From Kitasatospora sp. MBT63 (GTDB lineage Bacteria; Actinomycetota; Actinomycetes; Streptomycetales; Streptomycetaceae), in contig NZ_JAIZ01000113.1 in the NCBI RefSeq assembly GCF_000710465.2, forward strand, positions 1-58,225: a stretch of 58,225 nt of DNA, in the 5' to 3' direction. Position numbers and translations under genes: made by a program. Within the stretch, counting starts at the first letter, position 1, and each line of letters opens with the position of its first letter. The notes under the pieces were generated by a model. The model ran no database searches, had not been told where the DNA came from, and saw only the letters and a list, made by a program, of their open reading frames with translations. Positions 1-58,225 of the stretch are shown here, piece after piece.

Positions 1-8
1 TCGCGCGA

Positions 9-45
9 CCGCCCGGGGTGCGCTGCAGGGGCGCGCCCCGGGCGG
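9..45. terminator. Strong hairpin, probable terminator
   Basis: The ten-base arm CCGCCCGGGG (9-18) is perfectly complementary to CCCCGGGCGG (36-45) around a 17-base loop. It lies about 125 bases beyond the stop of the Clp N-domain gene, and could end that transcript or one entering from the left of the window. The bases between the hairpin and the stop at 170 hold no gene that I can support. Confidence 0.6.
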
Positions 46-169
46 TTGATCAGTACACGCGGTCATCAGATCATATCGATTCAGCACACGGACTCAACCG
101 ACCAGTTGACGTTCCGTTGTGCAAACCGAACCCTCTGCATCCGTACAACTGCACATGAACAGTCGCCAT

Positions 170-718
170 TCACCCCAGAGCGACCTCCACGTCCCGCTCG
201 ACCTCCGCCGGATCGAGACCCGCGTCACGCACCACCCGCACCGCCAGCCCACCACCTTCACGCAACAGGCCGAGCAGCAGGTCACCGGCCTCCAGCCGGC
301 GGCTCCCCCGGCCGACGGCCGCCTGCAGGGCCAGCGTCAGGGTCTTCTTCGCGCGGTCCGTGAACCGGATCGCACCCCGGCGCCGGTTCGTGGACGGTCC
401 GGGCGCCGGATCGAGCGCCCCCGCCCCGAAATTCGCCTCGACCGCCTCCCGAACCGCGGCGAGGTCGATGCCGATCGCCGCCAGCGCCTGCCCGTCGACC
501 TCGCCCCCGGGGCCGCCGAGCAGCCGCAGCACCGCCCGGCGGGCGGCCTCCTGGTCCAGCCCGGCGTCGACGAGGACCGCCGCGGCCGGGTCCGGCCTGC
601 GGCCGAGCACGCCGAGCAGCAGGTGCTCGGTCCCGACGTACGGGTGCCCCATCCGCTCGGCCTCCAGCCGGGCCAGGGTCACGACCTGGCGAGCACCCTC
701 CGAAAATCGCTCGAACAT
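170..718 (-). CDS. Free-standing ClpC N-domain protein (ClpC2-like)
   Basis: This 182-residue protein consists of the double Clp N-domain (Clp_N) with no AAA+ module. Repeat 1 (about residues 1-75) starts MFERFSEGARQVV and carries YVGTEHLLLGVL, almost as in the N-terminus of the full ClpC ATPase. Repeat 2 (about 108-182) starts IRFTDRAKKTL and carries LEAGDLLLGLL, where the usual EH pair is lost. In ClpC this domain binds adaptors, phosphoarginine-tagged substrates and antibiotics such as cyclomarin. Without an ATPase it can only bind, so it may act as a decoy, sponge or regulatory partner. The ATG follows the stop of the upstream HTH gene by two bases (TGACCATG), so the two are surely co-translated. 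Together they add up to about 258 residues, close to the single-chain mycobacterial ClpC2 (about 252, from memory). The domain call is firm; the role is inference. Confidence 0.88.
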   Translation of the reverse strand: MFERFSEGARQVVTLARLEAERMGHPYVGTEHLLLGVLGRRPDPAAAVLVDAGLDQEAARRAVLRLLGGPGGEVDGQALAAIGIDLAAVREAVEANFGAGALDPAPGPSTNRRRGAIRFTDRAKKTLTLALQAAVGRGSRRLEAGDLLLGLLREGGGLAVRVVRDAGLDPAEVERDVEVALG

Positions 719-720
719 GG

Positions 721-951
721 TCAGTCCTCTCCGATTCCCGACAGCTTGCGCGCGTACTTCTTGTGCACGGCCTGCCGGGTGACCCCCAGGCAGACCGCGA
801 TCTCGTGCCAGGACCAGCCCCGGCCACGGGCATTGCCCACCTGGAGCTCTTCCAGCCGGTCCGCCAGGTCCCGCAGGGCCCGCACCGCCCGCAGCCCGAC
901 GGCCGGGTCGCTGCCGCCCGCGGCCTCCGCGAGTTGCTTCGTTTCGCTCAT
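721..951 (-). CDS. Small helix-turn-helix protein, probable autoregulator of the Clp-N pair
   Basis: This 76-residue protein has an N-terminal helical stretch and then a helix-turn-helix of the type SWHEIAVCLGVTRQAVHKKY (about residues 47-66). The same signature (SWxxIGxxxGVxxQAxxKRF) occurs, from memory, in the N-terminal part of mycobacterial ClpC2 and in many actinobacterial Clp-N proteins. Here it is a separate gene immediately before the Clp-N gene. Two GTCAAC-N4-GTTGAC palindromes sit just upstream of the ATG, the expected place for autorepression. The protein is likely a DNA-binding dimer whose activity could be set by the downstream Clp-N protein. No other enzymatic feature is visible. 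Confidence 0.8.
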   Translation of the reverse strand: MSETKQLAEAAGGSDPAVGLRAVRALRDLADRLEELQVGNARGRGWSWHEIAVCLGVTRQAVHKKYARKLSGIGED

Positions 952-954
952 GAT

Positions 955-998
955 GTCAACCTAGGTTGACGACCCGGATGTGTCAACCCTCGTTGACA
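955..998. promoter_or_regulatory. Twin palindromic operator upstream of the HTH/Clp-N pair
   Basis: Site 1 is the perfect 16-base palindrome GTCAACCTAGGTTGAC (955-970). Site 2 is TGTCAACCCTCGTTGACA (981-998), with seven-base arms around CCTC. Both have the form GTCAAC-N4-GTTGAC, and their centres are 27 bases apart. They lie 4 to 47 bases upstream of the HTH start codon, so a bound protein would block transcription of the pair. Site 1 also contains the stop codon of the upstream beta-propeller gene. That the small HTH protein binds here is inference from position. Confidence 0.7.
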
Positions 999-2012
999 AC
1001 CCTGCCGCACCCGTGGCCCACCCCAGCGCCAGCCCCTTCAGCGTCCCCTTCCCCGAGACGGCCACCCGGCCCCCACCCAAGCCGTGCAGCGCGGAGATCC
1101 GCCGGCCCACCGGCTGCCGCCCGAGCACCCGGCCGTCGGCGTCCAGCCTCAGCAGCGACCCGCCCTCGTCGGCCACCACGAAGCCACCGCCGACCTCGGC
1201 GACACCCCACGCCGACGCGCGACCGCCGGCCACGGTCCACAGCCGCCGTCCGTCGGCCGGATCCACCGCCACCCACCCGGCCCGCCGCTCCCGGAGCCAC
1301 AGCACCGCGCCGCACAGCTCGGGTGCCCGAGCCGCCAGGTCCGCGTCGTGCGAGAACCAGCTCCCGGCCGTCCCCGCCGAACGCCGCAGCAGCACCAACG
1401 CCCGCGGGTCGCACCGCACCACGCAGCGGTCGGGGTCGAGCGCGGTGAACACGGGCTGCAACTCCGCGTCCGCCACCGCCCCGTGGGCTGCCGCTCCGGG
1501 CAGGCGCCCCCGGGCGAGCTCCGCGCCGGTGCGCGGGTCGACCAGCCACACATCGAGGCCCGAGCCGCACAGCACCCCGCCGCCCCAGACAGCGGGTGCC
1601 CCGTACGCACGGGCTCCGTTCCGCGCCACAGCGGCCGCCCGTCCCCCAGGTCGAACGCGGCGAGCGGGGTGTATCCGCGCCACCCGCCGACCAGCACCAC
1701 GCCGTCCGCCACCACCAGATGACCGGTGTGCCGGGGCAGCCGGGCGCTCCACACCACCGTTCCGTCGGCCAGGTCGCGGCAGTCCAGGGTGTCCGGCGCC
1801 TGGGGCAGCACCAGGCACCGCCCGTCGGCGACCACCACCGCGCGCAGCCAGGTCCCCCCGGGCACGTCCCAGCGCGGGGCCCCGTCGCCCGCGTCCAGAC
1901 CGACCAGCCGGGTCCGGCGCTCGTGCACCACCACCAGGCCATCGCCCGCCGCCACCGCCGAGTGCGCCCCCGACTGATGAAGTGCCCGCTCCCAGAGCGT
2001 CTCCACGATCAT
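961..2012 (-). pseudogene. PQQ-like beta-propeller protein, interrupted by a frameshift
   Basis: Two overlapping minus-strand frames together give one beta-propeller protein of about 350 residues. The first part (2012 to about 1602) has propeller blades such as DAGDGAPRWDVPGG, DLADGTVVWSARLP and DLGDGRPLWRGTEP. After a shift, the second part (about 1600 to 961) continues with APAVWGGGVLCGSG, DPADGRRLWTVAGG and further blades to the stop at 961. The break falls in a run of four C on the plus strand (1599-1602). One extra base there would join VRTG to APAVWGGG without a gap. It is therefore either a recent pseudogene or a one-base homopolymer error in the sequence. Related PQQ-repeat proteins bind partners or act as scaffolds; no catalytic residues or signal peptide are visible. 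The ATG at 2012 has only a weak GGGTG-type ribosome site. Confidence 0.7.
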
Positions 2013-2228
2013 GCACCCACCCCACCACGGCGATCGCCGGAACGGGGCGGCCGGGCAGGGCCCGGGCGCCGGACAGCAGAACGGGAGGGACCGGCCGAAG
2101 CCGATCCCTCCCGTGCGACGTGGTCGCTCACCCGCGCGAGCCCCGCGAGCCGTCCCAACCGTCCGAGCCGTCCCAACCGTCAGTACCGGTCACCCGGGCC
2201 GGTCCGGCCCCGGGCGGTCCGGTGTCGG

Positions 2229-5114
2229 TCAGCTGCAGCCGCTGGTCGAGCCGCAGCCCTCGCAGAGGTAGCAGCTGCCGGCCCGCCGCATCTTCGTCCC
2301 GCAGGAGAAGCACAGCGGTGCGTCGGCGCTCAGGCCGAGCTGGATCTCCGCCAGTTCGATGGAGTTGTGCGCCTTCGCGGTCGCCGGGGCGACGGCCTTC
2401 GGCTGCTCGGCGGCCGGCTTGGGGGCGGCGGCCAGCGGCGCCGACTGGGCCAGGCCCTCGACGTCCAGGTCCTCCTCGACGGGCTCGTAGGAGCCGGTGT
2501 CCAGGTGGCGCTGGCGCTCCTCGACGGAGTGGATGCCGAGCGCGGAACGGGTCTCGAACGGCAGGAAGTCCAGCGCCAGGCGGCGGAAGATGTAGTCGAC
2601 GATCGACTGGGCCATCCGCACGTCCGGGTCGTCGGTCAGACCGGCCGGCTCGAAGCGCATGTTGGTGAACTTCGAGATGTACGTCTCCAGCGGGACGCCG
2701 TACTGGAGGCCCACGGAGACCGCGATGGAGAAGGCGTCCATCATGCCCGCGAGGGTGGACCCCTGCTTGGACATCTTCAGGAAGACCTCGCCGAGGCCGT
2801 CGTCCGGGTAGGAGTTGGCGGTCATGTAGCCCTCGGCGCCACCGACCGTGAAGGAGGTGGTGATGCCGGGCCGGCCCTTGGGCAGCCGGCGGCGGACCGG
2901 GCGGTACTCGATGACCTTCTCGACGGTCTTCTCGGCCGCCGGGGCGGCCCCGGCCACCGCGGCCGCCGGGGTCTTGGTCTTCGCCGAGAGCGGCTGGCCG
3001 ACCTTGCAGTTGTCGCGGTAGATGGCCAGCGCCTTGACGCCGAGCTTCCACGCCTCGAAGTAGATCTCCTCGATCTCCTCGACGGTGGCCGCCTCGGGCA
3101 TGTTGACCGTCTTGGAGATCGCGCCGGAGATCCACGGCTGGATCGCCGCCATCATCCGCACGTGGCCCATGGCGGAGATGACCCGCTCGCCCATCGCGCA
3201 GTCGAAGACCTCGTAGTGCGCGGGCTTCAGGCCGGGGGCGTCGACCACGTTGCCGTGCTCGGCGATGTGGGCGACGACCGCCTCGATCTGCTCGTCCTGG
3301 TAGCCGAGGCGCTTCAGCGCCCGCGGCACCGTGCCGTTGACGATCTGCATCGAGCCGCCGCCGACCAGCTTCTTGAACTTGACCAGGGCGAGGTCGGGCT
3401 CGACACCGGTGGTGTCGCAGTCCATCATCAGGCCGATCGTGCCGGTCGGGGCGAGCACCGAGGCCTGCGCGTTGCGGAAGCCGTTGTGCGCGCCGAGGCG
3501 GAGCACCTCGGCCCAGGCCTCGGTGGCGGCGGCCCACACCGGGGCGTCCAGGTCGTCGACCGCGACGGCCGCCGCGTTGGCGTCCGCGTGCTGCTTCATC
3601 ACCCGCTGGTGCGGGGCCGCGTTGCGGGCGTAGCCCTCGTACGGGCCGACGACGCCGGCCAGCTCGGCGCCGCGGCGGTAGGCGGTGCCGGTCATCAGCG
3701 AGGTGATGGCACCGGCCAGCGCGCGGCCGCCCTCGGAGTCGTAGGCGTGGCCGGTGGCCATCAGCAGGGCGCCGAGGTTGGCGTAGCCGATGCCCAGCTG
3801 GCGGTAGGCGCGGGTGGTCTCGCCGATCTTCTCGGTCGGGAAGTCGGCGAAGCAGATGGAGATGTCCATCGCGGTGATGACCAGCTCGACCACCTTGGCG
3901 AAGCGCCCGGCGTCGAAGGTGTCGTCGTCGTTCAGGAACTTCATCAGGTTGAGCGAGGCGAGGTTGCAGCTGGAGTTGTCCAGGTGCATGTACTCGGAGC
4001 AGGGGTTGGACGCGTTGATCCGGCCCGACTCCGGGCAGGTGTGCCAGTGGTTGATGGTCGAGTCGTACTGGATGCCCGGGTCGGCGCAGGCCCAGGCGGC
4101 CTCGGCCATCTTGCGGAACAGCTTCTTGGCGTCGACGGTCTCGATGACCTCGCCGGTCATCCGGGCCCGCAGGCCGAACTCGGTGCCGTTCTCGACCGCG
4201 GTCATGAACTCGTCGGACACCCGGACCGAGTTGTTGGCGTTCTGGTACTGGACGGAGGTGATGTCGTCCCCGCCGAGGTCCATGTCGAAGCCCGCGTCGC
4301 GCAGCGCGCGGATCTTCTCCTCCTCCTTCACCTTGGTCTCGATGAAGGCCTCGACGTCCGGGTGGTCCACGTCCAGGACGACCATCTTGGCCGCCCGGCG
4401 GGTCGCGCCGCCGGACTTGATGGTGCCGGCCGAGGCGTCGGCGCCGCGCATGAAGGAGACCGGGCCGGAGGCGTTACCGCCGGAGGAGAGCAGTTCCTTG
4501 GAGGAGCGGATCCGGGAGAGGTTCAGGCCGGCGCCCGAGCCGCCCTTGAAGATCATGCCCTCTTCCTTGTACCAGTCGAGGATCGACTCCATGGAGTCGT
4601 CGACGGCCAGGATGAAGCAGGCGGAGACCTGCTGGGGCTGCTTGGTGCCGACGTTGAACCAGACCGGCGAGTTGAAGCTGAAGACCTGGTGGAGGAGGGC
4701 GTGGGTCAGCTCGTGCTCGAAGACCTCGGCGTCCTGCGGGGAGGCGAAGTAGCCGTTCTTCTCGCCGGCGGCGCGGTAGGTCAGCACCACCCGGTCGATG
4801 ATCTGCTTCAGGCTCCACTCGCGCTGCGGGCTGCCGACGGCGCCGCGGAAGTACTTGGAGGTGACGATGTTGACCGCGTTGACCGACCAGAAGTCGGGGA
4901 ACTCCACGCCGCGCTGCTCGAAGTTGACCGAGCCGTCCCGCCAGTTGGTCATGACGACGTCGCGCCGCTCCCAGCTGACCTCGTCGTAGGGGTGCACGCC
5001 AGGGGTGGTGTAGATGCGCCCGATCCGCAGGCCGCCCTCGGGGGCCTTGCCGGCCGCCTTGGTCGCCTTGCCGGCCTTCGACCCGCGCGCGGAACCGCTC
5101 GTCGTGTCTGTCAC
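2229..5114 (-). CDS. nrdJ: Class II adenosylcobalamin-dependent ribonucleotide reductase
   Basis: This 961-residue enzyme reduces ribonucleotides to deoxyribonucleotides using coenzyme B12, with or without oxygen. A basic disordered N-terminus (about 1-30) precedes the NrdJ barrel. The active-site segment NPCSEYMHLDNSSCNLASLN is at about 367-386, and the loop FSFNSPVWFN at about 145. The last 30 residues carry CFSCGTKM and CYLCEGCGSTSGC, the C-terminal cysteine-rich tail that regenerates the active site or binds metal. The GTG start has TCCTCCT on the plus strand (AGGAGGA as read) six bases away. It lies 179 bases after nrdR, and the two are probably one operon under NrdR control. That spacer is too short for, and shows nothing like, a cobalamin riboswitch. 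Confidence 0.97.
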   Translation of the reverse strand: MTDTTSGSARGSKAGKATKAAGKAPEGGLRIGRIYTTPGVHPYDEVSWERRDVVMTNWRDGSVNFEQRGVEFPDFWSVNAVNIVTSKYFRGAVGSPQREWSLKQIIDRVVLTYRAAGEKNGYFASPQDAEVFEHELTHALLHQVFSFNSPVWFNVGTKQPQQVSACFILAVDDSMESILDWYKEEGMIFKGGSGAGLNLSRIRSSKELLSSGGNASGPVSFMRGADASAGTIKSGGATRRAAKMVVLDVDHPDVEAFIETKVKEEEKIRALRDAGFDMDLGGDDITSVQYQNANNSVRVSDEFMTAVENGTEFGLRARMTGEVIETVDAKKLFRKMAEAAWACADPGIQYDSTINHWHTCPESGRINASNPCSEYMHLDNSSCNLASLNLMKFLNDDDTFDAGRFAKVVELVITAMDISICFADFPTEKIGETTRAYRQLGIGYANLGALLMATGHAYDSEGGRALAGAITSLMTGTAYRRGAELAGVVGPYEGYARNAAPHQRVMKQHADANAAAVAVDDLDAPVWAAATEAWAEVLRLGAHNGFRNAQASVLAPTGTIGLMMDCDTTGVEPDLALVKFKKLVGGGSMQIVNGTVPRALKRLGYQDEQIEAVVAHIAEHGNVVDAPGLKPAHYEVFDCAMGERVISAMGHVRMMAAIQPWISGAISKTVNMPEAATVEEIEEIYFEAWKLGVKALAIYRDNCKVGQPLSAKTKTPAAAVAGAAPAAEKTVEKVIEYRPVRRRLPKGRPGITTSFTVGGAEGYMTANSYPDDGLGEVFLKMSKQGSTLAGMMDAFSIAVSVGLQYGVPLETYISKFTNMRFEPAGLTDDPDVRMAQSIVDYIFRRLALDFLPFETRSALGIHSVEERQRHLDTGSYEPVEEDLDVEGLAQSAPLAAAPKPAAEQPKAVAPATAKAHNSIELAEIQLGLSADAPLCFSCGTKMRRAGSCYLCEGCGSTSGCS

Positions 5115-5293
5115 TTCTGGTCCTCCTCCTGGGCAAACGCCCTGGGCGCCCCGAACCTTCCGGGCACCACTGGTTCGCTTCTCCTGGTGTGCGGGCAGCC
5201 GGTCGGCCGGCCGCCGTGCACCTTTTACTACGGTTTGTGCGCGTTCTTCGGGCGCGCGGGGGCCCCGGAGGGCCGCAAGGGTACGGCCGCCCG

Positions 5294-5791
5294 CTAGGGG
5301 GCGGCGGCGGGGACCGGCACGGGTGCGCAGTCCTCCGCGTCGCGGGGCCGCTCGACGCGCAGCTCCGCGATGGCGGCCTCGAAGTCCTCCAGACCGTCGA
5401 AGGCCTTGTAGACACTGGCGAACCGCAGGTAGGCGACCACGTCGAGCTGCTTCAGCGGCCCGAGTATGGCCAGACCCACGTCATGCGTGGAGAGCTCGGC
5501 GCTGCCGCTGGCCCGCACGCACTCCTCGACCCGCTGGCCGAGCTGCGCCAGTGCGTCCTCGGTGACCGGCCGGCCCTGACAGGCCTTGCGGACGCCCGAG
5601 ATCACCTTCTCCCGGGAGAACGGCTCGGTGACACCACTGCGCTTGATGACCATCAGAGTGGCCGTCTCCACGGTGGTGAAACGGCGGCTGCAGTCCGGGC
5701 ACTGACGGCGACGGCGGATCGAACTTCCGTCATCGCTGGCGCGGCTGTCCACCACGCGACTGTCCGGGTGCCGGCAGAAGGGGCAGTGCAC
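5294..5791 (-). CDS. nrdR: Transcriptional repressor NrdR
   Basis: This 165-residue repressor of ribonucleotide reductase genes has an N-terminal zinc ribbon (CPFC at residues 3-6, then CPDC about 25 residues later) followed by an ATP-cone that senses ATP/dATP (TLMVIKRSG ... [15 protein letters not shown]). The GTG at 5791 is chosen because it gives the family start VHCPFC and has GGAGG nine to thirteen bases ahead. The frame is open for ten more residues, but without a site. Two NrdR boxes upstream imply autoregulation together with nrdJ. The alanine/proline-rich tail is normal for streptomycetes. Confidence 0.96.
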
Positions 5792-5843
5792 CTGAGGACT
5801 TCCTCCCTGGCGGCAAGACATCGGACTCCGACACTCTACCGGA

Positions 5844-5891
5844 CCACAACCTGTGGGTACGAGCGAGGAGACTAGCCACTAGATCTGGGAG
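5844..5891. promoter_or_regulatory. Pair of NrdR boxes in the nrdRJ promoter
   Basis: Box 1 CCACAACCTGTGGGTA (5844-5859) and box 2 CCACTAGATCTGGGAG (5876-5891) fit the NrdR consensus acaCwAtATaTwGtgt at most of its conserved positions. Their centres are exactly 32 bases apart, about three helical turns, as expected for paired NrdR boxes. They lie about 53 to 100 bases upstream of the nrdR start. Confidence 0.75.
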
Positions 5892-5945
5892 TCGAGGCGC
5901 GACGCGCCGGAACGGGTCGAGATCCCTGCGCGGAGCGGAATACAC

Positions 5946-5960
5946 TGTTCGGGTCGAACA
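5946..5960. promoter_or_regulatory. Unassigned palindrome between nrdR and lexA
   Basis: TGTTCG-GGT-CGAACA has perfect six-base arms around three bases. It resembles the actinobacterial SOS half-sites in inverted orientation, but does not fit TCGAAC-N4-GTTCGA. It sits in the divergent nrdR/lexA promoter region, 141 bases before lexA. Binding protein unknown. Confidence 0.4.
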
Positions 5961-6017
5961 TTTAATCGATGTACACCCAAAGCCTTGATCGAGTCAGCTA
6001 ACTCCTTGATAATTCAC

Positions 6018-6033
6018 TCGAACGTGTGTTTGG
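6018..6033. promoter_or_regulatory. LexA (SOS) box upstream of lexA
   Basis: TCGAACGTGTGTTTGG matches the actinobacterial SOS box TCGAAC-N4-GTTCGA in the complete left half and in four of six bases on the right. It lies 67 bases before the lexA start chosen here and implies autorepression. Confidence 0.8.
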
Positions 6034-6100
6034 CGCAACCTTTCGATAGGTGCACCAGTTGAGCTGCACAAGGGAGAACGCCTGTCGAATGAGGGCCGCC

Positions 6101-6919
6101 ATGAACACGGTAGAAGCAAGGACCGCCATTCCGGTGCAGGAGCGCTCTGCGCGCACCGCGGACCAGAGCATGGACCACAGCATGAGCCAGAGCCAGCCGA
6201 TCGAGCACGCCTCGGCGCAGGACGCCGTGCTCGTCCCGACCGCCCCGCCCCGCGCGATGCCCGGCCGCCCCCCGGGCATCCGCACCGACGAGGCCGGACT
6301 GACCGAGCGCCAGCGCCGGGTCATCGAGGTGATCCGGGACTCCGTCCAGCGCCGGGGTTACCCGCCGAGCATGCGCGAGATCGGCCAGGCCGTCGGCCTG
6401 TCCAGCACCTCCTCGGTCGCGCACCAGCTGATGGCGCTGGAGCGCAAGGGCTTCCTGCGGCGCGACCCGCACCGCCCGCGCGCCTACGAGGTCCGCGGCG
6501 TCGAGGTCGCCCGGCCGAACACCGCGGAGACCGCCGGCCGGCCCTCCACCTCGTACGTGCCGCTGGTCGGCCGGATCGCGGCCGGCGGCCCGATCCTCGC
6601 CGAGCAGACCGTCGAGGACGTCTTCCCGCTCCCCCGTCAGCTGGTCGGCGAGGGCGAGCTGTTCGCGCTCACCGTCCGCGGCGACTCGATGATCGAGGCC
6701 GCCATCTGCGACGGCGACTGGGTCACCGTCCGCCGCCAGCCGGTCGCCGAGAACGGCGACATCGTCGCCGCGATGATCGACGGCGAGGCCACCGTCAAGC
6801 GCCTCAAGCGCGAGGACGGCAAGATCTGGCTGATGCCGCACAACCCCGCGTACGAGCCGATCCCGGGCGACAACGCGACCATCCTGGGCAAGGTCGTGGC
6901 GGTCCTGCGCCGCCTCTGA
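6101..6919 (+). CDS. lexA: SOS repressor LexA
   Basis: This 272-residue LexA has a disordered N-terminal extension (about 1-55) before GRPPGIR. The winged helix-turn-helix follows ([16 protein letters not shown]), then the self-cleaving serine protease fold. The cleavage pair is Ala161-Gly162 in GRIAAGGP, and the catalytic dyad is Ser196 (GDSM) and Lys233 (TVKRL). On DNA damage, RecA filaments trigger the cut. The ATG at 6101 has GAGG six bases ahead. An ATG at 6089 with AGGGAG further away, or a later start in the extension, are possible. It is transcribed divergently from nrdRJ and convergently with dinG. Confidence 0.96.
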
Positions 6920-6939
6920 CGGACCCGCGCACCACCCCC

Positions 6940-7020
6940 GGGGGCTCCGGGCCGCACCCACCGCGGCCGGGGCCCCCGCGGCATTCCCCGGACCGGGGGC
7001 GCGCCCCGCGGGGGCGCCCC
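6940..7020. terminator. Bidirectional terminator between lexA and dinG
   Basis: Two GC-rich hairpins fill the 104-base convergent gap. The first pairs GGGGGCTCCGGGCCGC (6940-6955) with GCGGCCGGGGCCCCC (6963-6977), with one small bulge. The second pairs GGGGCGC (6996-7002) with GCGCCCC (7014-7020), just beyond the dinG stop. Confidence 0.65.
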
Positions 7021-7023
7021 GGC

Positions 7024-9159
7024 TCAGGTGGTGGGCGTCGTCGTGCGCTTGGTGACCGGGCGGACCGGTGGGGCGGAGGCGTCGATGGCGGCGAGCGAGC
7101 GGCGGACCTGGTTGCGGTCGGTGGTGTACCAGAAGTCCGGCATGGAGGACCGGAAGTAGCCGCCGTACCGGGCGGTGGCGAGCCGCGGGTCGAGGACCGC
7201 GACGATGCCCTTGTCGTCGGCCGCGCGGACCAGCCGGCCGGCGCCCTGCGCCATCAGCAGGGCGGCGTGGTTGGCCGCGACCGCCATGAAGCCGTTGCCG
7301 CCGCGCTGTTCGACGTCCTTCTGCCGGGCGCTCATCAGCGGGTCGTCGGGCCGCGGGAACGGGATCCGGTCCATCACCACCAGCTGGCAGGCGGAGCCCG
7401 GTACGTCCACGCCCTGCCACAGCGAGAGCGTGCCGAACAGGCAGGTGGTGGCGTCCGAGGCGAACTCGCGGATCAGCTCGCCGAGGGTGTCCTCGCCCTG
7501 CAGCAGGATCCGGTTGTCGAGCCGCCCGCGCAGCGCCTCGGCGGCGGCCTGGGCGGCCCGCATCGAGGAGAACAGACCGAGGGTGCGCCCGCCGGCCGCG
7601 CCGATCAGCTCGGTGAGCTCGTCCAGCATCTCCGGCCGGTCGGGCTCGCGCCCGGGCGCGGGCAGGTGCTTGGCGACGTAGAGGATGCCCTGCTTGGGGT
7701 AGCTGAACGGGGAGCCGACGTCGATGCCGCGCCAGTACGGCGGGGCATCCTCGCCCTGTTCGGGCTCGGGTTCGGCGGCCGAGCGCTGGTCCGGCAGGCG
7801 GCTCTCGGCGGGCAGACCGAGCGAGCCGGCCACGCCGTTGAAGTCGCCGCCGAGCTTGAGGGTGGCGGAGGTGAGGACGACCGAGCGGTCCTTGTAGAGG
7901 TTCTCCCGCAGCAGCCCGGACACGCTCAGCGGGGCGACCCGCAGCGAGGCCGCGCCGAGGCCGAAGCGGTCGGCCCGCTCGATCCACACCACGTCGTACT
8001 CGGAGTCCTGGAGCAGCCGGTCGGCGGTCTCGTGCAGGGTCTCGGCGGAGGCCATCGCCTGCTTGCGGACGGCGTCCTCGTCGCTGAGCGAGCGGTCCCT
8101 GGTCTCGCCGAGCGAGGTGATCACCTGGCGGCAGGCGTCCCGGATCCCGGCGACCGCGTAGGCGAGGTACTCGGGGAGTTCCTCGACCCGGCCGGGCTGG
8201 GCGGTCTCCATCAGGCCGTGGTAGTTCTCGGCGGCGGCCTGGAGGGCGTCCACGGCCTTCTCGTTGGCGAGCTTGGCCGCCCGCCGCACGGCCCGGTTGA
8301 CGGCGTGCACCGACAGCTCGGCGGTGGCGGCGCCGGTCACCCGGTTCACCAGCTCGTGCGCCTCGTCGATGATCAGCAGACCGTGCTCGGGCAGCACCGG
8401 GGCGCCCTCGATGGCGTCGATCGCCAGCATCGCGTGGTTGGTGACGACCACGTCGGCGAGCTTGGCCCGCTCGCGGGCGGCCTCGGCGAAGCACTCGCCG
8501 CCGTACGGGCAGCGGGTGGCGCCCAGGCACTCCTTGGAGGTGACCGAGAGCTGGGCCCAGGCCTTGTCGGAGACGCCCGGGGTGAGGTCGTCGCGGTCGC
8601 CGGTGTCGGTCTCGCCGGCCCACTCGCGCAGCCGCAGCACGTCCTGACCGAGCTTGCCGGACGGTCCGCCGAGCGCCTCGACCGGGTCGAACAGGCCCTC
8701 GCCCTCGTCCGCCGGGGTGCCCTCGTTGGCCCGGTGCAGGCAGAGGTAGTTGGAGCGGCCCTTGAGCATCGCGAACAGCGGGCGGCGGCGCAGCACCGGG
8801 TGGAGCGCGTCCACCGTCCGGGGCAAGTCCCGCTCCACCAGCTGGCGTTGCAGCGCCAGGGTGGCGGTGGCGACCACCACGCGGTCGCCGTGGGCGAGCG
8901 CGGGCACCAGGTAGGCGAGGGACTTTCCGGTGCCGGTGCCGGCCTGGACGAGCAGGTGCTCGCCGGTGTCGACCGCGGCGGAGACCGCCTCGGCCATCCT
9001 GACCTGGCCGGGCCGCTCGACGCCGCCGACGGCGGTGACGGCGGCGTGCAGCAGCTCCGGGAGCCGGGAGGCGGGGACGGCGCCCGGCAGGTCGTCCGGG
9101 GCTTCGTCGGCCGGTGCGTCGTCGCCCGGCCCGGTGAGGGATGCGGAGTCGTTCGTCAT
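7024..9159 (-). CDS. dinG: DinG/XPD-family ATP-dependent DNA helicase
   Basis: This 711-residue superfamily 2 helicase has Walker A AGTGTGKS (about residues 77-84), the DEAH box in LLIIDEAHEL, and four cysteines (YLCLH, KECLG, TRCPYGGECF) that should hold the 4Fe-4S cluster of 5'-3' DinG/XPD enzymes. The C-terminal part has the GLFSSMRAAQ and GTLSLWQGVDVPG motifs. Such helicases clear R-loops and damaged DNA structures. It begins 12 bases after the stop of the siderophore synthetase, and no SOS box or promoter is visible in that gap. It is therefore probably transcribed at least partly from the iron-regulated operon, or from a promoter inside the upstream gene. The ribosome site is weak. Confidence 0.9.
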   Translation of the reverse strand: MTNDSASLTGPGDDAPADEAPDDLPGAVPASRLPELLHAAVTAVGGVERPGQVRMAEAVSAAVDTGEHLLVQAGTGTGKSLAYLVPALAHGDRVVVATATLALQRQLVERDLPRTVDALHPVLRRRPLFAMLKGRSNYLCLHRANEGTPADEGEGLFDPVEALGGPSGKLGQDVLRLREWAGETDTGDRDDLTPGVSDKAWAQLSVTSKECLGATRCPYGGECFAEAARERAKLADVVVTNHAMLAIDAIEGAPVLPEHGLLIIDEAHELVNRVTGAATAELSVHAVNRAVRRAAKLANEKAVDALQAAAENYHGLMETAQPGRVEELPEYLAYAVAGIRDACRQVITSLGETRDRSLSDEDAVRKQAMASAETLHETADRLLQDSEYDVVWIERADRFGLGAASLRVAPLSVSGLLRENLYKDRSVVLTSATLKLGGDFNGVAGSLGLPAESRLPDQRSAAEPEPEQGEDAPPYWRGIDVGSPFSYPKQGILYVAKHLPAPGREPDRPEMLDELTELIGAAGGRTLGLFSSMRAAQAAAEALRGRLDNRILLQGEDTLGELIREFASDATTCLFGTLSLWQGVDVPGSACQLVVMDRIPFPRPDDPLMSARQKDVEQRGGNGFMAVAANHAALLMAQGAGRLVRAADDKGIVAVLDPRLATARYGGYFRSSMPDFWYTTDRNQVRRSLAAIDASAPPVRPVTKRTTTPTT

Positions 9160-9171
9160 GACGGGCCAAGC

Positions 9172-10983
9172 CTACGGGGCGGGAGTGACAATCCGGGCCC
9201 GTTGGACGGGCAGCCCGATCGGGGCCGCGGGGTGGAGCGCGTTGTCGACCTGGCCGTGGACGGCGGCGTGCGGGCGCTCGGGCCGGTCGCGGTAGCCGTC
9301 GAGCAGCAGCCGGTTGCGGTTGAGGCAGAGCCGGTCGATCCGCGGGGTGAGCAGGTCGAAGAGCGCGAACCGCTCGGCGAGCTCCGGGAAGCGCCGCTGG
9401 TGGGCCAGTACCTCCTCGCGCAGCAGCGCCCAGAACTGCGGCTCGGGCACCCGCAGCTGCTGCTCGAACAGCGCCGCGAGGTAGCGGTACACCCCGATGA
9501 ACAGCCCGGCGTGCAGGAACTGGCAGAGCTGGTCGGGGCGCTGGCGCAGCAGGACGCCGGCCACCTCGGGCGGCAGCCGCTCCAGCTCGGGCAGGTCCTG
9601 GTCGGTGAGGTTGATGTCGTCGACGAAGTCCTTGACGGCGAGCCGGACCGGGACGTCGTGCTCGTCGAAGAGCAGGATCGCGTTCTCGCCGTGCGGGGAG
9701 AACACCGTGCCGTAGCGGTACAGGAAGTGCAGCAGCGGCGGCAGCATCACCGCGAACAGCCGCTGCAGCCAGGCGGTGGGGGTGAGACCGGAGCGGGCGA
9801 CCAGTTCGGCGGCGAGGGCGCGGCCGTCGGAGCCGGTCTGCAGCAGCGCGGCCAGGGTGCGGCCGCGCTCGCCGGGTTCCAGGTGGCCGTCCAGGGACTC
9901 CCGCCAGATCGCGCCGAGCAGCTCCTTGTACTGGTAGGGCGCCTCGGGGAGATCGCGGTAGAGCGGGTGGTCGACGGTGACGGAGGCGATCTCGCCGAGC
10001 AGGACCACCCGGCACTCCTCGCGCAGGAACGGGTCGCGGTCCCGGATGCCGTGCACCCAGGCCGTGACGGCGGGCGCGGCCAGTGTGCGGTCGGTCGGCA
10101 GGCCGCGCCAGACCAGGGTGTTGAGGACGGAGAGCGGCAGCTTGACGGTGCAGCGCTCGGGCCGGGTGAGGTTGAAGAAGCTGCGGATGGACTGCTGCGG
10201 CAGCCGCAGGTCGCCGTCGCCGCCCAGCGGGACGATCCGGCCGTCGGCGATCCAGGGCGCGAACAGCGGCACCACCACCTCGTCCCACTGCCAGGGGTGG
10301 ACCGGCAGCAGCAGGTACTCGCCGGCCCGGTCGCCGAGCGGGGCGCGCAGCCGGTCCGGGGCGTCGAGCTCGCGCTCGTAGAGGTCGGCGGCGCCGCGGA
10401 ACTCGGCGAGGCTGCGGTGCACGGCGATCCAGGGCAGCTCGGCGGGGGTGCGGGCCTCGGGCGCCCAGCGGGCGGCGTCCTGGGCGGAGAAACCGATCCG
10501 GCCCTTGTTGGGCACGATCCAGGGGTGGCCGCTCTGCCGGCCCTCCAGTTCGACGTGGCCGAGTCCGGCGAGTTCGGCGGCGGTGAGTTCGGTGCCGAGC
10601 AGGCGGGTGTCGGCGATCAGGGTGGCGGTGAGTTCGCGGACCAGGTGGCCGGCGGTGTCGCCGGTCAGGCCGAGCAGGTGCCGGGCCCGCTGGACGAAGC
10701 GCAGCGGGTCGGCGTCCCCCTCCGGCGGGCAGTGCACCGAGTCCGGGTCGACCTGCCAGCTGCCGTACGCGCCGCGGCGGGCCCGGAACCGGTAGGCGGC
10801 GCCGGGGAGTTCGAGGACGTACCGGTCGCCGTCCCCGGGTCCGTCCGGTACCGGGGTGATCAGCTCCTCGTACGCGAACTCGCCGAGCAGTTTGGCGAGC
10901 AGCCGCCGCCCGGCCCGCTGCCAGTGCTCCTGGGTGAGGTGCGGAGGCAGCCTCAGTGGCTGCTCAGCGGATGGCTGCGGCAC
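9172..10983 (-). CDS. NRPS-independent siderophore synthetase, type C (IucC/DesD-like)
   Basis: This 603-residue IucA/IucC-family enzyme condenses a carboxylate (citrate arm or citryl monoamide) with a hydroxylated, acylated amine. Family landmarks are GHPWIVPNKGRIGF, LLPVHPWQWDE, SIRSFFNLTRPERC, GEIASVTVDHP and the nucleotide-site segment SPHGENAILLFDEHDVP. The C-terminal palm ends in ALHPAAP. The GTG at 10983 is favoured because AGGAGGAGAACC directly precedes it; the frame runs 54 residues further up, inside the previous gene. It overlaps the monooxygenase gene by 20 bases. In aerobactin-type pathways this enzyme adds the second arm, but DesD-like oligomerisation is also possible. Confidence 0.88.
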   Translation of the reverse strand: MPQPSAEQPLRLPPHLTQEHWQRAGRRLLAKLLGEFAYEELITPVPDGPGDGDRYVLELPGAAYRFRARRGAYGSWQVDPDSVHCPPEGDADPLRFVQRARHLLGLTGDTAGHLVRELTATLIADTRLLGTELTAAELAGLGHVELEGRQSGHPWIVPNKGRIGFSAQDAARWAPEARTPAELPWIAVHRSLAEFRGAADLYERELDAPDRLRAPLGDRAGEYLLLPVHPWQWDEVVVPLFAPWIADGRIVPLGGDGDLRLPQQSIRSFFNLTRPERCTVKLPLSVLNTLVWRGLPTDRTLAAPAVTAWVHGIRDRDPFLREECRVVLLGEIASVTVDHPLYRDLPEAPYQYKELLGAIWRESLDGHLEPGERGRTLAALLQTGSDGRALAAELVARSGLTPTAWLQRLFAVMLPPLLHFLYRYGTVFSPHGENAILLFDEHDVPVRLAVKDFVDDINLTDQDLPELERLPPEVAGVLLRQRPDQLCQFLHAGLFIGVYRYLAALFEQQLRVPEPQFWALLREEVLAHQRRFPELAERFALFDLLTPRIDRLCLNRNRLLLDGYRDRPERPHAAVHGQVDNALHPAAPIGLPVQRARIVTPAP

Positions 10984-12319
10984 GGTTCTCCTCCTGGGGT
11001 CGAGGGAGCAGGGCGGCGGTGGGCGGGGCGAAGCTGGTCCAGGCGGTGCGGGTGGGCAGCTGGTGGACCGGCCTTCCGGCGACGGCGTTGAGGATGACGG
11101 CGGCGCGGTGGGCGCCCAGACCGAGGTCCGGGGCGCCGACCCCATGAGTGTGCAGCTCGGCGTTCTGGACGTACAGGGCGCCGGTGAGACCCGGGCGGGT
11201 GGCCACCCGGTGGTCGGCGTCGACCCGGTAGCGGCCCTGGTCGTCCCAGTCGATCAGGGCGGCGATCGGGTCGAGCAGCGCGGGGCGGACGGCCCGGTAG
11301 CCGGTGGCGAGCACCACCGCGTCGGTGCGGACCAGGTGCTGGACACCGGAGTCGGTGTGCCGGCAGCGCAGCTCGAGTCCGCCGCAGGGGCCGGCCTGGG
11401 CGTCGGTGACGGCGGTGCCGGGGACGATCTCCACCGGGTCGGCGTCCAGCGGGCACCCGACGGTGCGCTCGTAGAGGTGGTCGTGGACGGCGGCCAGGGT
11501 CTCGGCGCTGGCGGCCTTGTGGAGCTGCCACTGGGCCGGTACCAGGCGGTCCCGGGTGTCGGCGGGCAGGCCGTGGAAGTAGCGGGTGTAGTCGGGGGTG
11601 AAGTGTTCCAGGCCGAGTTTGGAGTACTCCATCGGGGCGATGGCCCGGCTGCGGGTGAGCCAGCGCAGCCGGGTGCCGTCGTCGCCGCGGGTGCGCAGCA
11701 GGTCGAGGAAGACCTCGGCGCCCGACTGGCCGGAGCCGATCACCGTGATGTCGCGGGCGGCGGCCAGGGCCGGCCGCTGCTGCAGGTAGTCGGCGCTGTG
11801 CCGAACCATGGGGTGGCCGGCCAGCCCGGCGAAGGCCTCGGGGCTGACCGGCCCGGTGCCGACGCCGAGCACCACGGCGCGGGCGTGCAGCGGCCCGGCG
11901 GCGGTCTCGGCCCGGTAGAGCCGCTCGGCGGCGTCCCAGTGCAGGGCGGTGACCTCGGTGGCGAAGCGGCAGTTGGGCAGGCGTTCGGCGGCCCAGCGGC
12001 AGTAGTGGTCGTACTCGCGGCGGGGCAGCTGGAAGCGCTCGGCGAAGTAGAACGGGAACAGCCGCTGCTGGTCGCGCAGGTAGTTGAGGAAGGACCACGG
12101 GTTGGTCGGGTCGACCAGCGTGACCAGGTCGGCCAGGAACGGCACCTGCATCCGCGCGCCGTCGACCAGCATGCCGGGGTGCCAGCGGAACTCCGGCCGG
12201 GCCTCGCAGAACAGCGTGCGCAGGCCGTCGGCCCGGTCGGCGAGTGCGGCGAGGGACAGGTTGAAGGGGCCGATGCCGACACCCAGGAGGTCGTACGGAT
12301 CGGGCTGCGGGTTGTCCAT
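10964..12319 (-). CDS. FAD-dependent lysine/ornithine/diamine N-monooxygenase (IucD family)
   Basis: This 451-residue flavoprotein N-hydroxylates the terminal amine of an amino acid or diamine to make the hydroxamate precursor. It shows the FAD loop LGVGIGPFNLSLAAL near the N-terminus, RMQVPFLADLVTLVDPTNPWSF-type substrate-loop residues, the NADPH loop VIGSGQSGAEVFLDLL, and the late ATGYR motif. The ATG at 12319 matches the family start. It follows the acyltransferase gene by 71 bases with a poor ribosome site. Its 3' end holds the ribosome site for the next gene. No amino-acid decarboxylase is present in the operon, so lysine itself is the simplest substrate; that is inference. Confidence 0.9.
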   Translation of the reverse strand: MDNPQPDPYDLLGVGIGPFNLSLAALADRADGLRTLFCEARPEFRWHPGMLVDGARMQVPFLADLVTLVDPTNPWSFLNYLRDQQRLFPFYFAERFQLPRREYDHYCRWAAERLPNCRFATEVTALHWDAAERLYRAETAAGPLHARAVVLGVGTGPVSPEAFAGLAGHPMVRHSADYLQQRPALAAARDITVIGSGQSGAEVFLDLLRTRGDDGTRLRWLTRSRAIAPMEYSKLGLEHFTPDYTRYFHGLPADTRDRLVPAQWQLHKAASAETLAAVHDHLYERTVGCPLDADPVEIVPGTAVTDAQAGPCGGLELRCRHTDSGVQHLVRTDAVVLATGYRAVRPALLDPIAALIDWDDQGRYRVDADHRVATRPGLTGALYVQNAELHTHGVGAPDLGLGAHRAAVILNAVAGRPVHQLPTRTAWTSFAPPTAALLPRPQEENRAAAIR

Positions 12320-12390
12320 GCCATCCAGTTCGGGGAGAGGGGTCGGGGCCGGGGCGCGGATCGGCCGGGTGCGGCCGGCCGGAACGGCGG

Positions 12391-13023
12391 TCAGCCGGCG
12401 CGGCGGCGGACCATCAGCGCGGCCCGTTTGCCGGGCAGCCGCAGTTCGGCGGCCTGGTCGAAGCCGGCCCGGTGGAAGGCCCGCACCGAGGGGGTGTTGC
12501 GCAGGTCCGGCTCGGCGACCACCTGCTCGCAGGCCGGGCGGCGGGCCAGGATCCGGTCGGCCAGTGCGGCCAGCAGCAGGCTGCCGAGTCCGCGGCCGCG
12601 CGCCTCGGCGGGGCCGAGCAGCAGGTGCACGCCGGTGTCGTGCGGACGGGCCGGGTAGTGCAGGGCGAGCGGGTCGAGATCGGCCCGGTAGACCTCCCAG
12701 TAGCCGATCGGGACACCGTCCAGCAGGCCGAGGCATGGGACGCTGCGGCCGTCGCCGTCGAGTTGGGCGCGCAGGTGCCGGGCGGTGGTGGCGGGTGGCC
12801 CGGCCAGCTCCCAGTAGGCGTCCACGGCCGGGTCGTTCATCCACCGGGTGAGCAGGGCGAGGTCGGTGGCCGGGCGGACCGGGCGCAGCCGGAACTCGCC
12901 GGCGGCGGTGGGCATCGGCCCCCAGTGGGCGACGCCGTCCAGCGGATCGGACGGCGGATCGGACGGCGGGCCTGTGGGCGGGCCGATTGGCGGCGGGCCG
13001 GTGGGTGGGCCGGTGGGTGTCAC
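12391..13023 (-). CDS. GNAT N-acyltransferase of siderophore pathway (IucB/DesC-like)
   Basis: This 210-residue protein has a proline-rich leader (about 1-27: repeats of GPPT, GPPI and SDPP) and then a GNAT domain of the siderophore type. That domain begins FRLRPVRPATDLALLTRWMNDPAV, followed by HLLLGPAEARGRGLGSLLL (acyl-CoA loop) and VVAEPDLRNTPSVRAFHRAGF. It should acylate the hydroxylamine made by the neighbouring monooxygenase; acetyl or succinyl cannot be told apart here. The GTG start overlaps the TGA of the preceding synthetase (GTGA), which means translational coupling. An ATG at 12915, after the proline leader, is an alternative start. Confidence 0.85.
   Translation of the reverse strand: MTPTGPPTGPPPIGPPTGPPSDPPSDPLDGVAHWGPMPTAAGEFRLRPVRPATDLALLTRWMNDPAVDAYWELAGPPATTARHLRAQLDGDGRSVPCLGLLDGVPIGYWEVYRADLDPLALHYPARPHDTGVHLLLGPAEARGRGLGSLLLAALADRILARRPACEQVVAEPDLRNTPSVRAFHRAGFDQAAELRLPGKRAALMVRRRAG
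12944..13019. repeat. 12-base tandem repeats coding the proline leader of the acyltransferase
   Basis: Units of 12 bases (GGATCGGACGGC twice, at 12944-12967, then diverged GGGCCxGTGGGC-like units) run to the gene start. They encode the GPPx/SDPP leader. Unit number could vary between strains by slippage. Confidence 0.6.
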
Positions 13024-14822
13024 GCCACCGCCACCGGGTTGGCGATGGTCACGTAGACGGACTGGGTCTCGACCGGGCCGACCAGTTCGTCGAGGCCGTG
13101 CAGCCGGGTGAGCAGGTTGGCCTTGCAGCGCAGGGTCGGCGAGTCCAGCAGGTGGGCGGGGAGTGAGGAGCCGGTGGCGGCCGCGGCGGGCCCGGCCAGG
13201 AAGGTGCGCACCACCGCGAGCAGGGCGCCCTCGTCGGCGAGGCCCTGCGAGCCGAGTCCGCCGACCAGCCCGAGGAGGTGGTTGATGCCCAGGTAGTAGG
13301 CGAACCGCTCGTCGGCGACCTGGTCGGCCACGAAGGTGTCGCTGTGCGCGCCGAGGCCGGGCAGCCGGGCGGTGAGGCGCCGCTCGTGCGAGGCGCGGTA
13401 GTAGTAGCCCTGGTTGTCCCGGTAGCGGCCGCCGACCGGCCAGCCGGCCGCGTCGAGCAGCGCCAGGCTGTTCTGCTGGTGGGCCTCCAGCGCGATGCCG
13501 GCCCGGCCGTCGAGCCACAGCACGGGCAGCACCACGGCGTACAGGTAGCGCCGCAGCCACTCGGCGGTGACGGCGGGCAGCGCGTCGCCGGTGCGGGCGG
13601 CCAGCTCGCGCAGGATGTCGGAGAGCTGGGAGTGCATCCGCTCCAGCGGCTGTTCGGCGATCAGGCCGGCCACGCACAGGGCGCGGTCGGCGGGGCCGAA
13701 GGGCTGCCGGCGCAGCACGGTGTCCAGGCCGCCCGGGTCGCCGAGCGCGGGGTGGTCGACGCCGATCCAGGCGGGGTCGCGGACGATGTCGAAGCCGGGG
13801 TGCGCGGCCCGCCACTCGGCGCCGAGGCCGGCCTCCAGCAGCCGGTGCACCTCCAGGCCGCGGTGCAGTTCCTTGCGGAGGTTCTCCCGGCGGGAGTTGG
13901 TGATCCGCAGCGCGAGCGAGAGCTTGAGCATCCACGGGGTGCCGGGGCGGCAGACCGTACGGACCGAGGAGGTGGGGTGCCAGGGTCCGCCGTGCTGGCC
14001 GAGGTCGTGCAGCAGACCGGCCTCGAGGAGCCCGGCGACGGCCGGGCGCCGGGCCAGCTCCCCGGCCTGCCAGGGGTGCAGCGGGAGTGCGGCGGTGCCG
14101 GGCGGCAGCAGGTCGGGGCGGCCGAGCAGCCGGGCGGTGAGCGCTTCGGCGGGCTGCCCGGCGGAGTCGGCGGCCAGCAGTTCCCGGTCGACGGCGTACC
14201 AGTGCAGCCGGAAACTGCCGTCGAGTTCGGGCGAGTACGCGGCGCTCTGTGCGGGGGCGAGGCCGTCGCGGCTCTTGGGGGTGGGGTGCAGCGGGTGGCC
14301 CAGCAGCAGGGACTGCTCGGTCCGCAGGAACGGGGTCGGTGCGGTGGCGGGGGCGGCCCTGCGGTGGGCCAGGAACTCGGCGGTGCGCCCGGCCGAGTCG
14401 GCCACCCGGGCGGCGAGGTCGGCGATCTGCCCGGCTTCGGGACGTTCGGCGGCGGCGCCCGCCAGCAGGGCGGCCACCGTGACGGCGTCCACCGGGCTGC
14501 GCGTCCCGCTGCCGGCGGTGACGGTGATCCGGCCGAACCGGTGCCAGCCGCAGCGCGACCAGTGCCGGACCGGTGCGGTCAGTTCAGCGGCCCCGCCGAG
14601 GACGGCGATCCGCAGCCGTCCGTCGCCGTCGGGGCGGGCGCCGGTCTCCCGGGTCCAGCACCGCAGCAGGCTCTCGGTGGCGGCCTGTTCGGCGGCGACG
14701 GCCGGGTCGGGGTGGAGCAGCGGGTCGGGGTCGAGCACCGGCTCCCCCGGGACGGCCGGTACGGCCGCAACGGCCGGGTGGAACGGTACGGCCGGCGGGG
14801 CTCCGGTGAGGGCGGTGCTCAA
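13020..14822 (-). CDS. NRPS-independent siderophore synthetase, type A (IucA-like)
   Basis: This 600-residue IucA/IucC-family enzyme starts a citrate-based siderophore by joining citrate to the first hydroxamate arm. Visible family motifs: LLGHPLHPTPKSRDG (ATP site), LPLHPWQAGEL, the SSVRTV and LKLSLALRITNSRREN segments, and ALEAHQQNSLALL. The alanine/proline-rich first 60 residues are variable in the family. I chose TTG at 14822, which has AAGGAG five bases ahead. The open frame reaches 14924, but that would put the iron box inside the gene. It is the first gene of a four-gene operon that continues into dinG. No exporter, receptor or ABC uptake gene lies in the operon. Confidence 0.87.
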   Translation of the reverse strand: MSTALTGAPPAVPFHPAVAAVPAVPGEPVLDPDPLLHPDPAVAAEQAATESLLRCWTRETGARPDGDGRLRIAVLGGAAELTAPVRHWSRCGWHRFGRITVTAGSGTRSPVDAVTVAALLAGAAAERPEAGQIADLAARVADSAGRTAEFLAHRRAAPATAPTPFLRTEQSLLLGHPLHPTPKSRDGLAPAQSAAYSPELDGSFRLHWYAVDRELLAADSAGQPAEALTARLLGRPDLLPPGTAALPLHPWQAGELARRPAVAGLLEAGLLHDLGQHGGPWHPTSSVRTVCRPGTPWMLKLSLALRITNSRRENLRKELHRGLEVHRLLEAGLGAEWRAAHPGFDIVRDPAWIGVDHPALGDPGGLDTVLRRQPFGPADRALCVAGLIAEQPLERMHSQLSDILRELAARTGDALPAVTAEWLRRYLYAVVLPVLWLDGRAGIALEAHQQNSLALLDAAGWPVGGRYRDNQGYYYRASHERRLTARLPGLGAHSDTFVADQVADERFAYYLGINHLLGLVGGLGSQGLADEGALLAVVRTFLAGPAAAATGSSLPAHLLDSPTLRCKANLLTRLHGLDELVGPVETQSVYVTIANPVAVA

Positions 14823-14848
14823 GGCTGCTCCTTCGGACGGGCTGGAGT

Positions 14849-14867
14849 ACAGGTAAGGGCTACCTAT
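14849..14867. promoter_or_regulatory. Iron box (DmdR/IdeR type) of the siderophore operon
   Basis: ACAGGTAAGGGCTACCTAT matches the streptomycete iron box TTAGGTTAGGCTCACCTAA at 12 of 19 positions, including both AGGT/ACCTA cores. It lies 27 bases before the TTG start, so Fe-bound DmdR1 would block the promoter. Confidence 0.78.
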
Positions 14868-15081
14868 CCCGCCTGCGCGAGCACAAGATCGGGTCACTCC
14901 TTCCGGTGAATGACGACCCATCACTCAGCCCTGCGGGTGACCGCCGTCACCCTGATGGCGGTAGGCAGTCACGAATCGGTGACCACTCGTCAACAGCCCG
15001 ACACGGCCCGCCCCGCCGCCCCGGCCGGATGGGAGACTGCCCCGGGGGAACGTCGGCCGAGGATCCGGGGGCAACGAGACG

Positions 15082-16221
15082 ATGGCATCGATACGCCGCG
15101 GGGCGGGCGCCGCCGCGCTGGCCCTCGCGGTCCTGGTGACCGTCCCGGCCTGCGGCCCGGACGGTGACGGCACCCGCGCCTCGGGCCTGCCCCGCAGCTG
15201 GGACGAGCTGAAGCACTGGCGTTTCGAGGACTGGGACCGCTGGGCCTCCCGGCACGTCTTCCGCAACCCGGAGGCCGGCGGGGTCTGGGACCCGGACACC
15301 ATGGGCGGCGCCCCGGCGCAGCAGCCCTCCCCGGCCTCGGCCGCACCGCCGTCCGCACCACCCGGCGGCCCCACCACCGCCGCTGCCACCACAGCCCCCA
15401 CCGGGACCGCCACCGCCTCCGCCGGCCCGGCCGCGTCCCCCGTGCCGGCCGTCGTCGAGGCCGTACCGGTGCCCCGCCCGTACACCCAGTACGCCGCCTC
15501 CGGGAAGGTCTTCATGACGGCGCCGGCCGGCGGCACCGGCCAGTGCTCCGCCACCCTGGTCGCCGACCCGGCCCACCCCGGCAGGAGCAACCTGGTCTGG
15601 ACAGCCGCGCACTGCGTGCACGAGGGCAAGGACGGCGACTGGTTCAAGAACATCATCTTCGTGCCCGCCTACAACAGTTCGGGCGCCGCCAGCGGCGGCC
15701 GGAAGGCGACCCTGCCGGAGGTCGCGCCGCTCGGCCAGTGGTGGGCGGACCGGGTGATCACCTCGCCGCAGTGGACGGCCGAGGGCGGGCACTCCGGCAA
15801 CTCGGCCAACCAGTACGACTTCGCGGTGCTCAAGGTGCACAACCCGGACGGCTCCGGGAAGTCCCTGGAGGAGGTGGTCGGCACCGCGGTCCCGGTCTGG
15901 TTCGACGCCCCGCGCGAGAAGCTCTCGGTCTCCGCCTGGGGCTACCCGGTCGGCCGCCCCTTCGACGGCCAGGAACTGGACCGCTGCGACGCCGGCCCGC
16001 CGGGGCAGCTGTCCTTCGACCCGGCGCGGCCCGCGATGCTGACCATCGGCTGCACCATGACCTCCGGTGCCAGCGGCGGCGGCTGGTTCGCCACCGGGCC
16101 GGACGGCCGGCAGGCGCTGGTCAGCAACACCTCGATCGGCACCCTCGACCACACCTCGCTGAACGGCCCCTACCTGGAGAGCGTGGCCCGCCAGGCGCTC
16201 GACTACCTCTCCAGGAAGTAG
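15082..16221 (+). CDS. Secreted trypsin-like serine protease, probable lipoprotein
   Basis: This 379-residue protein has a signal peptide ending VTVPAC, a plausible lipobox with Cys24. A tryptophan-rich module follows (LPRSWDELKHWRFEDWDRW, about 37-55), then a long Ala/Pro/Thr linker (about 75-135), then an S1-family fold. The catalytic triad is complete: His177 in TAAHC, Asp246 in NQYDFAVLK and Ser331 in SGASGGGW. Substrate unknown. It is followed after 46 bases by a paralogue with the same layout, so this is a tandem duplication. It is divergent from the siderophore operon; the 259-base gap holds that operon's iron box and presumably this gene's promoter. Confidence 0.85.
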   Translation: MASIRRGAGAAALALAVLVTVPACGPDGDGTRASGLPRSWDELKHWRFEDWDRWASRHVFRNPEAGGVWDPDTMGGAPAQQPSPASAAPPSAPPGGPTTAAATTAPTGTATASAGPAASPVPAVVEAVPVPRPYTQYAASGKVFMTAPAGGTGQCSATLVADPAHPGRSNLVWTAAHCVHEGKDGDWFKNIIFVPAYNSSGAASGGRKATLPEVAPLGQWWADRVITSPQWTAEGGHSGNSANQYDFAVLKVHNPDGSGKSLEEVVGTAVPVWFDAPREKLSVSAWGYPVGRPFDGQELDRCDAGPPGQLSFDPARPAMLTIGCTMTSGASGGGWFATGPDGRQALVSNTSIGTLDHTSLNGPYLESVARQALDYLSRK

Positions 16222-16267
16222 CCCGCCCACCCGACCGACTCCCACTGACGCAACGGGGACCACCGAC

Positions 16268-17413
16268 ATGTCATCCACCCACCGGCGTTCCGCCGCGGCC
16301 TCGGCCGCCCTGCTCACCGTGCTGGCCCTGACCGCCACCGCCTGCGAGGACGACGCGGCCCCCAAGGCCGCGCCGCCGGCCGCCGCTCCGGCCTCGGCCG
16401 CCGCGTCCGGCAGTGCCAAGCCGGGCCTCAAGCTGCCGGACTCGCTGAAGGACCTGAAGAACTGGAGCGCGGACGACCTCGCCAACTGGGCCAAGGAGCA
16501 CGGCTTCAAGCCCGAGGTGCTGAAGGGCTACTGGGACCAGGTCCGGATGGAGGCCGCCAAGGGCGTCAAGCCCAAGGAGGCCAACATCGCCGCCGCCAAG
16601 TCCCCGAGCCGCTCCGAGGTCCAGCTGCCGCCCGCCATCCCGGCGGCCGCGGAGAAGCACCCCTACAGCCCGGGCACCGCCGTGGTGGGCAAGATCTTCA
16701 TGAGCGTCAGCCCCACCGCGGACGCCGAGTGCTCCGGCACGGTGGTCGCCGACCCGGCCCGCCCCGGCAGGAGCAACCTGGTCTGGACGGCCGCGCACTG
16801 CGTGCACGAGGGCAAGGGCGGCAGCTGGTTCAAGAAGATCAGCTTCGTCCCCTCGTACAACCGCGCCGGCGCCGCCAGCGGCGGCCGCAAGGCCACCCTC
16901 AGCCAGCTCGCGCCGTACGGCGTGTGGACCGTCGAGAGCGGGCTGACCGGCCCCGGCTGGAGCGAGGAGGGCGACGAACGGGGCGGCCCGGCCAGCCAGT
17001 ACGACTTCGCCGTGGTCCGGGTGCGCAACGAGGACGGCGACGGCCGCTCGCTGGAGGAGACCATCGGCGGCTCGGTCCCGGTCTGGTTCAACGCCCCGGC
17101 CGACCAGGTCACCGCCGCCTCCGCCTACGGCTACCCGGCCGACGCGCCCTTCGACGGCCTGGAACTGGAACACTGCGACTCCCGGGTCAAGCTGACCCCG
17201 TACGTCTACGACGCGGCCCGGCCGCCGATGAACGCGATGGGCTGCACCATGACCGGCGGCGCCAGCGGCGGCGGCTGGTTCGCCCAGCGCGGCGGCAGGC
17301 CGGCCCTGATCAGCAACACCTCGGTCGGCAACGACGCCGGCACCTTCCTGGCCGGCCCCACCCTCGGCAGCGAGGCGGAGAAGGTCTTCACCTACGTCAG
17401 CAAGAACCAGTGA
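16268..17413 (+). CDS. Secreted trypsin-like serine protease, lipoprotein paralogue
   Basis: This 381-residue protein has a signal peptide with lipobox TATAC (Cys26), an acidic then Ala/Pro-rich spacer, and the module LKDLKNWSADDLANWAKEHGF that matches the tryptophan module of the gene before it. The S1 domain has His177 (TAAHC), Asp246 (SQYDFAVVR) and Ser333 (GGASGGGW). Long stretches are shared with the upstream paralogue (for example PGRSNLVWTAAHCVHEGK). The two are probably co-transcribed, as only 46 bases separate them. A strong terminator follows. Confidence 0.86.
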   Translation: MSSTHRRSAAASAALLTVLALTATACEDDAAPKAAPPAAAPASAAASGSAKPGLKLPDSLKDLKNWSADDLANWAKEHGFKPEVLKGYWDQVRMEAAKGVKPKEANIAAAKSPSRSEVQLPPAIPAAAEKHPYSPGTAVVGKIFMSVSPTADAECSGTVVADPARPGRSNLVWTAAHCVHEGKGGSWFKKISFVPSYNRAGAASGGRKATLSQLAPYGVWTVESGLTGPGWSEEGDERGGPASQYDFAVVRVRNEDGDGRSLEETIGGSVPVWFNAPADQVTAASAYGYPADAPFDGLELEHCDSRVKLTPYVYDAARPPMNAMGCTMTGGASGGGWFAQRGGRPALISNTSVGNDAGTFLAGPTLGSEAEKVFTYVSKNQ

Positions 17414-17491
17414 CCGGCCGCACGAGGACCTGAGCGTGGCGACCTGAGCGCGGGGGCCCGGCCGCGAGGGGACCCGGCCCGGACACGCAAG

Positions 17492-17522
17492 GGGCCCGGC
17501 ACCCCCGAGGGGGTCCGGGCCC
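17492..17522. terminator. Bidirectional terminator between protease pair and hflX
   Basis: GGGCCCGGCACCCCC pairs with GGGGGTCCGGGCCC around GA, with one unpaired base. The hairpin is centred in the convergent gap. Confidence 0.75.
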
Positions 17523-17554
17523 GCGTGCGTCGCGCGTACGGAAGCGGAAGCGGC

Positions 17555-19054
17555 TCAGCGCCGGACGGCCACCGCGTAGCGCTCCAGCTCGGCGGCCAGC
17601 TCGGCCGCCACCTTGGCGTGCACCAGGGTGCCGTCGCCGGTGTGCTCGGTGGAGAGCAGCTCGCCCTCCGCGTGCACCCGCGAGACCAGGTCGCCCCGGG
17701 TGTACGGGACCAGCACCTGCACCTCGACGGCCGGGCGCGGCAGCTCGTCGTCGATCAGCTTGAGCAGCTCGTCCATGCCCTGCCCGGTGCGGGCCGACAC
17801 CACCAGGGCGTGCGGCTCGCGGCGCAGCAGCCGCTGGAGCACCAGCGGGTCGGCGGCGTCCGCCTTGTTGATCACCACGATCTCCGGCACGTTCTGTGCC
17901 TCGACCGAGACGATCACCTCGCGCACCGCGGCCAGCTGGGTCTCCGGCTCGGGGTGCGAGCCGTCCACCACGTGCAGGATGAGGTCGGCGTCGGCGACCT
18001 CCTCCATGGTGGAGCGGAAGGCCTCGACCAGGTGGTGCGGCAGGTGCCGGACGAAGCCGACGGTGTCGGCCAGGGTGTAGACCCGGCCGCTCGGCGTCTG
18101 GGCCCGGCGCACGGTCGGGTCCAGGGTGGCGAACAGCGCGTTCTCCACCAGGACGCCCGCACCGGTGAGCCGGTTGAGCAGGGAGGACTTCCCGGCGTTG
18201 GTGTAACCCGCGATGGCGACGGAGGGGACGTGGTTGCGACGGCGCTCCTGGCGCTTGGTGTCGCGGCCCTTCTTCATCTCGGCGATCTCCTTGCGGAGCT
18301 TCGCCATCTTCTCGCGGATCCGGCGCCGGTCGGTCTCGATCTTGGTCTCACCGGGACCACGGGTGGCCATGCCGCCGCCCGAGGAGCCCGAGCCACCGCC
18401 ACCCATCTGCCGGGACAGCGACTGACCCCAGCCGCGCAGACGCGGCAGCATGTACTGCATCTGTGCCAGCGAGACCTGCGCCTTGCCCTCCCGGGACTTG
18501 GCGTGCTGGGCGAAGATGTCCAGGATCAGCGCGGTCCGGTCGACCACCTTGACCTTGACCACGTCCTCCAGCTGGATCAGCTGGCCGGGGGTGAGCTCAC
18601 CGTCGCAGACCACGGTGTCGGCGCCGGTGGCGGCGACGATGTCGGCCAGCTCCCGGGCCTTGCCGGAGCCGATGTAGGTGGCGGGGTCGGGCTTGTCGCG
18701 GCGCTGGATCACACCGTCGAGCACCTCGGAACCGGCCGTCTCGGCCAGGGCCGCGAGCTCGGCCAGCGAGTTCTCGGCCTCCTCGACCGTCCCGCTGGTC
18801 CAGACACCGACGAGCACCACGCGCTCCAGCCGCAGCTGGCGGTACTCGACCTCGGTGACGTCCTGGAGTTCGGTGGACAGGCCCACCACACGCCGCAGGG
18901 CGGCGCGCTCGGAGCGGTCGTACTGGTCGCCGTCGTAGGAACCGAGGTCCTCGTCGATCGCCGCGAGGTCCTCGTCCATCAGGGCGTCGGCCTTGATGTC
19001 GGTGAGTCGGCGGGAGCTGCCCGCCGGGGTGCGGCTGTCGAACGTGGAGGTCAT
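17555..19054 (-). CDS. hflX: Ribosome-splitting GTPase HflX
   Basis: This 499-residue GTPase rescues and splits stalled or hibernating ribosomes. The N-terminal HflX domain includes TYIGSGKARELADIV and the glycine-rich GGGGSGSSGGG linker followed by TRGPGETKIETDRR. The G domain has Walker A GYTNAGKSSL, the switch segment DTVGFVRHLPHHLVEAF and the NKAD base-recognition motif. The ATG at 19054 is preceded by AAAGGATGAG. It starts 97 bases after the rsh stop and is probably in the same transcript. Confidence 0.95.
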   Translation of the reverse strand: MTSTFDSRTPAGSSRRLTDIKADALMDEDLAAIDEDLGSYDGDQYDRSERAALRRVVGLSTELQDVTEVEYRQLRLERVVLVGVWTSGTVEEAENSLAELAALAETAGSEVLDGVIQRRDKPDPATYIGSGKARELADIVAATGADTVVCDGELTPGQLIQLEDVVKVKVVDRTALILDIFAQHAKSREGKAQVSLAQMQYMLPRLRGWGQSLSRQMGGGGSGSSGGGMATRGPGETKIETDRRRIREKMAKLRKEIAEMKKGRDTKRQERRRNHVPSVAIAGYTNAGKSSLLNRLTGAGVLVENALFATLDPTVRRAQTPSGRVYTLADTVGFVRHLPHHLVEAFRSTMEEVADADLILHVVDGSHPEPETQLAAVREVIVSVEAQNVPEIVVINKADAADPLVLQRLLRREPHALVVSARTGQGMDELLKLIDDELPRPAVEVQVLVPYTRGDLVSRVHAEGELLSTEHTGDGTLVHAKVAAELAAELERYAVAVRR

Positions 19055-19151
19055 CTCATCCTTTTGCTGGTCGGAGGCCGGCTGGATCCGCCCGATGGCG
19101 GACACACCAGGAGTCTGCCCCTTGACCGCTCGGAAAACCACCGAGGACGGG

Positions 19152-21416
19152 CTACCCCTGCGGACCGCGGGCCGCACCGGCACTACTGCTGCCTTGCGTC
19201 AACGCCGCGGACCGGCCGTGAATTCCCCACGATGGTCGCACGCCGGGCCCGCCGGGGTCATCCGGATTACCCCCGCCCGGCCGGTACACGTCGTACACGC
19301 CGGACACCCGCAGCATCGCCCGCATCACCGCCGGCAGCGCACCGGCCGCGGGCAGGACGACGGTGTAGCTGTGCCGGACCCGCAGCTCGGTCGGGGGCCC
19401 GACCTCGGCGGAGACGATGTCCACGCCCTCGGCGGAGATCACCCCGGTCAGGTCGGCGAGCAGCCGGGGATGGTTGAGCGCCTCGGCGTACAGCGTGGCG
19501 CGGTACCCGCCGGCCGGCTCGGCACCGGGGATCCAGGCCGTCTCCAGCCCCTCCCGGCCGGCCTCGCGCATCTGCCCGCCGACCTGGCAGCCGGCGCGGT
19601 GCACCGCGACCGCGCCGCCGCGGATCGCGAAGCCGGTGACCCGGTCCGGCGGTACCGGGGTGCAGCAGCGGGCGAGGCGGACCGGCCCACCCGGACGGCC
19701 CGCGACCGAGGCGGGCGGACCCGCGGGCCCGGCGGCGGGCCGGTCCGGCGAGACGGGCTGCCCGGCCGGCCGGCCGGCCTCCACCACCGGCGCGCCGGCC
19801 GGGTGGTCCGCCAGCCAGCGTTCGATGGCGAGCCGCGCCCCCGGGGTGCGGGTGTACTCCAGCCACCCGGCGTCCGGGCCGGAGGCGTCACCGCCGCCGG
19901 TCAGGACGGCGAGCACGTCGCCGTCGCGCAGCGGTGTGGACAGCGCGGTGAGCCGGCCGTTGACCCGGGCCCCGATACATCGGTGCCCGCTCTCCTCGCC
20001 GAGCAGGTACGCGGCGTCCACGCAGCTCGCCCCGGCGGGCAGTTGCAGGGTCCCGCCGGTCTCGGTGACGACGGTGATCTCCCGGTCGTCGGAGAGGTCG
20101 GCGGTCAGCGCCGACCAGAACGCGTCCGGGTCCGGGGCCTCCTGCTGCCAGTCGAGCAGCCGGCTGAGCCAGCCCGGTCGGGCCGGGTCGGTGCGGTCGG
20201 ACTCCGGGTCGTCCGGGCCGCCCTGCGCCGGATCCGCCTGGTCCGGGTCGCCGAGCGCGACCACCCCGAACTCGGCCACCCGCTGCATCCGGCGGGTGCG
20301 CACCAGCACCTCGACCACCTCGCCGCCGGGCAGCGAGACCGCCGTGTGCAGCGCCTGGTAGAGGTTGAACCGGGGGGCGGCGATGAAGTCCTTGAACTCG
20401 CCGGGCAGCGGGGTCCAGCAGGTGTGCAGCTCGCCGAGGACGGCGTAGCAGTCGGCCTTCTCCTCGACCACCACCAGCAGCCGGCCGAGGTCGGAGGGGA
20501 GCAGTCCCTGCGGGCGGCCGTCCGGTCCCGCCACCGCGCTGCGGCCGAGCAGGACCCGGTGCGCCGAGACGTGGTGGCGCGGCCGGACGGTGACCGAGGC
20601 CGGCACCCCGGTCTCGGTCAGCTGCCGGGCGAGCGCCCGGGCGAAGGGTTCCAGGACGCCGTCCGGGCGGGCCCCGTGGGCGTCCAGCAGTGCGCCGGTG
20701 CGGGCGTACTCCTCCGGGTGGAGGGTGGCGAAGACGATGTCCTCCAGCTCGGCCTTGACCACCTGGATGCCGAGCCGGTCGGCGAGCGGGATCAGCACGT
20801 CCCGGGTGACCTTGGCGATCCGGACCTGGCTGGCGGGCTTCATGTGACGGATCGTCCGCATGTTGTGCAGCCGGTCGGCGAGCTTGATCACCATCACCCG
20901 GACGTCGTCGCCGGTGGCCACCAGCATCTTGCGGAAGGTCTCGGCCTCGGCGGCGGCGCCGAAGTCCACCTTCTCCAGCTTGGTGACGCCGTCGACCAGG
21001 TAGGCCACCTCGGGGCCGAAGTCGGCGCTGACCTGATCCAGCGTCACCTCGGTGTCCTCGACGGTGTCGTGCAGCAGCGAGGCGACCAGGGTGGTGGTCC
21101 CGGCGCCGAGTTGGGCGAGGATCATGGTGACGGCGAGCGGGTGGGTGATGAACGGCTCGCCGCTCTTGCGGGTCTGCCCGCGGTGGCTCTCCTCGGCCGT
21201 CCGGTAGGCGCGCCCGAGCAGGGCGAGGTCGGCCTGCGGATGGTGCACCCGGTGGGCCTGCACGATCGGCTCGATCGCGTCCGGGACCGGGCCCCGGCCG
21301 GTCGCCAGCAGGGCGGCGCGGCCGGCCCGGCCGAGTGCGGCCCGGCTGAGCCGGGGCAGCGGGCGCTTGGGCACGGTGTACGGGACGGCCCCGTGCTGGC
21401 CGGCTTCGATGGTCAT
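19152..21416 (-). CDS. rshA: Second RelA/SpoT homologue (RshA-like), HD hydrolase intact, synthetase motifs worn
   Basis: This 754-residue multidomain protein has an HD hydrolase domain with complete metal ligands (HRGQTRKSGEPFITHP, LLHDTVEDTE, IKLADRLHNMRT). Next comes a RelA/SpoT synthetase fold that keeps GEFKDFIAAPRFNLYQALHT, but shows HVSAHRVL where YSIYxKM is usual and EVLVRT where ExQIRT is usual. A TGS domain (about 495-560), a zinc-finger-like segment RLARCCTPVPPDRVTGF and a C-terminal ACT domain follow. Hydrolysis of (p)ppGpp is well supported by the sequence; synthesis is doubtful from these motifs. The symbol follows the S. coelicolor gene at this locus (memory). The ATG at 21416 has GGAGG five bases ahead. 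Confidence 0.88.
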   Translation of the reverse strand: MTIEAGQHGAVPYTVPKRPLPRLSRAALGRAGRAALLATGRGPVPDAIEPIVQAHRVHHPQADLALLGRAYRTAEESHRGQTRKSGEPFITHPLAVTMILAQLGAGTTTLVASLLHDTVEDTEVTLDQVSADFGPEVAYLVDGVTKLEKVDFGAAAEAETFRKMLVATGDDVRVMVIKLADRLHNMRTIRHMKPASQVRIAKVTRDVLIPLADRLGIQVVKAELEDIVFATLHPEEYARTGALLDAHGARPDGVLEPFARALARQLTETGVPASVTVRPRHHVSAHRVLLGRSAVAGPDGRPQGLLPSDLGRLLVVVEEKADCYAVLGELHTCWTPLPGEFKDFIAAPRFNLYQALHTAVSLPGGEVVEVLVRTRRMQRVAEFGVVALGDPDQADPAQGGPDDPESDRTDPARPGWLSRLLDWQQEAPDPDAFWSALTADLSDDREITVVTETGGTLQLPAGASCVDAAYLLGEESGHRCIGARVNGRLTALSTPLRDGDVLAVLTGGGDASGPDAGWLEYTRTPGARLAIERWLADHPAGAPVVEAGRPAGQPVSPDRPAAGPAGPPASVAGRPGGPVRLARCCTPVPPDRVTGFAIRGGAVAVHRAGCQVGGQMREAGREGLETAWIPGAEPAGGYRATLYAEALNHPRLLADLTGVISAEGVDIVSAEVGPPTELRVRHSYTVVLPAAGALPAVMRAMLRVSGVYDVYRPGGGNPDDPGGPGVRPSWGIHGRSAALTQGSSSAGAARGPQG

Positions 21417-21598
21417 CTGCACCTCCGGCAGCGATCACCGGAGCGAAGTCCGACCCGGTGGTCCATGCTACCGAGCACAGCACGTTCCGCGACCGCCTGC
21501 TCCCACTCCGTCAGCCGAATCACCCGATCAGGGGGATTCACGGACAACAGAACGGGGCAAAGCGGCCGCACTCCCCCTCGGCCCGCGGTGCGGCGTCC

Positions 21599-22501
21599 TC
21601 AGCTCGCCGGCAGGCCCAGCCAGGCCCGGTCCAGGGTGCCGGACGCGACGATCACGGCGGGACCGGTCATCTCGACCCGGCCGTCCGGGAACTCCTCGAT
21701 CACCAGCCGGCCGCCCGGCACGTCCACGGTGTACGCGACCGGCTCGCCGGTGACGGCGGGGTCGGCGCCGTCCCGCCGGGCGGTGGCCACCGCGACGGCG
21801 CACGCGCCGGTGCCGCAGGACCTGGTCTCGCCGGAGCCCCGCTCGTGCACCCGCATCGCGACGTGCCGCGGGCCGCGGTCGACCACGAACTCGACGTTGA
21901 CACCCTCCGGGTAGACCCCCTCCGGGCTGGTCAGCGGCGCGGTGTACAGCTCGCCCGCGTCGTCGAGGCCCGCCACGAAGGCGACCGCGTGCGGGTTGCC
22001 CATGTTGACGTTCAGGGCCGGCCAGCGGCGGGCGCCGACCGCGACCTCGATCCCGTCCGGCCCGGGCAGCGCGGCCCGGCCCATGTCCACGGTGACCTCG
22101 CCCGGGGTGCCGTCCGGCGCGTCCTCGGCCACCGAGACCTGCCGCACCCCGGCCCGGGTGGCGACCGCCAGCGGGCCCGGCTTCGCGAGGCCGGCCTGCA
22201 CCAGGTAGCGGGCGAACACCCGCACGCCGTTGCCGCACATCTCGGCGATCGAGCCGTCCGAGTTGCGGTAGTCCATGAACCACTCGGCCCGGTCGGCCAG
22301 GTGTGCCGCGGCCGGGTCGGCGGCGGAGCGGACCACCCGCAGCATCCCGTCGCCGCCGATCCCGGCCCGCCGGTCGCAGACCAGCGCGACCTGCGCCGGG
22401 CCGAGGTCGAGCCGGCCGTCGAAGTCGGGGAGGATGACGAAGTCGTTCTGGGTGCCGTGGCCCTTGAGGAAGGGCAGGCCCGCCGGGGTGGAATCGCTCA
22501 C
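21599..22501 (-). CDS. dapF: Diaminopimelate epimerase
   Basis: This 300-residue cytosolic enzyme converts LL- to meso-diaminopimelate in the lysine and peptidoglycan pathway. The two catalytic cysteines sit in AEMCGNGVRVFARY and RSCGTGACAVAVA. The N-terminus KGHGTQNDFVILPD is typical. The GTG at 22501 (VSDSTPAG) is chosen over an upstream frame extension; no strong ribosome site is seen. Streptomycete cell walls use LL-Dap, so this enzyme mainly serves lysine synthesis and, in Kitasatospora-like relatives, meso-Dap in mycelial walls. Confidence 0.95.
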   Translation of the reverse strand: MSDSTPAGLPFLKGHGTQNDFVILPDFDGRLDLGPAQVALVCDRRAGIGGDGMLRVVRSAADPAAAHLADRAEWFMDYRNSDGSIAEMCGNGVRVFARYLVQAGLAKPGPLAVATRAGVRQVSVAEDAPDGTPGEVTVDMGRAALPGPDGIEVAVGARRWPALNVNMGNPHAVAFVAGLDDAGELYTAPLTSPEGVYPEGVNVEFVVDRGPRHVAMRVHERGSGETRSCGTGACAVAVATARRDGADPAVTGEPVAYTVDVPGGRLVIEEFPDGRVEMTGPAVIVASGTLDRAWLGLPAS

Positions 22502-22574
22502 GCCACGATCGTACTGATCCGGCCATCCGCGCGGGCGGTCGGTCCGGCCCACGGACGGCCGGGGCGGAACCGGG

Positions 22575-23051
22575 TCAGCCGCGGAGCTGGACCACGCGCC
22601 AGACCGCGAGGGCCACCGCGACGCAGGCCACCAGGGTGTAGACCAGGATCGCCCGCCAGCCGGCCCGTCGGCCGCTGCCGCGGCGCGGCACGCCCGGCCA
22701 CTTGTAGCCGACCCGGCGGGCGGCCATCGCCCCCCAGCCGGTGGAGGCCGCTGTCAGCAGCAGGCCGAGCATCCCGATCATCGGGGAGGCGCTGTCGGGG
22801 CCGAAGGCGAGCGGGAAGGCGAACATCAGCGAGCCGAGGGTGGCCATCACCACGATCGGCAGCAGCTGCCACCAGCGCAGCCGGCGGCGCGGGCGGATCT
22901 CGCGTTCGTGCACCACGCCGGTGAGCTGGTCCAGGACGGGCAGGGCCACCGCGTACGAGGTGGTCGGCGCCACGAGCTCCGGCAGCTGGTCGTCGACGCG
23001 CTGGGCGTCGCCGGGCAGCTGCTCGGTCTCGGGGCCGGTACCGGTCGACAC
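22575..23051 (-). CDS. Small integral membrane protein, unknown function
   Basis: This 158-residue protein has a cytoplasmic N-terminus and three membrane segments: about 65-87 (WQLLPIVVMATLGSLMFAF), 90-110 and 132-153. A basic loop with RRRLRWW lies before the first. The GTG at 23051 has AGGGGGAGG four to five bases ahead. It sits between miaA and dapF. No family was recognised with confidence. The 247 bases up to the miaA stop hold nothing I can name. Confidence 0.72.
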   Translation of the reverse strand: MSTGTGPETEQLPGDAQRVDDQLPELVAPTTSYAVALPVLDQLTGVVHEREIRPRRRLRWWQLLPIVVMATLGSLMFAFPLAFGPDSASPMIGMLGLLLTAASTGWGAMAARRVGYKWPGVPRRGSGRRAGWRAILVYTLVACVAVALAVWRVVQLRG

Positions 23052-23298
23052 GCGGCCTCCCCCTGACGCTTCGACACGAGCTGACGGGCTCGCGGACGGT
23101 GGGGCCGAGCGGATGCGTCCGACCCCAGGTGCTACCGATGATGGCATGTCCAGGGTCGCCGACAGGACCTCGCGGGGGTCGTCGGGTGATCCGTGGCCAG
23201 GACGTGATCGGCCTGTAACCCCCGGTTCGCGACGATTCTGCGGCTGCCGGTGCACCTGCACGGGCCGATGGCCGAAAACCGTCCCCGGGAGGGCCGGG

Positions 23299-24243
23299 TC
23301 AGGCCGCCGGGTGATCCGCGATCAGCTCCAGCGAGCGCTCCAGCAGCGCCACCGGGTCGGTCCCGGCCGGCCGGGAGAGCCAGTGGATCCGGTCGTCCCG
23401 CCGGAACCAGGACTCCTGCCTGCGGGCGAACCGCCTGGTCGCCCGGACCGTCTCGGCCTTCGCCTCGTCCTCGGTGCACTCCCCCGCGAAGTGCGCCAGC
23501 ACCTGCTGGTAGCCGAGCGCGCGGGCGGCCGTGCGGCCCTCGCGCAGACCGGCCAGCTCCAGGGCGCGCACCTCGTCGAGCAGCCCGGCCTGCCACATCC
23601 GGTCGACCCGCAGCCCGATCCGCTCGTCCAGTTCCGGACGCGGCACCTGGACGCCGATCTGCACCGCGTCGTACACGGCGGTGTGGCCGGGCAGGTTGGC
23701 GGTGAAGGGCAGCCCGGTGATCTCGATGACCTCCAGCGCGCGGACGATCCGGCGCCCGTTGCTCGGCAGGATCGCCGCCGCGGCGGGCGGGTCCAGCTCG
23801 GCCAGCCGCCGGTGCAGCAGGCCGGGGCCGTCCGCCTCCAGCTCGGCCTCCAGCCGGGCCCGCACGGCGGGGTCGGTGCCGGGGAACTCCATCTCGTCGA
23901 TGGCCGCCCGGACGTACAGCCCCGAGCCGCCGACCAGGACGGGGGTGCGGCCGGCCGCCAGCAGCCGGTCGATCTCGGCCCGGGCCAGCCGCTGGTACTC
24001 GGCCACGCTCGCGGCCTCGGTGACGTCCCAGATGTCCAGCAGGTGGTGCGGGATGCCGCCGCGCTCCTCGACGGTCAGCTTCGCCGTGCCGATGTCCATG
24101 CCGCGGTAGAGCTGCATCGAGTCGGTGTTGATCACTTCGCCGCCGAGGCTGCGGGCGATGGCGACCGCCAGGTCGGACTTGCCGGCGGCGGTCGCGCCGA
24201 CCACCGAGACGACGCGGGGCGGGAGCGGGTGGGTGCTGGTCAC
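23299..24243 (-). CDS. miaA: tRNA dimethylallyltransferase
   Basis: This 314-residue enzyme adds the dimethylallyl group to A37 of UNN-reading tRNAs, the substrate step for MiaB encoded 2.6 kb away. Walker A-like VVGATAAGKSDLA, then NTDSMQLYRGMDIGTAK, GGSGLYVRA and RRIVRALEV are all family motifs. The GTG at 24243 (VTSTHPL) is the likely start, though the ribosome site is weak. Confidence 0.95.
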   Translation of the reverse strand: MTSTHPLPPRVVSVVGATAAGKSDLAVAIARSLGGEVINTDSMQLYRGMDIGTAKLTVEERGGIPHHLLDIWDVTEAASVAEYQRLARAEIDRLLAAGRTPVLVGGSGLYVRAAIDEMEFPGTDPAVRARLEAELEADGPGLLHRRLAELDPPAAAAILPSNGRRIVRALEVIEITGLPFTANLPGHTAVYDAVQIGVQVPRPELDERIGLRVDRMWQAGLLDEVRALELAGLREGRTAARALGYQQVLAHFAGECTEDEAKAETVRATRRFARRQESWFRRDDRIHWLSRPAGTDPVALLERSLELIADHPAA

Positions 24244-24395
24244 GGTTCCAAGTCTCGCAAAGGGCCGGGCCGGGCCGGCCACCGGTTCGGGTGTTTCAGA
24301 TGCATATGGAGAGGTATGTGAGGTTTGCAGCGGCGGACGTCCGGGCAGGTCCCGGCGACGGATCAGGTGCGACGGCCTCGGACAGGGAGAGCGAC

Positions 24396-24614
24396 ATGGG
24401 TCTGATGGACAGCTTCAAGGGCAAGGCCGAGGAGCTCAAGGAGAAAGCCGGCGAGCTCGCGGGCAAGCACAACCAGAAGATCGACGAGATGGTCGACAAG
24501 ACCGGCTCGGCGGTGGACAAGGCCACCAAGCACAAGTACAGCGACAAGATCGAGAACACCGCGTCCAAGGCCAAGCACGCCGTGGACGACTTCGCCGCCA
24601 AGCCGAAGGACTGA
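24396..24614 (+). CDS. MT0933-type antitoxin-like small protein
   Basis: This 72-residue, lysine-rich helical protein begins MGLMDSFKGKAEELKEKAGE and continues with DKIENTASKAKHAVDDF, resembling the MT0933/Rv0909 antitoxin family. The ATG at 24396 has GGGAGA seven bases ahead, and the frame before it is not coding-like. No toxin gene lies beside it, so it may be a solitary stress protein. It is the only plus-strand gene between hflX and miaB. Confidence 0.75.
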   Translation: MGLMDSFKGKAEELKEKAGELAGKHNQKIDEMVDKTGSAVDKATKHKYSDKIENTASKAKHAVDDFAAKPKD

Positions 24615-24622
24615 GTCGCCCC

Positions 24623-25321
24623 TCAGTGCCAGGAGGCGACGAAGTAGCCGACGCCGTAGGGCGCGTGGTCGTAGCTCAGCCGGCCGCGGAGGCCGGCGCC
24701 CTCGGCGGCGCCCGCCAGGACCTGCCAGGGGGCCCGGCCCTCGGCCAGCAGTTCGGCGGCGAGGCCGGCGTCGAGCGCGGCCAGCGCCTCGGTGTCGGCC
24801 GACCCCAGGGCCGCGGCCACCGCGGCGTCCCAGCCCTCGGCCCGCTCGTCCAGGTAGCCGGGCGCCTTGACCGAGCGGCAGGCGCTGCCGTCGCCCATCA
24901 CCAGCAGGCCGACCCGGTCGGCGAGGTCCGCCAGACCCTTGCCGAGGCCCAGCAGCCGGTCGGGGGCGGTGTCGGAAGGCACCGCGCAGGCGTGCGTCGG
25001 CACGGTGGCACCGGACTGCTCCAGCAGCCAGGCACCGACGGTCAGCGCCGGCGTCAGCTCGCCCTCGCCGGGGCCGCCGAGCGGCAGCCGAGCGGCCAGC
25101 TCGACGCCGTACCGCTGGAAGGTGCCGACCCCGCCCTCGGTCCAGACCTCCGCCCGCGGGCCGGTCCCGACCACCACGATCAGCTCGGCACCGGACGCCA
25201 GCAGCTCGCCGACCGCCGCCCGGCAGGCCTCGCGGAGCGGTTCGAGCTCGGGGGCGGCCCCGGCGGCGACCACCGGGACGAGCAGCGGCGGACAGGGGCA
25301 GACGGCGGCGGCGACCAGCAT
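24623..25321 (-). CDS. Class III extradiol dioxygenase-like (LigB-type) protein
   Basis: This 232-residue protein begins MLVAAAVCPCPPLLVPVVA and resembles the LigB/MEMO-like fold that actinobacteria keep next to miaB. Segments ELIVVVGTGPRAEVW, LLVMGDGSACRS and the C-terminal DHAPYGVGYFVASW are visible. The catalytic metal ligands are not evident, so dioxygenase activity is not claimed. A GTG at 25330 is an alternative start. It lies 59 bases after miaB. Confidence 0.75.
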   Translation of the reverse strand: MLVAAAVCPCPPLLVPVVAAGAAPELEPLREACRAAVGELLASGAELIVVVGTGPRAEVWTEGGVGTFQRYGVELAARLPLGGPGEGELTPALTVGAWLLEQSGATVPTHACAVPSDTAPDRLLGLGKGLADLADRVGLLVMGDGSACRSVKAPGYLDERAEGWDAAVAAALGSADTEALAALDAGLAAELLAEGRAPWQVLAGAAEGAGLRGRLSYDHAPYGVGYFVASWH

Positions 25322-25380
25322 GTCGATCACTCTAGCGGTGCCCGGCCGCACCGGCCGGGCACCGCCGGGAGCCGTTGCGC

Positions 25381-26877
25381 TCAGTCGCAGCCGCAGCCGC
25401 TGCCCGCCGGGGCGGGCGAGGGTGCGGGGACGCCGATGCTCGGCAGCCCGAGCATCACCCCGGCCGGCTTGGCGGCCGGGGCGGCCTGCCGCTTCTCCCA
25501 GGCGTCGCCCGCCCGGGTACGGCGCACGGCCAGCGTCGGGCCCTCGGCCAGCAGGTGGTGCGGGGCCGCGTAGGTGATCTCCACGGTGACCATGTCGCCC
25601 GGGCGGACCGGCTCGGCGGGCCGGGGGAAGTGCACCAGCCGGTTGTCGGGGGCCCGGCCGGAGAGCCGGTCGGTCCGGTCGTCCTTCTTGCCCTCGCCCT
25701 CGGCGACCAGGATCTCCAGCCGGCGGCCGACCTGCTTCTTGTTCTCCTCCCAGGAGATCTCCTCCTGGAGGGCGACCAGGCGCTCGTAGCGCTCCTGCAC
25801 CACGGCCTTCGGGATCTGCCCGTCCATCTCGGCCGCGGGGGTGCCGGGCCGCTTGGAGTACTGGAAGGTGAAGGCGTTGGCGAACCGGGCCTGGCGGACC
25901 ACGTGCAGGGTCTGCTCGAAGTCCTCGTCGGTCTCGCCGGGGAAGCCCACGATGATGTCGGTCGAGATGGCGGCGTCGGGCATCGCGGCGCGCACCTTCT
26001 CGATGATCCCGAGGAAACGCTCCTGCCGGTACGAGCGGCGCATCGCCTTGAGCACGGTGTCCGAACCGGACTGCAGCGGCATGTGCAGCTGGTGCATCAC
26101 GTTCGGCGTCCCGGCCATCGCCGCGATCACGTCGTCGGTGAAGTCGCGCGGGTGCGGGGAGGTGAACCGGACCCGCTCCAGGCCCTCGATCTGCCCGCAG
26201 GCTCGCAGCAGCTTGGAGAACGCCTCGCGGTCGCCGAGGTCGGAGCCGTAGGAGTTGACGTTCTGGCCGAGCAGGGTGACCTCGACCACGCCCTCGGCGA
26301 CCAGCGCCTCCACCTCGGCGAGGATGTCGCCGGGCCGGCGGTCCTCCTCCTTGCCGCGCAGCGCGGGGACGATGCAGAAGGTGCAGGTGTTGTTGCAGCC
26401 GACCGAGATCGCCACCCAGGCCGCGTACGCGGACTCGCGGCGGGTGGGCAGCGTGGAGGGGAAGGTCTCCAGCGACTCCAGGATCTCCACCTGGGCCTGC
26501 TGCTCGATCCTGGCCCGCTCCAGCAGGGCCGGCAGGTGGCCGATGTTGTGGGTGCCGAAGACCACGTCGACCCACGGCGCCTTGCGCACGATGGTGTCGC
26601 GGTCCTTCTGGGCCAGGCAGCCGCCGACGGCGATCTGCATGCCCCGGTGGCTCTGCTTGGCGGGAGCGAGCCGGCCGAGGTTGCCGTACAGCTTGTTGTC
26701 GGCGTTCTCGCGGACGGCACAGGTGTTGAAGACCACCAGGTCGGGATCGCCGTCCTGGTCGGCCTTGGCGTACCCCGCCTCCTCCAGCAGCCCGGACAGC
26801 CGCTCGGAGTCGTGGACGTTCATCTGGCAGCCGTACGTGACGACCTTGTAAGTTCGCAAGCTCTCCTCCATACCCAC
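25381..26877 (-). CDS. miaB: tRNA-2-methylthio-N6-dimethylallyladenosine synthase
   Basis: This 498-residue radical-SAM methylthiotransferase modifies i6A37 of tRNA. The N-terminal UPF0004 domain has its cluster cysteines in [19 protein letters not shown] and GGCLAQ. The radical-SAM motif is GCNNTCTFC, and a TRAM domain follows at about 395-460. The C-terminus GSGCGCD is a streptomycete feature. Start is GTG 26877, or ATG 26871 two codons later; neither has a clear ribosome site. It is divergent from the TAXI gene across 65 bases. Confidence 0.95.
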
Positions 26878-26942
26878 AACTGCAAGGGTAAGGGCACCGG
26901 CCGGGCCTCCCGTCCGGCCGCCGGGCCTGGCAGTATCCCTGC

Positions 26943-27971
26943 ATGGCCGACACTCCGCTCCCCGCCCGACCGGGCGCCGCCGTGCGCGCCGCCCTCCGCA
27001 GCCGCCCGGTGCCGGTGGTGGTGGCGTTGCTGCTGGTGGTGGCCGCGGTGCTGACCGGCTGGCGGGTCTCCGACGCCGGCTCGGGCGGCCGGCCGCAGCG
27101 GGAGGCGGGCTTCGCCACCGGGGTCCCGCGCGGGGTCTACGACCTGTACGGGCAGCTGCTGCGCCGGTACGTCGGGGAGAGCGTCCCCGGCCTGCACCTG
27201 CGGCTGGACAACTCGCAGGGCTCGGTCGACAACCTGGAGCGGGTGGTGGCCGGCCGGGACGACTTCGCCATCGCCACCGCGGACGCGGTGACCTCCTTCG
27301 ACAAGCCCGGCAAGCCCAAGCTGCGGGCCATCGCCCGGCTGTACGACGACTACCTCCAGCTGGTGGTCCCGGCCGGGTCCAAGGTGGAGCACGTCGCCGA
27401 CCTGCGCGGGCTGCGGGTCGGGGTCGGCCAGGGCAAGTCCGGGGTGAACCTGGTCACCCGGCGGCTGCTGGGCGCGGCCGGGCTGGACCCGGACCACGAC
27501 ATCGTGCCGCTCGGCCTCGGCGTGGGCGACGCCGCCGACCAGCTCAGGGGCGGCCAGCTGGACGCGTTCTTCTGGTCCGGCGGACTGCCCACCGCGGCGC
27601 TGACCGACCTGGCCGGCCGCTTCCCGATCCGGATCGTGCCGCTGGCCGAGCTGGCCGAGCCGCTGCAGCGCCAGGAGGGCGGCGGGGCCGCCGCCTACCG
27701 GGCGGCCACCATCCCCGCCAACACCTACCCGGGCATCCGGCCGGCCGACACCCCGGTGCCCACCGTCGCCGTGCCCAACCTGCTGGTGACCAGGGACGAC
27801 GTGGACCCGGCCCTGGTCCAGGGGGTGACCAGAGCGGTGATCGACAGCCGCGACACCATCGGCGCCCAGGTGCACGCGGCGCAGCTGGTGGACCTGCGGA
27901 CCGCGGTCTACACCGACCCGCTGCCGCTGCACGAGGGCGCCCGCCGCTACTACACCTCGGTCAAACCCTGA
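26943..27971 (+). CDS. TAXI-family solute-binding protein, membrane anchored
   Basis: This 342-residue protein has one hydrophobic segment (about 23-41, [18 protein letters not shown]) with no lipobox cysteine. A TAXI (TRAP-associated extracytoplasmic immunogenic) binding domain follows: [52 protein letters not shown] and [13 protein letters not shown] proteins usually feed fused TRAP permeases, but none is encoded here. The next genes are a convergent two-component system, so the protein could be an accessory ligand sensor for that kinase. That role is inference. Confidence 0.85.
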
Positions 27972-28019
27972 CGCCCGACGCGCCACCCGAAAGGCTCGAC
28001 GAAGGCCTCGGCGGGCGTC
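27970..28019. terminator. Stem-loop in the convergent gap TAXI/kinase
   Basis: GACGCCCG (27970-27977) pairs with CGGGCGTC (28012-28019) around a 34-base loop that itself can fold. It spans the whole 48-base gap between the two stops. Confidence 0.45.
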
Positions 28020-29456
28020 TCAGCGGCCCGGACGCTGCCTGGGGACGGTGAGGGCGACCGTCAGCCCGGTCGGCTCGGCCGGTGCGAAGTCCAGCGAACC
28101 GCCGCCGGCCAGCAGCAGGGTGCGGGCGATGGACAGGCCGAGGCCGGAGCCGTCCACGTTCTGGTGCCGGGAACTGCGCCAGAAGCGGTCACCGATCCTG
28201 GCCAGCTCCTCCTCGGTGAGGCCGGGCCCGTGGTCGGTGACGCTCACCACCACCTCGCGTTTGTGCAGTTCGACGGCGACCGTGACCGCCGAGCCGGCGG
28301 GCGCGAACTTGAGCGCGTTGTCCAGCACGGCGTCCAGCGCGCTGCCGAAGCCGATCGGATCGGCCAGGCCGTGGGCGAGCGCCGGGGAGCGCCGCTCCAG
28401 GCTCAGACCGCGCTGCTCGGCGGTCGGGCGCCAGGCGTCGACCCGGGCCATCACCAGCCGGGTCAGGTCGACCGGCTCGGGTTCGGGCCTGGCGTGCTCG
28501 GCGGTGGCCAGGCCCAGCAGGTCGTCCAGCACCCGGGCCAGCCGGGTGCCCTCCTCGCGGACCGCGCCGAGTTCCGCGTCGTGTCCCTCCGGCAGCTCCA
28601 GGCCGAGCAGCTCGACCCGCAGCAGCAGCGCGGCCAGCGGGTTGCGCAGCTGGTGCGAGGCGTCCGCGACGAAGGCCCGCTGCTGGTCCATGGCCAGCAC
28701 CACGTGGTCGGCCATCTCGTTGAACGAGCGGGCCAGCCGGCGCAGCTCCGGCGGTCCTCCGCTGGGCGCGACCCGGGCGTTCATCCGGCCGGTCGCGATG
28801 TCGTGGGTGGCCCGGTCGAGGGTGCGGACCGGGCGCAGCACCCAGCCGGTGAGCAGCACCGCGAACAGGATGGCCACGATCATGGCGAGCACCTCCCCGC
28901 CGGCGATCACCATCCACTTCTGCAGCACCCTGGCGCGCAGCGGCCCGGTGGGCGATTCGGTGATCACCACGGCGACCACGTCGCCGTCGCGGACCACCGG
29001 CAGTGCCACGGTGAGGGTGTCGTCCGAGTTCCACGGCCAGACCTGGCGCGGGTTGTGGCTGCGCCGCCCGTCCAGCGCCTCCTGGAAGGCCTCGGCGCCG
29101 GGACCGGTGGTGGCCTGCCAGCCGTGCGGGGCGACCGCGACGGCGTCGCCGTCGCGGTAGAAGATGCCGATCCTGATGCCGTACAGCTCGTGGTACCGGG
29201 TGACCTCGCCGTTCAGCGCGCTGAGCCGGCCGGTGTCGCCCGCCACCGGCTGGTAGTCACCCTTGATCGCGGTGTTGATGCCGCTGGACCGGCCAGGGGT
29301 GGGGAGGTCCTGGGCGAAACGGGCCGCGTCGTCGATCCGGTCGACCACCACCTCGCTCTGCTCGGAGGCCGCCGAGAGATAGCCCAGCGGCACCCCGAGG
29401 GCGGCCAGGACGGCCGCCATCAGGGTGAGCAGGATGCTGAGCAGGCGGGTGCGCAC
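28020..29456 (-). CDS. Sensor histidine kinase
   Basis: This 478-residue membrane kinase has a first transmembrane segment (about 7-28), an extracytoplasmic sensor of about 155 residues, a second segment (about 185-208), HAMP, HisKA with the phospho-acceptor in ADASHQLRNPL (about His267), and HATPase with N box (LDNALKFAP), G1 (DHGPGL) and G2 (GSGLGLSIA). The GTG start lies seven bases after the response regulator stop, so the regulator is first in the operon. The signal is unknown. The TAXI gene on the other side is a candidate partner. Confidence 0.92.
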   Translation of the reverse strand: MRTRLLSILLTLMAAVLAALGVPLGYLSAASEQSEVVVDRIDDAARFAQDLPTPGRSSGINTAIKGDYQPVAGDTGRLSALNGEVTRYHELYGIRIGIFYRDGDAVAVAPHGWQATTGPGAEAFQEALDGRRSHNPRQVWPWNSDDTLTVALPVVRDGDVVAVVITESPTGPLRARVLQKWMVIAGGEVLAMIVAILFAVLLTGWVLRPVRTLDRATHDIATGRMNARVAPSGGPPELRRLARSFNEMADHVVLAMDQQRAFVADASHQLRNPLAALLLRVELLGLELPEGHDAELGAVREEGTRLARVLDDLLGLATAEHARPEPEPVDLTRLVMARVDAWRPTAEQRGLSLERRSPALAHGLADPIGFGSALDAVLDNALKFAPAGSAVTVAVELHKREVVVSVTDHGPGLTEEELARIGDRFWRSSRHQNVDGSGLGLSIARTLLLAGGGSLDFAPAEPTGLTVALTVPRQRPGR

Positions 29457-29463
29457 GTGGTGG

Positions 29464-30255
29464 TCAGCGCTCCGCTTCGCCGCGCCCGGCGGTGTCGGTG
29501 TCCGCGTCGGTGTCGACGGTCGGTCCGGCCTCGGCCGGGCCGTCGGCCGGCTGCTCGGGGATCAGCCGGTAGCCGACCCCGCGGACGGCCTCCACCAGGC
29601 CGGGCAGGCCGAGCTTGGTGCGCAGCGAACCGATGTGCACCTCCAGGGTCCGGCCGTTGCCCTCCCAGCCGCTGCGCCAGACCTCGCTGAAGATCTGCTC
29701 GCGCCGGTAGACCACGCCCGGGCTCTGGGCGAGCAGCGCGAGCAGGTCGAACTCCTTGCGGGTCAGCGGCACGTCCCGGCCCTGCACGCTGACCCGGCGG
29801 CGCTCGCGGTCGATCACCACCCCGCGGGCCTCCAGCGGCCCGCGCGGGGCCGCCTCCTGCGTCCCGTCCGCCGGTGCGGACGCGGCGGCCACCCCGCGGC
29901 GGGCCACGGCGTGGATCCGGGCCAGCAGCTCGCCCATGTCGTACGGCTTGGTGACGTAGTCGTCGGCGCCCAGGTTGAGGCCGTGGATGCGGGAGCGGAT
30001 GTCGGCCCGGGCGGTCACCATGATCACCGGAACGCTGCTGGCGGCCCGGATCCGGCTGCACACCTCGAAGCCGTCCCGGTCGGGCAGGCCGAGGTCGAGC
30101 AGGACCACCCGGTAGGGGTCCTGGCCGTCGGGGACGAGGGCGTCCAGCGCCTCGTGCCCGCTGCGGGCGTGCCGGACCTGGAAGCCGTGCCGGCCCAGGA
30201 CGGCGCTCAGCGCGGCGGCGACCCGGTCGTCGTCCTCGACCAGAAGCAGGCGCAT
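29464..30255 (-). CDS. OmpR-family response regulator
   Basis: This 263-residue protein has a receiver domain with acidic pocket EDDD (7-10), phospho-acceptor Asp54 in VVLLDLGLPD, TA in IMVTARAD and Lys in YVTKPYD. A winged-helix DNA-binding domain follows (VPLTRKEFDLLALLAQSPG, then RTLEVHIGSLRTKL and VRGVGYRL). The C-terminal 25 residues are acidic and Asp/Thr-rich. The ATG at 30255 has GAGAGGAG six bases ahead. Confidence 0.93.
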   Translation of the reverse strand: MRLLLVEDDDRVAAALSAVLGRHGFQVRHARSGHEALDALVPDGQDPYRVVLLDLGLPDRDGFEVCSRIRAASSVPVIMVTARADIRSRIHGLNLGADDYVTKPYDMGELLARIHAVARRGVAAASAPADGTQEAAPRGPLEARGVVIDRERRRVSVQGRDVPLTRKEFDLLALLAQSPGVVYRREQIFSEVWRSGWEGNGRTLEVHIGSLRTKLGLPGLVEAVRGVGYRLIPEQPADGPAEAGPTVDTDADTDTAGRGEAER

Positions 30256-30501
30256 CGCACTCCTCTCACTCGTTCCTTGCCCGCGTCCCGGCGGGAGCTG
30301 TCCGACGGGGGCTGTCCGCCGGGGTGACCGGCCGGTAGCCCGCGGGTGGCTGCCGCGGGACCGCGGCCCGGCCTTCACCGACCGGATCGCAGTATTCTCC
30401 GGCCCCGGTCCACCATTGTCACGGTGGTCTCGGCCACGCCCCCGTTCCGGCGGTGATCCACCGGGGCGGGAGCGGTCCCCCGCGACCGTCCCGCCGGGCC
30501 G

Positions 30502-30558
30502 GCGGACGGCACGGCGGACGGCACGCGGACGGCACGCGGACGGCACGGCGGACGGCGG
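30502..30558. repeat. Five tandem copies of GCGGACGGCAC(G)
   Basis: Units start at 30502, 30514, 30525, 30536 and 30548, with lengths 12, 11, 11, 12 and 11. The last ends GCGG instead of GCAC. The unit length is near one helical turn and not a multiple of three. Confidence 0.75.
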
Positions 30559-30699
30559 GCCGCGGGTACCCGTCCGGCGGCGGGCCGGCCGCCCGCGCAC
30601 CCGGCCGATCCGTCCGTCCCGTTCCCCGCCGGCCGGCCGCGGATCCGCCGTGACGGTGGGTGTGGCCGGATCGTGATGCTCAAGTTCCGCTCAGATCGG

Positions 30700-30729
30700 C
30701 TGACATGGCATCGTCGGCTTTCCTAAGGT
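30700..30729 (+). promoter_or_regulatory. Probable housekeeping promoter of gluABCD
   Basis: CTGACA (30700-30705) and TAAGGT (30724-30729) are spaced by 18 bases, close to the TTGACN / TAGPuPuT elements used by HrdB. It lies 145 bases before the gluA start. Confidence 0.45.
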
Positions 30730-30873
30730 CGCCCCACCGGGGGCCGCGGGCTCCGCCGGCTCCGGCCCCCGGTACCAAGCGCCGACCGGCCGTACCGGGA
30801 CCACCGTCCCGGCACCGGCGGCGCAGCCCAAGGGAGTTCACCCCTGGGACCGGACACGAGGGAGCAAGGCGCG

Positions 30874-31647
30874 ATGACCGAGAAGACTGTCACCGACTCC
30901 GTCACCGGGCCGGCTCCCCTGGTGGTGCTGAGCGGCGTCGACAAGCACTTCGGCGCGTTGCACGTGCTCCAGGACATCAACTTGGAGATCGCCCGCGGCG
31001 AGGTCGTGGTGCTGATCGGCCCTTCGGGCTCCGGCAAGTCGACGCTGTGCCGGACCATCAACCGGCTGGAGACCATCGACGCGGGCACCGTGCTGATCGA
31101 CGGCCGTCCGCTGCCCGCCGAGGGCAAGGCGCTCGCCGAACTCCGGGCCGAGGTCGGCATGGTGTTCCAGAGCTTCAACCTGTTCGCGCACAAGACCGTG
31201 CTGGAGAACGTGGTCCTCGGCCAGGTCAAGGTCCGCAAGGTCAAGCGCCCCGAGGCCGAGGCGACCGCCCGCGAGCTGCTGGAGCGGGTCGGGGTCGGCG
31301 CGCAGGCGGACAAGTACCCCGCGCAGCTGTCCGGCGGCCAGCAGCAGCGGGTGGCGATCGCCCGCGCACTGGCCATGAAGCCCAAGGTGATGCTCTTCGA
31401 CGAGCCCACCTCGGCCCTCGACCCGGAGATGGTCAACGAGGTGCTGGAGGTGATGCGTTCGCTCGCCGCCGAGGGCATGACGATGGTCGTGGTGACCCAC
31501 GAGATGGGCTTCGCCCGCTCCGCCGCCAACCGGGTCCTGTTCATGGCGGACGGCCGCATCGTGGAGGAGAACACCCCGGAGGCGTTCTTCACCGCCCCCC
31601 GCACCGACCGGGCCAAGGACTTCCTGTCGAAGATCCTGCACCACTGA
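30874..31647 (+). CDS. gluA: Glutamate-type ABC transporter ATP-binding protein
   Basis: This 257-residue ATPase of a polar amino-acid importer has Walker [11 protein letters not shown]-loop VFQSFNLF, signature LSGGQQQR, Walker [13 protein letters not shown] and H-loop VVTHEMG, all intact. It is first of four genes in the order ATPase, binding protein, permease, permease, as in the corynebacterial and streptomycete gluABCD systems. The ATG at 30874 follows GAGGGAGCAAGG. Confidence 0.94.
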
Positions 31648-31778
31648 GTGGGCCACGTGATCTAGCGTCAGTGCCGACCCGGCACGGCGGACCGAAGGGG
31701 GACCGCCGCGCCCAGCGGAACTCTCCCGACCCCAGTGCCCGGTTGACCCGTGGCCAGATCCCAGGAGTACGAACCCTC

Positions 31779-32681
31779 ATGAGGACCCGTCGCACCATCG
31801 CCGTCGCCCTGTCCGTGCTGACCCTGACGGCCGTCGCCGCCTGCGGCAAGGAGGGCTCGCCGAACGACGACGCGGCCGGCAGCGCCAAGCCGCAGCTGCC
31901 GACGTACACCGTGAAGTCCGACGTCAAGCTGGACGCCTCGCCCGCGTGGACCAAGGCCAAGAAGGCCGGCAAGATCACCATCGGCGCCAAGTCCGACCAG
32001 CCGTTCCTCGGCTTCGAGGACGTCCAGACCGGCACCCGCAGCGGTTTCGACATCGAGATCGCCAAGATGATCGCCGCCGACCTGGGCTTCGCCGAGAACC
32101 AGATCACCTGGCAGACGGTGGCCTCCGCCAACCGCGAGACCGCGATCTCCGGTGGCCAGGTCGACTTCTACGTCGGCACCTACAGCATCAACGACAAGCG
32201 CAAGGCGAGCGTCTCCTTCGCCGGCCCGTACTACATCGCCGGCCAGGACCTGCTGGTGCAGAAGGACAACACCTCCATCACCGGCCCGGAGAGCACCAAG
32301 GACAAGAACGTCTGCACAGTGACCGGCTCCACCTCGGTCGACCAGATCAAGAAGTACGGCGCCAAGGTCACCCAGTACGACTCGTACTCGCAGTGCGTGG
32401 ACAAGCTCCTCACCGACGAGGTCGACGCGGTCACCACCGACGACTCGATCCTCAAGGGCTACGCCGCGAAGAACGCCGGCAAGCTCAAGGTGGTCGGCAA
32501 GACCTTCTCGACCGAGAACTACGGCGTCGGCCTCGGCAAGGACGACAAGGCGCTGCGCGACGCGATCAGCGACGCCCTGAAGGCCCACGAGGACAACGGC
32601 GACTGGAAGAAGGCCTACGACGCCACCCTCGGCCTCTCCGGCTCGGCCGCCCCGGCCGTCCCCGCGCTCGAGCGGTACTGA
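31779..32681 (+). CDS. gluB: Glutamate-type ABC transporter substrate-binding lipoprotein
   Basis: This 300-residue lipoprotein has signal peptide and lipobox AVAACG (Cys22), then a type 3 solute-binding domain: KITIGAKSDQPFLGFEDV, GFDIEIAKMIAADLGF, SVSFAGPYYIAGQDLLV, ENYGVGLGKDD. It delivers the amino acid to the GluCD permease. AGGAG lies eleven bases ahead of the ATG. It is separated from gluC by a strong hairpin, as is common where the binding protein must be more abundant. Confidence 0.94.
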   Translation: MRTRRTIAVALSVLTLTAVAACGKEGSPNDDAAGSAKPQLPTYTVKSDVKLDASPAWTKAKKAGKITIGAKSDQPFLGFEDVQTGTRSGFDIEIAKMIAADLGFAENQITWQTVASANRETAISGGQVDFYVGTYSINDKRKASVSFAGPYYIAGQDLLVQKDNTSITGPESTKDKNVCTVTGSTSVDQIKKYGAKVTQYDSYSQCVDKLLTDEVDAVTTDDSILKGYAAKNAGKLKVVGKTFSTENYGVGLGKDDKALRDAISDALKAHEDNGDWKKAYDATLGLSGSAAPAVPALERY

Positions 32682-32687
32682 TCCCAC

Positions 32688-32735
32688 CCCGGCTCCCCGT
32701 CCCGGTGCCGGCCGGCGCCGGGGCGGGGAGCCGGG
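32688..32735 (+). terminator. Hairpin between gluB and gluC (attenuator or partial terminator)
   Basis: CCCGGCTCCCC (32688-32698) pairs perfectly with GGGGAGCCGGG (32725-32735). An inner stem CCCGGTGCC / GGCGCCGGG extends it, and TCTTT follows. It should stop or stabilise most gluAB messages before the permeases. Confidence 0.75.
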
Positions 32736-32827
32736 TCTTTCACGGGCCGGGTCCTCACGGACCTTCACGGGCTCGCCCGCCCGCCACGCGCCACCACGTA
32801 ACCACCAATGAGAGGAGGGCCGCCGGT

Positions 32828-33478
32828 ATGGGTGTTCTGTTCGAGGACGGGAACCTCGCGCTGTTCCGCGACGGCTTCCTGCGCACGGTCGAGCTCAGCG
32901 CGGTCAGCGCGGTGCTCGCCCTGCTGCTCGGCATAGTCCTGGCGGCCTTCCGGGTGTCCCCGGTGCCGGCCCTGCGGGTGTTCGGCACCGTCTGGGTCAA
33001 CATCTTCCGCAACACCCCGCTGACCCTGCTGTTCTTCGCGGTCACCTTCGGGCTCCCGCGGCTGGACGTGCACCTCGACTCCTTCACCTTCGCGGTGATC
33101 GCGCTCAGCGCGTACACCGGCAGCTTCGTCTGCGAGGTGCTGCGGGCCGGCATCAACACCGTGCCGCTCGGCCAGGCCGAGGCCGCCCGCAGCCTGGGCA
33201 TGGGCTTCGGCCAGACGCTCGGCCTGGTGATCCTGCCGCAGGCCGTCCGCTCGGTGATGTCCCCGATGAGCTCGATCTTCATCGCCCTGCCGAGGAACTC
33301 CGCGGTGGCCGGCGCGTTCAGCGTCGCCGAGCTCTACAACTGGCAACAGACGATGACCGACAAGGGGTACGCCATCTTCGGGATCTTCTTCTGGGTGGCG
33401 CTGGCGTACCTGTGCATCAGCTTCTCCGTCCAGCAGCTGTTCAGCTTCGCCGAGAAGCGGATGGCGGTGGCCCGATGA
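32828..33478 (+). CDS. gluC: Glutamate-type ABC transporter permease
   Basis: This 216-residue inner-membrane permease has about five transmembrane helices and the amino-acid permease signatures VNIFRNTPLTLLFF and the EAA loop GQAEAARSLGMGFGQTLGLVILPQA, which contacts GluA. GAGAGGAGG lies nine bases ahead of the ATG. The stop overlaps the next start (ATGA). Confidence 0.94.
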   Translation: MGVLFEDGNLALFRDGFLRTVELSAVSAVLALLLGIVLAAFRVSPVPALRVFGTVWVNIFRNTPLTLLFFAVTFGLPRLDVHLDSFTFAVIALSAYTGSFVCEVLRAGINTVPLGQAEAARSLGMGFGQTLGLVILPQAVRSVMSPMSSIFIALPRNSAVAGAFSVAELYNWQQTMTDKGYAIFGIFFWVALAYLCISFSVQQLFSFAEKRMAVAR

Positions 33479-34311
33479 GCGCCGGTTCCGCCTCCGTCCT
33501 GTACGACGCGCCCGGCCCGCGGGCCCGGCTGCGCTACCGCGTCTTCGGGGTGCTCTCGGTCGTCGGGATCGCCGCGCTGCTCTGGTTCGCCTACTCCAGC
33601 CTGGCCGACGCCGGCCAGTTCTCGGCCGCGATGTGGTCGCCGTTCGAGTACGCCAGGGTCCAGCAGCGGATCGTCGACGGCATGCTGGAGACCCTGAAGG
33701 TCTTCGGCCTGTCCGCGCTGTTCTCGCTGGTCCTCGGCGCGCTGCTGGCGGCCGGCCGGCTCTCCGACCACCGGCCGGTGCGGGCCGTGGCCACCGCGGT
33801 CGTCCAGTTCTTCCGGGCGATGCCGCTGCTCATCATGATCTTCGCGCTGTACCGGGCGGTGTTCAGCGCCGATCCGTTCTGGGCCCTGGTGGTCGGCCTC
33901 AGCCTCTACAACGGGGCCGTCCAGGCGGAGATCATCCGCTCCGGCGTGAACGCCGTCCCGCGCGGGCAGGCCGAGGCCGCCTACGCGCTGGGCCTGCGCA
34001 AGACCTCGGTGATGATGACCATCCTGGTGCCGCAGGCCGTCCGGTCGATGCTGCCGGCCATCATCGGCCAGCTGGTGGTCACCCTCAAGGACACCTCGCT
34101 CGGCTACGTGATCACCTACAGCGAGCTGCTCTACGCCGGCAAGCTGATCGCCAGCAACACCTCCACCCCGGACGGCTACCCGTACATCCCGGTGGTCCTG
34201 GTGATCGGCCCGATCTACATCGCGATGTGCCTGGCGCTCACCGCGCTGGCCAAGTGGATCGAGGCGCGCGGCCGTCGCGGCACGAACCGGCGCACACCTG
34301 CCGCTGCTTGA
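33475..34311 (+). CDS. gluD: Glutamate-type ABC transporter permease
   Basis: This 278-residue second permease has a longer N-terminus and at least five membrane segments. It shows FFRAMPLLIMIFALYRAVF and the EAA loop GQAEAAYALGLRKTSVMMTILVPQA. The ATG overlaps the gluC stop by four bases. A basic tail (ARGRRGTNRRTPAA) is cytoplasmic. Confidence 0.94.
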   Translation: MSAGSASVLYDAPGPRARLRYRVFGVLSVVGIAALLWFAYSSLADAGQFSAAMWSPFEYARVQQRIVDGMLETLKVFGLSALFSLVLGALLAAGRLSDHRPVRAVATAVVQFFRAMPLLIMIFALYRAVFSADPFWALVVGLSLYNGAVQAEIIRSGVNAVPRGQAEAAYALGLRKTSVMMTILVPQAVRSMLPAIIGQLVVTLKDTSLGYVITYSELLYAGKLIASNTSTPDGYPYIPVVLVIGPIYIAMCLALTALAKWIEARGRRGTNRRTPAAA

Positions 34312-34421
34312 CGGACACCCGGGTGATCTGTTGCATTGCTCTTCGTGACACCACCCGGAGCCTCCCCAGCCCTGAGCACTGAAGCCGGGCCCCGTCGCGC
34401 CCGCCGCGCGGAGGTTTCGAC

Positions 34422-36098
34422 GTGGACCCGGTGATCGTGGTCGGGGCCGGGCCGGTCGGCCTGGCCCTGGCCCTCGCCCTGGCCCGCAACGAGGTGCCCT
34501 CGATCGTGCTGGACGAGGGCGCCGGGCTGTGCCCGGAGAGCCCGCGCACCGTGGTGCTCGGCGGCGAGACCACCGCCTTCCTCGGACGGATCGGCTACTC
34601 CCGGGCCGAGTCGGACGCCGCCCGCTGGGAGGCGTTCACCATCTGGCGCCGCCGCTCCGAGGTGCTGCGGCTGCCCCTGGCCGACTCCCCGGTGCTGCAC
34701 CTGGCCCAGCACCGCCTGCAGCGCGGTCTGCGGGACGCCGTCACCGCGACCCCGCTGATCCAGCTGGTACCGCACAGCCGGGTGGCCGAGCTGGAGCAGG
34801 ACCGGGACGGTGTCGGCGTCCGCACCGAGCACACCCAGGACGGCACCCGCACCTGGTGGCGCGGCAGCCACCTGGTCGGGTGCGACGGCGCACGCTCCAC
34901 CGTCCGCCGGCTGCTCAAGATCCGCTTTCCGGGGCGGCCGGCCGTCGACCGGCACGCGGTGGCGACCGTCCGGGTCGACCTGCCGTTCGCCGGCGAGGCC
35001 CGGCTGCACCGCGAACCCCCGTGGCGCGGCGACCGCGAGGCCTGCGCCCGCCCGCTGCCGGACGGCCTGTGGCGCCTGGACTGGCGGCTGCCCCCGGGCC
35101 GCCCGCAGCCCAGCGAACCCGTCGACCCGCACGCCACCTGGCCCGGCATCGTCACCGGCGACACCCTGCTCGCCCGGGTCAAGGCCACCCTCACCGGCTG
35201 GTGCGGCGAACTGCCCCGCTACGAGCTGCTCGCCGCCGCCGACCACACCGCACAGCAGCGGCTGGCCGCCCGGTTCCGCTCCGGCCGCTGCTTCCTGGCC
35301 GGCGACGCCGCCCACCTGCACGGCGCCCTCGGCATGCAGAACCTGACCGACGGACTGCGCGACGCCGACAACCTCGCCTGGCGGCTCGCCCTGGCCTGGC
35401 ACCTGCACTCCGGCGGGCCGCAGCCCGGCGGCTCCCTGCTGGACGGGTACGAGACCGAGCGCCGCGGCGCGGTCGGCGCGCGGCTGCGCGCGGTCGACCA
35501 GACGATGCCGCTGCTGCGACCGCTGCGCGGCTGGCAGCAGACCCGCCGCTCGCTGCTCACCGGGTCCTTCCGCAAGCACGCGCCGCTGCTGGCGGACGGT
35601 CAGCTCGGCACCGGACGGTTCGGCGGCGCGCCCGCGTACCCGGCCGCGCCCTCCGGCGTACCCGGGCGGGTACCGGTGCAGCGGGGGCCCGGGCGGGGCA
35701 CCTCGCTCACCGAGAGCCTGCCCGCTACCGCGCCCGGGGTGCTGGTGCCGGACCTGCCGGTGGTGACCATGGAAGGTACCCCCGACCAGCTCCGCTCGCG
35801 GCTCGGCGGCGGCTTCCTGCTGCTGCTGGTGGCGCCCGGGACGGCGGTCTGGGCGTCCCGGCACTGGCTGGGCGCGGGGCTGATGCCGCGGCTGGCGGAG
35901 GTCGCGACGGCGCTGCCGGTACCGGCCGAGGTGCTGGTCACCGAGCAGTACCCGGGCGCCGACCCGCACACCGTGCTGCTGGTCCGGCCCGACGGGCACC
36001 TGGTCGGCGCCACCCAGGGGTGCCGGGCCGACGCGCTGCTGGCCCTGGCCGACAACGCGCGGGGCGGCCCGGGGGCGCTGGCGGGCGCGGGGAGCTAG
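34422..36098 (+). CDS. FAD-dependent class A monooxygenase
   Basis: This 558-residue flavoprotein of the aromatic hydroxylase (PheA/TfdB) type has the FAD dinucleotide loop VVGAGPVGLALALALA at the N-terminus, the DG motif LVGCDGARSTVRRLL (about 160) and the GD motif LAGDAAHLHGALGMQNLTDG (about 290). A thioredoxin-like C-terminal domain (about 450-545) follows. The substrate cannot be told and no biosynthetic genes surround it. GTG start with GGAGG about nine bases ahead. Its stop lies seven bases from that of the convergent rny gene. Confidence 0.88.
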   Translation: MDPVIVVGAGPVGLALALALARNEVPSIVLDEGAGLCPESPRTVVLGGETTAFLGRIGYSRAESDAARWEAFTIWRRRSEVLRLPLADSPVLHLAQHRLQRGLRDAVTATPLIQLVPHSRVAELEQDRDGVGVRTEHTQDGTRTWWRGSHLVGCDGARSTVRRLLKIRFPGRPAVDRHAVATVRVDLPFAGEARLHREPPWRGDREACARPLPDGLWRLDWRLPPGRPQPSEPVDPHATWPGIVTGDTLLARVKATLTGWCGELPRYELLAAADHTAQQRLAARFRSGRCFLAGDAAHLHGALGMQNLTDGLRDADNLAWRLALAWHLHSGGPQPGGSLLDGYETERRGAVGARLRAVDQTMPLLRPLRGWQQTRRSLLTGSFRKHAPLLADGQLGTGRFGGAPAYPAAPSGVPGRVPVQRGPGRGTSLTESLPATAPGVLVPDLPVVTMEGTPDQLRSRLGGGFLLLLVAPGTAVWASRHWLGAGLMPRLAEVATALPVPAEVLVTEQYPGADPHTVLLVRPDGHLVGATQGCRADALLALADNARGGPGALAGAGS

Positions 36099-36105
36099 GG
36101 CGTGT

Positions 36106-37500
36106 TCACCGGGCGAACTCCGTCGCCCGGCTCTCCCGCACCACCGTGATCCTGATCTGCCCCGGGTACGTCAGCTCCTCCCGGACCTGCCGGGCCACCT
36201 CGCGGGCGATCACCTGCGCGCGCAGGTCGTCCACCACCTCCGGCTGGACCATCACCCGCACCTCGCGCCCCGCCTGCATCGCGAACACCTTCGACACCCC
36301 GTCGTGGCCGCGGGCGATCTCCTCCAGCCGCTCCAGCCGCCGCACGTACGTCTCCACCGACTCGCGCCGCGCCCCGGGCCGCCCGCCCGAGCAGGCGTCG
36401 GCCGCCTGCACCAGCACCGCCTCGACCGTTGCGGGGTCGACCTCGCCGTGGTGCGCTTCGATGGCGTGTACCACCTCCGGCGGTTCCCCGTGCCGTCGCG
36501 CGAACTCCGCACCGACCGCCGCGTGGCTGCCCACCACCTCGTGGCTGAGCGCCTTCCCGACGTCGTGCAGCAGCGCCGCGCGCCGTACCAGGCCCTCGTG
36601 CACCCCCAGTTCGGCGGCCATCGTCCCGGCCAGGTGGGCGGACTCGACCAGGTGCCCGAGGACGTTCTGCCCGTAGGAGGTCCGGTAGTGGAGCGTGCCG
36701 AGCGCCCGGACCAGTTCCGGGGCCATCTCGCCGATCCGGACGGCCAGCAGCGCGTCCTCACCGGCCCGCACGCACAGCCGCTCGATCTCGGTCCGGCTGC
36801 GCTCGTGGACCTCCTCGATCCGGGCGGGCTGGATGCGGCCGTCGCCGACCAGTGTCTCCAGGGTCAGCCGCGCGGCCTCCCGCCGGACCGGGTCGAAGCA
36901 GGAGAGCTGGACCACGCCCGGGGTGTCGTCGACCAGCAGGTTGACGCCGGTGACCGTCTCGAAGGCGCGGATGTTGCGCCCTTCACGGCCGATGATCCGG
37001 CCCTTCATGTCCTCGTTCGGCAGCCGGAAGACCGTGGTCACCGACTCGGCGGTCTGCTCCACGGCCAGCCGCTGGACGGAGGTCGCGATGATCTCCCGGG
37101 CCCGCAGTTCGCCTTCCGCCCTGGCCTGCCGCTCCAGCTCCCGGACGGTCACCGCGGCCTCGTGCCTGGCCTCGTCCTCGACCTCGTGGACCAGTTCCGC
37201 CTTGGCCTGGCGCGCCGTCAGCCCGGCTATCCGCTCGAGCGCCTGCCGGTGGCCGGTGTCGAGTTCCCGCAGCTCGGCCTGGGCGACGACCAGTTCGGCC
37301 GAGCGCGCAGCGAGCTCGTCCTCCTGCTGGTGCAGGCGCCGCAGCTCGGCGGCCAGCCGCTCCTCGCGCCGGTCCAGCTCCGCGCGGCGCTGGCGCAGCA
37401 TCAGCCAGCCGGCCGCCAGGACCAGGCAGAGCGCCGCCGCGAGCACCAGGCCGGTCACCAGCATGACGGGCCCCGAACCGGCATCAGTCGCGATCGTCAT
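36106..37500 (-). CDS. rny: Ribonuclease Y-like endoribonuclease
   Basis: This 464-residue protein has one N-terminal membrane anchor (about 12-33), a long charged coiled coil (about 35-150), a KH domain with IIGREGRNIRAFE, and an HD domain with LLHDVGKALSHE and the later AADACSGGRPGARRESVETY. This is the RNase Y layout, an mRNA-cleaving membrane enzyme; at 464 residues it is somewhat shorter than the usual 510-520. The ATG at 37500 has GGGGGAG about nine bases ahead. It lies 227 bases after recX on the same strand. Confidence 0.88.
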   Translation of the reverse strand: MTIATDAGSGPVMLVTGLVLAAALCLVLAAGWLMLRQRRAELDRREERLAAELRRLHQQEDELAARSAELVVAQAELRELDTGHRQALERIAGLTARQAKAELVHEVEDEARHEAAVTVRELERQARAEGELRAREIIATSVQRLAVEQTAESVTTVFRLPNEDMKGRIIGREGRNIRAFETVTGVNLLVDDTPGVVQLSCFDPVRREAARLTLETLVGDGRIQPARIEEVHERSRTEIERLCVRAGEDALLAVRIGEMAPELVRALGTLHYRTSYGQNVLGHLVESAHLAGTMAAELGVHEGLVRRAALLHDVGKALSHEVVGSHAAVGAEFARRHGEPPEVVHAIEAHHGEVDPATVEAVLVQAADACSGGRPGARRESVETYVRRLERLEEIARGHDGVSKVFAMQAGREVRVMVQPEVVDDLRAQVIAREVARQVREELTYPGQIRITVVRESRATEFAR

Positions 37501-37727
37501 CCGAGTCACTCCCCCGTCCCTGCGCACACTCTGCCGTGGCGGCGGTGAGGGAGTCGACCGGGGACCGCACGGGGCGGACGACTGTACGGAACCGACTCCG
37601 GCCGATGGCACGGCCCGGCGCACCGACGGGATGGTCGGAGTGATCCCTCACTGCTTGCGAGGCTAGGCGCAGGTTACGAAACGGTCAAGATGCGATCGAG
37701 AGTTGACTTCGGTGATCTGAGGTGACG

Positions 37728-38744
37728 TCACCATGCCCCGGAGTCGTCACCGCTGTCGTCGTCCTCACCGGCCCGGCCTGCACCACCGGCCCCGCCCTCG
37801 TCGGCCAGCGCCGCCAGCACGACTCGGAACGCCAGCCCCTCCGGGTAACCCCGCCGCGCGAGCATCGCGACCAGGCGACGGATCCTGGCCTGCCGGTCCA
37901 GTCCCCGGGTGGCCCGCAGCTTGCGGTCGACCAGTGCCCGGGCGGAGTCGGTCTCGTCCTCGGCCTCCACCTGGGCGACCGCCTGCTCGACCAGTTCCCC
38001 GGCCACCCCCTTGGTACGGAGTTCCTGGGCCAGCGCGCGCCGGCCGCGGCGGTCCTGCCGGGACTCGACCCAGGCGTTCGCGAACGCGCCGTCGTCGATC
38101 AGCCCGACCTCCTCGAAGCGGTCGAGCACCTGCTCGGCGATCTCCTCGGGGATCTCCTTGCGGCGCAGCGCGTCCCCGAGCTGCTTGCGGGTCTTCGCCG
38201 CCCCGGTCAGCAGCCGCAGGCAGATGTCCCGCGCCCGGGTCTCCGGGTCGGCCGACTCGGCATCGGGCGCCCCCGCTGGCCGGCCCCGCTCGCGCCGGTC
38301 CTCATGCTCGTCCCGCTCGTCGTGGTGGTCCCGCTCGCGCCGGCCGGACCCGCCTCCCGGACGCCCCGACCGGCCACGGCGCCCCGCCGGGCCGCCGTCG
38401 GCATCGGGCCCGTCCGCGTCCGCGGACGTGCCGGCCCGTGCCCGGCCTCGCGCCGTGGCCCGCACGCCCGCCGACCCGTCCGGCGACCCGTCGGCCGACT
38501 CCTCCTGGAGGGCGCTGCGCCGACGCCGGCGCCCGCCCGGCAACTGCGAGGCGGACACCAGCTCCGACAGATCCAGCTCCGGCACGGCCTCGCCGCCCGT
38601 TGAAGGCCGGTCCCCTGACCGGGCCGCGGATCGGGGCTCCGCCGGGGGTGCGGGCTCCGCGACGGCGGCGAACCAGTCGGGCGGTCCCCAGTCACCGGGC
38701 TCCTCGGAGCGGCCCGGTGACTGGTCCTCGGGGTGGTACGTCAA
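37728..38744 (-). CDS. recX: RecA regulator RecX with a long disordered N-terminal region
   Basis: This protein, about 338 residues, keeps the RecX three-helix repeats only in its C-terminal part (about 170-315): DICLRLLTGAAKTRKQLGDAL, VLDRFEEVGLIDDGAFANAW, GRRALAQELRTKGV, RRLVAMLARRGYPEGLAFRVV. The first 165 residues are low complexity (RRRRRSALQEE, then Arg/Asp/Glu/His-rich runs). RecX trims RecA filaments. The TTG at 38744, four bases after the recA stop, is the likely start; starts within recA would lengthen it. It is co-transcribed with recA. Confidence 0.85.
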   Translation of the reverse strand: MTYHPEDQSPGRSEEPGDWGPPDWFAAVAEPAPPAEPRSAARSGDRPSTGGEAVPELDLSELVSASQLPGGRRRRRSALQEESADGSPDGSAGVRATARGRARAGTSADADGPDADGGPAGRRGRSGRPGGGSGRRERDHHDERDEHEDRRERGRPAGAPDAESADPETRARDICLRLLTGAAKTRKQLGDALRRKEIPEEIAEQVLDRFEEVGLIDDGAFANAWVESRQDRRGRRALAQELRTKGVAGELVEQAVAQVEAEDETDSARALVDRKLRATRGLDRQARIRRLVAMLARRGYPEGLAFRVVLAALADEGGAGGAGRAGEDDDSGDDSGAW

Positions 38745-38748
38745 CGGT

Positions 38749-39858
38749 TCAGGCCTTGGCCGCCGCCGTCTTCTTCGCCGCGGCCTTGGCCGGCGCGGCG
38801 GCGGGGGCGGCGGCCTCGGCAGCCGCCGGCGCACCGCCCTCGGCGTCGGCGGGGGTCTCGGTCTTCGGACCGATGCCCAGCTTGCCCTTGATCTTGGCCT
38901 CGATCTCGTCGGCGAGCTGCGGGTTGTCCCGCAGGAAGTTGCGGGCGTTCTCCTTGCCCTGGCCCAGCTGGTCGCCCTCGTAGGTGTACCAGGCGCCGGA
39001 CTTGCGGATGAAGCCGTGCTCCACGCCCATGTCGATCAGGCCGCCCTCGCGGCTGATGCCGACGCCGTAGAGGATGTCGAACTCGGCCTGCTTGAACGGC
39101 GAGGCGACCTTGTTCTTGACCACCTTGACGCGGGTGCGGTTACCGACCGCCTCGGTGCCGTCCTTCAGCGTCTCGATCCGGCGGATGTCCAGGCGGACCG
39201 AGGCGTAGAACTTCAGCGCGCGGCCACCGGTCGTGGTCTCGGGCGAGCCGAACATCACGCCGATCTTCTCGCGGAGCTGGTTGATGAAGACGGCCGTGGT
39301 GTTCGACTGGTTGAGCGCACCGGCGATCTTGCGCAGCGCCTGGCTCATCAGCCGGGCCTGCAGACCGACGTGCGAGTCACCCATCTCGCCCTCGATCTCG
39401 GCCCGCGGCACGAGCGCCGCGACCGAGTCGATGATCACCAGGTCGATCGCGCCGGAGCGGATCAGCATGTCGGTGATCTCCAGCGCCTGCTCGCCGGTGT
39501 CCGGCTGGCTGACCAGCAGGGCGTCGGTGTCGACCCCGAGCTTGCGCGCGTACTCCGGGTCGAGCGCGTGCTCGGCGTCGACGAACGCGACGGTGCCGCC
39601 GAGCCGCTGGGCGTTGGCGGCCAGGTGCAGGGTCAGGGTGGTCTTGCCGGAGGACTCCGGGCCGTAGATCTCGACCACCCGGCCGCGCGGGATGCCGCCG
39701 ACCCCGAGCGCGACGTCCAGCGCCGTGGATCCGGTCGGGATCACGTCGATCGGCGTGCGGGCCTGGTCGCCGAGGCGCATCACCGAGCCCTTGCCGAACT
39801 GCCGCTCGATCTGGGCGAGCGCGGTTTCAAGAGCCTTCTCGCGGTCCGTTGCTGCCAT
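38749..39858 (-). CDS. recA: Recombinase RecA
   Basis: This 369-residue recombinase forms filaments on single-stranded DNA, drives strand exchange and triggers LexA cleavage. Walker A is GPESSGKT (66-73). Also visible are [12 protein letters not shown], the L1/L2 regions ([38 protein letters not shown]) and the Ala/Lys-rich tail ([12 protein letters not shown]). The ATG at 39858 has GGTGGAAG five bases ahead; the frame is open for twelve more residues. Two damage-control sites lie upstream. Confidence 0.98.
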
Positions 39859-39901
39859 GGCTTCCACCCTCGGGTTCTGTGCTGTGCGCTTCATCGTCCT
39901 C

Positions 39902-39925
39902 GACGCTAGCGCGTCCCACTGACAA
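39902..39925 (-). promoter_or_regulatory. RecA-NDp (PafBC/ClpR-type) damage promoter of recA
   Basis: Read on the minus strand: TTGTCAGTG, eight bases, then TAGCGTC. This fits the LexA-independent actinobacterial promoter motif TTGTCRGTG-N8-TAGNGTC, first seen at mycobacterial recA and tied to PafBC. It lies 44 to 67 bases before the recA start. Confidence 0.82.
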
Positions 39926-39975
39926 TCGGCCCCGATCGGGCTCCGCCTGTGGAAAACTCGTCATGCCCGAGTATA

Positions 39976-39991
39976 GGGAACACCTGTTCGA
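39976..39991. promoter_or_regulatory. LexA (SOS) box upstream of recA
   Basis: GGGAACACCTGTTCGA matches TCGAAC-N4-GTTCGA fully in the right half and in four of six bases on the left. It lies about 118 bases before the recA start, upstream of the RecA-NDp promoter. Confidence 0.82.
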
Positions 39992-40006
39992 TTGCCGCGT
40001 TCCGCC

Positions 40007-41377
40007 CTACCTCTCCCCGCCGCCCACCCCCTGACCTGCGGATTCACCCTGCGACCCGAGGTCGCCCCCGCCCGCCGGCTCCTCCGTGTCCGGGGCCCCG
40101 ACCATCCGCCGCAGCCGCCGGGCGGCCAGCCGACGGCGCTCCCGCCACGCCGTTCCCCGGTCGATCCGCGGATCGGTGGTCACCTCGTACCTCCGCACGT
40201 AGGTGCCGACGAAGCCCTGCAGGGTCGCGGCGGCCGGGATCGCGATCAGTGCGCCGACCGCGCCCAGCAGCGCCGCGCCCGCGATCACCGAGCCGAACGC
40301 GACGGCGGGGTGCACGTCCACCGTCCGCGCGGTGATCCTGGGGTGCAGCAGGTAGTTCTCGACCTGCTGGTAGACGATCACGAAGGCCAGCACCCAGAGC
40401 GCGTCCGACGGCTGCACGGTCAGCGCCACCAGCACCGGCAGCGCGCCCGCGATGTAGGTGCCGATGGTCGGCACGAACTGCGACATCACGCCGACCCAGA
40501 CGCCCAGCGCCACCGCGTACGGCAGACCCAGGATCTGGAACATGATCCAGTGCGCGACGGTCGACACCAGCGCCAGCAGCGCCCTGGAGTACAGGTAGCC
40601 GCCGGTCTTCGCGAGCGCGATCTCCCAGGCCCGGAGCACCTCGCCCTGCTTGTCGGGCGGCAGCAGCGAACAGACCGTGCGGCGTACCCGGGGGCCGTCG
40701 GCGGTGAAGTAGAAGGTGAACAGCCCGACCGTGAAGGCCTGGAACAGCCCGCCGATCACGGTGCTGGAGACGCCCCAGGCGTTGTCGGCGGCCTGCTGGG
40801 CGTACTTCTCGATGGTGCCTGAGTCCTGCAGCACCTGGTGCTGGAGCTGGTCCAGCGACAGGTTCTGGTGGAAGGTCCGGTTGATCCACTCGATCAGATC
40901 GTCGAGCAGGTGCGGCAGCCGGCCCGCGACCTGGGTGACCTGGTCCACCAGCAGGGTGCCGAGTGCGGCCAGGAAACCCGCCACGGCGACCGCCAGGCCG
41001 ATGAAGACCAGGAAGGTCCCGAGCCCCCGCCGCACCCCGCGGGCCGCCATCCGGTCCACCGCGGGTTCCATCGCGAGCGACAGGAAGAAGGACACCAGCA
41101 GCATCACGAACAGGTCGATCAGCTGGTGGAACGCCCAGTCGGCCAGTTTGAACAGCCCGGCCAGCACCAGCGCCAGCACCAGCGCCCGGGGCAGCCACCT
41201 GGGCATCGCCCCGCCGGTCAGCCGGGTGCGGCCGTCGGACGTCCGGGGCACCGGGGACCGGCGCGCGGGGGCGGGATCCGCGGCCTGCTGGGTCTGCTGG
41301 GTCTGCTGGGTCTCCGAGCTGCTCACCACCGGGCCAGTCTCACCCATCAACCGGGAGAAACCGGACGGATCGCTCAC
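40007..41377 (-). CDS. AI-2E family transporter (PerM/TqsA-like)
   Basis: This 456-residue membrane protein has a disordered N-terminus (Gln/Thr repeat QQTQQTQQ at about 24-31), then the eight-helix AI-2E family fold: LIDLFVMLLVSFFLSLAMEP, the amphipathic middle region, GLFTFYFTADGPRVRRTV, GVMSQFVPTIGTYIAGALPV and VENYLLHPRITARTV. The substrate is unknown; many members are not autoinducer transporters. The GTG at 41377 lacks a clear ribosome site; ATG 41347 is an alternative. It ends 148 bases before recA. Confidence 0.88.
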   Translation of the reverse strand: MSDPSGFSRLMGETGPVVSSSETQQTQQTQQAADPAPARRSPVPRTSDGRTRLTGGAMPRWLPRALVLALVLAGLFKLADWAFHQLIDLFVMLLVSFFLSLAMEPAVDRMAARGVRRGLGTFLVFIGLAVAVAGFLAALGTLLVDQVTQVAGRLPHLLDDLIEWINRTFHQNLSLDQLQHQVLQDSGTIEKYAQQAADNAWGVSSTVIGGLFQAFTVGLFTFYFTADGPRVRRTVCSLLPPDKQGEVLRAWEIALAKTGGYLYSRALLALVSTVAHWIMFQILGLPYAVALGVWVGVMSQFVPTIGTYIAGALPVLVALTVQPSDALWVLAFVIVYQQVENYLLHPRITARTVDVHPAVAFGSVIAGAALLGAVGALIAIPAAATLQGFVGTYVRRYEVTTDPRIDRGTAWRERRRLAARRLRRMVGAPDTEEPAGGGDLGSQGESAGQGVGGGER

Positions 41378-41437
41378 CCCGGGTGCGTCGGCCGGAGCTG
41401 TACACCCACCCGCGGGCCATACGCCCGGCAGTGGCCG

Positions 41438-41632
41438 TCAGCGCAGCAGCGCCGACACCCCCTGGGTCCGGCAGACGACCTTCCAGACGTCCTTGGCCTC
41501 CCAGCCGTCCGCCAGCGCCTGCCGGACGGTCCGTCCGCCGAGTTCGCTCATCAGGTGGTCCTGCGCGAACGACTCGGCGTAGGCCTCGCCGAAGTGCTCG
41601 TACATCCGTCGCCAGAACTCCGTCAGCCTCAT
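41438..41632 (-). CDS. DUF3046 small protein
   Basis: This 64-residue protein, MRLTEFWRRMYEHFGEAYAES..., matches the actinobacterial DUF3046 family that sits near recA-recX. Function unknown. It has conserved tryptophans, no signal peptide and no membrane segment. Confidence 0.88.
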   Translation of the reverse strand: MRLTEFWRRMYEHFGEAYAESFAQDHLMSELGGRTVRQALADGWEAKDVWKVVCRTQGVSALLR

Positions 41633-41665
41633 GGCCCCAGTATCCCAAACCGGGCCACCGCCCGG

Positions 41666-42259
41666 TCAGGGCCGCCAGTCGGCGCGCTCCAGCGCGTACT
41701 CGACCTCGCCGTGTTCGGCCCCCTCGACGGGCTCGTCCCAGTCCTCGTGGAAGGTCCGCACCAGCCGCAGACCGGCCTTCTCCATGACCCGGCGCGAACC
41801 CCGGTTGACGGCCATGGTGACGGCGTGGACGCGCGCCACGCCGAGTGCGGTGAATCCGTGCCGGATCAGCGCCAGCGAACCCTCGGTCGCGTACCCCCGC
41901 CCCCACGCGGCCTGCCGCAGGCGGTACCCGAGTTCGACGTCCCGGCCCTGGTCCCGGCCGCCTTCCTGGCGCCCGTCCGGGCCCGGCGCCGGGTCCAGCC
42001 GGAACTCGAACCAGCCGAGGAACTCCCCGCCGGCGCGATCGATCGCGGCCCAGTGCCCGAACGAGGGGTTCCGCCGGTAGGTGTCGAGGTAGCCCGGCAG
42101 CACCTCCCGCTCCACCACCTCGCGGGGAACGGGCCGGCCACCGGTGAGGTACCGCATCACGGCGGGGTCGGAGTTCAGCTCCGTCAGCAGGTCGACGTCG
42201 GCGGCGGCACCGGTGAAGGGGCGTAGCACCAGCCGATCGGTCATCAGGTACGTGGACAC
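41666..42259 (-). CDS. GNAT acetyltransferase, RimJ-like
   Basis: This 197-residue acetyltransferase of the RimJ/RimL type has LMTDRLVLRPFT at the start, GYRLRQAAWGRGYATEG (acetyl-CoA loop) and VNRGSRRVMEKAGLR near the end. Substrate unknown. The GTG at 42259 (VSTYLMTDR) is preferred; ATG 42244 is possible. Confidence 0.85.
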   Translation of the reverse strand: MSTYLMTDRLVLRPFTGAAADVDLLTELNSDPAVMRYLTGGRPVPREVVEREVLPGYLDTYRRNPSFGHWAAIDRAGGEFLGWFEFRLDPAPGPDGRQEGGRDQGRDVELGYRLRQAAWGRGYATEGSLALIRHGFTALGVARVHAVTMAVNRGSRRVMEKAGLRLVRTFHEDWDEPVEGAEHGEVEYALERADWRP

Positions 42260-42377
42260 CGCCCGATCCTGCCCCACCGGGCCCGGCCCCCGCCCCCCGT
42301 TTTCCCGCCCGGTCCGCGGGCCGGGCCCGTGCCGGTCCGTTCATGCCGGTCCTCGCCCGCGGGCCGCTCCTCGCCGG

Positions 42378-43952
42378 TCAGTCCGGCAGCACCAGCACCC
42401 CGGCGCCGTAGTACTCCCGGTACGCCGGGTCCGCGCAGACGGCGGCCGCCCGCTCGCAGCCGGCCGCCGCGGCGGCCGTCAGCTGGTCGGCCACCTCGGC
42501 CGGGCCCCACTCGGGGTGGACGGCGGCGGTGACGGCGGCCGCGCCGGTGACGTGGGCGGCCGACATCGAGGTCCCGGCCAGGGCCGCGTACTGCCCGCCG
42601 GGCCAGTCGGAGACGACCGCGCTCTGGGAGCTGCCGTCCGGGTCGCCGCCGGGGGCCGCGATCGAGATCCGGCCGCGCCCGTAGTTGGAGTAGCCGGCGG
42701 GCAGGCCGCGGCGGTCGACGGCGCTCACCGTCAGGACGCCGGGGAGTTCGCCGGGCAGCCGGATGCACTCGGTGCCGAGCAGCCGGTCCTGGCCGGGGCC
42801 GGACAGCCGGTCGTTGGGGCTGCGCCGGTCGGGGCGGGAGGAACCGAGGTCCTGGCCGTCGTTGCCGGCCGAGGCGACCACCACGGCGCCCTGCTTCTGG
42901 GCGTAGGCCACCGCCCGGCCGACGGCCGCGATCAGCGCCGCCTGGTCGGGGTCCTCGGGGCAGTTGTACTTCCACGGGTCGGCGAAGTAGCTGTCGTTGA
43001 CGGCCTTCGCGCCGTGGTCGGCGGACCACAGCATGCCGCAGACGATGTTCTCGGCGTAGTACTGGCCGAGCGGCCCGAGCAGCCGAACCGCGGCGATCCG
43101 TACGCCGGGGGCGACGCCGGTCACGCCGTGGCCGTCGCGGGCCGCGCCGACGATGCCGGCCACGTGGGTGCCGTGCCCGCTCTCGGTCACCCCGGGGTCG
43201 GGCCGCCAGGCGCCGAACCGGGCGTCGGGCCGGCCGTCGGCGCAGGAGGCGGAGGCCTCCGGGTCGACCGCGGCGCGCAGGTCGGGGTGGGTGTCGTCGA
43301 CGCCCGAGTCGAGCACCGCGACCAGGACGCCGTGCAGCGTCTGCGGCGAGGGCAGCGGCGCCGCGCCGGCGGTCCGGGCAGCCACCGGGGCCAGTCCGGG
43401 TGAGCGCAGCAGGGTGGCGAAGCGGGCCGGGGCCTCGGTGGCGCCGATCATGCCGAGGTTCCAGTCGCTCTGTTCGGCCGGATCAGGAACGGTCGCCGTC
43501 GAGTCGTCGGTCGAGTCGCCGGCCGGGCCCCGGGCCGCCCCCCGCGCCGGGGCGCTGTCCGAGGCGGGGCGGAAGTCGCTGGTGCCGTCGAGCGGCCGGG
43601 GCGGTCCGGGCACGGCCGCCGTCCGGGTGGCGCCGACGGCGGCTATGCCCGGCCGGCCGCGCAGGCGTTCGGCGAACTGGCCGGTGGCGTAGGCGAGCAC
43701 CGCGCCGATCTGCGGGTAGTCCTGGACCACCTGGCCGCCGGCCGCCGTGGCCTGTTCGGCGGCGAGTTCGGCGCCCTCGGCGTCCTGCCGGTCGGCGAGC
43801 ACCAGGTAGCTGAGGTAGCCGTGGCCCGATCCCGAGACGTACGGCACGGCGCCGCCGAGCAGGAGGGCGGTCAGCAGCATGGCCAGCAGGATCCGGGCCG
43901 GGCCGCGACGGTGCCGGGCGTGGTCCCCGCCGGCCGGGCTCACCTGCTCCAT
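42378..43952 (-). CDS. Secreted S8 (subtilisin/mycosin-like) serine protease
   Basis: This 524-residue protein has an N-terminal hydrophobic segment (about 20-40), a propeptide-like region and the subtilase triad: Asp in AVLDSGVDDTHPDL, His in GHGTHVAGIVG and Ser in AGTSMSAAHVTGAAA. The oxyanion Asn is in VVASAGNDGQ. Paired cysteines (SCADG, VCGML, YNCPED, ECIRL, GCERA, VCADP) suggest disulfides outside the cell. It resembles mycosins, but no type VII secretion genes lie here and no C-terminal anchor is seen. The ATG at 43952 follows GGAGG. Confidence 0.88.
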   Translation of the reverse strand: MEQVSPAGGDHARHRRGPARILLAMLLTALLLGGAVPYVSGSGHGYLSYLVLADRQDAEGAELAAEQATAAGGQVVQDYPQIGAVLAYATGQFAERLRGRPGIAAVGATRTAAVPGPPRPLDGTSDFRPASDSAPARGAARGPAGDSTDDSTATVPDPAEQSDWNLGMIGATEAPARFATLLRSPGLAPVAARTAGAAPLPSPQTLHGVLVAVLDSGVDDTHPDLRAAVDPEASASCADGRPDARFGAWRPDPGVTESGHGTHVAGIVGAARDGHGVTGVAPGVRIAAVRLLGPLGQYYAENIVCGMLWSADHGAKAVNDSYFADPWKYNCPEDPDQAALIAAVGRAVAYAQKQGAVVVASAGNDGQDLGSSRPDRRSPNDRLSGPGQDRLLGTECIRLPGELPGVLTVSAVDRRGLPAGYSNYGRGRISIAAPGGDPDGSSQSAVVSDWPGGQYAALAGTSMSAAHVTGAAAVTAAVHPEWGPAEVADQLTAAAAAGCERAAAVCADPAYREYYGAGVLVLPD

Positions 43953-44165
43953 CGTGCGGCCTCCGCTCGTCGGGCCGGCCCGGGCGGCGGTCGGACGGCC
44001 GGGCGGGACGTCTGGATCATCACCATATGAGCAGAATGTCCGACTCGCCCTCCTGGACTGCGCCGCCCGGCGCGCCCGCCGCCCGCCCATGACCTGCCGC
44101 CCATGACCCGCCGCCCACCGCCCGTCCGGGCGTCGGCTGTCAGTGGCGGCAGGCACCATGGGGGC

Positions 44166-47100
44166 ATGGCGCCCCACGACGACACCGAGGCCCCGCAGGA
44201 CGGATCGCCGGGCCAGGGCGGATCGCCCGACCCGCTGGCCGGCTTCGCCCCGCCCACCCGGGCCTGGTTCACCGGTGCCTTCGACGCGCCCACCGAGGCC
44301 CAGACCCGGGCCTGGGCCGCCATCCAGCGGCAGACCGACGTCCTGGTGGTCGCACCGACCGGCTCCGGCAAGACGCTGGCGGCGTTCCTCTCCGCCCTCG
44401 ACCGGCTCAGCAGCACCCCGCCCCCGGCCGATCCGAAACGCCGCTGCCGGGTGCTCTACATCTCGCCGCTCAAGGCCCTCGCGGTCGACGTCGAGCGCAA
44501 CCTGCGCGGCCCGCTGGCCGGACTGCGCCAGGCCGCGGTCCGGCTCGGCCTGCCCGAGCCGGAGGTCGAGGTGGCGATCCGCTCCGGCGACACCCCGGCC
44601 GCGGACCGGCGCCGCTTCGCCAGCCACCCGCCGGACATCCTGATCACCACCCCGGAGTCGCTGTTCCTGCTGCTCACCAGTGCCGCCCGGGACGCGCTGC
44701 GCGGCATCGACACGGTGATCCTGGACGAGGTGCACGCCGTCGCCGGCACCAAGCGCGGCGCCCACCTGGCCCTCACCCTGGAGCGGCTGGACGAACTGCT
44801 GGACCACCCGGCCCGCCGGATCGGCCTGTCGGCCACCGTCCGCCCGGTCGAGGAGGTGGCCCGCTTCCTCAGCCCGCAGCGCGGCGCGGCGGTCGTCCAA
44901 CCGCCCTCCGCCAAGGTGTTCGACCTCTCCGTGGTGGTCCCGGTCGCCGACCTGGACGAGCTGCCCGCCCCCGCCGAGGACCCGGCCCGCGCCGGCGCCC
45001 CGCCCGGCCAGGGCGGCGCCTCGATCTGGCCGCACGTCGAGGAGCGGATCGTCGACCTGGTCCAGGCCCACCGCTCCACCATCGTCTTCGCCAACTCCCG
45101 CCGCCTCGCCGAACGCCTGTGCAACCGCCTGAACGAGATCGCCGTCGAGCGCGCCACCGGCGCCGCCCTGCCCGCCGCGCACGCCCCCGCCCAGCTGATG
45201 GGCGGCTCCGGCGCGGCCGCCGGCGCACCACCGGTGCTCGCCCGGGCGCACCACGGCTCGGTCTCCAAGGAGCAGCGCGCCCTGGTCGAGGAGGAGCTGA
45301 AGGCCGGCCGGCTGCCCGCCGTGGTCGCCACCTCCAGCCTGGAGCTGGGCATCGACATGGGCGCGGTCGAGCTGGTGGTCCAGGTCGAGTCGCCGCCCTC
45401 GGTCGCCTCCGGCCTGCAGCGGGTCGGCCGGGCCGGCCACCAGGTCGGCGCCGTCTCCACCGGCGTGTTCTTCCCCAAGTACCGGGGCGACCTGGTCCAG
45501 TCCGCCGTGGTCACCGAGCGGATGCGGGACGGCCGGATCGAGGCGCTGCGGATCCCCCGCAACCCGCTCGACGTACTGGCCCAGCAGCTGGTCGCGATCA
45601 CCGCCCTGGACACCTGGGACGTCGACGAGCTGCTCACCCTGGTCCGCCGGGCAGCCCCCTTCGCCACCCTCCCGCAGTCCGCCTTCGACGCCGTCCTGGA
45701 CATGCTCGCCGGCCGCTACCCGTCCGACGCCTTCGCCGAGCTACGGCCCCGCCTGGTCTGGGACCGGGTCGCCGGCACGGTCACCGGCCGGCCCGGCGCC
45801 CAGCGGCTCGCCGTCACCTCCGGCGGCACCATCCCCGACCGCGGCCTGTTCGGCGTCTTCATCGTCGGCACCGACCCCAAGAAGGGCGGCGGCCGGGTCG
45901 GCGAGCTCGACGAGGAGATGGTCTACGAGTCCCGGGTGGGCGACGTGTTCACCCTGGGCACCACCTCCTGGCGGATCGAGGAGATCACCCACGACAAGGT
46001 GCTGGTCTCCCCCGCACCGGGGATCCCGGGGCGGCTGCCGTTCTGGAAGGGCGACACCCTCGGCCGCCCGCTGGAGCTCGGCCGCGCCCTCGGCGCCTTC
46101 GTCCGCGAACTCGGCGGCCTGGAGCCGGCCGCCGCCACCGCCCGGCTCCGGTCCGCCGGCCTCGACGACTGGGCGGCGGGCAACCTGCTCACCTACCTCA
46201 CCGAGCAGCGCGCCGCCTGCGGCCACCTGCCGGACGACCGCACCATCGTGGTCGAGCGCTTCCGGGACGAGCTCGGCGACTGGCGGATCGTCATCCACTC
46301 CCCCTTCGGCGCCCAGGTGCACGCCCCCTGGGCGCTGGCGATCGGCGCCCGGCTGCGCGAGAAGCACGGCCTCGACCCGCAGGTGATGCACGCCGACGAC
46401 GGCATCGTGCTCCGCCTGCCCGACGCCGACCTGCTCGACTTCCCCGTCGACCGGCCCGCCACGGACCGCGCGCCCGCCGACGACGCCCCGGTCGGCGCCG
46501 ACGCCGTTCTCTTCGACCGCACCGAGATCGAGCAGATCGTCACCGACCAGGTCGGCGGCTCGGCCCTGTTCGCCTCCCGCTTCCGCGAGTGCGCCGGCCG
46601 CGCCCTGCTGCTCCCGCGCCGCAGCCCCGGCCGCCGCACCCCGCTGTGGCAGCAGCGCCAGCGCGCCTCCCAGCTGCTGGAGGTGGCCGGCGAGTACGGC
46701 TCCTTCCCGATCGTGCTGGAGGCCGTCCGCGAGTGCCTCCAGGACGTCTTCGACGTGCCGGGCCTGGTCGAGCTGATGGGCGATCTGGAGTCCCGCGCGG
46801 TACGCCTGGTCGAGGTCACCACGCCGGAGCCGTCACCCTTCGCCCGCTCCCTGCTGTTCGGCTACGTCGCCCAGTTCCTGTACGAGGGCGACTCCCCGCT
46901 GGCCGAGCGCCGCGCCGCCGCCCTGTCGCTGGACTCCCGGCTGCTGTCCGAACTGCTCGGCCAGGCCGAGCTGCGGGAGCTGCTGGACCCGGCCGTCCTG
47001 GCCGAGCTGGAGGCCGAGCTCCAGCGGCTCACCCCCGAGCGCCGGATCAAGGACGCGGAGGGCGTCGCCGACGCGCTGCGGCTGCTCGGCCCGCTGAGCG

Positions 47101-48869
47101 AGGCCGAGCTGACCGCCCGGGGCGCCGAGCCGCTGTGGGCGCTGGAGCTGGAGGCCGCCCGCCGATTGATCCAGGTCCGGGTCGGCGGCGAGCAGCGCTG
47201 GGCCGCGATCGAGGACGCCGGACGGCTGCGGGACGCCCTCGGCACCCCGCTGCCGGTCGGCGTCCCCGAGGCGTTCACCGAGCCGGTCAAGGACCCGCTC
47301 GGCGACCTGCTGGCCCGCTACGCGCGCACCCACGGCCCGTTCACCGCCGCCGAATCGGCCGCCCGGTTCGGGCTCGGCACCGCCGTGGTGACCGGCACCC
47401 TGCACCGGCTGACCGCCGCCGGCCGGCTGGTCCAGGGCGAGTTCCGGCCGGTCGAGGGGCACACCGCCACCGTCGAGTGGTGCGACGCCGAGGTGCTGCG
47501 CCGGCTGCGCCGCCGGTCGCTGGCCGCGCTGCGGCAGGAGGTCGAGCCGGTCCCGCCGCGGGCGCTGGCGGCGTTCCTGCCGCAGTGGCAGCACCTGGCG
47601 GGCCACCGCCTGCGCGGCCCCGACGGCCTGCTGCGGGTGGTCGAACAGCTCCAGGGCACGGCGCTGCCCGCCTCCGCGGTGGAGAAGCTGATCCTGCCGG
47701 CCCGGCTGGCCGACTACACCCCCGGCCTGCTCGACGAGCTGATGGCGGCCGGCGAGATCGGCTGGTCCGGCGCCGGCGCCCTGCCGGGCAAGGACGGCTG
47801 GATCGGCCTGCACCTGCCCGAGGACGCGCACCTGATCCGCCCCGAGCCCGTCCAGCCGGCGCTGACGCCCGTCCACACCACCCTGCTGGAGGCGCTGGCC
47901 GGCGGCTACGGCCTGTTCTTCCGCCAGCTGGCCGAACGCACCCCGGACACCCCGGAGAGCGAGCTCACCGAAGCCCTGTGGGACCTGGTCTGGGCCGGCT
48001 ACGTCACCAACGACACCCTCGCCCCGCTGCGCGCCCTGCTCGGCTCCGGCCGCACCGCCGGGTCGACGGCCCACCGGGCGCCCAGGGCCACCCCGCGCGG
48101 CCGCTACGGCGGCGCCGGACGGGCCCTGAACCGGCCGGGCACGCTGCGCCCGGGCCCGCCGACCGCCGTCGGCCGCTGGTCGCTGCTGCCCGCGTACGAC
48201 GCCGAGCCGACCGCCCGGGCCGCCGCACAGGCCCAGAACCTGCTGGACCGCCACGGCCTGCTCACCCGGGGCGCGGTGGCCGCCGAGCGGGTGCCGGGCG
48301 GCTTCGCCGGGGTGTACCGGGTGCTGTCGGCGTTCGAGGAGCGCGGCCGGGCCCGCCGGGGGTACTTCGTGGAGGGCCTGGGCGGCGCCCAGTTCGCGAT
48401 GGACGGCGCAGCCGACCGGCTGCGGTCGGTCAACGGGCGGCTGGAGCGGGCCGGCTCCGAGGGGTGGACGGCGGCCGCCTCGGCGGAGCCGCCGCAGATC
48501 CTGGTGCTGGCGGCGGCGGACCCGGCCAACGCGTACGGCGCCGCGCTGCCCTGGCCCGAGCCGCCGACGGCTCCCGGCCCGGCGAAGACGGTGGCCGCGC
48601 ACCGGCCGGGCCGCAAGGCGGGCGCCCTGGTGGTGCTGGTCGACGGGGAGCTGTCGCTGTACGTGGAGCGCGGCGGAAAGTCGCTGCTGGCCTGGGGCGA
48701 GGCGGGGCTCGCGACCGCCGCGCTGGCGGAGGCCGTCCGCCGGGGTGCGCTGGGCAGCGTCACGGTCGAGCGGGCCAACGGCGAGAGCGCCCTGACCTCA
48801 CCGCTGGGCCGGCTCCTGGAGGAGGCGGGCTTCCACCCGACCCCGCGCGGCTACCGCCTCCGCGGCTGA
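44166..48869 (+). CDS. lhr: Large ATP-dependent helicase Lhr
   Basis: This 1567-residue superfamily 2 helicase has Walker A VVAPTGSGKTLAAFL (about 60-74), TTPESLFLLLTS, the DEVH box ILDEVHAVAGTKRGAHLAL, SATVRPVEEVARFL, SSLELGIDMGAVELV and QRVGRAGHQ. The full Lhr-core winged-helix region follows, then the long Lhr C-terminal domain that splits the large Lhr from Lhr-core proteins. It is a 3'-5' DNA repair translocase, and is SOS/mitomycin-induced in mycobacteria. In many actinobacteria the nei2 DNA glycosylase gene lies beside it; no such gene is here. An upstream ATG at 44103 would add 21 residues. Confidence 0.95.
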   Translation: MAPHDDTEAPQDGSPGQGGSPDPLAGFAPPTRAWFTGAFDAPTEAQTRAWAAIQRQTDVLVVAPTGSGKTLAAFLSALDRLSSTPPPADPKRRCRVLYISPLKALAVDVERNLRGPLAGLRQAAVRLGLPEPEVEVAIRSGDTPAADRRRFASHPPDILITTPESLFLLLTSAARDALRGIDTVILDEVHAVAGTKRGAHLALTLERLDELLDHPARRIGLSATVRPVEEVARFLSPQRGAAVVQPPSAKVFDLSVVVPVADLDELPAPAEDPARAGAPPGQGGASIWPHVEERIVDLVQAHRSTIVFANSRRLAERLCNRLNEIAVERATGAALPAAHAPAQLMGGSGAAAGAPPVLARAHHGSVSKEQRALVEEELKAGRLPAVVATSSLELGIDMGAVELVVQVESPPSVASGLQRVGRAGHQVGAVSTGVFFPKYRGDLVQSAVVTERMRDGRIEALRIPRNPLDVLAQQLVAITALDTWDVDELLTLVRRAAPFATLPQSAFDAVLDMLAGRYPSDAFAELRPRLVWDRVAGTVTGRPGAQRLAVTSGGTIPDRGLFGVFIVGTDPKKGGGRVGELDEEMVYESRVGDVFTLGTTSWRIEEITHDKVLVSPAPGIPGRLPFWKGDTLGRPLELGRALGAFVRELGGLEPAAATARLRSAGLDDWAAGNLLTYLTEQRAACGHLPDDRTIVVERFRDELGDWRIVIHSPFGAQVHAPWALAIGARLREKHGLDPQVMHADDGIVLRLPDADLLDFPVDRPATDRAPADDAPVGADAVLFDRTEIEQIVTDQVGGSALFASRFRECAGRALLLPRRSPGRRTPLWQQRQRASQLLEVAGEYGSFPIVLEAVRECLQDVFDVPGLVELMGDLESRAVRLVEVTTPEPSPFARSLLFGYVAQFLYEGDSPLAERRAAALSLDSRLLSELLGQAELRELLDPAVLAELEAELQRLTPERRIKDAEGVADALRLLGPLSEAELTARGAEPLWALELEAARRLIQVRVGGEQRWAAIEDAGRLRDALGTPLPVGVPEAFTEPVKDPLGDLLARYARTHGPFTAAESAARFGLGTAVVTGTLHRLTAAGRLVQGEFRPVEGHTATVEWCDAEVLRRLRRRSLAALRQEVEPVPPRALAAFLPQWQHLAGHRLRGPDGLLRVVEQLQGTALPASAVEKLILPARLADYTPGLLDELMAAGEIGWSGAGALPGKDGWIGLHLPEDAHLIRPEPVQPALTPVHTTLLEALAGGYGLFFRQLAERTPDTPESELTEALWDLVWAGYVTNDTLAPLRALLGSGRTAGSTAHRAPRATPRGRYGGAGRALNRPGTLRPGPPTAVGRWSLLPAYDAEPTARAAAQAQNLLDRHGLLTRGAVAAERVPGGFAGVYRVLSAFEERGRARRGYFVEGLGGAQFAMDGAADRLRSVNGRLERAGSEGWTAAASAEPPQILVLAAADPANAYGAALPWPEPPTAPGPAKTVAAHRPGRKAGALVVLVDGELSLYVERGGKSLLAWGEAGLATAALAEAVRRGALGSVTVERANGESALTSPLGRLLEEAGFHPTPRGYRLRG

Positions 48870-48945
48870 ACCACCCGGGCGGCGACTCACCGCCGGAGGC
48901 GGGGAGGGCTCCACCACCCCGGCGGAGCCTCGCGGACGCACCCCA

Positions 48946-48960
48946 GCCCCGCTCCGGGGC
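48946..48960. terminator. Short hairpin after lhr
   Basis: GCCCCG (48946-48951) pairs with CGGGGC (48955-48960) around CTC, 77 bases after the lhr stop. Confidence 0.4.
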
Positions 48961-48969
48961 GCCACGCGG

Positions 48970-49018
48970 CCCGAGCAGGCCCCGAGCCCGGCCCGAGGAT
49001 GCCCGAGCACGACCCGAG
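48970..49018. repeat. Helically phased CCCGAG repeats
   Basis: Perfect CCCGAG copies start at 48970, 48981, 48992, 49002 and 49013 (spacing 11, 11, 10, 11). Weaker relatives continue (TACGAG at 49024, CCCGAG at 49046, TTCGAG at 49057). The spacing is one helical turn and does not keep a reading frame. They lie in the convergent gap between lhr and the small membrane gene. Confidence 0.7.
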
Positions 49019-49085
49019 CGCGGTACGAGCCCCGCGCTAGCCCGGCCCGAGGGCCGTTCGAGGGAGCGGGCCCGGCAGGACCCGG

Positions 49086-49493
49086 TCAGGGCCGGGAAGC
49101 GTCCTCGGCCGTCAGAAGGGCTGGATCGGCCGGACCGATATCGGCCGGAGCAGCGTCGGCCGGAGCAACTCCGGCCGGGGCATCGCCGGGCGGGCGGCGC
49201 CGCGGCCCGGTGAGCAGTCGGTTGCTGTGCACGGGGACCAGGCCTAGGCCCCAGCCGCCGGCGAGCATGCCGAGCGCGGCACCACCGAGCCCGGCCGCAC
49301 CACCGGTGAGCAGCACCCACAGCCCCGCGACGGTCGCCAGCAGCAGAGCGGCACCAAGGCCGTCGGGCCGCCCGGCCACCGACCGGAGCAACGCCTTCAC
49401 ACCGGCCTCGCACATCGGCCGGGCACGGCACGACCACCCACGCCACGACCACGCGCGGTACGAGAACCCACGGTCCGACCAGGTACGCCGCAC
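49086..49493 (-). CDS. Small membrane protein built of pentapeptide repeats, unknown function
   Basis: This 135-residue protein starts at GTG 49493 with a strong site, GAAGGAG, seven bases ahead. Residues about 4-25 are (F/W)-S-x-R-(G/A) repeats: WSDRG, FSYRA, WSWRG, WSCRA. Two membrane segments follow at about 48-66 (ALLLATVAGLWVLLTGG) and 67-87 (glycine-rich, ending GLGLVPVH). The tail (about 104-125) carries APADx repeats: APAGV, APADA, APADI, GPADP. Both repeat sets are 15-base repeats in DNA kept in frame. No family recognised. The start site, frame-keeping repeats and membrane segments argue that it is expressed. Confidence 0.6.
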   Translation of the reverse strand: MRRTWSDRGFSYRAWSWRGWSCRARPMCEAGVKALLRSVAGRPDGLGAALLLATVAGLWVLLTGGAAGLGGAALGMLAGGWGLGLVPVHSNRLLTGPRRRPPGDAPAGVAPADAAPADIGPADPALLTAEDASRP

Positions 49494-49545
49494 TCCGGTC
49501 TCCTTCGCTCGGCCCCGCGCAGGGCGCGGGGAGGGCGAGACCGGG

Positions 49546-49917
49546 TCAGGCCGCGACCACGTCCATGGCGGCAGCCTTGGACGACATGGTTCCGGCCCGG
49601 TCGACCCCGGGAGCCGGCAGCGACACCGGTTCGAGGACCGGCCTCAGCAGATCACCCTCCGAGAGGGTGGCCATCGCCGCAAGTTCGGCGAGCGACAGCT
49701 CGTCGCTGACCTCGCGCATGACTTCGGACATCCGGACGTCGAGCGCGTCGCAGATGGCGGAGAGCAGCTCGGACGAGGCCTCCTTCTGCCCCCGCTCCAC
49801 CTCGGAGAGGTAGCCGAGCGAAACCCTGGCAGCTGCCGACACCTCGCGGAGTGTGCGGCCCTGGCGCTGGCGCTGCCGACGCAGCACATCGCCCAGCAGG
49901 CGACGGAGCAGGATCAT
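49546..49917 (-). CDS. clgR: Clp gene regulator ClgR
   Basis: This 123-residue activator of clp and lon protease genes has a Cro/CI-type helix-turn-helix [23 protein letters not shown] (about residues 21-43) followed by [20 protein letters not shown]. The C-terminus ends DVVAA; in S. lividans the two last alanines mark ClgR for degradation by ClpP (from memory). The ATG at 49917 has GAGGGAGG five bases ahead. The 285-base upstream gap carries an inverted repeat that may be an operator. Confidence 0.93.
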
Positions 49918-49976
49918 CGGTGCCTCCCTCCTCGGACTGCGAATCGAGATGTCACGCCCCCACCGTACCGCCTTGT

Positions 49977-49991
49977 CCGCATCGCGTGCGG
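49977..49991. promoter_or_regulatory. Inverted repeat upstream of clgR
   Basis: CCGCA-TCGCG-TGCGG lies 60 bases before clgR in its promoter region. It does not match the ClgR motif I recall (CGCYNANRGCG), so its function is open. Confidence 0.3.
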
Positions 49992-50202
49992 GGACCATGG
50001 TCGTGTTCACTCTGGGCTGCAAGGCTGCCCCCTCCCCTGTCTGTTCCCCGCAAGGACCCCGGTAGGACCCCGCCGGTTCCCCTCGCGGGGCGTCCGGCCG
50101 GGGCCGCGCAGCGCGTCCCCTGACTGGTATCTGCCCAGCCGGACCATCCGATCTAACACGATCCCCCCGGCGAGGCGGCCAGTTCAGCGATTTCAGCAAA
50201 CC

Positions 50203-50688
50203 TCAGCGGGACGGCTCCGCGGACGCTAGGTGTTCCAGCAGCAGTTCCAGTGCCGCCGTCACCGCGGTCCGCCGGACGACCGTGCGGTCACCTGACAACC
50301 TCACAGAGGCCGTCAATGTTCCCGAGGGCCCGGAGACGGCCAGGTGCACGGTGCCGACCGGCTGTCCGTCCTGCGGGTCGGGGCCCGCCACGCCCGTGGT
50401 GGCGAGGGCGTAGTCGGCCCGCAGGAGCCGGCGTACGCCGTCGGCCATCTGGCGGGCCACCACCGGGTGCACGGCGCCGTGGACGGCCAGCAGGCCCTCG
50501 TCCACGCCGAGCACGGACGCCTTCAGGTCGGTGGCGTAGGCGGTCACGGAGCCGCGGAAGGTCTGCGAGGCGCCCGCCACCGCGACCAGCTCCGCGGCCA
50601 GCAGCCCGCCGGTGAGCGACTCGGCGACCGCCAGGGTCGCGCCGCGCTCCCGCAGGGCGGCGTGCGCCTCGGCCGCCCGCTCGTTCAC
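50203..50688 (-). CDS. cinA: CinA C-terminal domain protein, nicotinamide-nucleotide amidase type
   Basis: This 161-residue protein is the stand-alone CinA C-domain (PncC-like NMN deamidase): TLAVAESLTGGLLAAELVAVAGAS, GSVTAYATDLKASVLGV, YALATTGVAGPDPQDGQPVGTVHLAV. It recycles nicotinamide mononucleotide. The GTG start overlaps the pgsA stop (GTGA), so the two are coupled. Confidence 0.92.
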   Translation of the reverse strand: MNERAAEAHAALRERGATLAVAESLTGGLLAAELVAVAGASQTFRGSVTAYATDLKASVLGVDEGLLAVHGAVHPVVARQMADGVRRLLRADYALATTGVAGPDPQDGQPVGTVHLAVSGPSGTLTASVRLSGDRTVVRRTAVTAALELLLEHLASAEPSR

Positions 50689-51326
50689 CGGCCGGCCCGT
50701 TCCGCGGCCCGGCCCTCGCGGCGCAGCCGCAGCGCCTGCCCGACGTAGTCCAGCCCGGTGCCGACGGTCAGGAGCACCGCGACGGCCATCAGCACGGCCC
50801 GTGCGGTGGCCAGCCAGCCGGTCAGCGGCAGCACGTACATGCCGACCGCGATGCCCTGGGTGAGGGTCTTCAGCTTGCCGCCCCGGCTGGCCGGGATGAC
50901 GGCGTAGCGGATCACCCAGAAGCGCATCAGGGTGATGCCGAGCTCGCGGGCCAGGATCACGGCGGTGACCCACCAGGGCAGGTCGCCGAGGACGGACAGG
51001 CCGATCAGCGCCGCGCCCATGATCGCCTTGTCGGCGATCGGATCGGCGATCTTGCCGAAGTCGGTGATCAGTCCCTTGCGCCTGGCCAGTTCGCCGTCGA
51101 ACAGGTCGGTGATCATCGCGATGGCGAAGGCGGCCCAGGCGACCGCGCGCCACTTGGGGTTGTGGCCGCCGTCGGCGAACAGCAGCGCGACGAAGACCGG
51201 CACCAGCAGCAGCCGGGCCATCGTCAGCACGTTGGCGATGTTCCAGATGCCCGGGGGCGGGGGCGGCGCGGCCGCCGACCGGTCGGGGCCGGTCGCGGTC
51301 GGGGCCCCGGGCCCGCTTCTTGTCAT
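50685..51326 (-). CDS. pgsA: CDP-diacylglycerol-glycerol-3-phosphate 3-phosphatidyltransferase
   Basis: This 213-residue membrane enzyme makes phosphatidylglycerol phosphate. The CDP-alcohol phosphotransferase motif is complete: [20 protein letters not shown] followed by ADPIAD. Several membrane segments are present. The N-terminal 25 residues are proline-rich. Its ATG overlaps the rimO stop (ATGA). Confidence 0.94.
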
Positions 51327-52825
51327 ACCCCGGCTCCCTGGGACCCGGCCCCGTCGGCCGCCTCCGTCCGGCCGGCGCCGGCCTGCTCCGCGTCCAGCAC
51401 CTCGGCGACCAGGTCGACGCCCTCGGTGCCGGTGACCCTGGCCCGGTAGAACCGGCCGACGACCGCGTCCTCGGCCCCGAGCAGGGTGGTCAGGCCGTCC
51501 GTCTCGGGGGCCTGGTGCGCGGCCCGGCCCTCGACCACGCCGTCCTCCACCGACTCGACCAGCACCTCGACCTCGTCACCGATCCGCTGCTCGGCGCGCT
51601 GCGCGGTGAGCTCCTCGGCCAGCCGGGACAGCTTGGCGAGCCGGTCGGCGACCACGTCCTCGGGCAGCTTGCCGTCGAAGCCCGCCGCCTCGGTGCCGTC
51701 CTCGTCCGAGTAGCCGAAGACGCCGATCGCGTCGAGGCCGGCGTGGGTGATGAACCGTTCCAGCTCGGCGAAGTCCTCCTCGCTCTCGCCGGGGAAGCCC
51801 ACGATGAAGTTGGACCGGACGCCGGCCTGCGGCGCCCTGTCCCGGATGGTCTTCAGCAGCCCGAGGAACTGGTCGGTGGAGCCGAAGCGGCGCATCCGGC
51901 GCAGCACCGCCGGGGCGGAGTGCTGGAAGGACAGGTCGAAGTAGGGCACCACGCCGGGCGTCCCGGTCATCACGTCGATCAGCCCGGGCCGCATCTCGGC
52001 CGGCTGCAGGTAGCTGACCCGGACCCGCTCGACGCCCTCGACCGCCGCGATCTCGCTCAGCAGCGTCTCCAGCAGCCGGATGTCGCCCAGGTCCTTGCCG
52101 TACGAGGTGTTGTTCTCGCTGACCAGGACGACCTCGCGGACGCCCTGTCCGGCCAGCCAGACGGCCTCGTTCAGGACGTCGGACGGGCGGCGCGAGATGA
52201 AGGAGCCGCGGAAGGCCGGGATGGCGCAGAACGAGCAGCGCCGGTCGCAGCCGGAGGCCAGCTTGACCGAGGCGACCGGGTTGTCGTCCAGGCGCTTGCG
52301 CAGGGTGCGCGGGCCGGACGCGGGGGCGACGCCATCGGGGAGGTCCTCGGGGGCGCCGTGGCCGGGCAGCGCGACCTCGGCGGCGGCCTCCTGGCGCTTC
52401 ACCGGGCTTAGCGGCAGCAGCTTGCGGCGGTCGCGCGGCAGGTGCGGGGCGTGGTGGCCGCCGGACAGGATGGTCTGCAGGCGGTCCGAGATGTCGGTGT
52501 AGTCGTCGAAGCCGAGGACGCCGTCGGCCTCCGGCAGGGCGTCGGCGAGCTCCTTGCCGTAGCGCTCGGCCATGCAGCCGACCGCGACCACGGCCTGGGT
52601 GCGGCCGTGGCCCTTGAGGTCGTTGGCCTCCAGCAGGGCGTCGACGGAGTCCTTCTTGGCGGCTTCGACGAACCCGCAGGTGTTGACCACGGCGACGTCG
52701 GCGTCGGCGGCGTCGTCGACCAGCCGCCACCCGTCGGCCTCCAGTCGCCCGGCGAGTTCCTCGGAGTCGACCTCGTTGCGGGCGCATCCGAGCGTGACCA
52801 GGGCGACAGTGCGGGGTTCAGGCAT
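51323..52825 (-). CDS. rimO: Ribosomal protein uS12 methylthiotransferase
   Basis: This 500-residue radical-SAM enzyme thiomethylates Asp of ribosomal protein S12. N-terminal cluster cysteines are in [25 protein letters not shown] and [10 protein letters not shown]. The radical-SAM motif is [19 protein letters not shown], and a TRAM domain follows. An insert of about 45 residues (about 135-175) is longer than in E. coli. First of the overlapping rimO-pgsA-cinA cluster. Confidence 0.95.
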
Positions 52826-52911
52826 GACGCCAAGATTAACGCGCGGGCCCCGGTGCCGTTCGCCCCGGAGCCCGTATGCCTAGATCGTCCGGCCTCGCGG
52901 CCGGTTCCCGG

Positions 52912-53805
52912 TCAGCCCGCCTGCGGGTCACCGGGGGTGTAGGTGAGATGCACCACCTGCCCGTCCGTCCCGGCCGGACCGAGGTCCTTGCCGTTGACGT
53001 ACACGTGGACGGCGCCCGCGTTGCCGATCACCAGGGTGATCTTCGCGGGGTCGGTGAAGGTCTGGTCCTGGCCGGCGTCGAGGTTGTTGGAGAAGAGCGA
53101 CTTGCCCTTGCCGTCCTTGGCGGTGACCCAGCTCTTGTCCTTCTCGGCGACCAGCTTCACGGTGACCTTGTCGACCGGGGCGGCGGCGATCGCGGCCGGC
53201 GCGCTGGTGGCCGGGGCGGGCGGCTGGGCGGAGGCGGTGACCGGGGCGGCGGCGCTGCTGGGCAGCGGCTCGCTGGCGGAGCCGGCGCCGGCCTCGCCGG
53301 AGCCGTCCGTGAACAGGTTGAAGCCGATCAGCGCGACCACGGCGGCGATGGCCACCATCATGGCGGCGGTCCAGTTCGGCCGCCGGTGGTCGGTCACCTT
53401 GATCGGGCCGGTGTCCAGCAGCTGGGTGGCGCGCGCGGGGCCGGGCGCGCCGCCGTGGGCGGCGTCGTAGCGGACCACGAGCGCGTCGCCGTCGACGCCG
53501 ACGGCCCGGGCGATGGCGCGGATGTGGCCCCGGGCGTAGACGTCGCCGCCGCAGCGGCTGAAGTCCTCCTCCTCGATGCCGTGCACGATCGGGACCCGGA
53601 CCCGGGTGGCGGCGCTGACCTGGTCGACCGTCAGGCCCGCGGCGAGCCGGGCCGAGGCCAGCAGCGCGCCGATGCCCGGCTGCCCGCCGGAGCCTTCGCC
53701 CACGGACGGGTCCGCCGGGTACTCGCCGCTGCCGCTCTGGCCGGGCACGGCGCTGGGCGCGGAGGGTCCGCGGCTGTCGCGACGAGGGGACTTGCCGATG
53801 GTCAC
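52912..53805 (-). CDS. rodZ: RodZ-like membrane protein with HTH and DUF4115 domains
   Basis: This 297-residue protein has an N-terminal disordered stretch, a Xre-type HTH (about 45-110: IGALLASARLAAGLTVDQVSAATRVRVP), a single membrane segment (about 145-165), an Ala/Pro/Ser linker and a C-terminal RodZ-type beta domain (KVTVKLVAEKDKSWVTAKD ... NNLDAGQDQTF). RodZ proteins link the membrane with the MreB elongation machinery. It stands between ftsK and rimO as in other streptomycetes. The GTG at 53805 (VTIGKSP) is chosen for GAAAGG upstream. Confidence 0.87.
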   Translation of the reverse strand: MTIGKSPRRDSRGPSAPSAVPGQSGSGEYPADPSVGEGSGGQPGIGALLASARLAAGLTVDQVSAATRVRVPIVHGIEEEDFSRCGGDVYARGHIRAIARAVGVDGDALVVRYDAAHGGAPGPARATQLLDTGPIKVTDHRRPNWTAAMMVAIAAVVALIGFNLFTDGSGEAGAGSASEPLPSSAAAPVTASAQPPAPATSAPAAIAAAPVDKVTVKLVAEKDKSWVTAKDGKGKSLFSNNLDAGQDQTFTDPAKITLVIGNAGAVHVYVNGKDLGPAGTDGQVVHLTYTPGDPQAG

Positions 53806-53942
53806 TGGGCGCGCCTTTCGAGCGTTGGCCACCTGCTGAGAAGACAGTCTAGGGGCGGGGGAGGAACGTTTCTCAAGCGGACGGGCCCGAACGGGCATCC
53901 GGGCCCTTCGGCCGCTGACATCCGGTCAGACGCCGCGGCGGC

Positions 53943-54015
53943 CCGGGCGTCCGTGCCTCGATGGACGCCCGGTCCCTGCGGCCGGTTCCCCGCCTCCCGG
54001 CCACCGGCCGGGAGG
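53943..54015. terminator. Two tandem hairpins between ftsK and rodZ-like gene
   Basis: CCGGGCGTCC (53943-53952) pairs with GGACGCCCGG (53963-53972). CCTCCCGGCC (53993-54002) pairs with GGCCGGGAGG (54006-54015). Both are perfect ten-base stems and lie just after the ftsK stop on the minus strand. Confidence 0.75.
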
Positions 54016-54058
54016 TTCCTCCGAACGAGTGAGCCGGGTGCGTCGCCCACCCCGGAGG

Positions 54059-56734
54059 TCACCCCCGGAGCGTGATCAGCACCCCGTCCAGCTCGTCCGG
54101 TTTGACCAGGACGTCGCGGGCCTTGGAGCCCTCGCTCGGGCCCACGATCCCACGCGACTCCATCAGGTCCATCAGCCGCCCCGCCTTGGCGAAGCCGACC
54201 CGCAGTTTGCGCTGGAGCATCGAGGTCGAACCGAACTGGGTGGAGACCACCAGCTCGGCGGCCTGGATCAGCAGGTCCAGGTCGTCGCCGATCTCCTCGT
54301 CGATCTCCTTCTTCGGGCCGCCGCCGACCGTGACGTCGTCCCGGTAGACCGCCGTCATCTGGTCCTTGCAGTGCTGGACGATCTTGGCGATCTCGGCCTC
54401 GGTGACGAACGCCCCCTGCATCCGGACCGGCTTGCTGGCCCCCATCGGCAGGAACAGCGCGTCGCCCTTGCCGATCAGCTTCTCGGCGCCGGGCTGGTCC
54501 AGGATGACCCGGGAGTCGGCCATCGCCGAGGTGGCGAAGGCCAGCCGGGACGGCACGTTGGCCTTGATCAGGCCGGTCACCACGTCCACCGAGGGCCGCT
54601 GGGTGGCCAGCACCAGGTGGATGCCGGCCGCCCGGGCCAGCTGGGTGATCCGCACCACCGAGTCCTCGACGTCCCGCGGCGCGACCATCATCAGGTCGGC
54701 CAGCTCGTCGACGATCACCAGCAGGTACGGGTACGGCGTCAGCTCGCGCTCGCTGCCGAGCGGCGGCTTGACGGTGCCGGCCTTCACCGCCGCGTTGAAG
54801 TCGTCCACGTGCCGGAAGCCGAACGCCGCCAGGTCGTCGTAGCGCAGGTCCATCTCGCGCACCACCCACTGCAGGGCCTCGGCGGCCTTCTTGGGGTTGG
54901 TGATGATCGGCGTGATCAGGTGCGGGATGCCCTCGTACGCCGTCAGCTCGACCCGCTTGGGGTCGACCAGCACCATCCGGACCTCGTCCGGGGTGGCCCG
55001 GGCCAGCACCGAGGTGATCAGGCAGTTGATGCAGGAGGACTTGCCGGCGCCGGTCGCGCCGGCCACCAGGATGTGCGGCATCTTGGCGAGGTTGGCCATC
55101 ACGGTGTGGCCCTCGACGTCCTTGCCCATGCCGACCACCATCGGATGGTCGTCGTCGGCGGCCGCGCGCGAGCGCAGCAGGTCGCCGAGGTTGACCATCT
55201 CCCGGTCCCGGTTGGGGATCTCCACACCGACCGCGGACTTGCCGGGGATCGGGCTGATGATCCGCACGTCCGGACTGGCCACCGCGTAGGCGATGTTCTT
55301 GGCCAGCGCGGTGATCCGCTCGACCTTGACCGCGGGGCCGAGCTCGACCTCGTAGCGGGTCACCGTCGGGCCGCGGGTGAAGCCGGTGACCCTGGCGTCC
55401 ACCTTGAACTCGGCGAAGACGCCGGTGAGCTGGGCGACCACCTCGTCGTTGAGCTTGGAGCGGGACTTGGCGGGGGCGCCGAAGTCCAGCAGGTCCAGCG
55501 GCGGGAGCGCGTAGGTGATGTCGCCGGCGAGCCGGAGCTGTTCCATCCGGGCCGGGGCCGGGCCGTGCTCCTCGGGTGCGCCGGCGCTGCGGGCCGGCGG
55601 CACGGCCGGCTCCTCGGGCGGCGCCGTGTTGTCCCGGACCTGGTGGATCATGCTCGCCACGGCCGGGCTGCCGGGCACGCCCCAGGTGAGCGCGCCGTCC
55701 AGGTCGGCCGCAACGCCCGCGGCCAGGTCCCTGGTCCGGTACGGGTCCTTCTCGAACGAGACCGGCTCCTCGGCCGGTTCGTCCTTGCGGCGCCGGCGGG
55801 TCCGGCGGCGGGACAGCTCGTCGCCGTCGGTGTCCTCGATGGTGAAGGGCAGGGCGTCGGGGTCGGCGTCCTCGGGCGGTTCGGTGGACAGGTCCCGGGC
55901 GCCGGACAGCGCCTCGCCCTCCGGGCCGTCGGCGAGGGCGGGTTCGACCACGCCGAGCCGCACCCCGGCCTGCCGGATCCGCTCGGGGATCCGGTTGACC
56001 GGGGTGGCGGTGAGCACCAGCAGCCCGAAGAAGGCGAGCAGCAGCAGCAGCGGCACCGCGAGCGGCGGCCCGGCCGCCGCCATCATCGGGGTGGACGCGG
56101 CCCAGCCGAGGATGCCGCCGGCCAGCCGTATCCGGGTCGCGCCGCTGCCCATGCCGGGGGCGCCGCACCCGATGTGGACCAGGCCGAGGACGCCGACCAC
56201 CAGGGTGGACAGGCCGATCAGGATCCGCCCGTTGGCCTCGGGGAGTTCGGGGTGGCGCATCAGCCGTACCGCGACCGCGCCGAGCAGGAACGGGATCAGC
56301 ACGTCGAGCCGGCCGAACAGGCCGGAGACCACGTTGGTGGCGACCTCGCCGAGCCAGCCCTGCGGGCTGAACCACGTCCCGGCCGCGGTCACCAGCGAGA
56401 GCGCCAGCAGCAGCAGCGCCAGGCCGTCCTTGCGGTGCGCCGGGTGCAGGTTCTTGGCGCCGTCGCCGAAGCCGCGGAAGACCGCGCCGACGGCGTGCGC
56501 GAGGCCGAGCCAGACGGCCCGGACGGCCCGGAAGAGTATCGGGCGCGGCGGGGGCGGCGGCGGGGCCGCGGGGGGCTTGGCGGCGCTCTTGCGCGCCGCG
56601 GCCTTCTTCGCCGCCGGCGCCGCCTTCTTGGCGGCGGGAGCGGCCTTCTTGGCGGGTGTCCGGCCGGCCGGTGCCTTCTTGGCCGGCCCGGGCTTCGGGT
56701 TGCGTGCCGCGCTGCCGGGCGTACGTGTGGCCAT
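54059..56734 (-). CDS. ftsK: DNA translocase FtsK
   Basis: This 891-residue membrane-anchored motor moves chromosomes through closing septa. A lysine/alanine/proline-rich N-terminus (KKAAPAAKKAAPAAKKAA) precedes about four membrane segments (about 100-250), a linker, and the motor: VTRYEVELGPAVKVERI, Walker A GATGAGKSSC, Walker B LLVIVDELADLMM. The C-terminal gamma domain follows (STQFGSTSMLQRKLRVGFAKAGRLMDLMESRGIV), which reads polar DNA signals. Ribosome site weak; the ATG follows a 160-base gap after osaB. Confidence 0.96.
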   Translation of the reverse strand: MATRTPGSAARNPKPGPAKKAPAGRTPAKKAAPAAKKAAPAAKKAAARKSAAKPPAAPPPPPPRPILFRAVRAVWLGLAHAVGAVFRGFGDGAKNLHPAHRKDGLALLLLALSLVTAAGTWFSPQGWLGEVATNVVSGLFGRLDVLIPFLLGAVAVRLMRHPELPEANGRILIGLSTLVVGVLGLVHIGCGAPGMGSGATRIRLAGGILGWAASTPMMAAAGPPLAVPLLLLLAFFGLLVLTATPVNRIPERIRQAGVRLGVVEPALADGPEGEALSGARDLSTEPPEDADPDALPFTIEDTDGDELSRRRTRRRRKDEPAEEPVSFEKDPYRTRDLAAGVAADLDGALTWGVPGSPAVASMIHQVRDNTAPPEEPAVPPARSAGAPEEHGPAPARMEQLRLAGDITYALPPLDLLDFGAPAKSRSKLNDEVVAQLTGVFAEFKVDARVTGFTRGPTVTRYEVELGPAVKVERITALAKNIAYAVASPDVRIISPIPGKSAVGVEIPNRDREMVNLGDLLRSRAAADDDHPMVVGMGKDVEGHTVMANLAKMPHILVAGATGAGKSSCINCLITSVLARATPDEVRMVLVDPKRVELTAYEGIPHLITPIITNPKKAAEALQWVVREMDLRYDDLAAFGFRHVDDFNAAVKAGTVKPPLGSERELTPYPYLLVIVDELADLMMVAPRDVEDSVVRITQLARAAGIHLVLATQRPSVDVVTGLIKANVPSRLAFATSAMADSRVILDQPGAEKLIGKGDALFLPMGASKPVRMQGAFVTEAEIAKIVQHCKDQMTAVYRDDVTVGGGPKKEIDEEIGDDLDLLIQAAELVVSTQFGSTSMLQRKLRVGFAKAGRLMDLMESRGIVGPSEGSKARDVLVKPDELDGVLITLRG

Positions 56735-56894
56735 GGGTCAGCAGCCTACCGGCGGCCGGGGCGGCTGGACACGCCCGACCGCTCCGGCCCGGAGCGTGTC
56801 GCCGAACACCTGATCGCCTGACGGGCGGTCACCGGACCGGCCGTCATCGCGCCACCCGGCGGGCGCACCGGGGCGCAGGGGGGTGGTGCGCCGC

Positions 56895-57527
56895 TCAGTT
56901 CGCGCCGGGGCGCAGGGCGTCGAGCGCCGCCCGCAGGCCGGCCAGTTTGCGCTCCAGGTGCGCCGAGGTCGCGGCGGCACCCGGATCCGCGGAGTCGTCG
57001 AGCTGCTTGGTCAGCGCCTCGGCCTGCTCCTCGACCGCGGCCAGCCGGGCCGACAGCTCACCCAGCAGCCCGCCGCCGAGACTGGCCGCCTCGCCCGCCT
57101 CCAACTGCAGCCGCAGCAGCGCGGCCTGCTCCTTGAGCTGGCAGTTCTTCATGTAGAGGTCGACGAAGACCGACACCTTGGCGCGCAGCACCCACGGGTC
57201 GAACGGCTTGGAGATGTAGTCCACCGCACCGGCCGCGTACCCCCGGAAGGTGTGGTGCGGGCCGTGGTTGATCGCCGTCAGGAAGATGATCGGGATGTCC
57301 CGGGTGCGCTCGCGGCGCTTGATGTGGGCGGCGGTCTCGAAGCCGTCCATGCCCGGCATCTGGACGTCCAGCAGGATGACCGCGAAGTCGTCCGTGAGCA
57401 GCGCCTTCAGCGCCTCCTCACCGGAGGACGCGCGCACCAGCGTCTGGTCCAGCGCCGAGAGGATCGCCTCCAGCGCCAGCAGGTTCTCCGGCCGGTCGTC
57501 GACCAGGAGGATCTTCGCCTTCTGCAC
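56895..57527 (-). CDS. osaB: Response regulator OsaB
   Basis: This 210-residue protein has a receiver domain (1-120) with acidic pair Asp10-Asp11, phospho-acceptor Asp54 in AVILLDVQMPGMDG, Thr in IFLTAI and Lys in YISKPFDPWVL. A C-terminal coiled coil (about 130-205) replaces a DNA-binding domain. In S. coelicolor OsaB next to OsaA is needed for growth and development under osmotic stress (memory of the locus). The GTG at 57527 follows AGGAGG by about ten bases. An in-frame upstream start near 57599 is possible. Confidence 0.88.
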   Translation of the reverse strand: MQKAKILLVDDRPENLLALEAILSALDQTLVRASSGEEALKALLTDDFAVILLDVQMPGMDGFETAAHIKRRERTRDIPIIFLTAINHGPHHTFRGYAAGAVDYISKPFDPWVLRAKVSVFVDLYMKNCQLKEQAALLRLQLEAGEAASLGGGLLGELSARLAAVEEQAEALTKQLDDSADPGAAATSAHLERKLAGLRAALDALRPGAN

Positions 57528-57790
57528 CAGGACCCGCCCTCCTGCCTGTTGTCTTCCCACGGACGGCACCCGCGTGCCGCTCACCACTGCCCCGGTCATG
57601 CTAGCCGTACCCCCTCGCCCGCCACATCGCTTGGCACGATCCGGCCGGTGGCCGCCCCGGGGAAGCGCCGTGCCGCAGGCAGGCCGCTCTGAGCGCCGTG
57701 TCACCATCCGGTCACCGTTCGCAACGATGGGTGACCCTACAGCGTTCCCGGCCGGGCCCGCCAGTGCCGGCCGGCCGGGACGCCCGGCGG

Positions 57791-58225
57791 TCAGCCGACC
57801 GCCAGGAACTGGCGCATCACCGCCAGCAGCGTGTCGGCCTCCACCGGCTTGGTCACATGGGCGTTCGCCCCCGCGGCCAGGCTCTTCTCCTTGTCGCCCT
57901 TCATCGCCTTGGCGGTCAGCGCGATGATCGGCAGACCGGCGAACTGCGGCATCCGCCGGATCGCCTCGGTGGTCGCGTAACCGTCCATCTCCGGCATCAT
58001 GATGTCCATCAGCACCAGCGCGACGTCCTCGTGCTGCTCCAGCACCTCGATGCCCTCGCGGCCGTTCTCCGCGTACAGCACGGTCAGCCCGTACTGCTCC
58101 AGCACGCTGGTGAGCGCGAACACGTTGCGGATGTCGTCGTCCACGATCAGCACCCGCTCGCCGTCGAAGCGGCCGTGGAACTGCGCCTGGCCGCCGCTGC
58201 GGGACGCCGACTCGGGCTGCTGCTG
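57791..58225 (-). CDS. osaA: Hybrid histidine kinase OsaA, 3' end only
   Basis: The frame is open to the window edge, so only the last 144 residues are seen. They form a receiver domain: VLIVDDDIRNVFALTSVLEQ, phospho-acceptor in ALVLMDIMMPEMDGYATTE, IIALTAKAM, HVTKPVEAD. Before it runs a Gln/Ser/Gly-rich linker. Position beside osaB and ftsK, and the receiver at the C-terminus, fit the large multi-HAMP hybrid kinase OsaA. The 263 bases between this stop and osaB show no gene. Confidence 0.82.
   Translation of the reverse strand, partial: QQQPESASRSGGQAQFHGRFDGERVLIVDDDIRNVFALTSVLEQYGLTVLYAENGREGIEVLEQHEDVALVLMDIMMPEMDGYATTEAIRRMPQFAGLPIIALTAKAMKGDKEKSLAAGANAHVTKPVEADTLLAVMRQFLAVG

Follow-up and report, generated by a model that had tools for sequence, protein, structure and literature searches.

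Two genes on the minus strand of the window, by which we mean the whole stretch of 58,225 nt that was analysed, make up the module described here: a gene for a 76-residue helix-turn-helix (HTH) protein (721–951), whose open reading frame contains WHEIAVCLGVTRQAVHKK and has predicted helices at residues 2–11, 16–43, 48–55 and 59–71, and a gene for a stand-alone 182-residue double Clp N-domain (Clp-N) protein without an ATPase (170–718), which begins with MFERFSEGARQVV. The genes lie in different frames, separated by 2 nt (719–720). The sole Pfam match of the 182-residue protein at E≤1 was Clp_N (PF02861, E=7.6 × 10−20), and no AAA domain was found in it at that threshold. A previous sequence-only reading of this DNA had described the two genes 2 bases apart, the missing ATPase and palindromes upstream, all of which are confirmed. 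The recognition-helix core of the HTH protein, residues 58–66 (TRQAVHKKY), is encoded at 754–780 (minus strand), and a helical insert between the Clp-N repeats, residues ~68–103 with the motif ALAAIGIDL...FGAGAL, at 410–517 (minus strand). A PADLOC search of the module gave no match at E≤0.01; in PHROGs, the HTH protein matched HTH families (best 1 × 10−6) and the Clp-N protein matched phrog_35667. The HTH model had no confident match by Foldseek or VIA, the ClpC2 N-terminal domain and RelI both falling outside the 50 matches listed in either.

Upstream of the HTH gene lie a proximal operator, TGTCAAC-CTAG-GTTGACG (954–971), and a distal operator, TGTCAAC-CCTC-GTTGACA (981–998), each with a 4-nt spacer; the core GTCAACN4GTTGAC occurs twice in the window at ≤1 mismatch relative to 0.07 expected, and none of 100 shuffles reached two. 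A putative promoter (958–986), recognised by eye on the minus strand, comprises TTGACA (986–981) and, after 17 nt, TAGGTT (963–958), followed after 6 nt by the ATG (951–949). Because of these positions the distal operator would hold the −35 and the proximal operator the −10, and the transcript, starting at 951, would be leaderless. A generic sigma-70 scan of the window listed no promoter, and TAGGTT shares only three of six letters with TATAAT. Two operators 27–29 bp apart, with ≤1 mismatch each, were present in 166 of 179 unique loci of the same two-gene arrangement (hereafter split loci), most of the 166 repeating this layout of −35 and −10 within operators, and two sites were found in 38 of 41 unique loci that encode both parts in one chain (fused loci). 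In the module's own genome, exact cores numbered six (two at the module, two at ClpC2 and two single) relative to one for a reversed-pattern control, and sites with ≤2 mismatches numbered seven relative to four; one extra single exact site lies, by eye, inside an AsnC-type coding sequence. This own-genome search gave no evidence of a regulon beyond the module and ClpC2 promoters and, by the exact-core counts, the operator target of the HTH protein looks local.

The same genome also encodes a fused ClpC2 (L003, 1012–1761, minus strand; 249 aa), in which HTH and Clp-N parts form one chain and which has twin operators of its own with the core GTCAAC-n5-GTTGAC. Aligned with the ClpC2 profile (hhalign), the HTH profile gave 96.6% probability and E=4.8 × 10−10, with 42% identity over 53 columns that correspond to residues 37–89 of fused ClpC2, and the Clp-N protein gave E=1 × 10−25; the ClpC2 structure 8ada matched the HTH profile A1 with an E-value of only 0.005. 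These matches bear out the earlier proposal that the module is related to ClpC2, and the two open reading frames agree with its placing of sensor-like and DNA-binder-like parts on separate proteins. A careful Clp-N tree, built from 52 hand-picked rows of 377, rooted on the genome's own ClpC1 and omitting long-branch rows and the loci L414 and L416, resolved split (support 97/89) and fused (96/91) sequences as two sister clades. In a FastTree of 88 rows, fused ClpC2 formed one clade (98) nested among split rows, and a 315-row quick tree required three changes of arrangement and two of spacer. The suggested search for fused and split versions across actinobacteria recovered both forms, in separate clades of the careful tree. 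A broken-up ClpC2 is disfavoured as the origin of the split pair by these clades and by the presence of both forms in one genome. By profile and in the careful tree, the split pair is the unfused sister of the antibiotic-sensing repressor ClpC2. Two short relatives of fused ClpC2 (L413 and L418; open frames of 195–200 aa) have a Clp-N part that looks reduced, and odd-spaced operators.

The split two-gene HTH/Clp-N design is widespread in actinomycetes. Of 280 confident HTH relatives left after deduplication (E<10−15), 277 have a Clp-N gene next to the HTH gene. Matches to the HTH protein were found in 55 of 70 genomes of its own genus at E≤10−8 (three of the 55 with distant forms only) and in 170 of 197 genomes sampled from the order, and a class-wide profile search matched 235 of 394 genomes (E≤10−6), a figure that includes fused ClpC2. 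The remaining 15 own-genus genomes had no HTH match at E≤10−8, and the protein is therefore dispensable. A cross-tabulation of the 70 genomes gave 49 with HTH and fused forms, 12 with fused only, 6 with HTH only and 3 with neither; among the own-genus HTH matches, one is an orphan (G019, L131), one is accompanied by a broken Clp-N gene (G053, L112) and two belong to other subfamilies (G016, G068). Among the best 80 of at least 550 confirmed loci, the closest named HTH relatives are from Kitasatospora, and carriers include Streptomyces, Streptacidiphilus, Actinomadura, Herbidospora, Blastococcus, Cellulomonas, Actinoplanes and Saccharothrix. The gene nrdJ, separated from the module in the window by a PQQ/BamB-type β-propeller open reading frame (1149–2012, minus strand), adjoins at least 17 of 138 loci (10 in the own genus, 6 in Kitasatospora and 1 in Streptomyces), a lower bound as 58 of the 138 have only ~1.5 kb of flank; most recurrences of this neighbour are in Kitasatospora and the own genus. 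Among the open-licence papers listed, we found no description of the two-gene form; the ClpC2 operator and autorepression are already known.

Several variants accompany the main form. In G025, G028, G016 and G009 (L132, L133, L134 and L135, respectively) there is a further HTH/Clp-N pair whose genes overlap and whose n4 palindromes are lopsided, a GTCAAC half facing one that resembles AGCAAC or GGCAAC; the main pair is also present in G009, G025 and G028. HTH genes and operators are also found with a degraded (L112) or otherwise broken or unrecognised (L442) Clp-N partner and, at L131, beside a transposase-like frame. Five genomes of genus g70 (G360, G370, G448, G559 and G580) have 3–5 HTH-family matches each, fused ones counted too, which suggests an expansion of HTH-family genes in that genus.

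Split and fused operators have the half-site GTCAAC in common and differ in spacing by one base. After removal of duplicates, we counted spacers by searching for palindromes without a preset half-site sequence. At a score of ≥20, 253 of 277 unique split loci had an even-spaced pair of the n4 type and none an odd one, the remaining 24 scoring lower (19 even, 5 odd); at the same score, 122 of 128 unique fused loci had an odd spacer of the 5-nt type and 2 an even one, with 4 below 20. At ≤1 mismatch, the n5 form occurred in none of the split and the n4 form in none of the fused loci (196 and 43 loci, duplicates included, of which 4 and 1, respectively, had no site at this stringency). The two even-spaced fused loci, L414 (G348:C44) and L416 (G537:C74), represent one divergent fused lineage with GTCAA...TTGAC operators and are the sole exceptions at the score used. 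Because the rows are related and fall into two clades in the careful tree, the spacer rule is essentially one old difference that has been kept, not hundreds of independent ones. The palindromic operators noted in the earlier reading have the ClpC2 half-site and, in the spacer, n4 and not the n5 of ClpC2.

Within the recognition helix, residues 61 and 64 vary with bases 5 and 6, respectively, of the half-site. A clear operator pair was present in 379 rows, of which the 368 with a GTC half-site were tabulated and the other 11 excluded. Residue 61 and base 5 were combined as Ala/A in 342 rows, Ser or Thr/G in 22, Gly/A in 3 and Ser/A in 1 (raw Fisher P=1 × 10−31); with Lys at residue 64, base 6 was C in 320 rows and another base in 8, and in the 40 rows without this Lys it was C in 20 and another base in 20 (raw Fisher P=5 × 10−16). 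On supported branches of the tree, residue 61 yielded 3 independent pairs (on average 1.8 concordant, 0 discordant and 1.2 unchanged) and residue 64 yielded 4 (2.2 concordant, 0.0 discordant and the rest unchanged), and with so few pairs the association cannot reach significance on the tree. The case that the HTH protein reads the paired operators, from which we infer binding itself, is good but not conclusive.

The same helix falls into a gap in the structural record of ClpC2. The segment GVTRQAAQKRFV of fused ClpC2 aligns with GVTRQAVHKKYA of the window HTH protein and lies in a region that is among the most conserved stretches of the fused protein (12 sequences). Among the solved chains matched by the ClpC2 profile, 8ada stops at profile position 71 (chain residue 72, its last) and 9p2p, 8ad9 and 8b9o (the last being ClpC2 of M. 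smegmatis) start at position 88 or later, so that the recognition helix is covered by none of them. According to excerpts of the ClpC2 study (PMC10030653), the 8ada fragment was produced by proteolysis, the DNA contact was assigned to the Clp-N part through R185 and R189, with less efficient DNA binding by the R185/R189 double mutant, and the need for a ClpC2 dimer in tight DNA binding is supported by a dimerisation mutant and by the C-terminal part on its own. In our alignments, 100 of 124 fused sequences have Arg and 13 have Lys at the R189 position, and 69 of 252 split ones have Arg. Base reading by the HTH with assistance from these arginines can reconcile helix reading with the R185/R189 data; an HHpred match between RelI and ClpC2 in the HTH region had already been noted in a passage of the RelI report (PMC13284704). 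On balance we lean towards the view that actinomycetes have retained an ancient pair of distinct Clp-N sensor circuits, a fused one and a two-part one, insulated by one operator base, in which DNA would be read by the HTH, so that the recognition helix of ClpC2 would be the proteolysed stretch after residue 72 and not a Clp-N surface.

The model of the 182-residue protein (pLDDT 88) is a ClpC1-type N-domain, matching the ClpC1 N-terminal domain 8ibo with Z=24.8 (1.3 Å, 136 residues, 42% identity) and the ClpC2 domain 8ad9 with Z=16.6 (3.0 Å, 135 residues, 31%). At the cyclomarin-contact residues named in the ClpC2 excerpts, F2, F80 and E89 in ClpC1 numbering (PMC10030653), the window protein has Phe, Phe and Thr. 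These residues are retained in 218, 205 and 183, respectively, of 252 split Clp-N sequences, and in 113, 73 (with Tyr in a further 48) and 113 of 124 fused ones. On these alignments the groove residues are kept in most of the split Clp-N family and, by analogy with ClpC2, antibiotic sensing by the split module is possible. Sensing of a phosphoarginine-marked client, as formerly suggested, is not supported: for the phosphoarginine glutamates E32 and E106, as given in part of PMC12583610, the window protein has Glu and Gly. A search for PF00217 (ATP-guanido kinase) found no match in the own genome, and none in any control genome either. Clp-N proteins also occur in mycobacteriophages: Myrna gp251 (L452; also in phage Phabba) has 34% identity over residues 1–122, and no HTH annotation is found among its neighbours in the stretch inspected. 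Matching phage records number 11 in all, some unannotated or fecal; the mycobacteriophage Clp-N proteins are annotated ‘ATP protease' or ‘Clp family protein', and might interfere with host ClpC1.

The insert motif is typical of split Clp-N proteins (224 of 253 sequences) and rare in fused ClpC2 (3 of 124, 2 of these 3 having it in the second repeat). Mean-field covariation between the HTH and Clp-N proteins (245 paired rows, effective 150) gave twelve best couplings that exceed those of six pair-shuffles, a control in which shuffling also destroys phylogeny. The insert accounts for 12 of the 20 top couplings relative to 36 of 175 columns, and its share of the top 20 across four runs was 12 in the full set, 12 without Streptomyces-type rows, and 10 and 4 in two 70% subsamples. 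Covariation of this kind is no more than suggestive of an HTH–Clp-N contact, perhaps through the insert.

We consider it about an even chance that the module is an autorepressed two-protein sensor and sponge for Clp-N ligands. The elements of this scheme that were read in the sequence are the gene pair, the operators in the putative promoter, the spacing rule, the helix/half-site association and the groove conservation. The HTH protein would dimerise, occupy both 4-nt-spaced operators and so silence its own operon at the promoter; the Clp-N protein, translated from that same transcript, would dock on the HTH protein, perhaps through the inserted helical hairpin. We infer both this complex and its docking site, and contact is favoured because the fused ClpC2, in the same genome and with the same half-site, acts as a ‘Rosetta stone'. 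Solely by analogy with ClpC2, filling of the groove by an unfolded client or a natural ClpC1-targeting peptide would release the repressor and induce the operon, and surplus free Clp-N would soak up ligand and spare ClpC1. The system would run beside fused ClpC2, kept apart by operator spacing of 4 relative to 5 nt. The available portions of two reports state that ClpC2 represses itself and that cyclomarin relieves the repression (PMC10030653), and that in M. tuberculosis ecumicin- and ilamycin-type peptides bind ClpC2 without inducing it, only a cyclomarin analogue having raised the protein (PMC12913811). Points against the sensor/sponge are the absence of E89 from the window Clp-N protein, the small number of independent changes behind the helix/half-site association, the unstable insert covariation, the failure of ecumicin- and ilamycin-type peptides to induce ClpC2 and the absence of an HTH match from 15 of 70 genomes of the genus.

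The HTH protein may instead be a plain autorepressor that acts alone, with Clp-N no more than a decoy or holdase under its control and another signal, such as HTH proteolysis by ClpC1P1P2, causing induction. Its long predicted dimer-type helix and full recognition helix fit this account, and it can explain the operators by itself; we nevertheless hold it to be unlikely, as the almost invariable pairing (277 of 280), the fact that a fused form exists and the twelve couplings above the shuffles, in a control that does not preserve phylogeny, favour contact. Improbable, in our judgement, is a Clp-N protein that serves as an anti-repressor, with free Clp-N removing the HTH protein from DNA and repression returning once Clp-N binds a client: two separate proteins would permit such titration and the results here agree with either sign of the Clp-N effect, but ClpC2, the nearest studied relative, works the opposite way in the excerpts of its description (PMC10030653). 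A toxin–antitoxin-like pair, with the HTH protein as RelI-type antitoxin and Clp-N as effector, is very improbable, since the partner has a Clp-N fold (Z=24.8 to the ClpC1 domain) and not that of a nuclease, even though antitoxin RelI is the closest PDB match of HTH profile A1 (9sdc, E=4 × 10−5). The HTH gene comes first in the pair, matching the antitoxin-first order that is common in toxin–antitoxin pairs. Strong inverted repeats lie upstream here, whereas relS-relI is described as having no likely ones in part of its report (PMC13284704).

The sensor/sponge reading bears on ClpC1 as a tuberculosis drug target, ClpC2 being a known rescue system against one class of ClpC1 inhibitors. A natural two-part version separates DNA binding from ligand binding, so that each is testable alone in harmless organisms, and the split form predicts which ClpC2 residues read the operator and helps to locate its DNA-reading part. 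Furthermore, the rule of 4 relative to 5 nt offers a simple and testable case in which cross-talk between paralogous repressors that share a half-site could be avoided. If the reading is true, it provides a likely regulator for a gene pair common in antibiotic-producing actinomycetes.

Among known systems, ClpC2 (mycobacterial Rv2667 and the fused L003 paralog) has in common with the module the HTH and Clp-N parts, the half-site GTCAAC, the lack of an ATPase, and two operators over the −35 and −10 with the start codon a few nucleotides downstream, a layout assigned to the module by sequence only; the ClpC2 operator is given in the excerpted study as CGTCAAC-n5-GTTGACG, often doubled, over −35/−10 and leaderless (PMC10030653). 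ClpC2 differs in being one chain and not two proteins, in its 5-nt rather than 4-nt spacer, in having, in nearly all cases, no helical insert between the Clp-N repeats, and in its separate clade in the careful tree. The antitoxin RelI (Rv2664, PDB 9sdc) has a related HTH with a TRQA-type helix, but its partner is the RNase toxin RelS, whereas the neighbour of the module HTH is Clp-N and no RelS-type toxin; the RelI relatives named in part of that report are RelS-paired or fused to DUF3887 or DUF2812, with no Clp-N-paired ones among them (PMC13284704). The ClpC1 N-terminal domain has the fold of the 182-residue protein, which lacks the AAA+ modules of ClpC1 and carries the extra helical insert. 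ClpC3 of M. smegmatis, a small Clp-N protein likened to that of the module by description only, is said in a section of a review to share the ClpC1 ligand site (PMC10864484).
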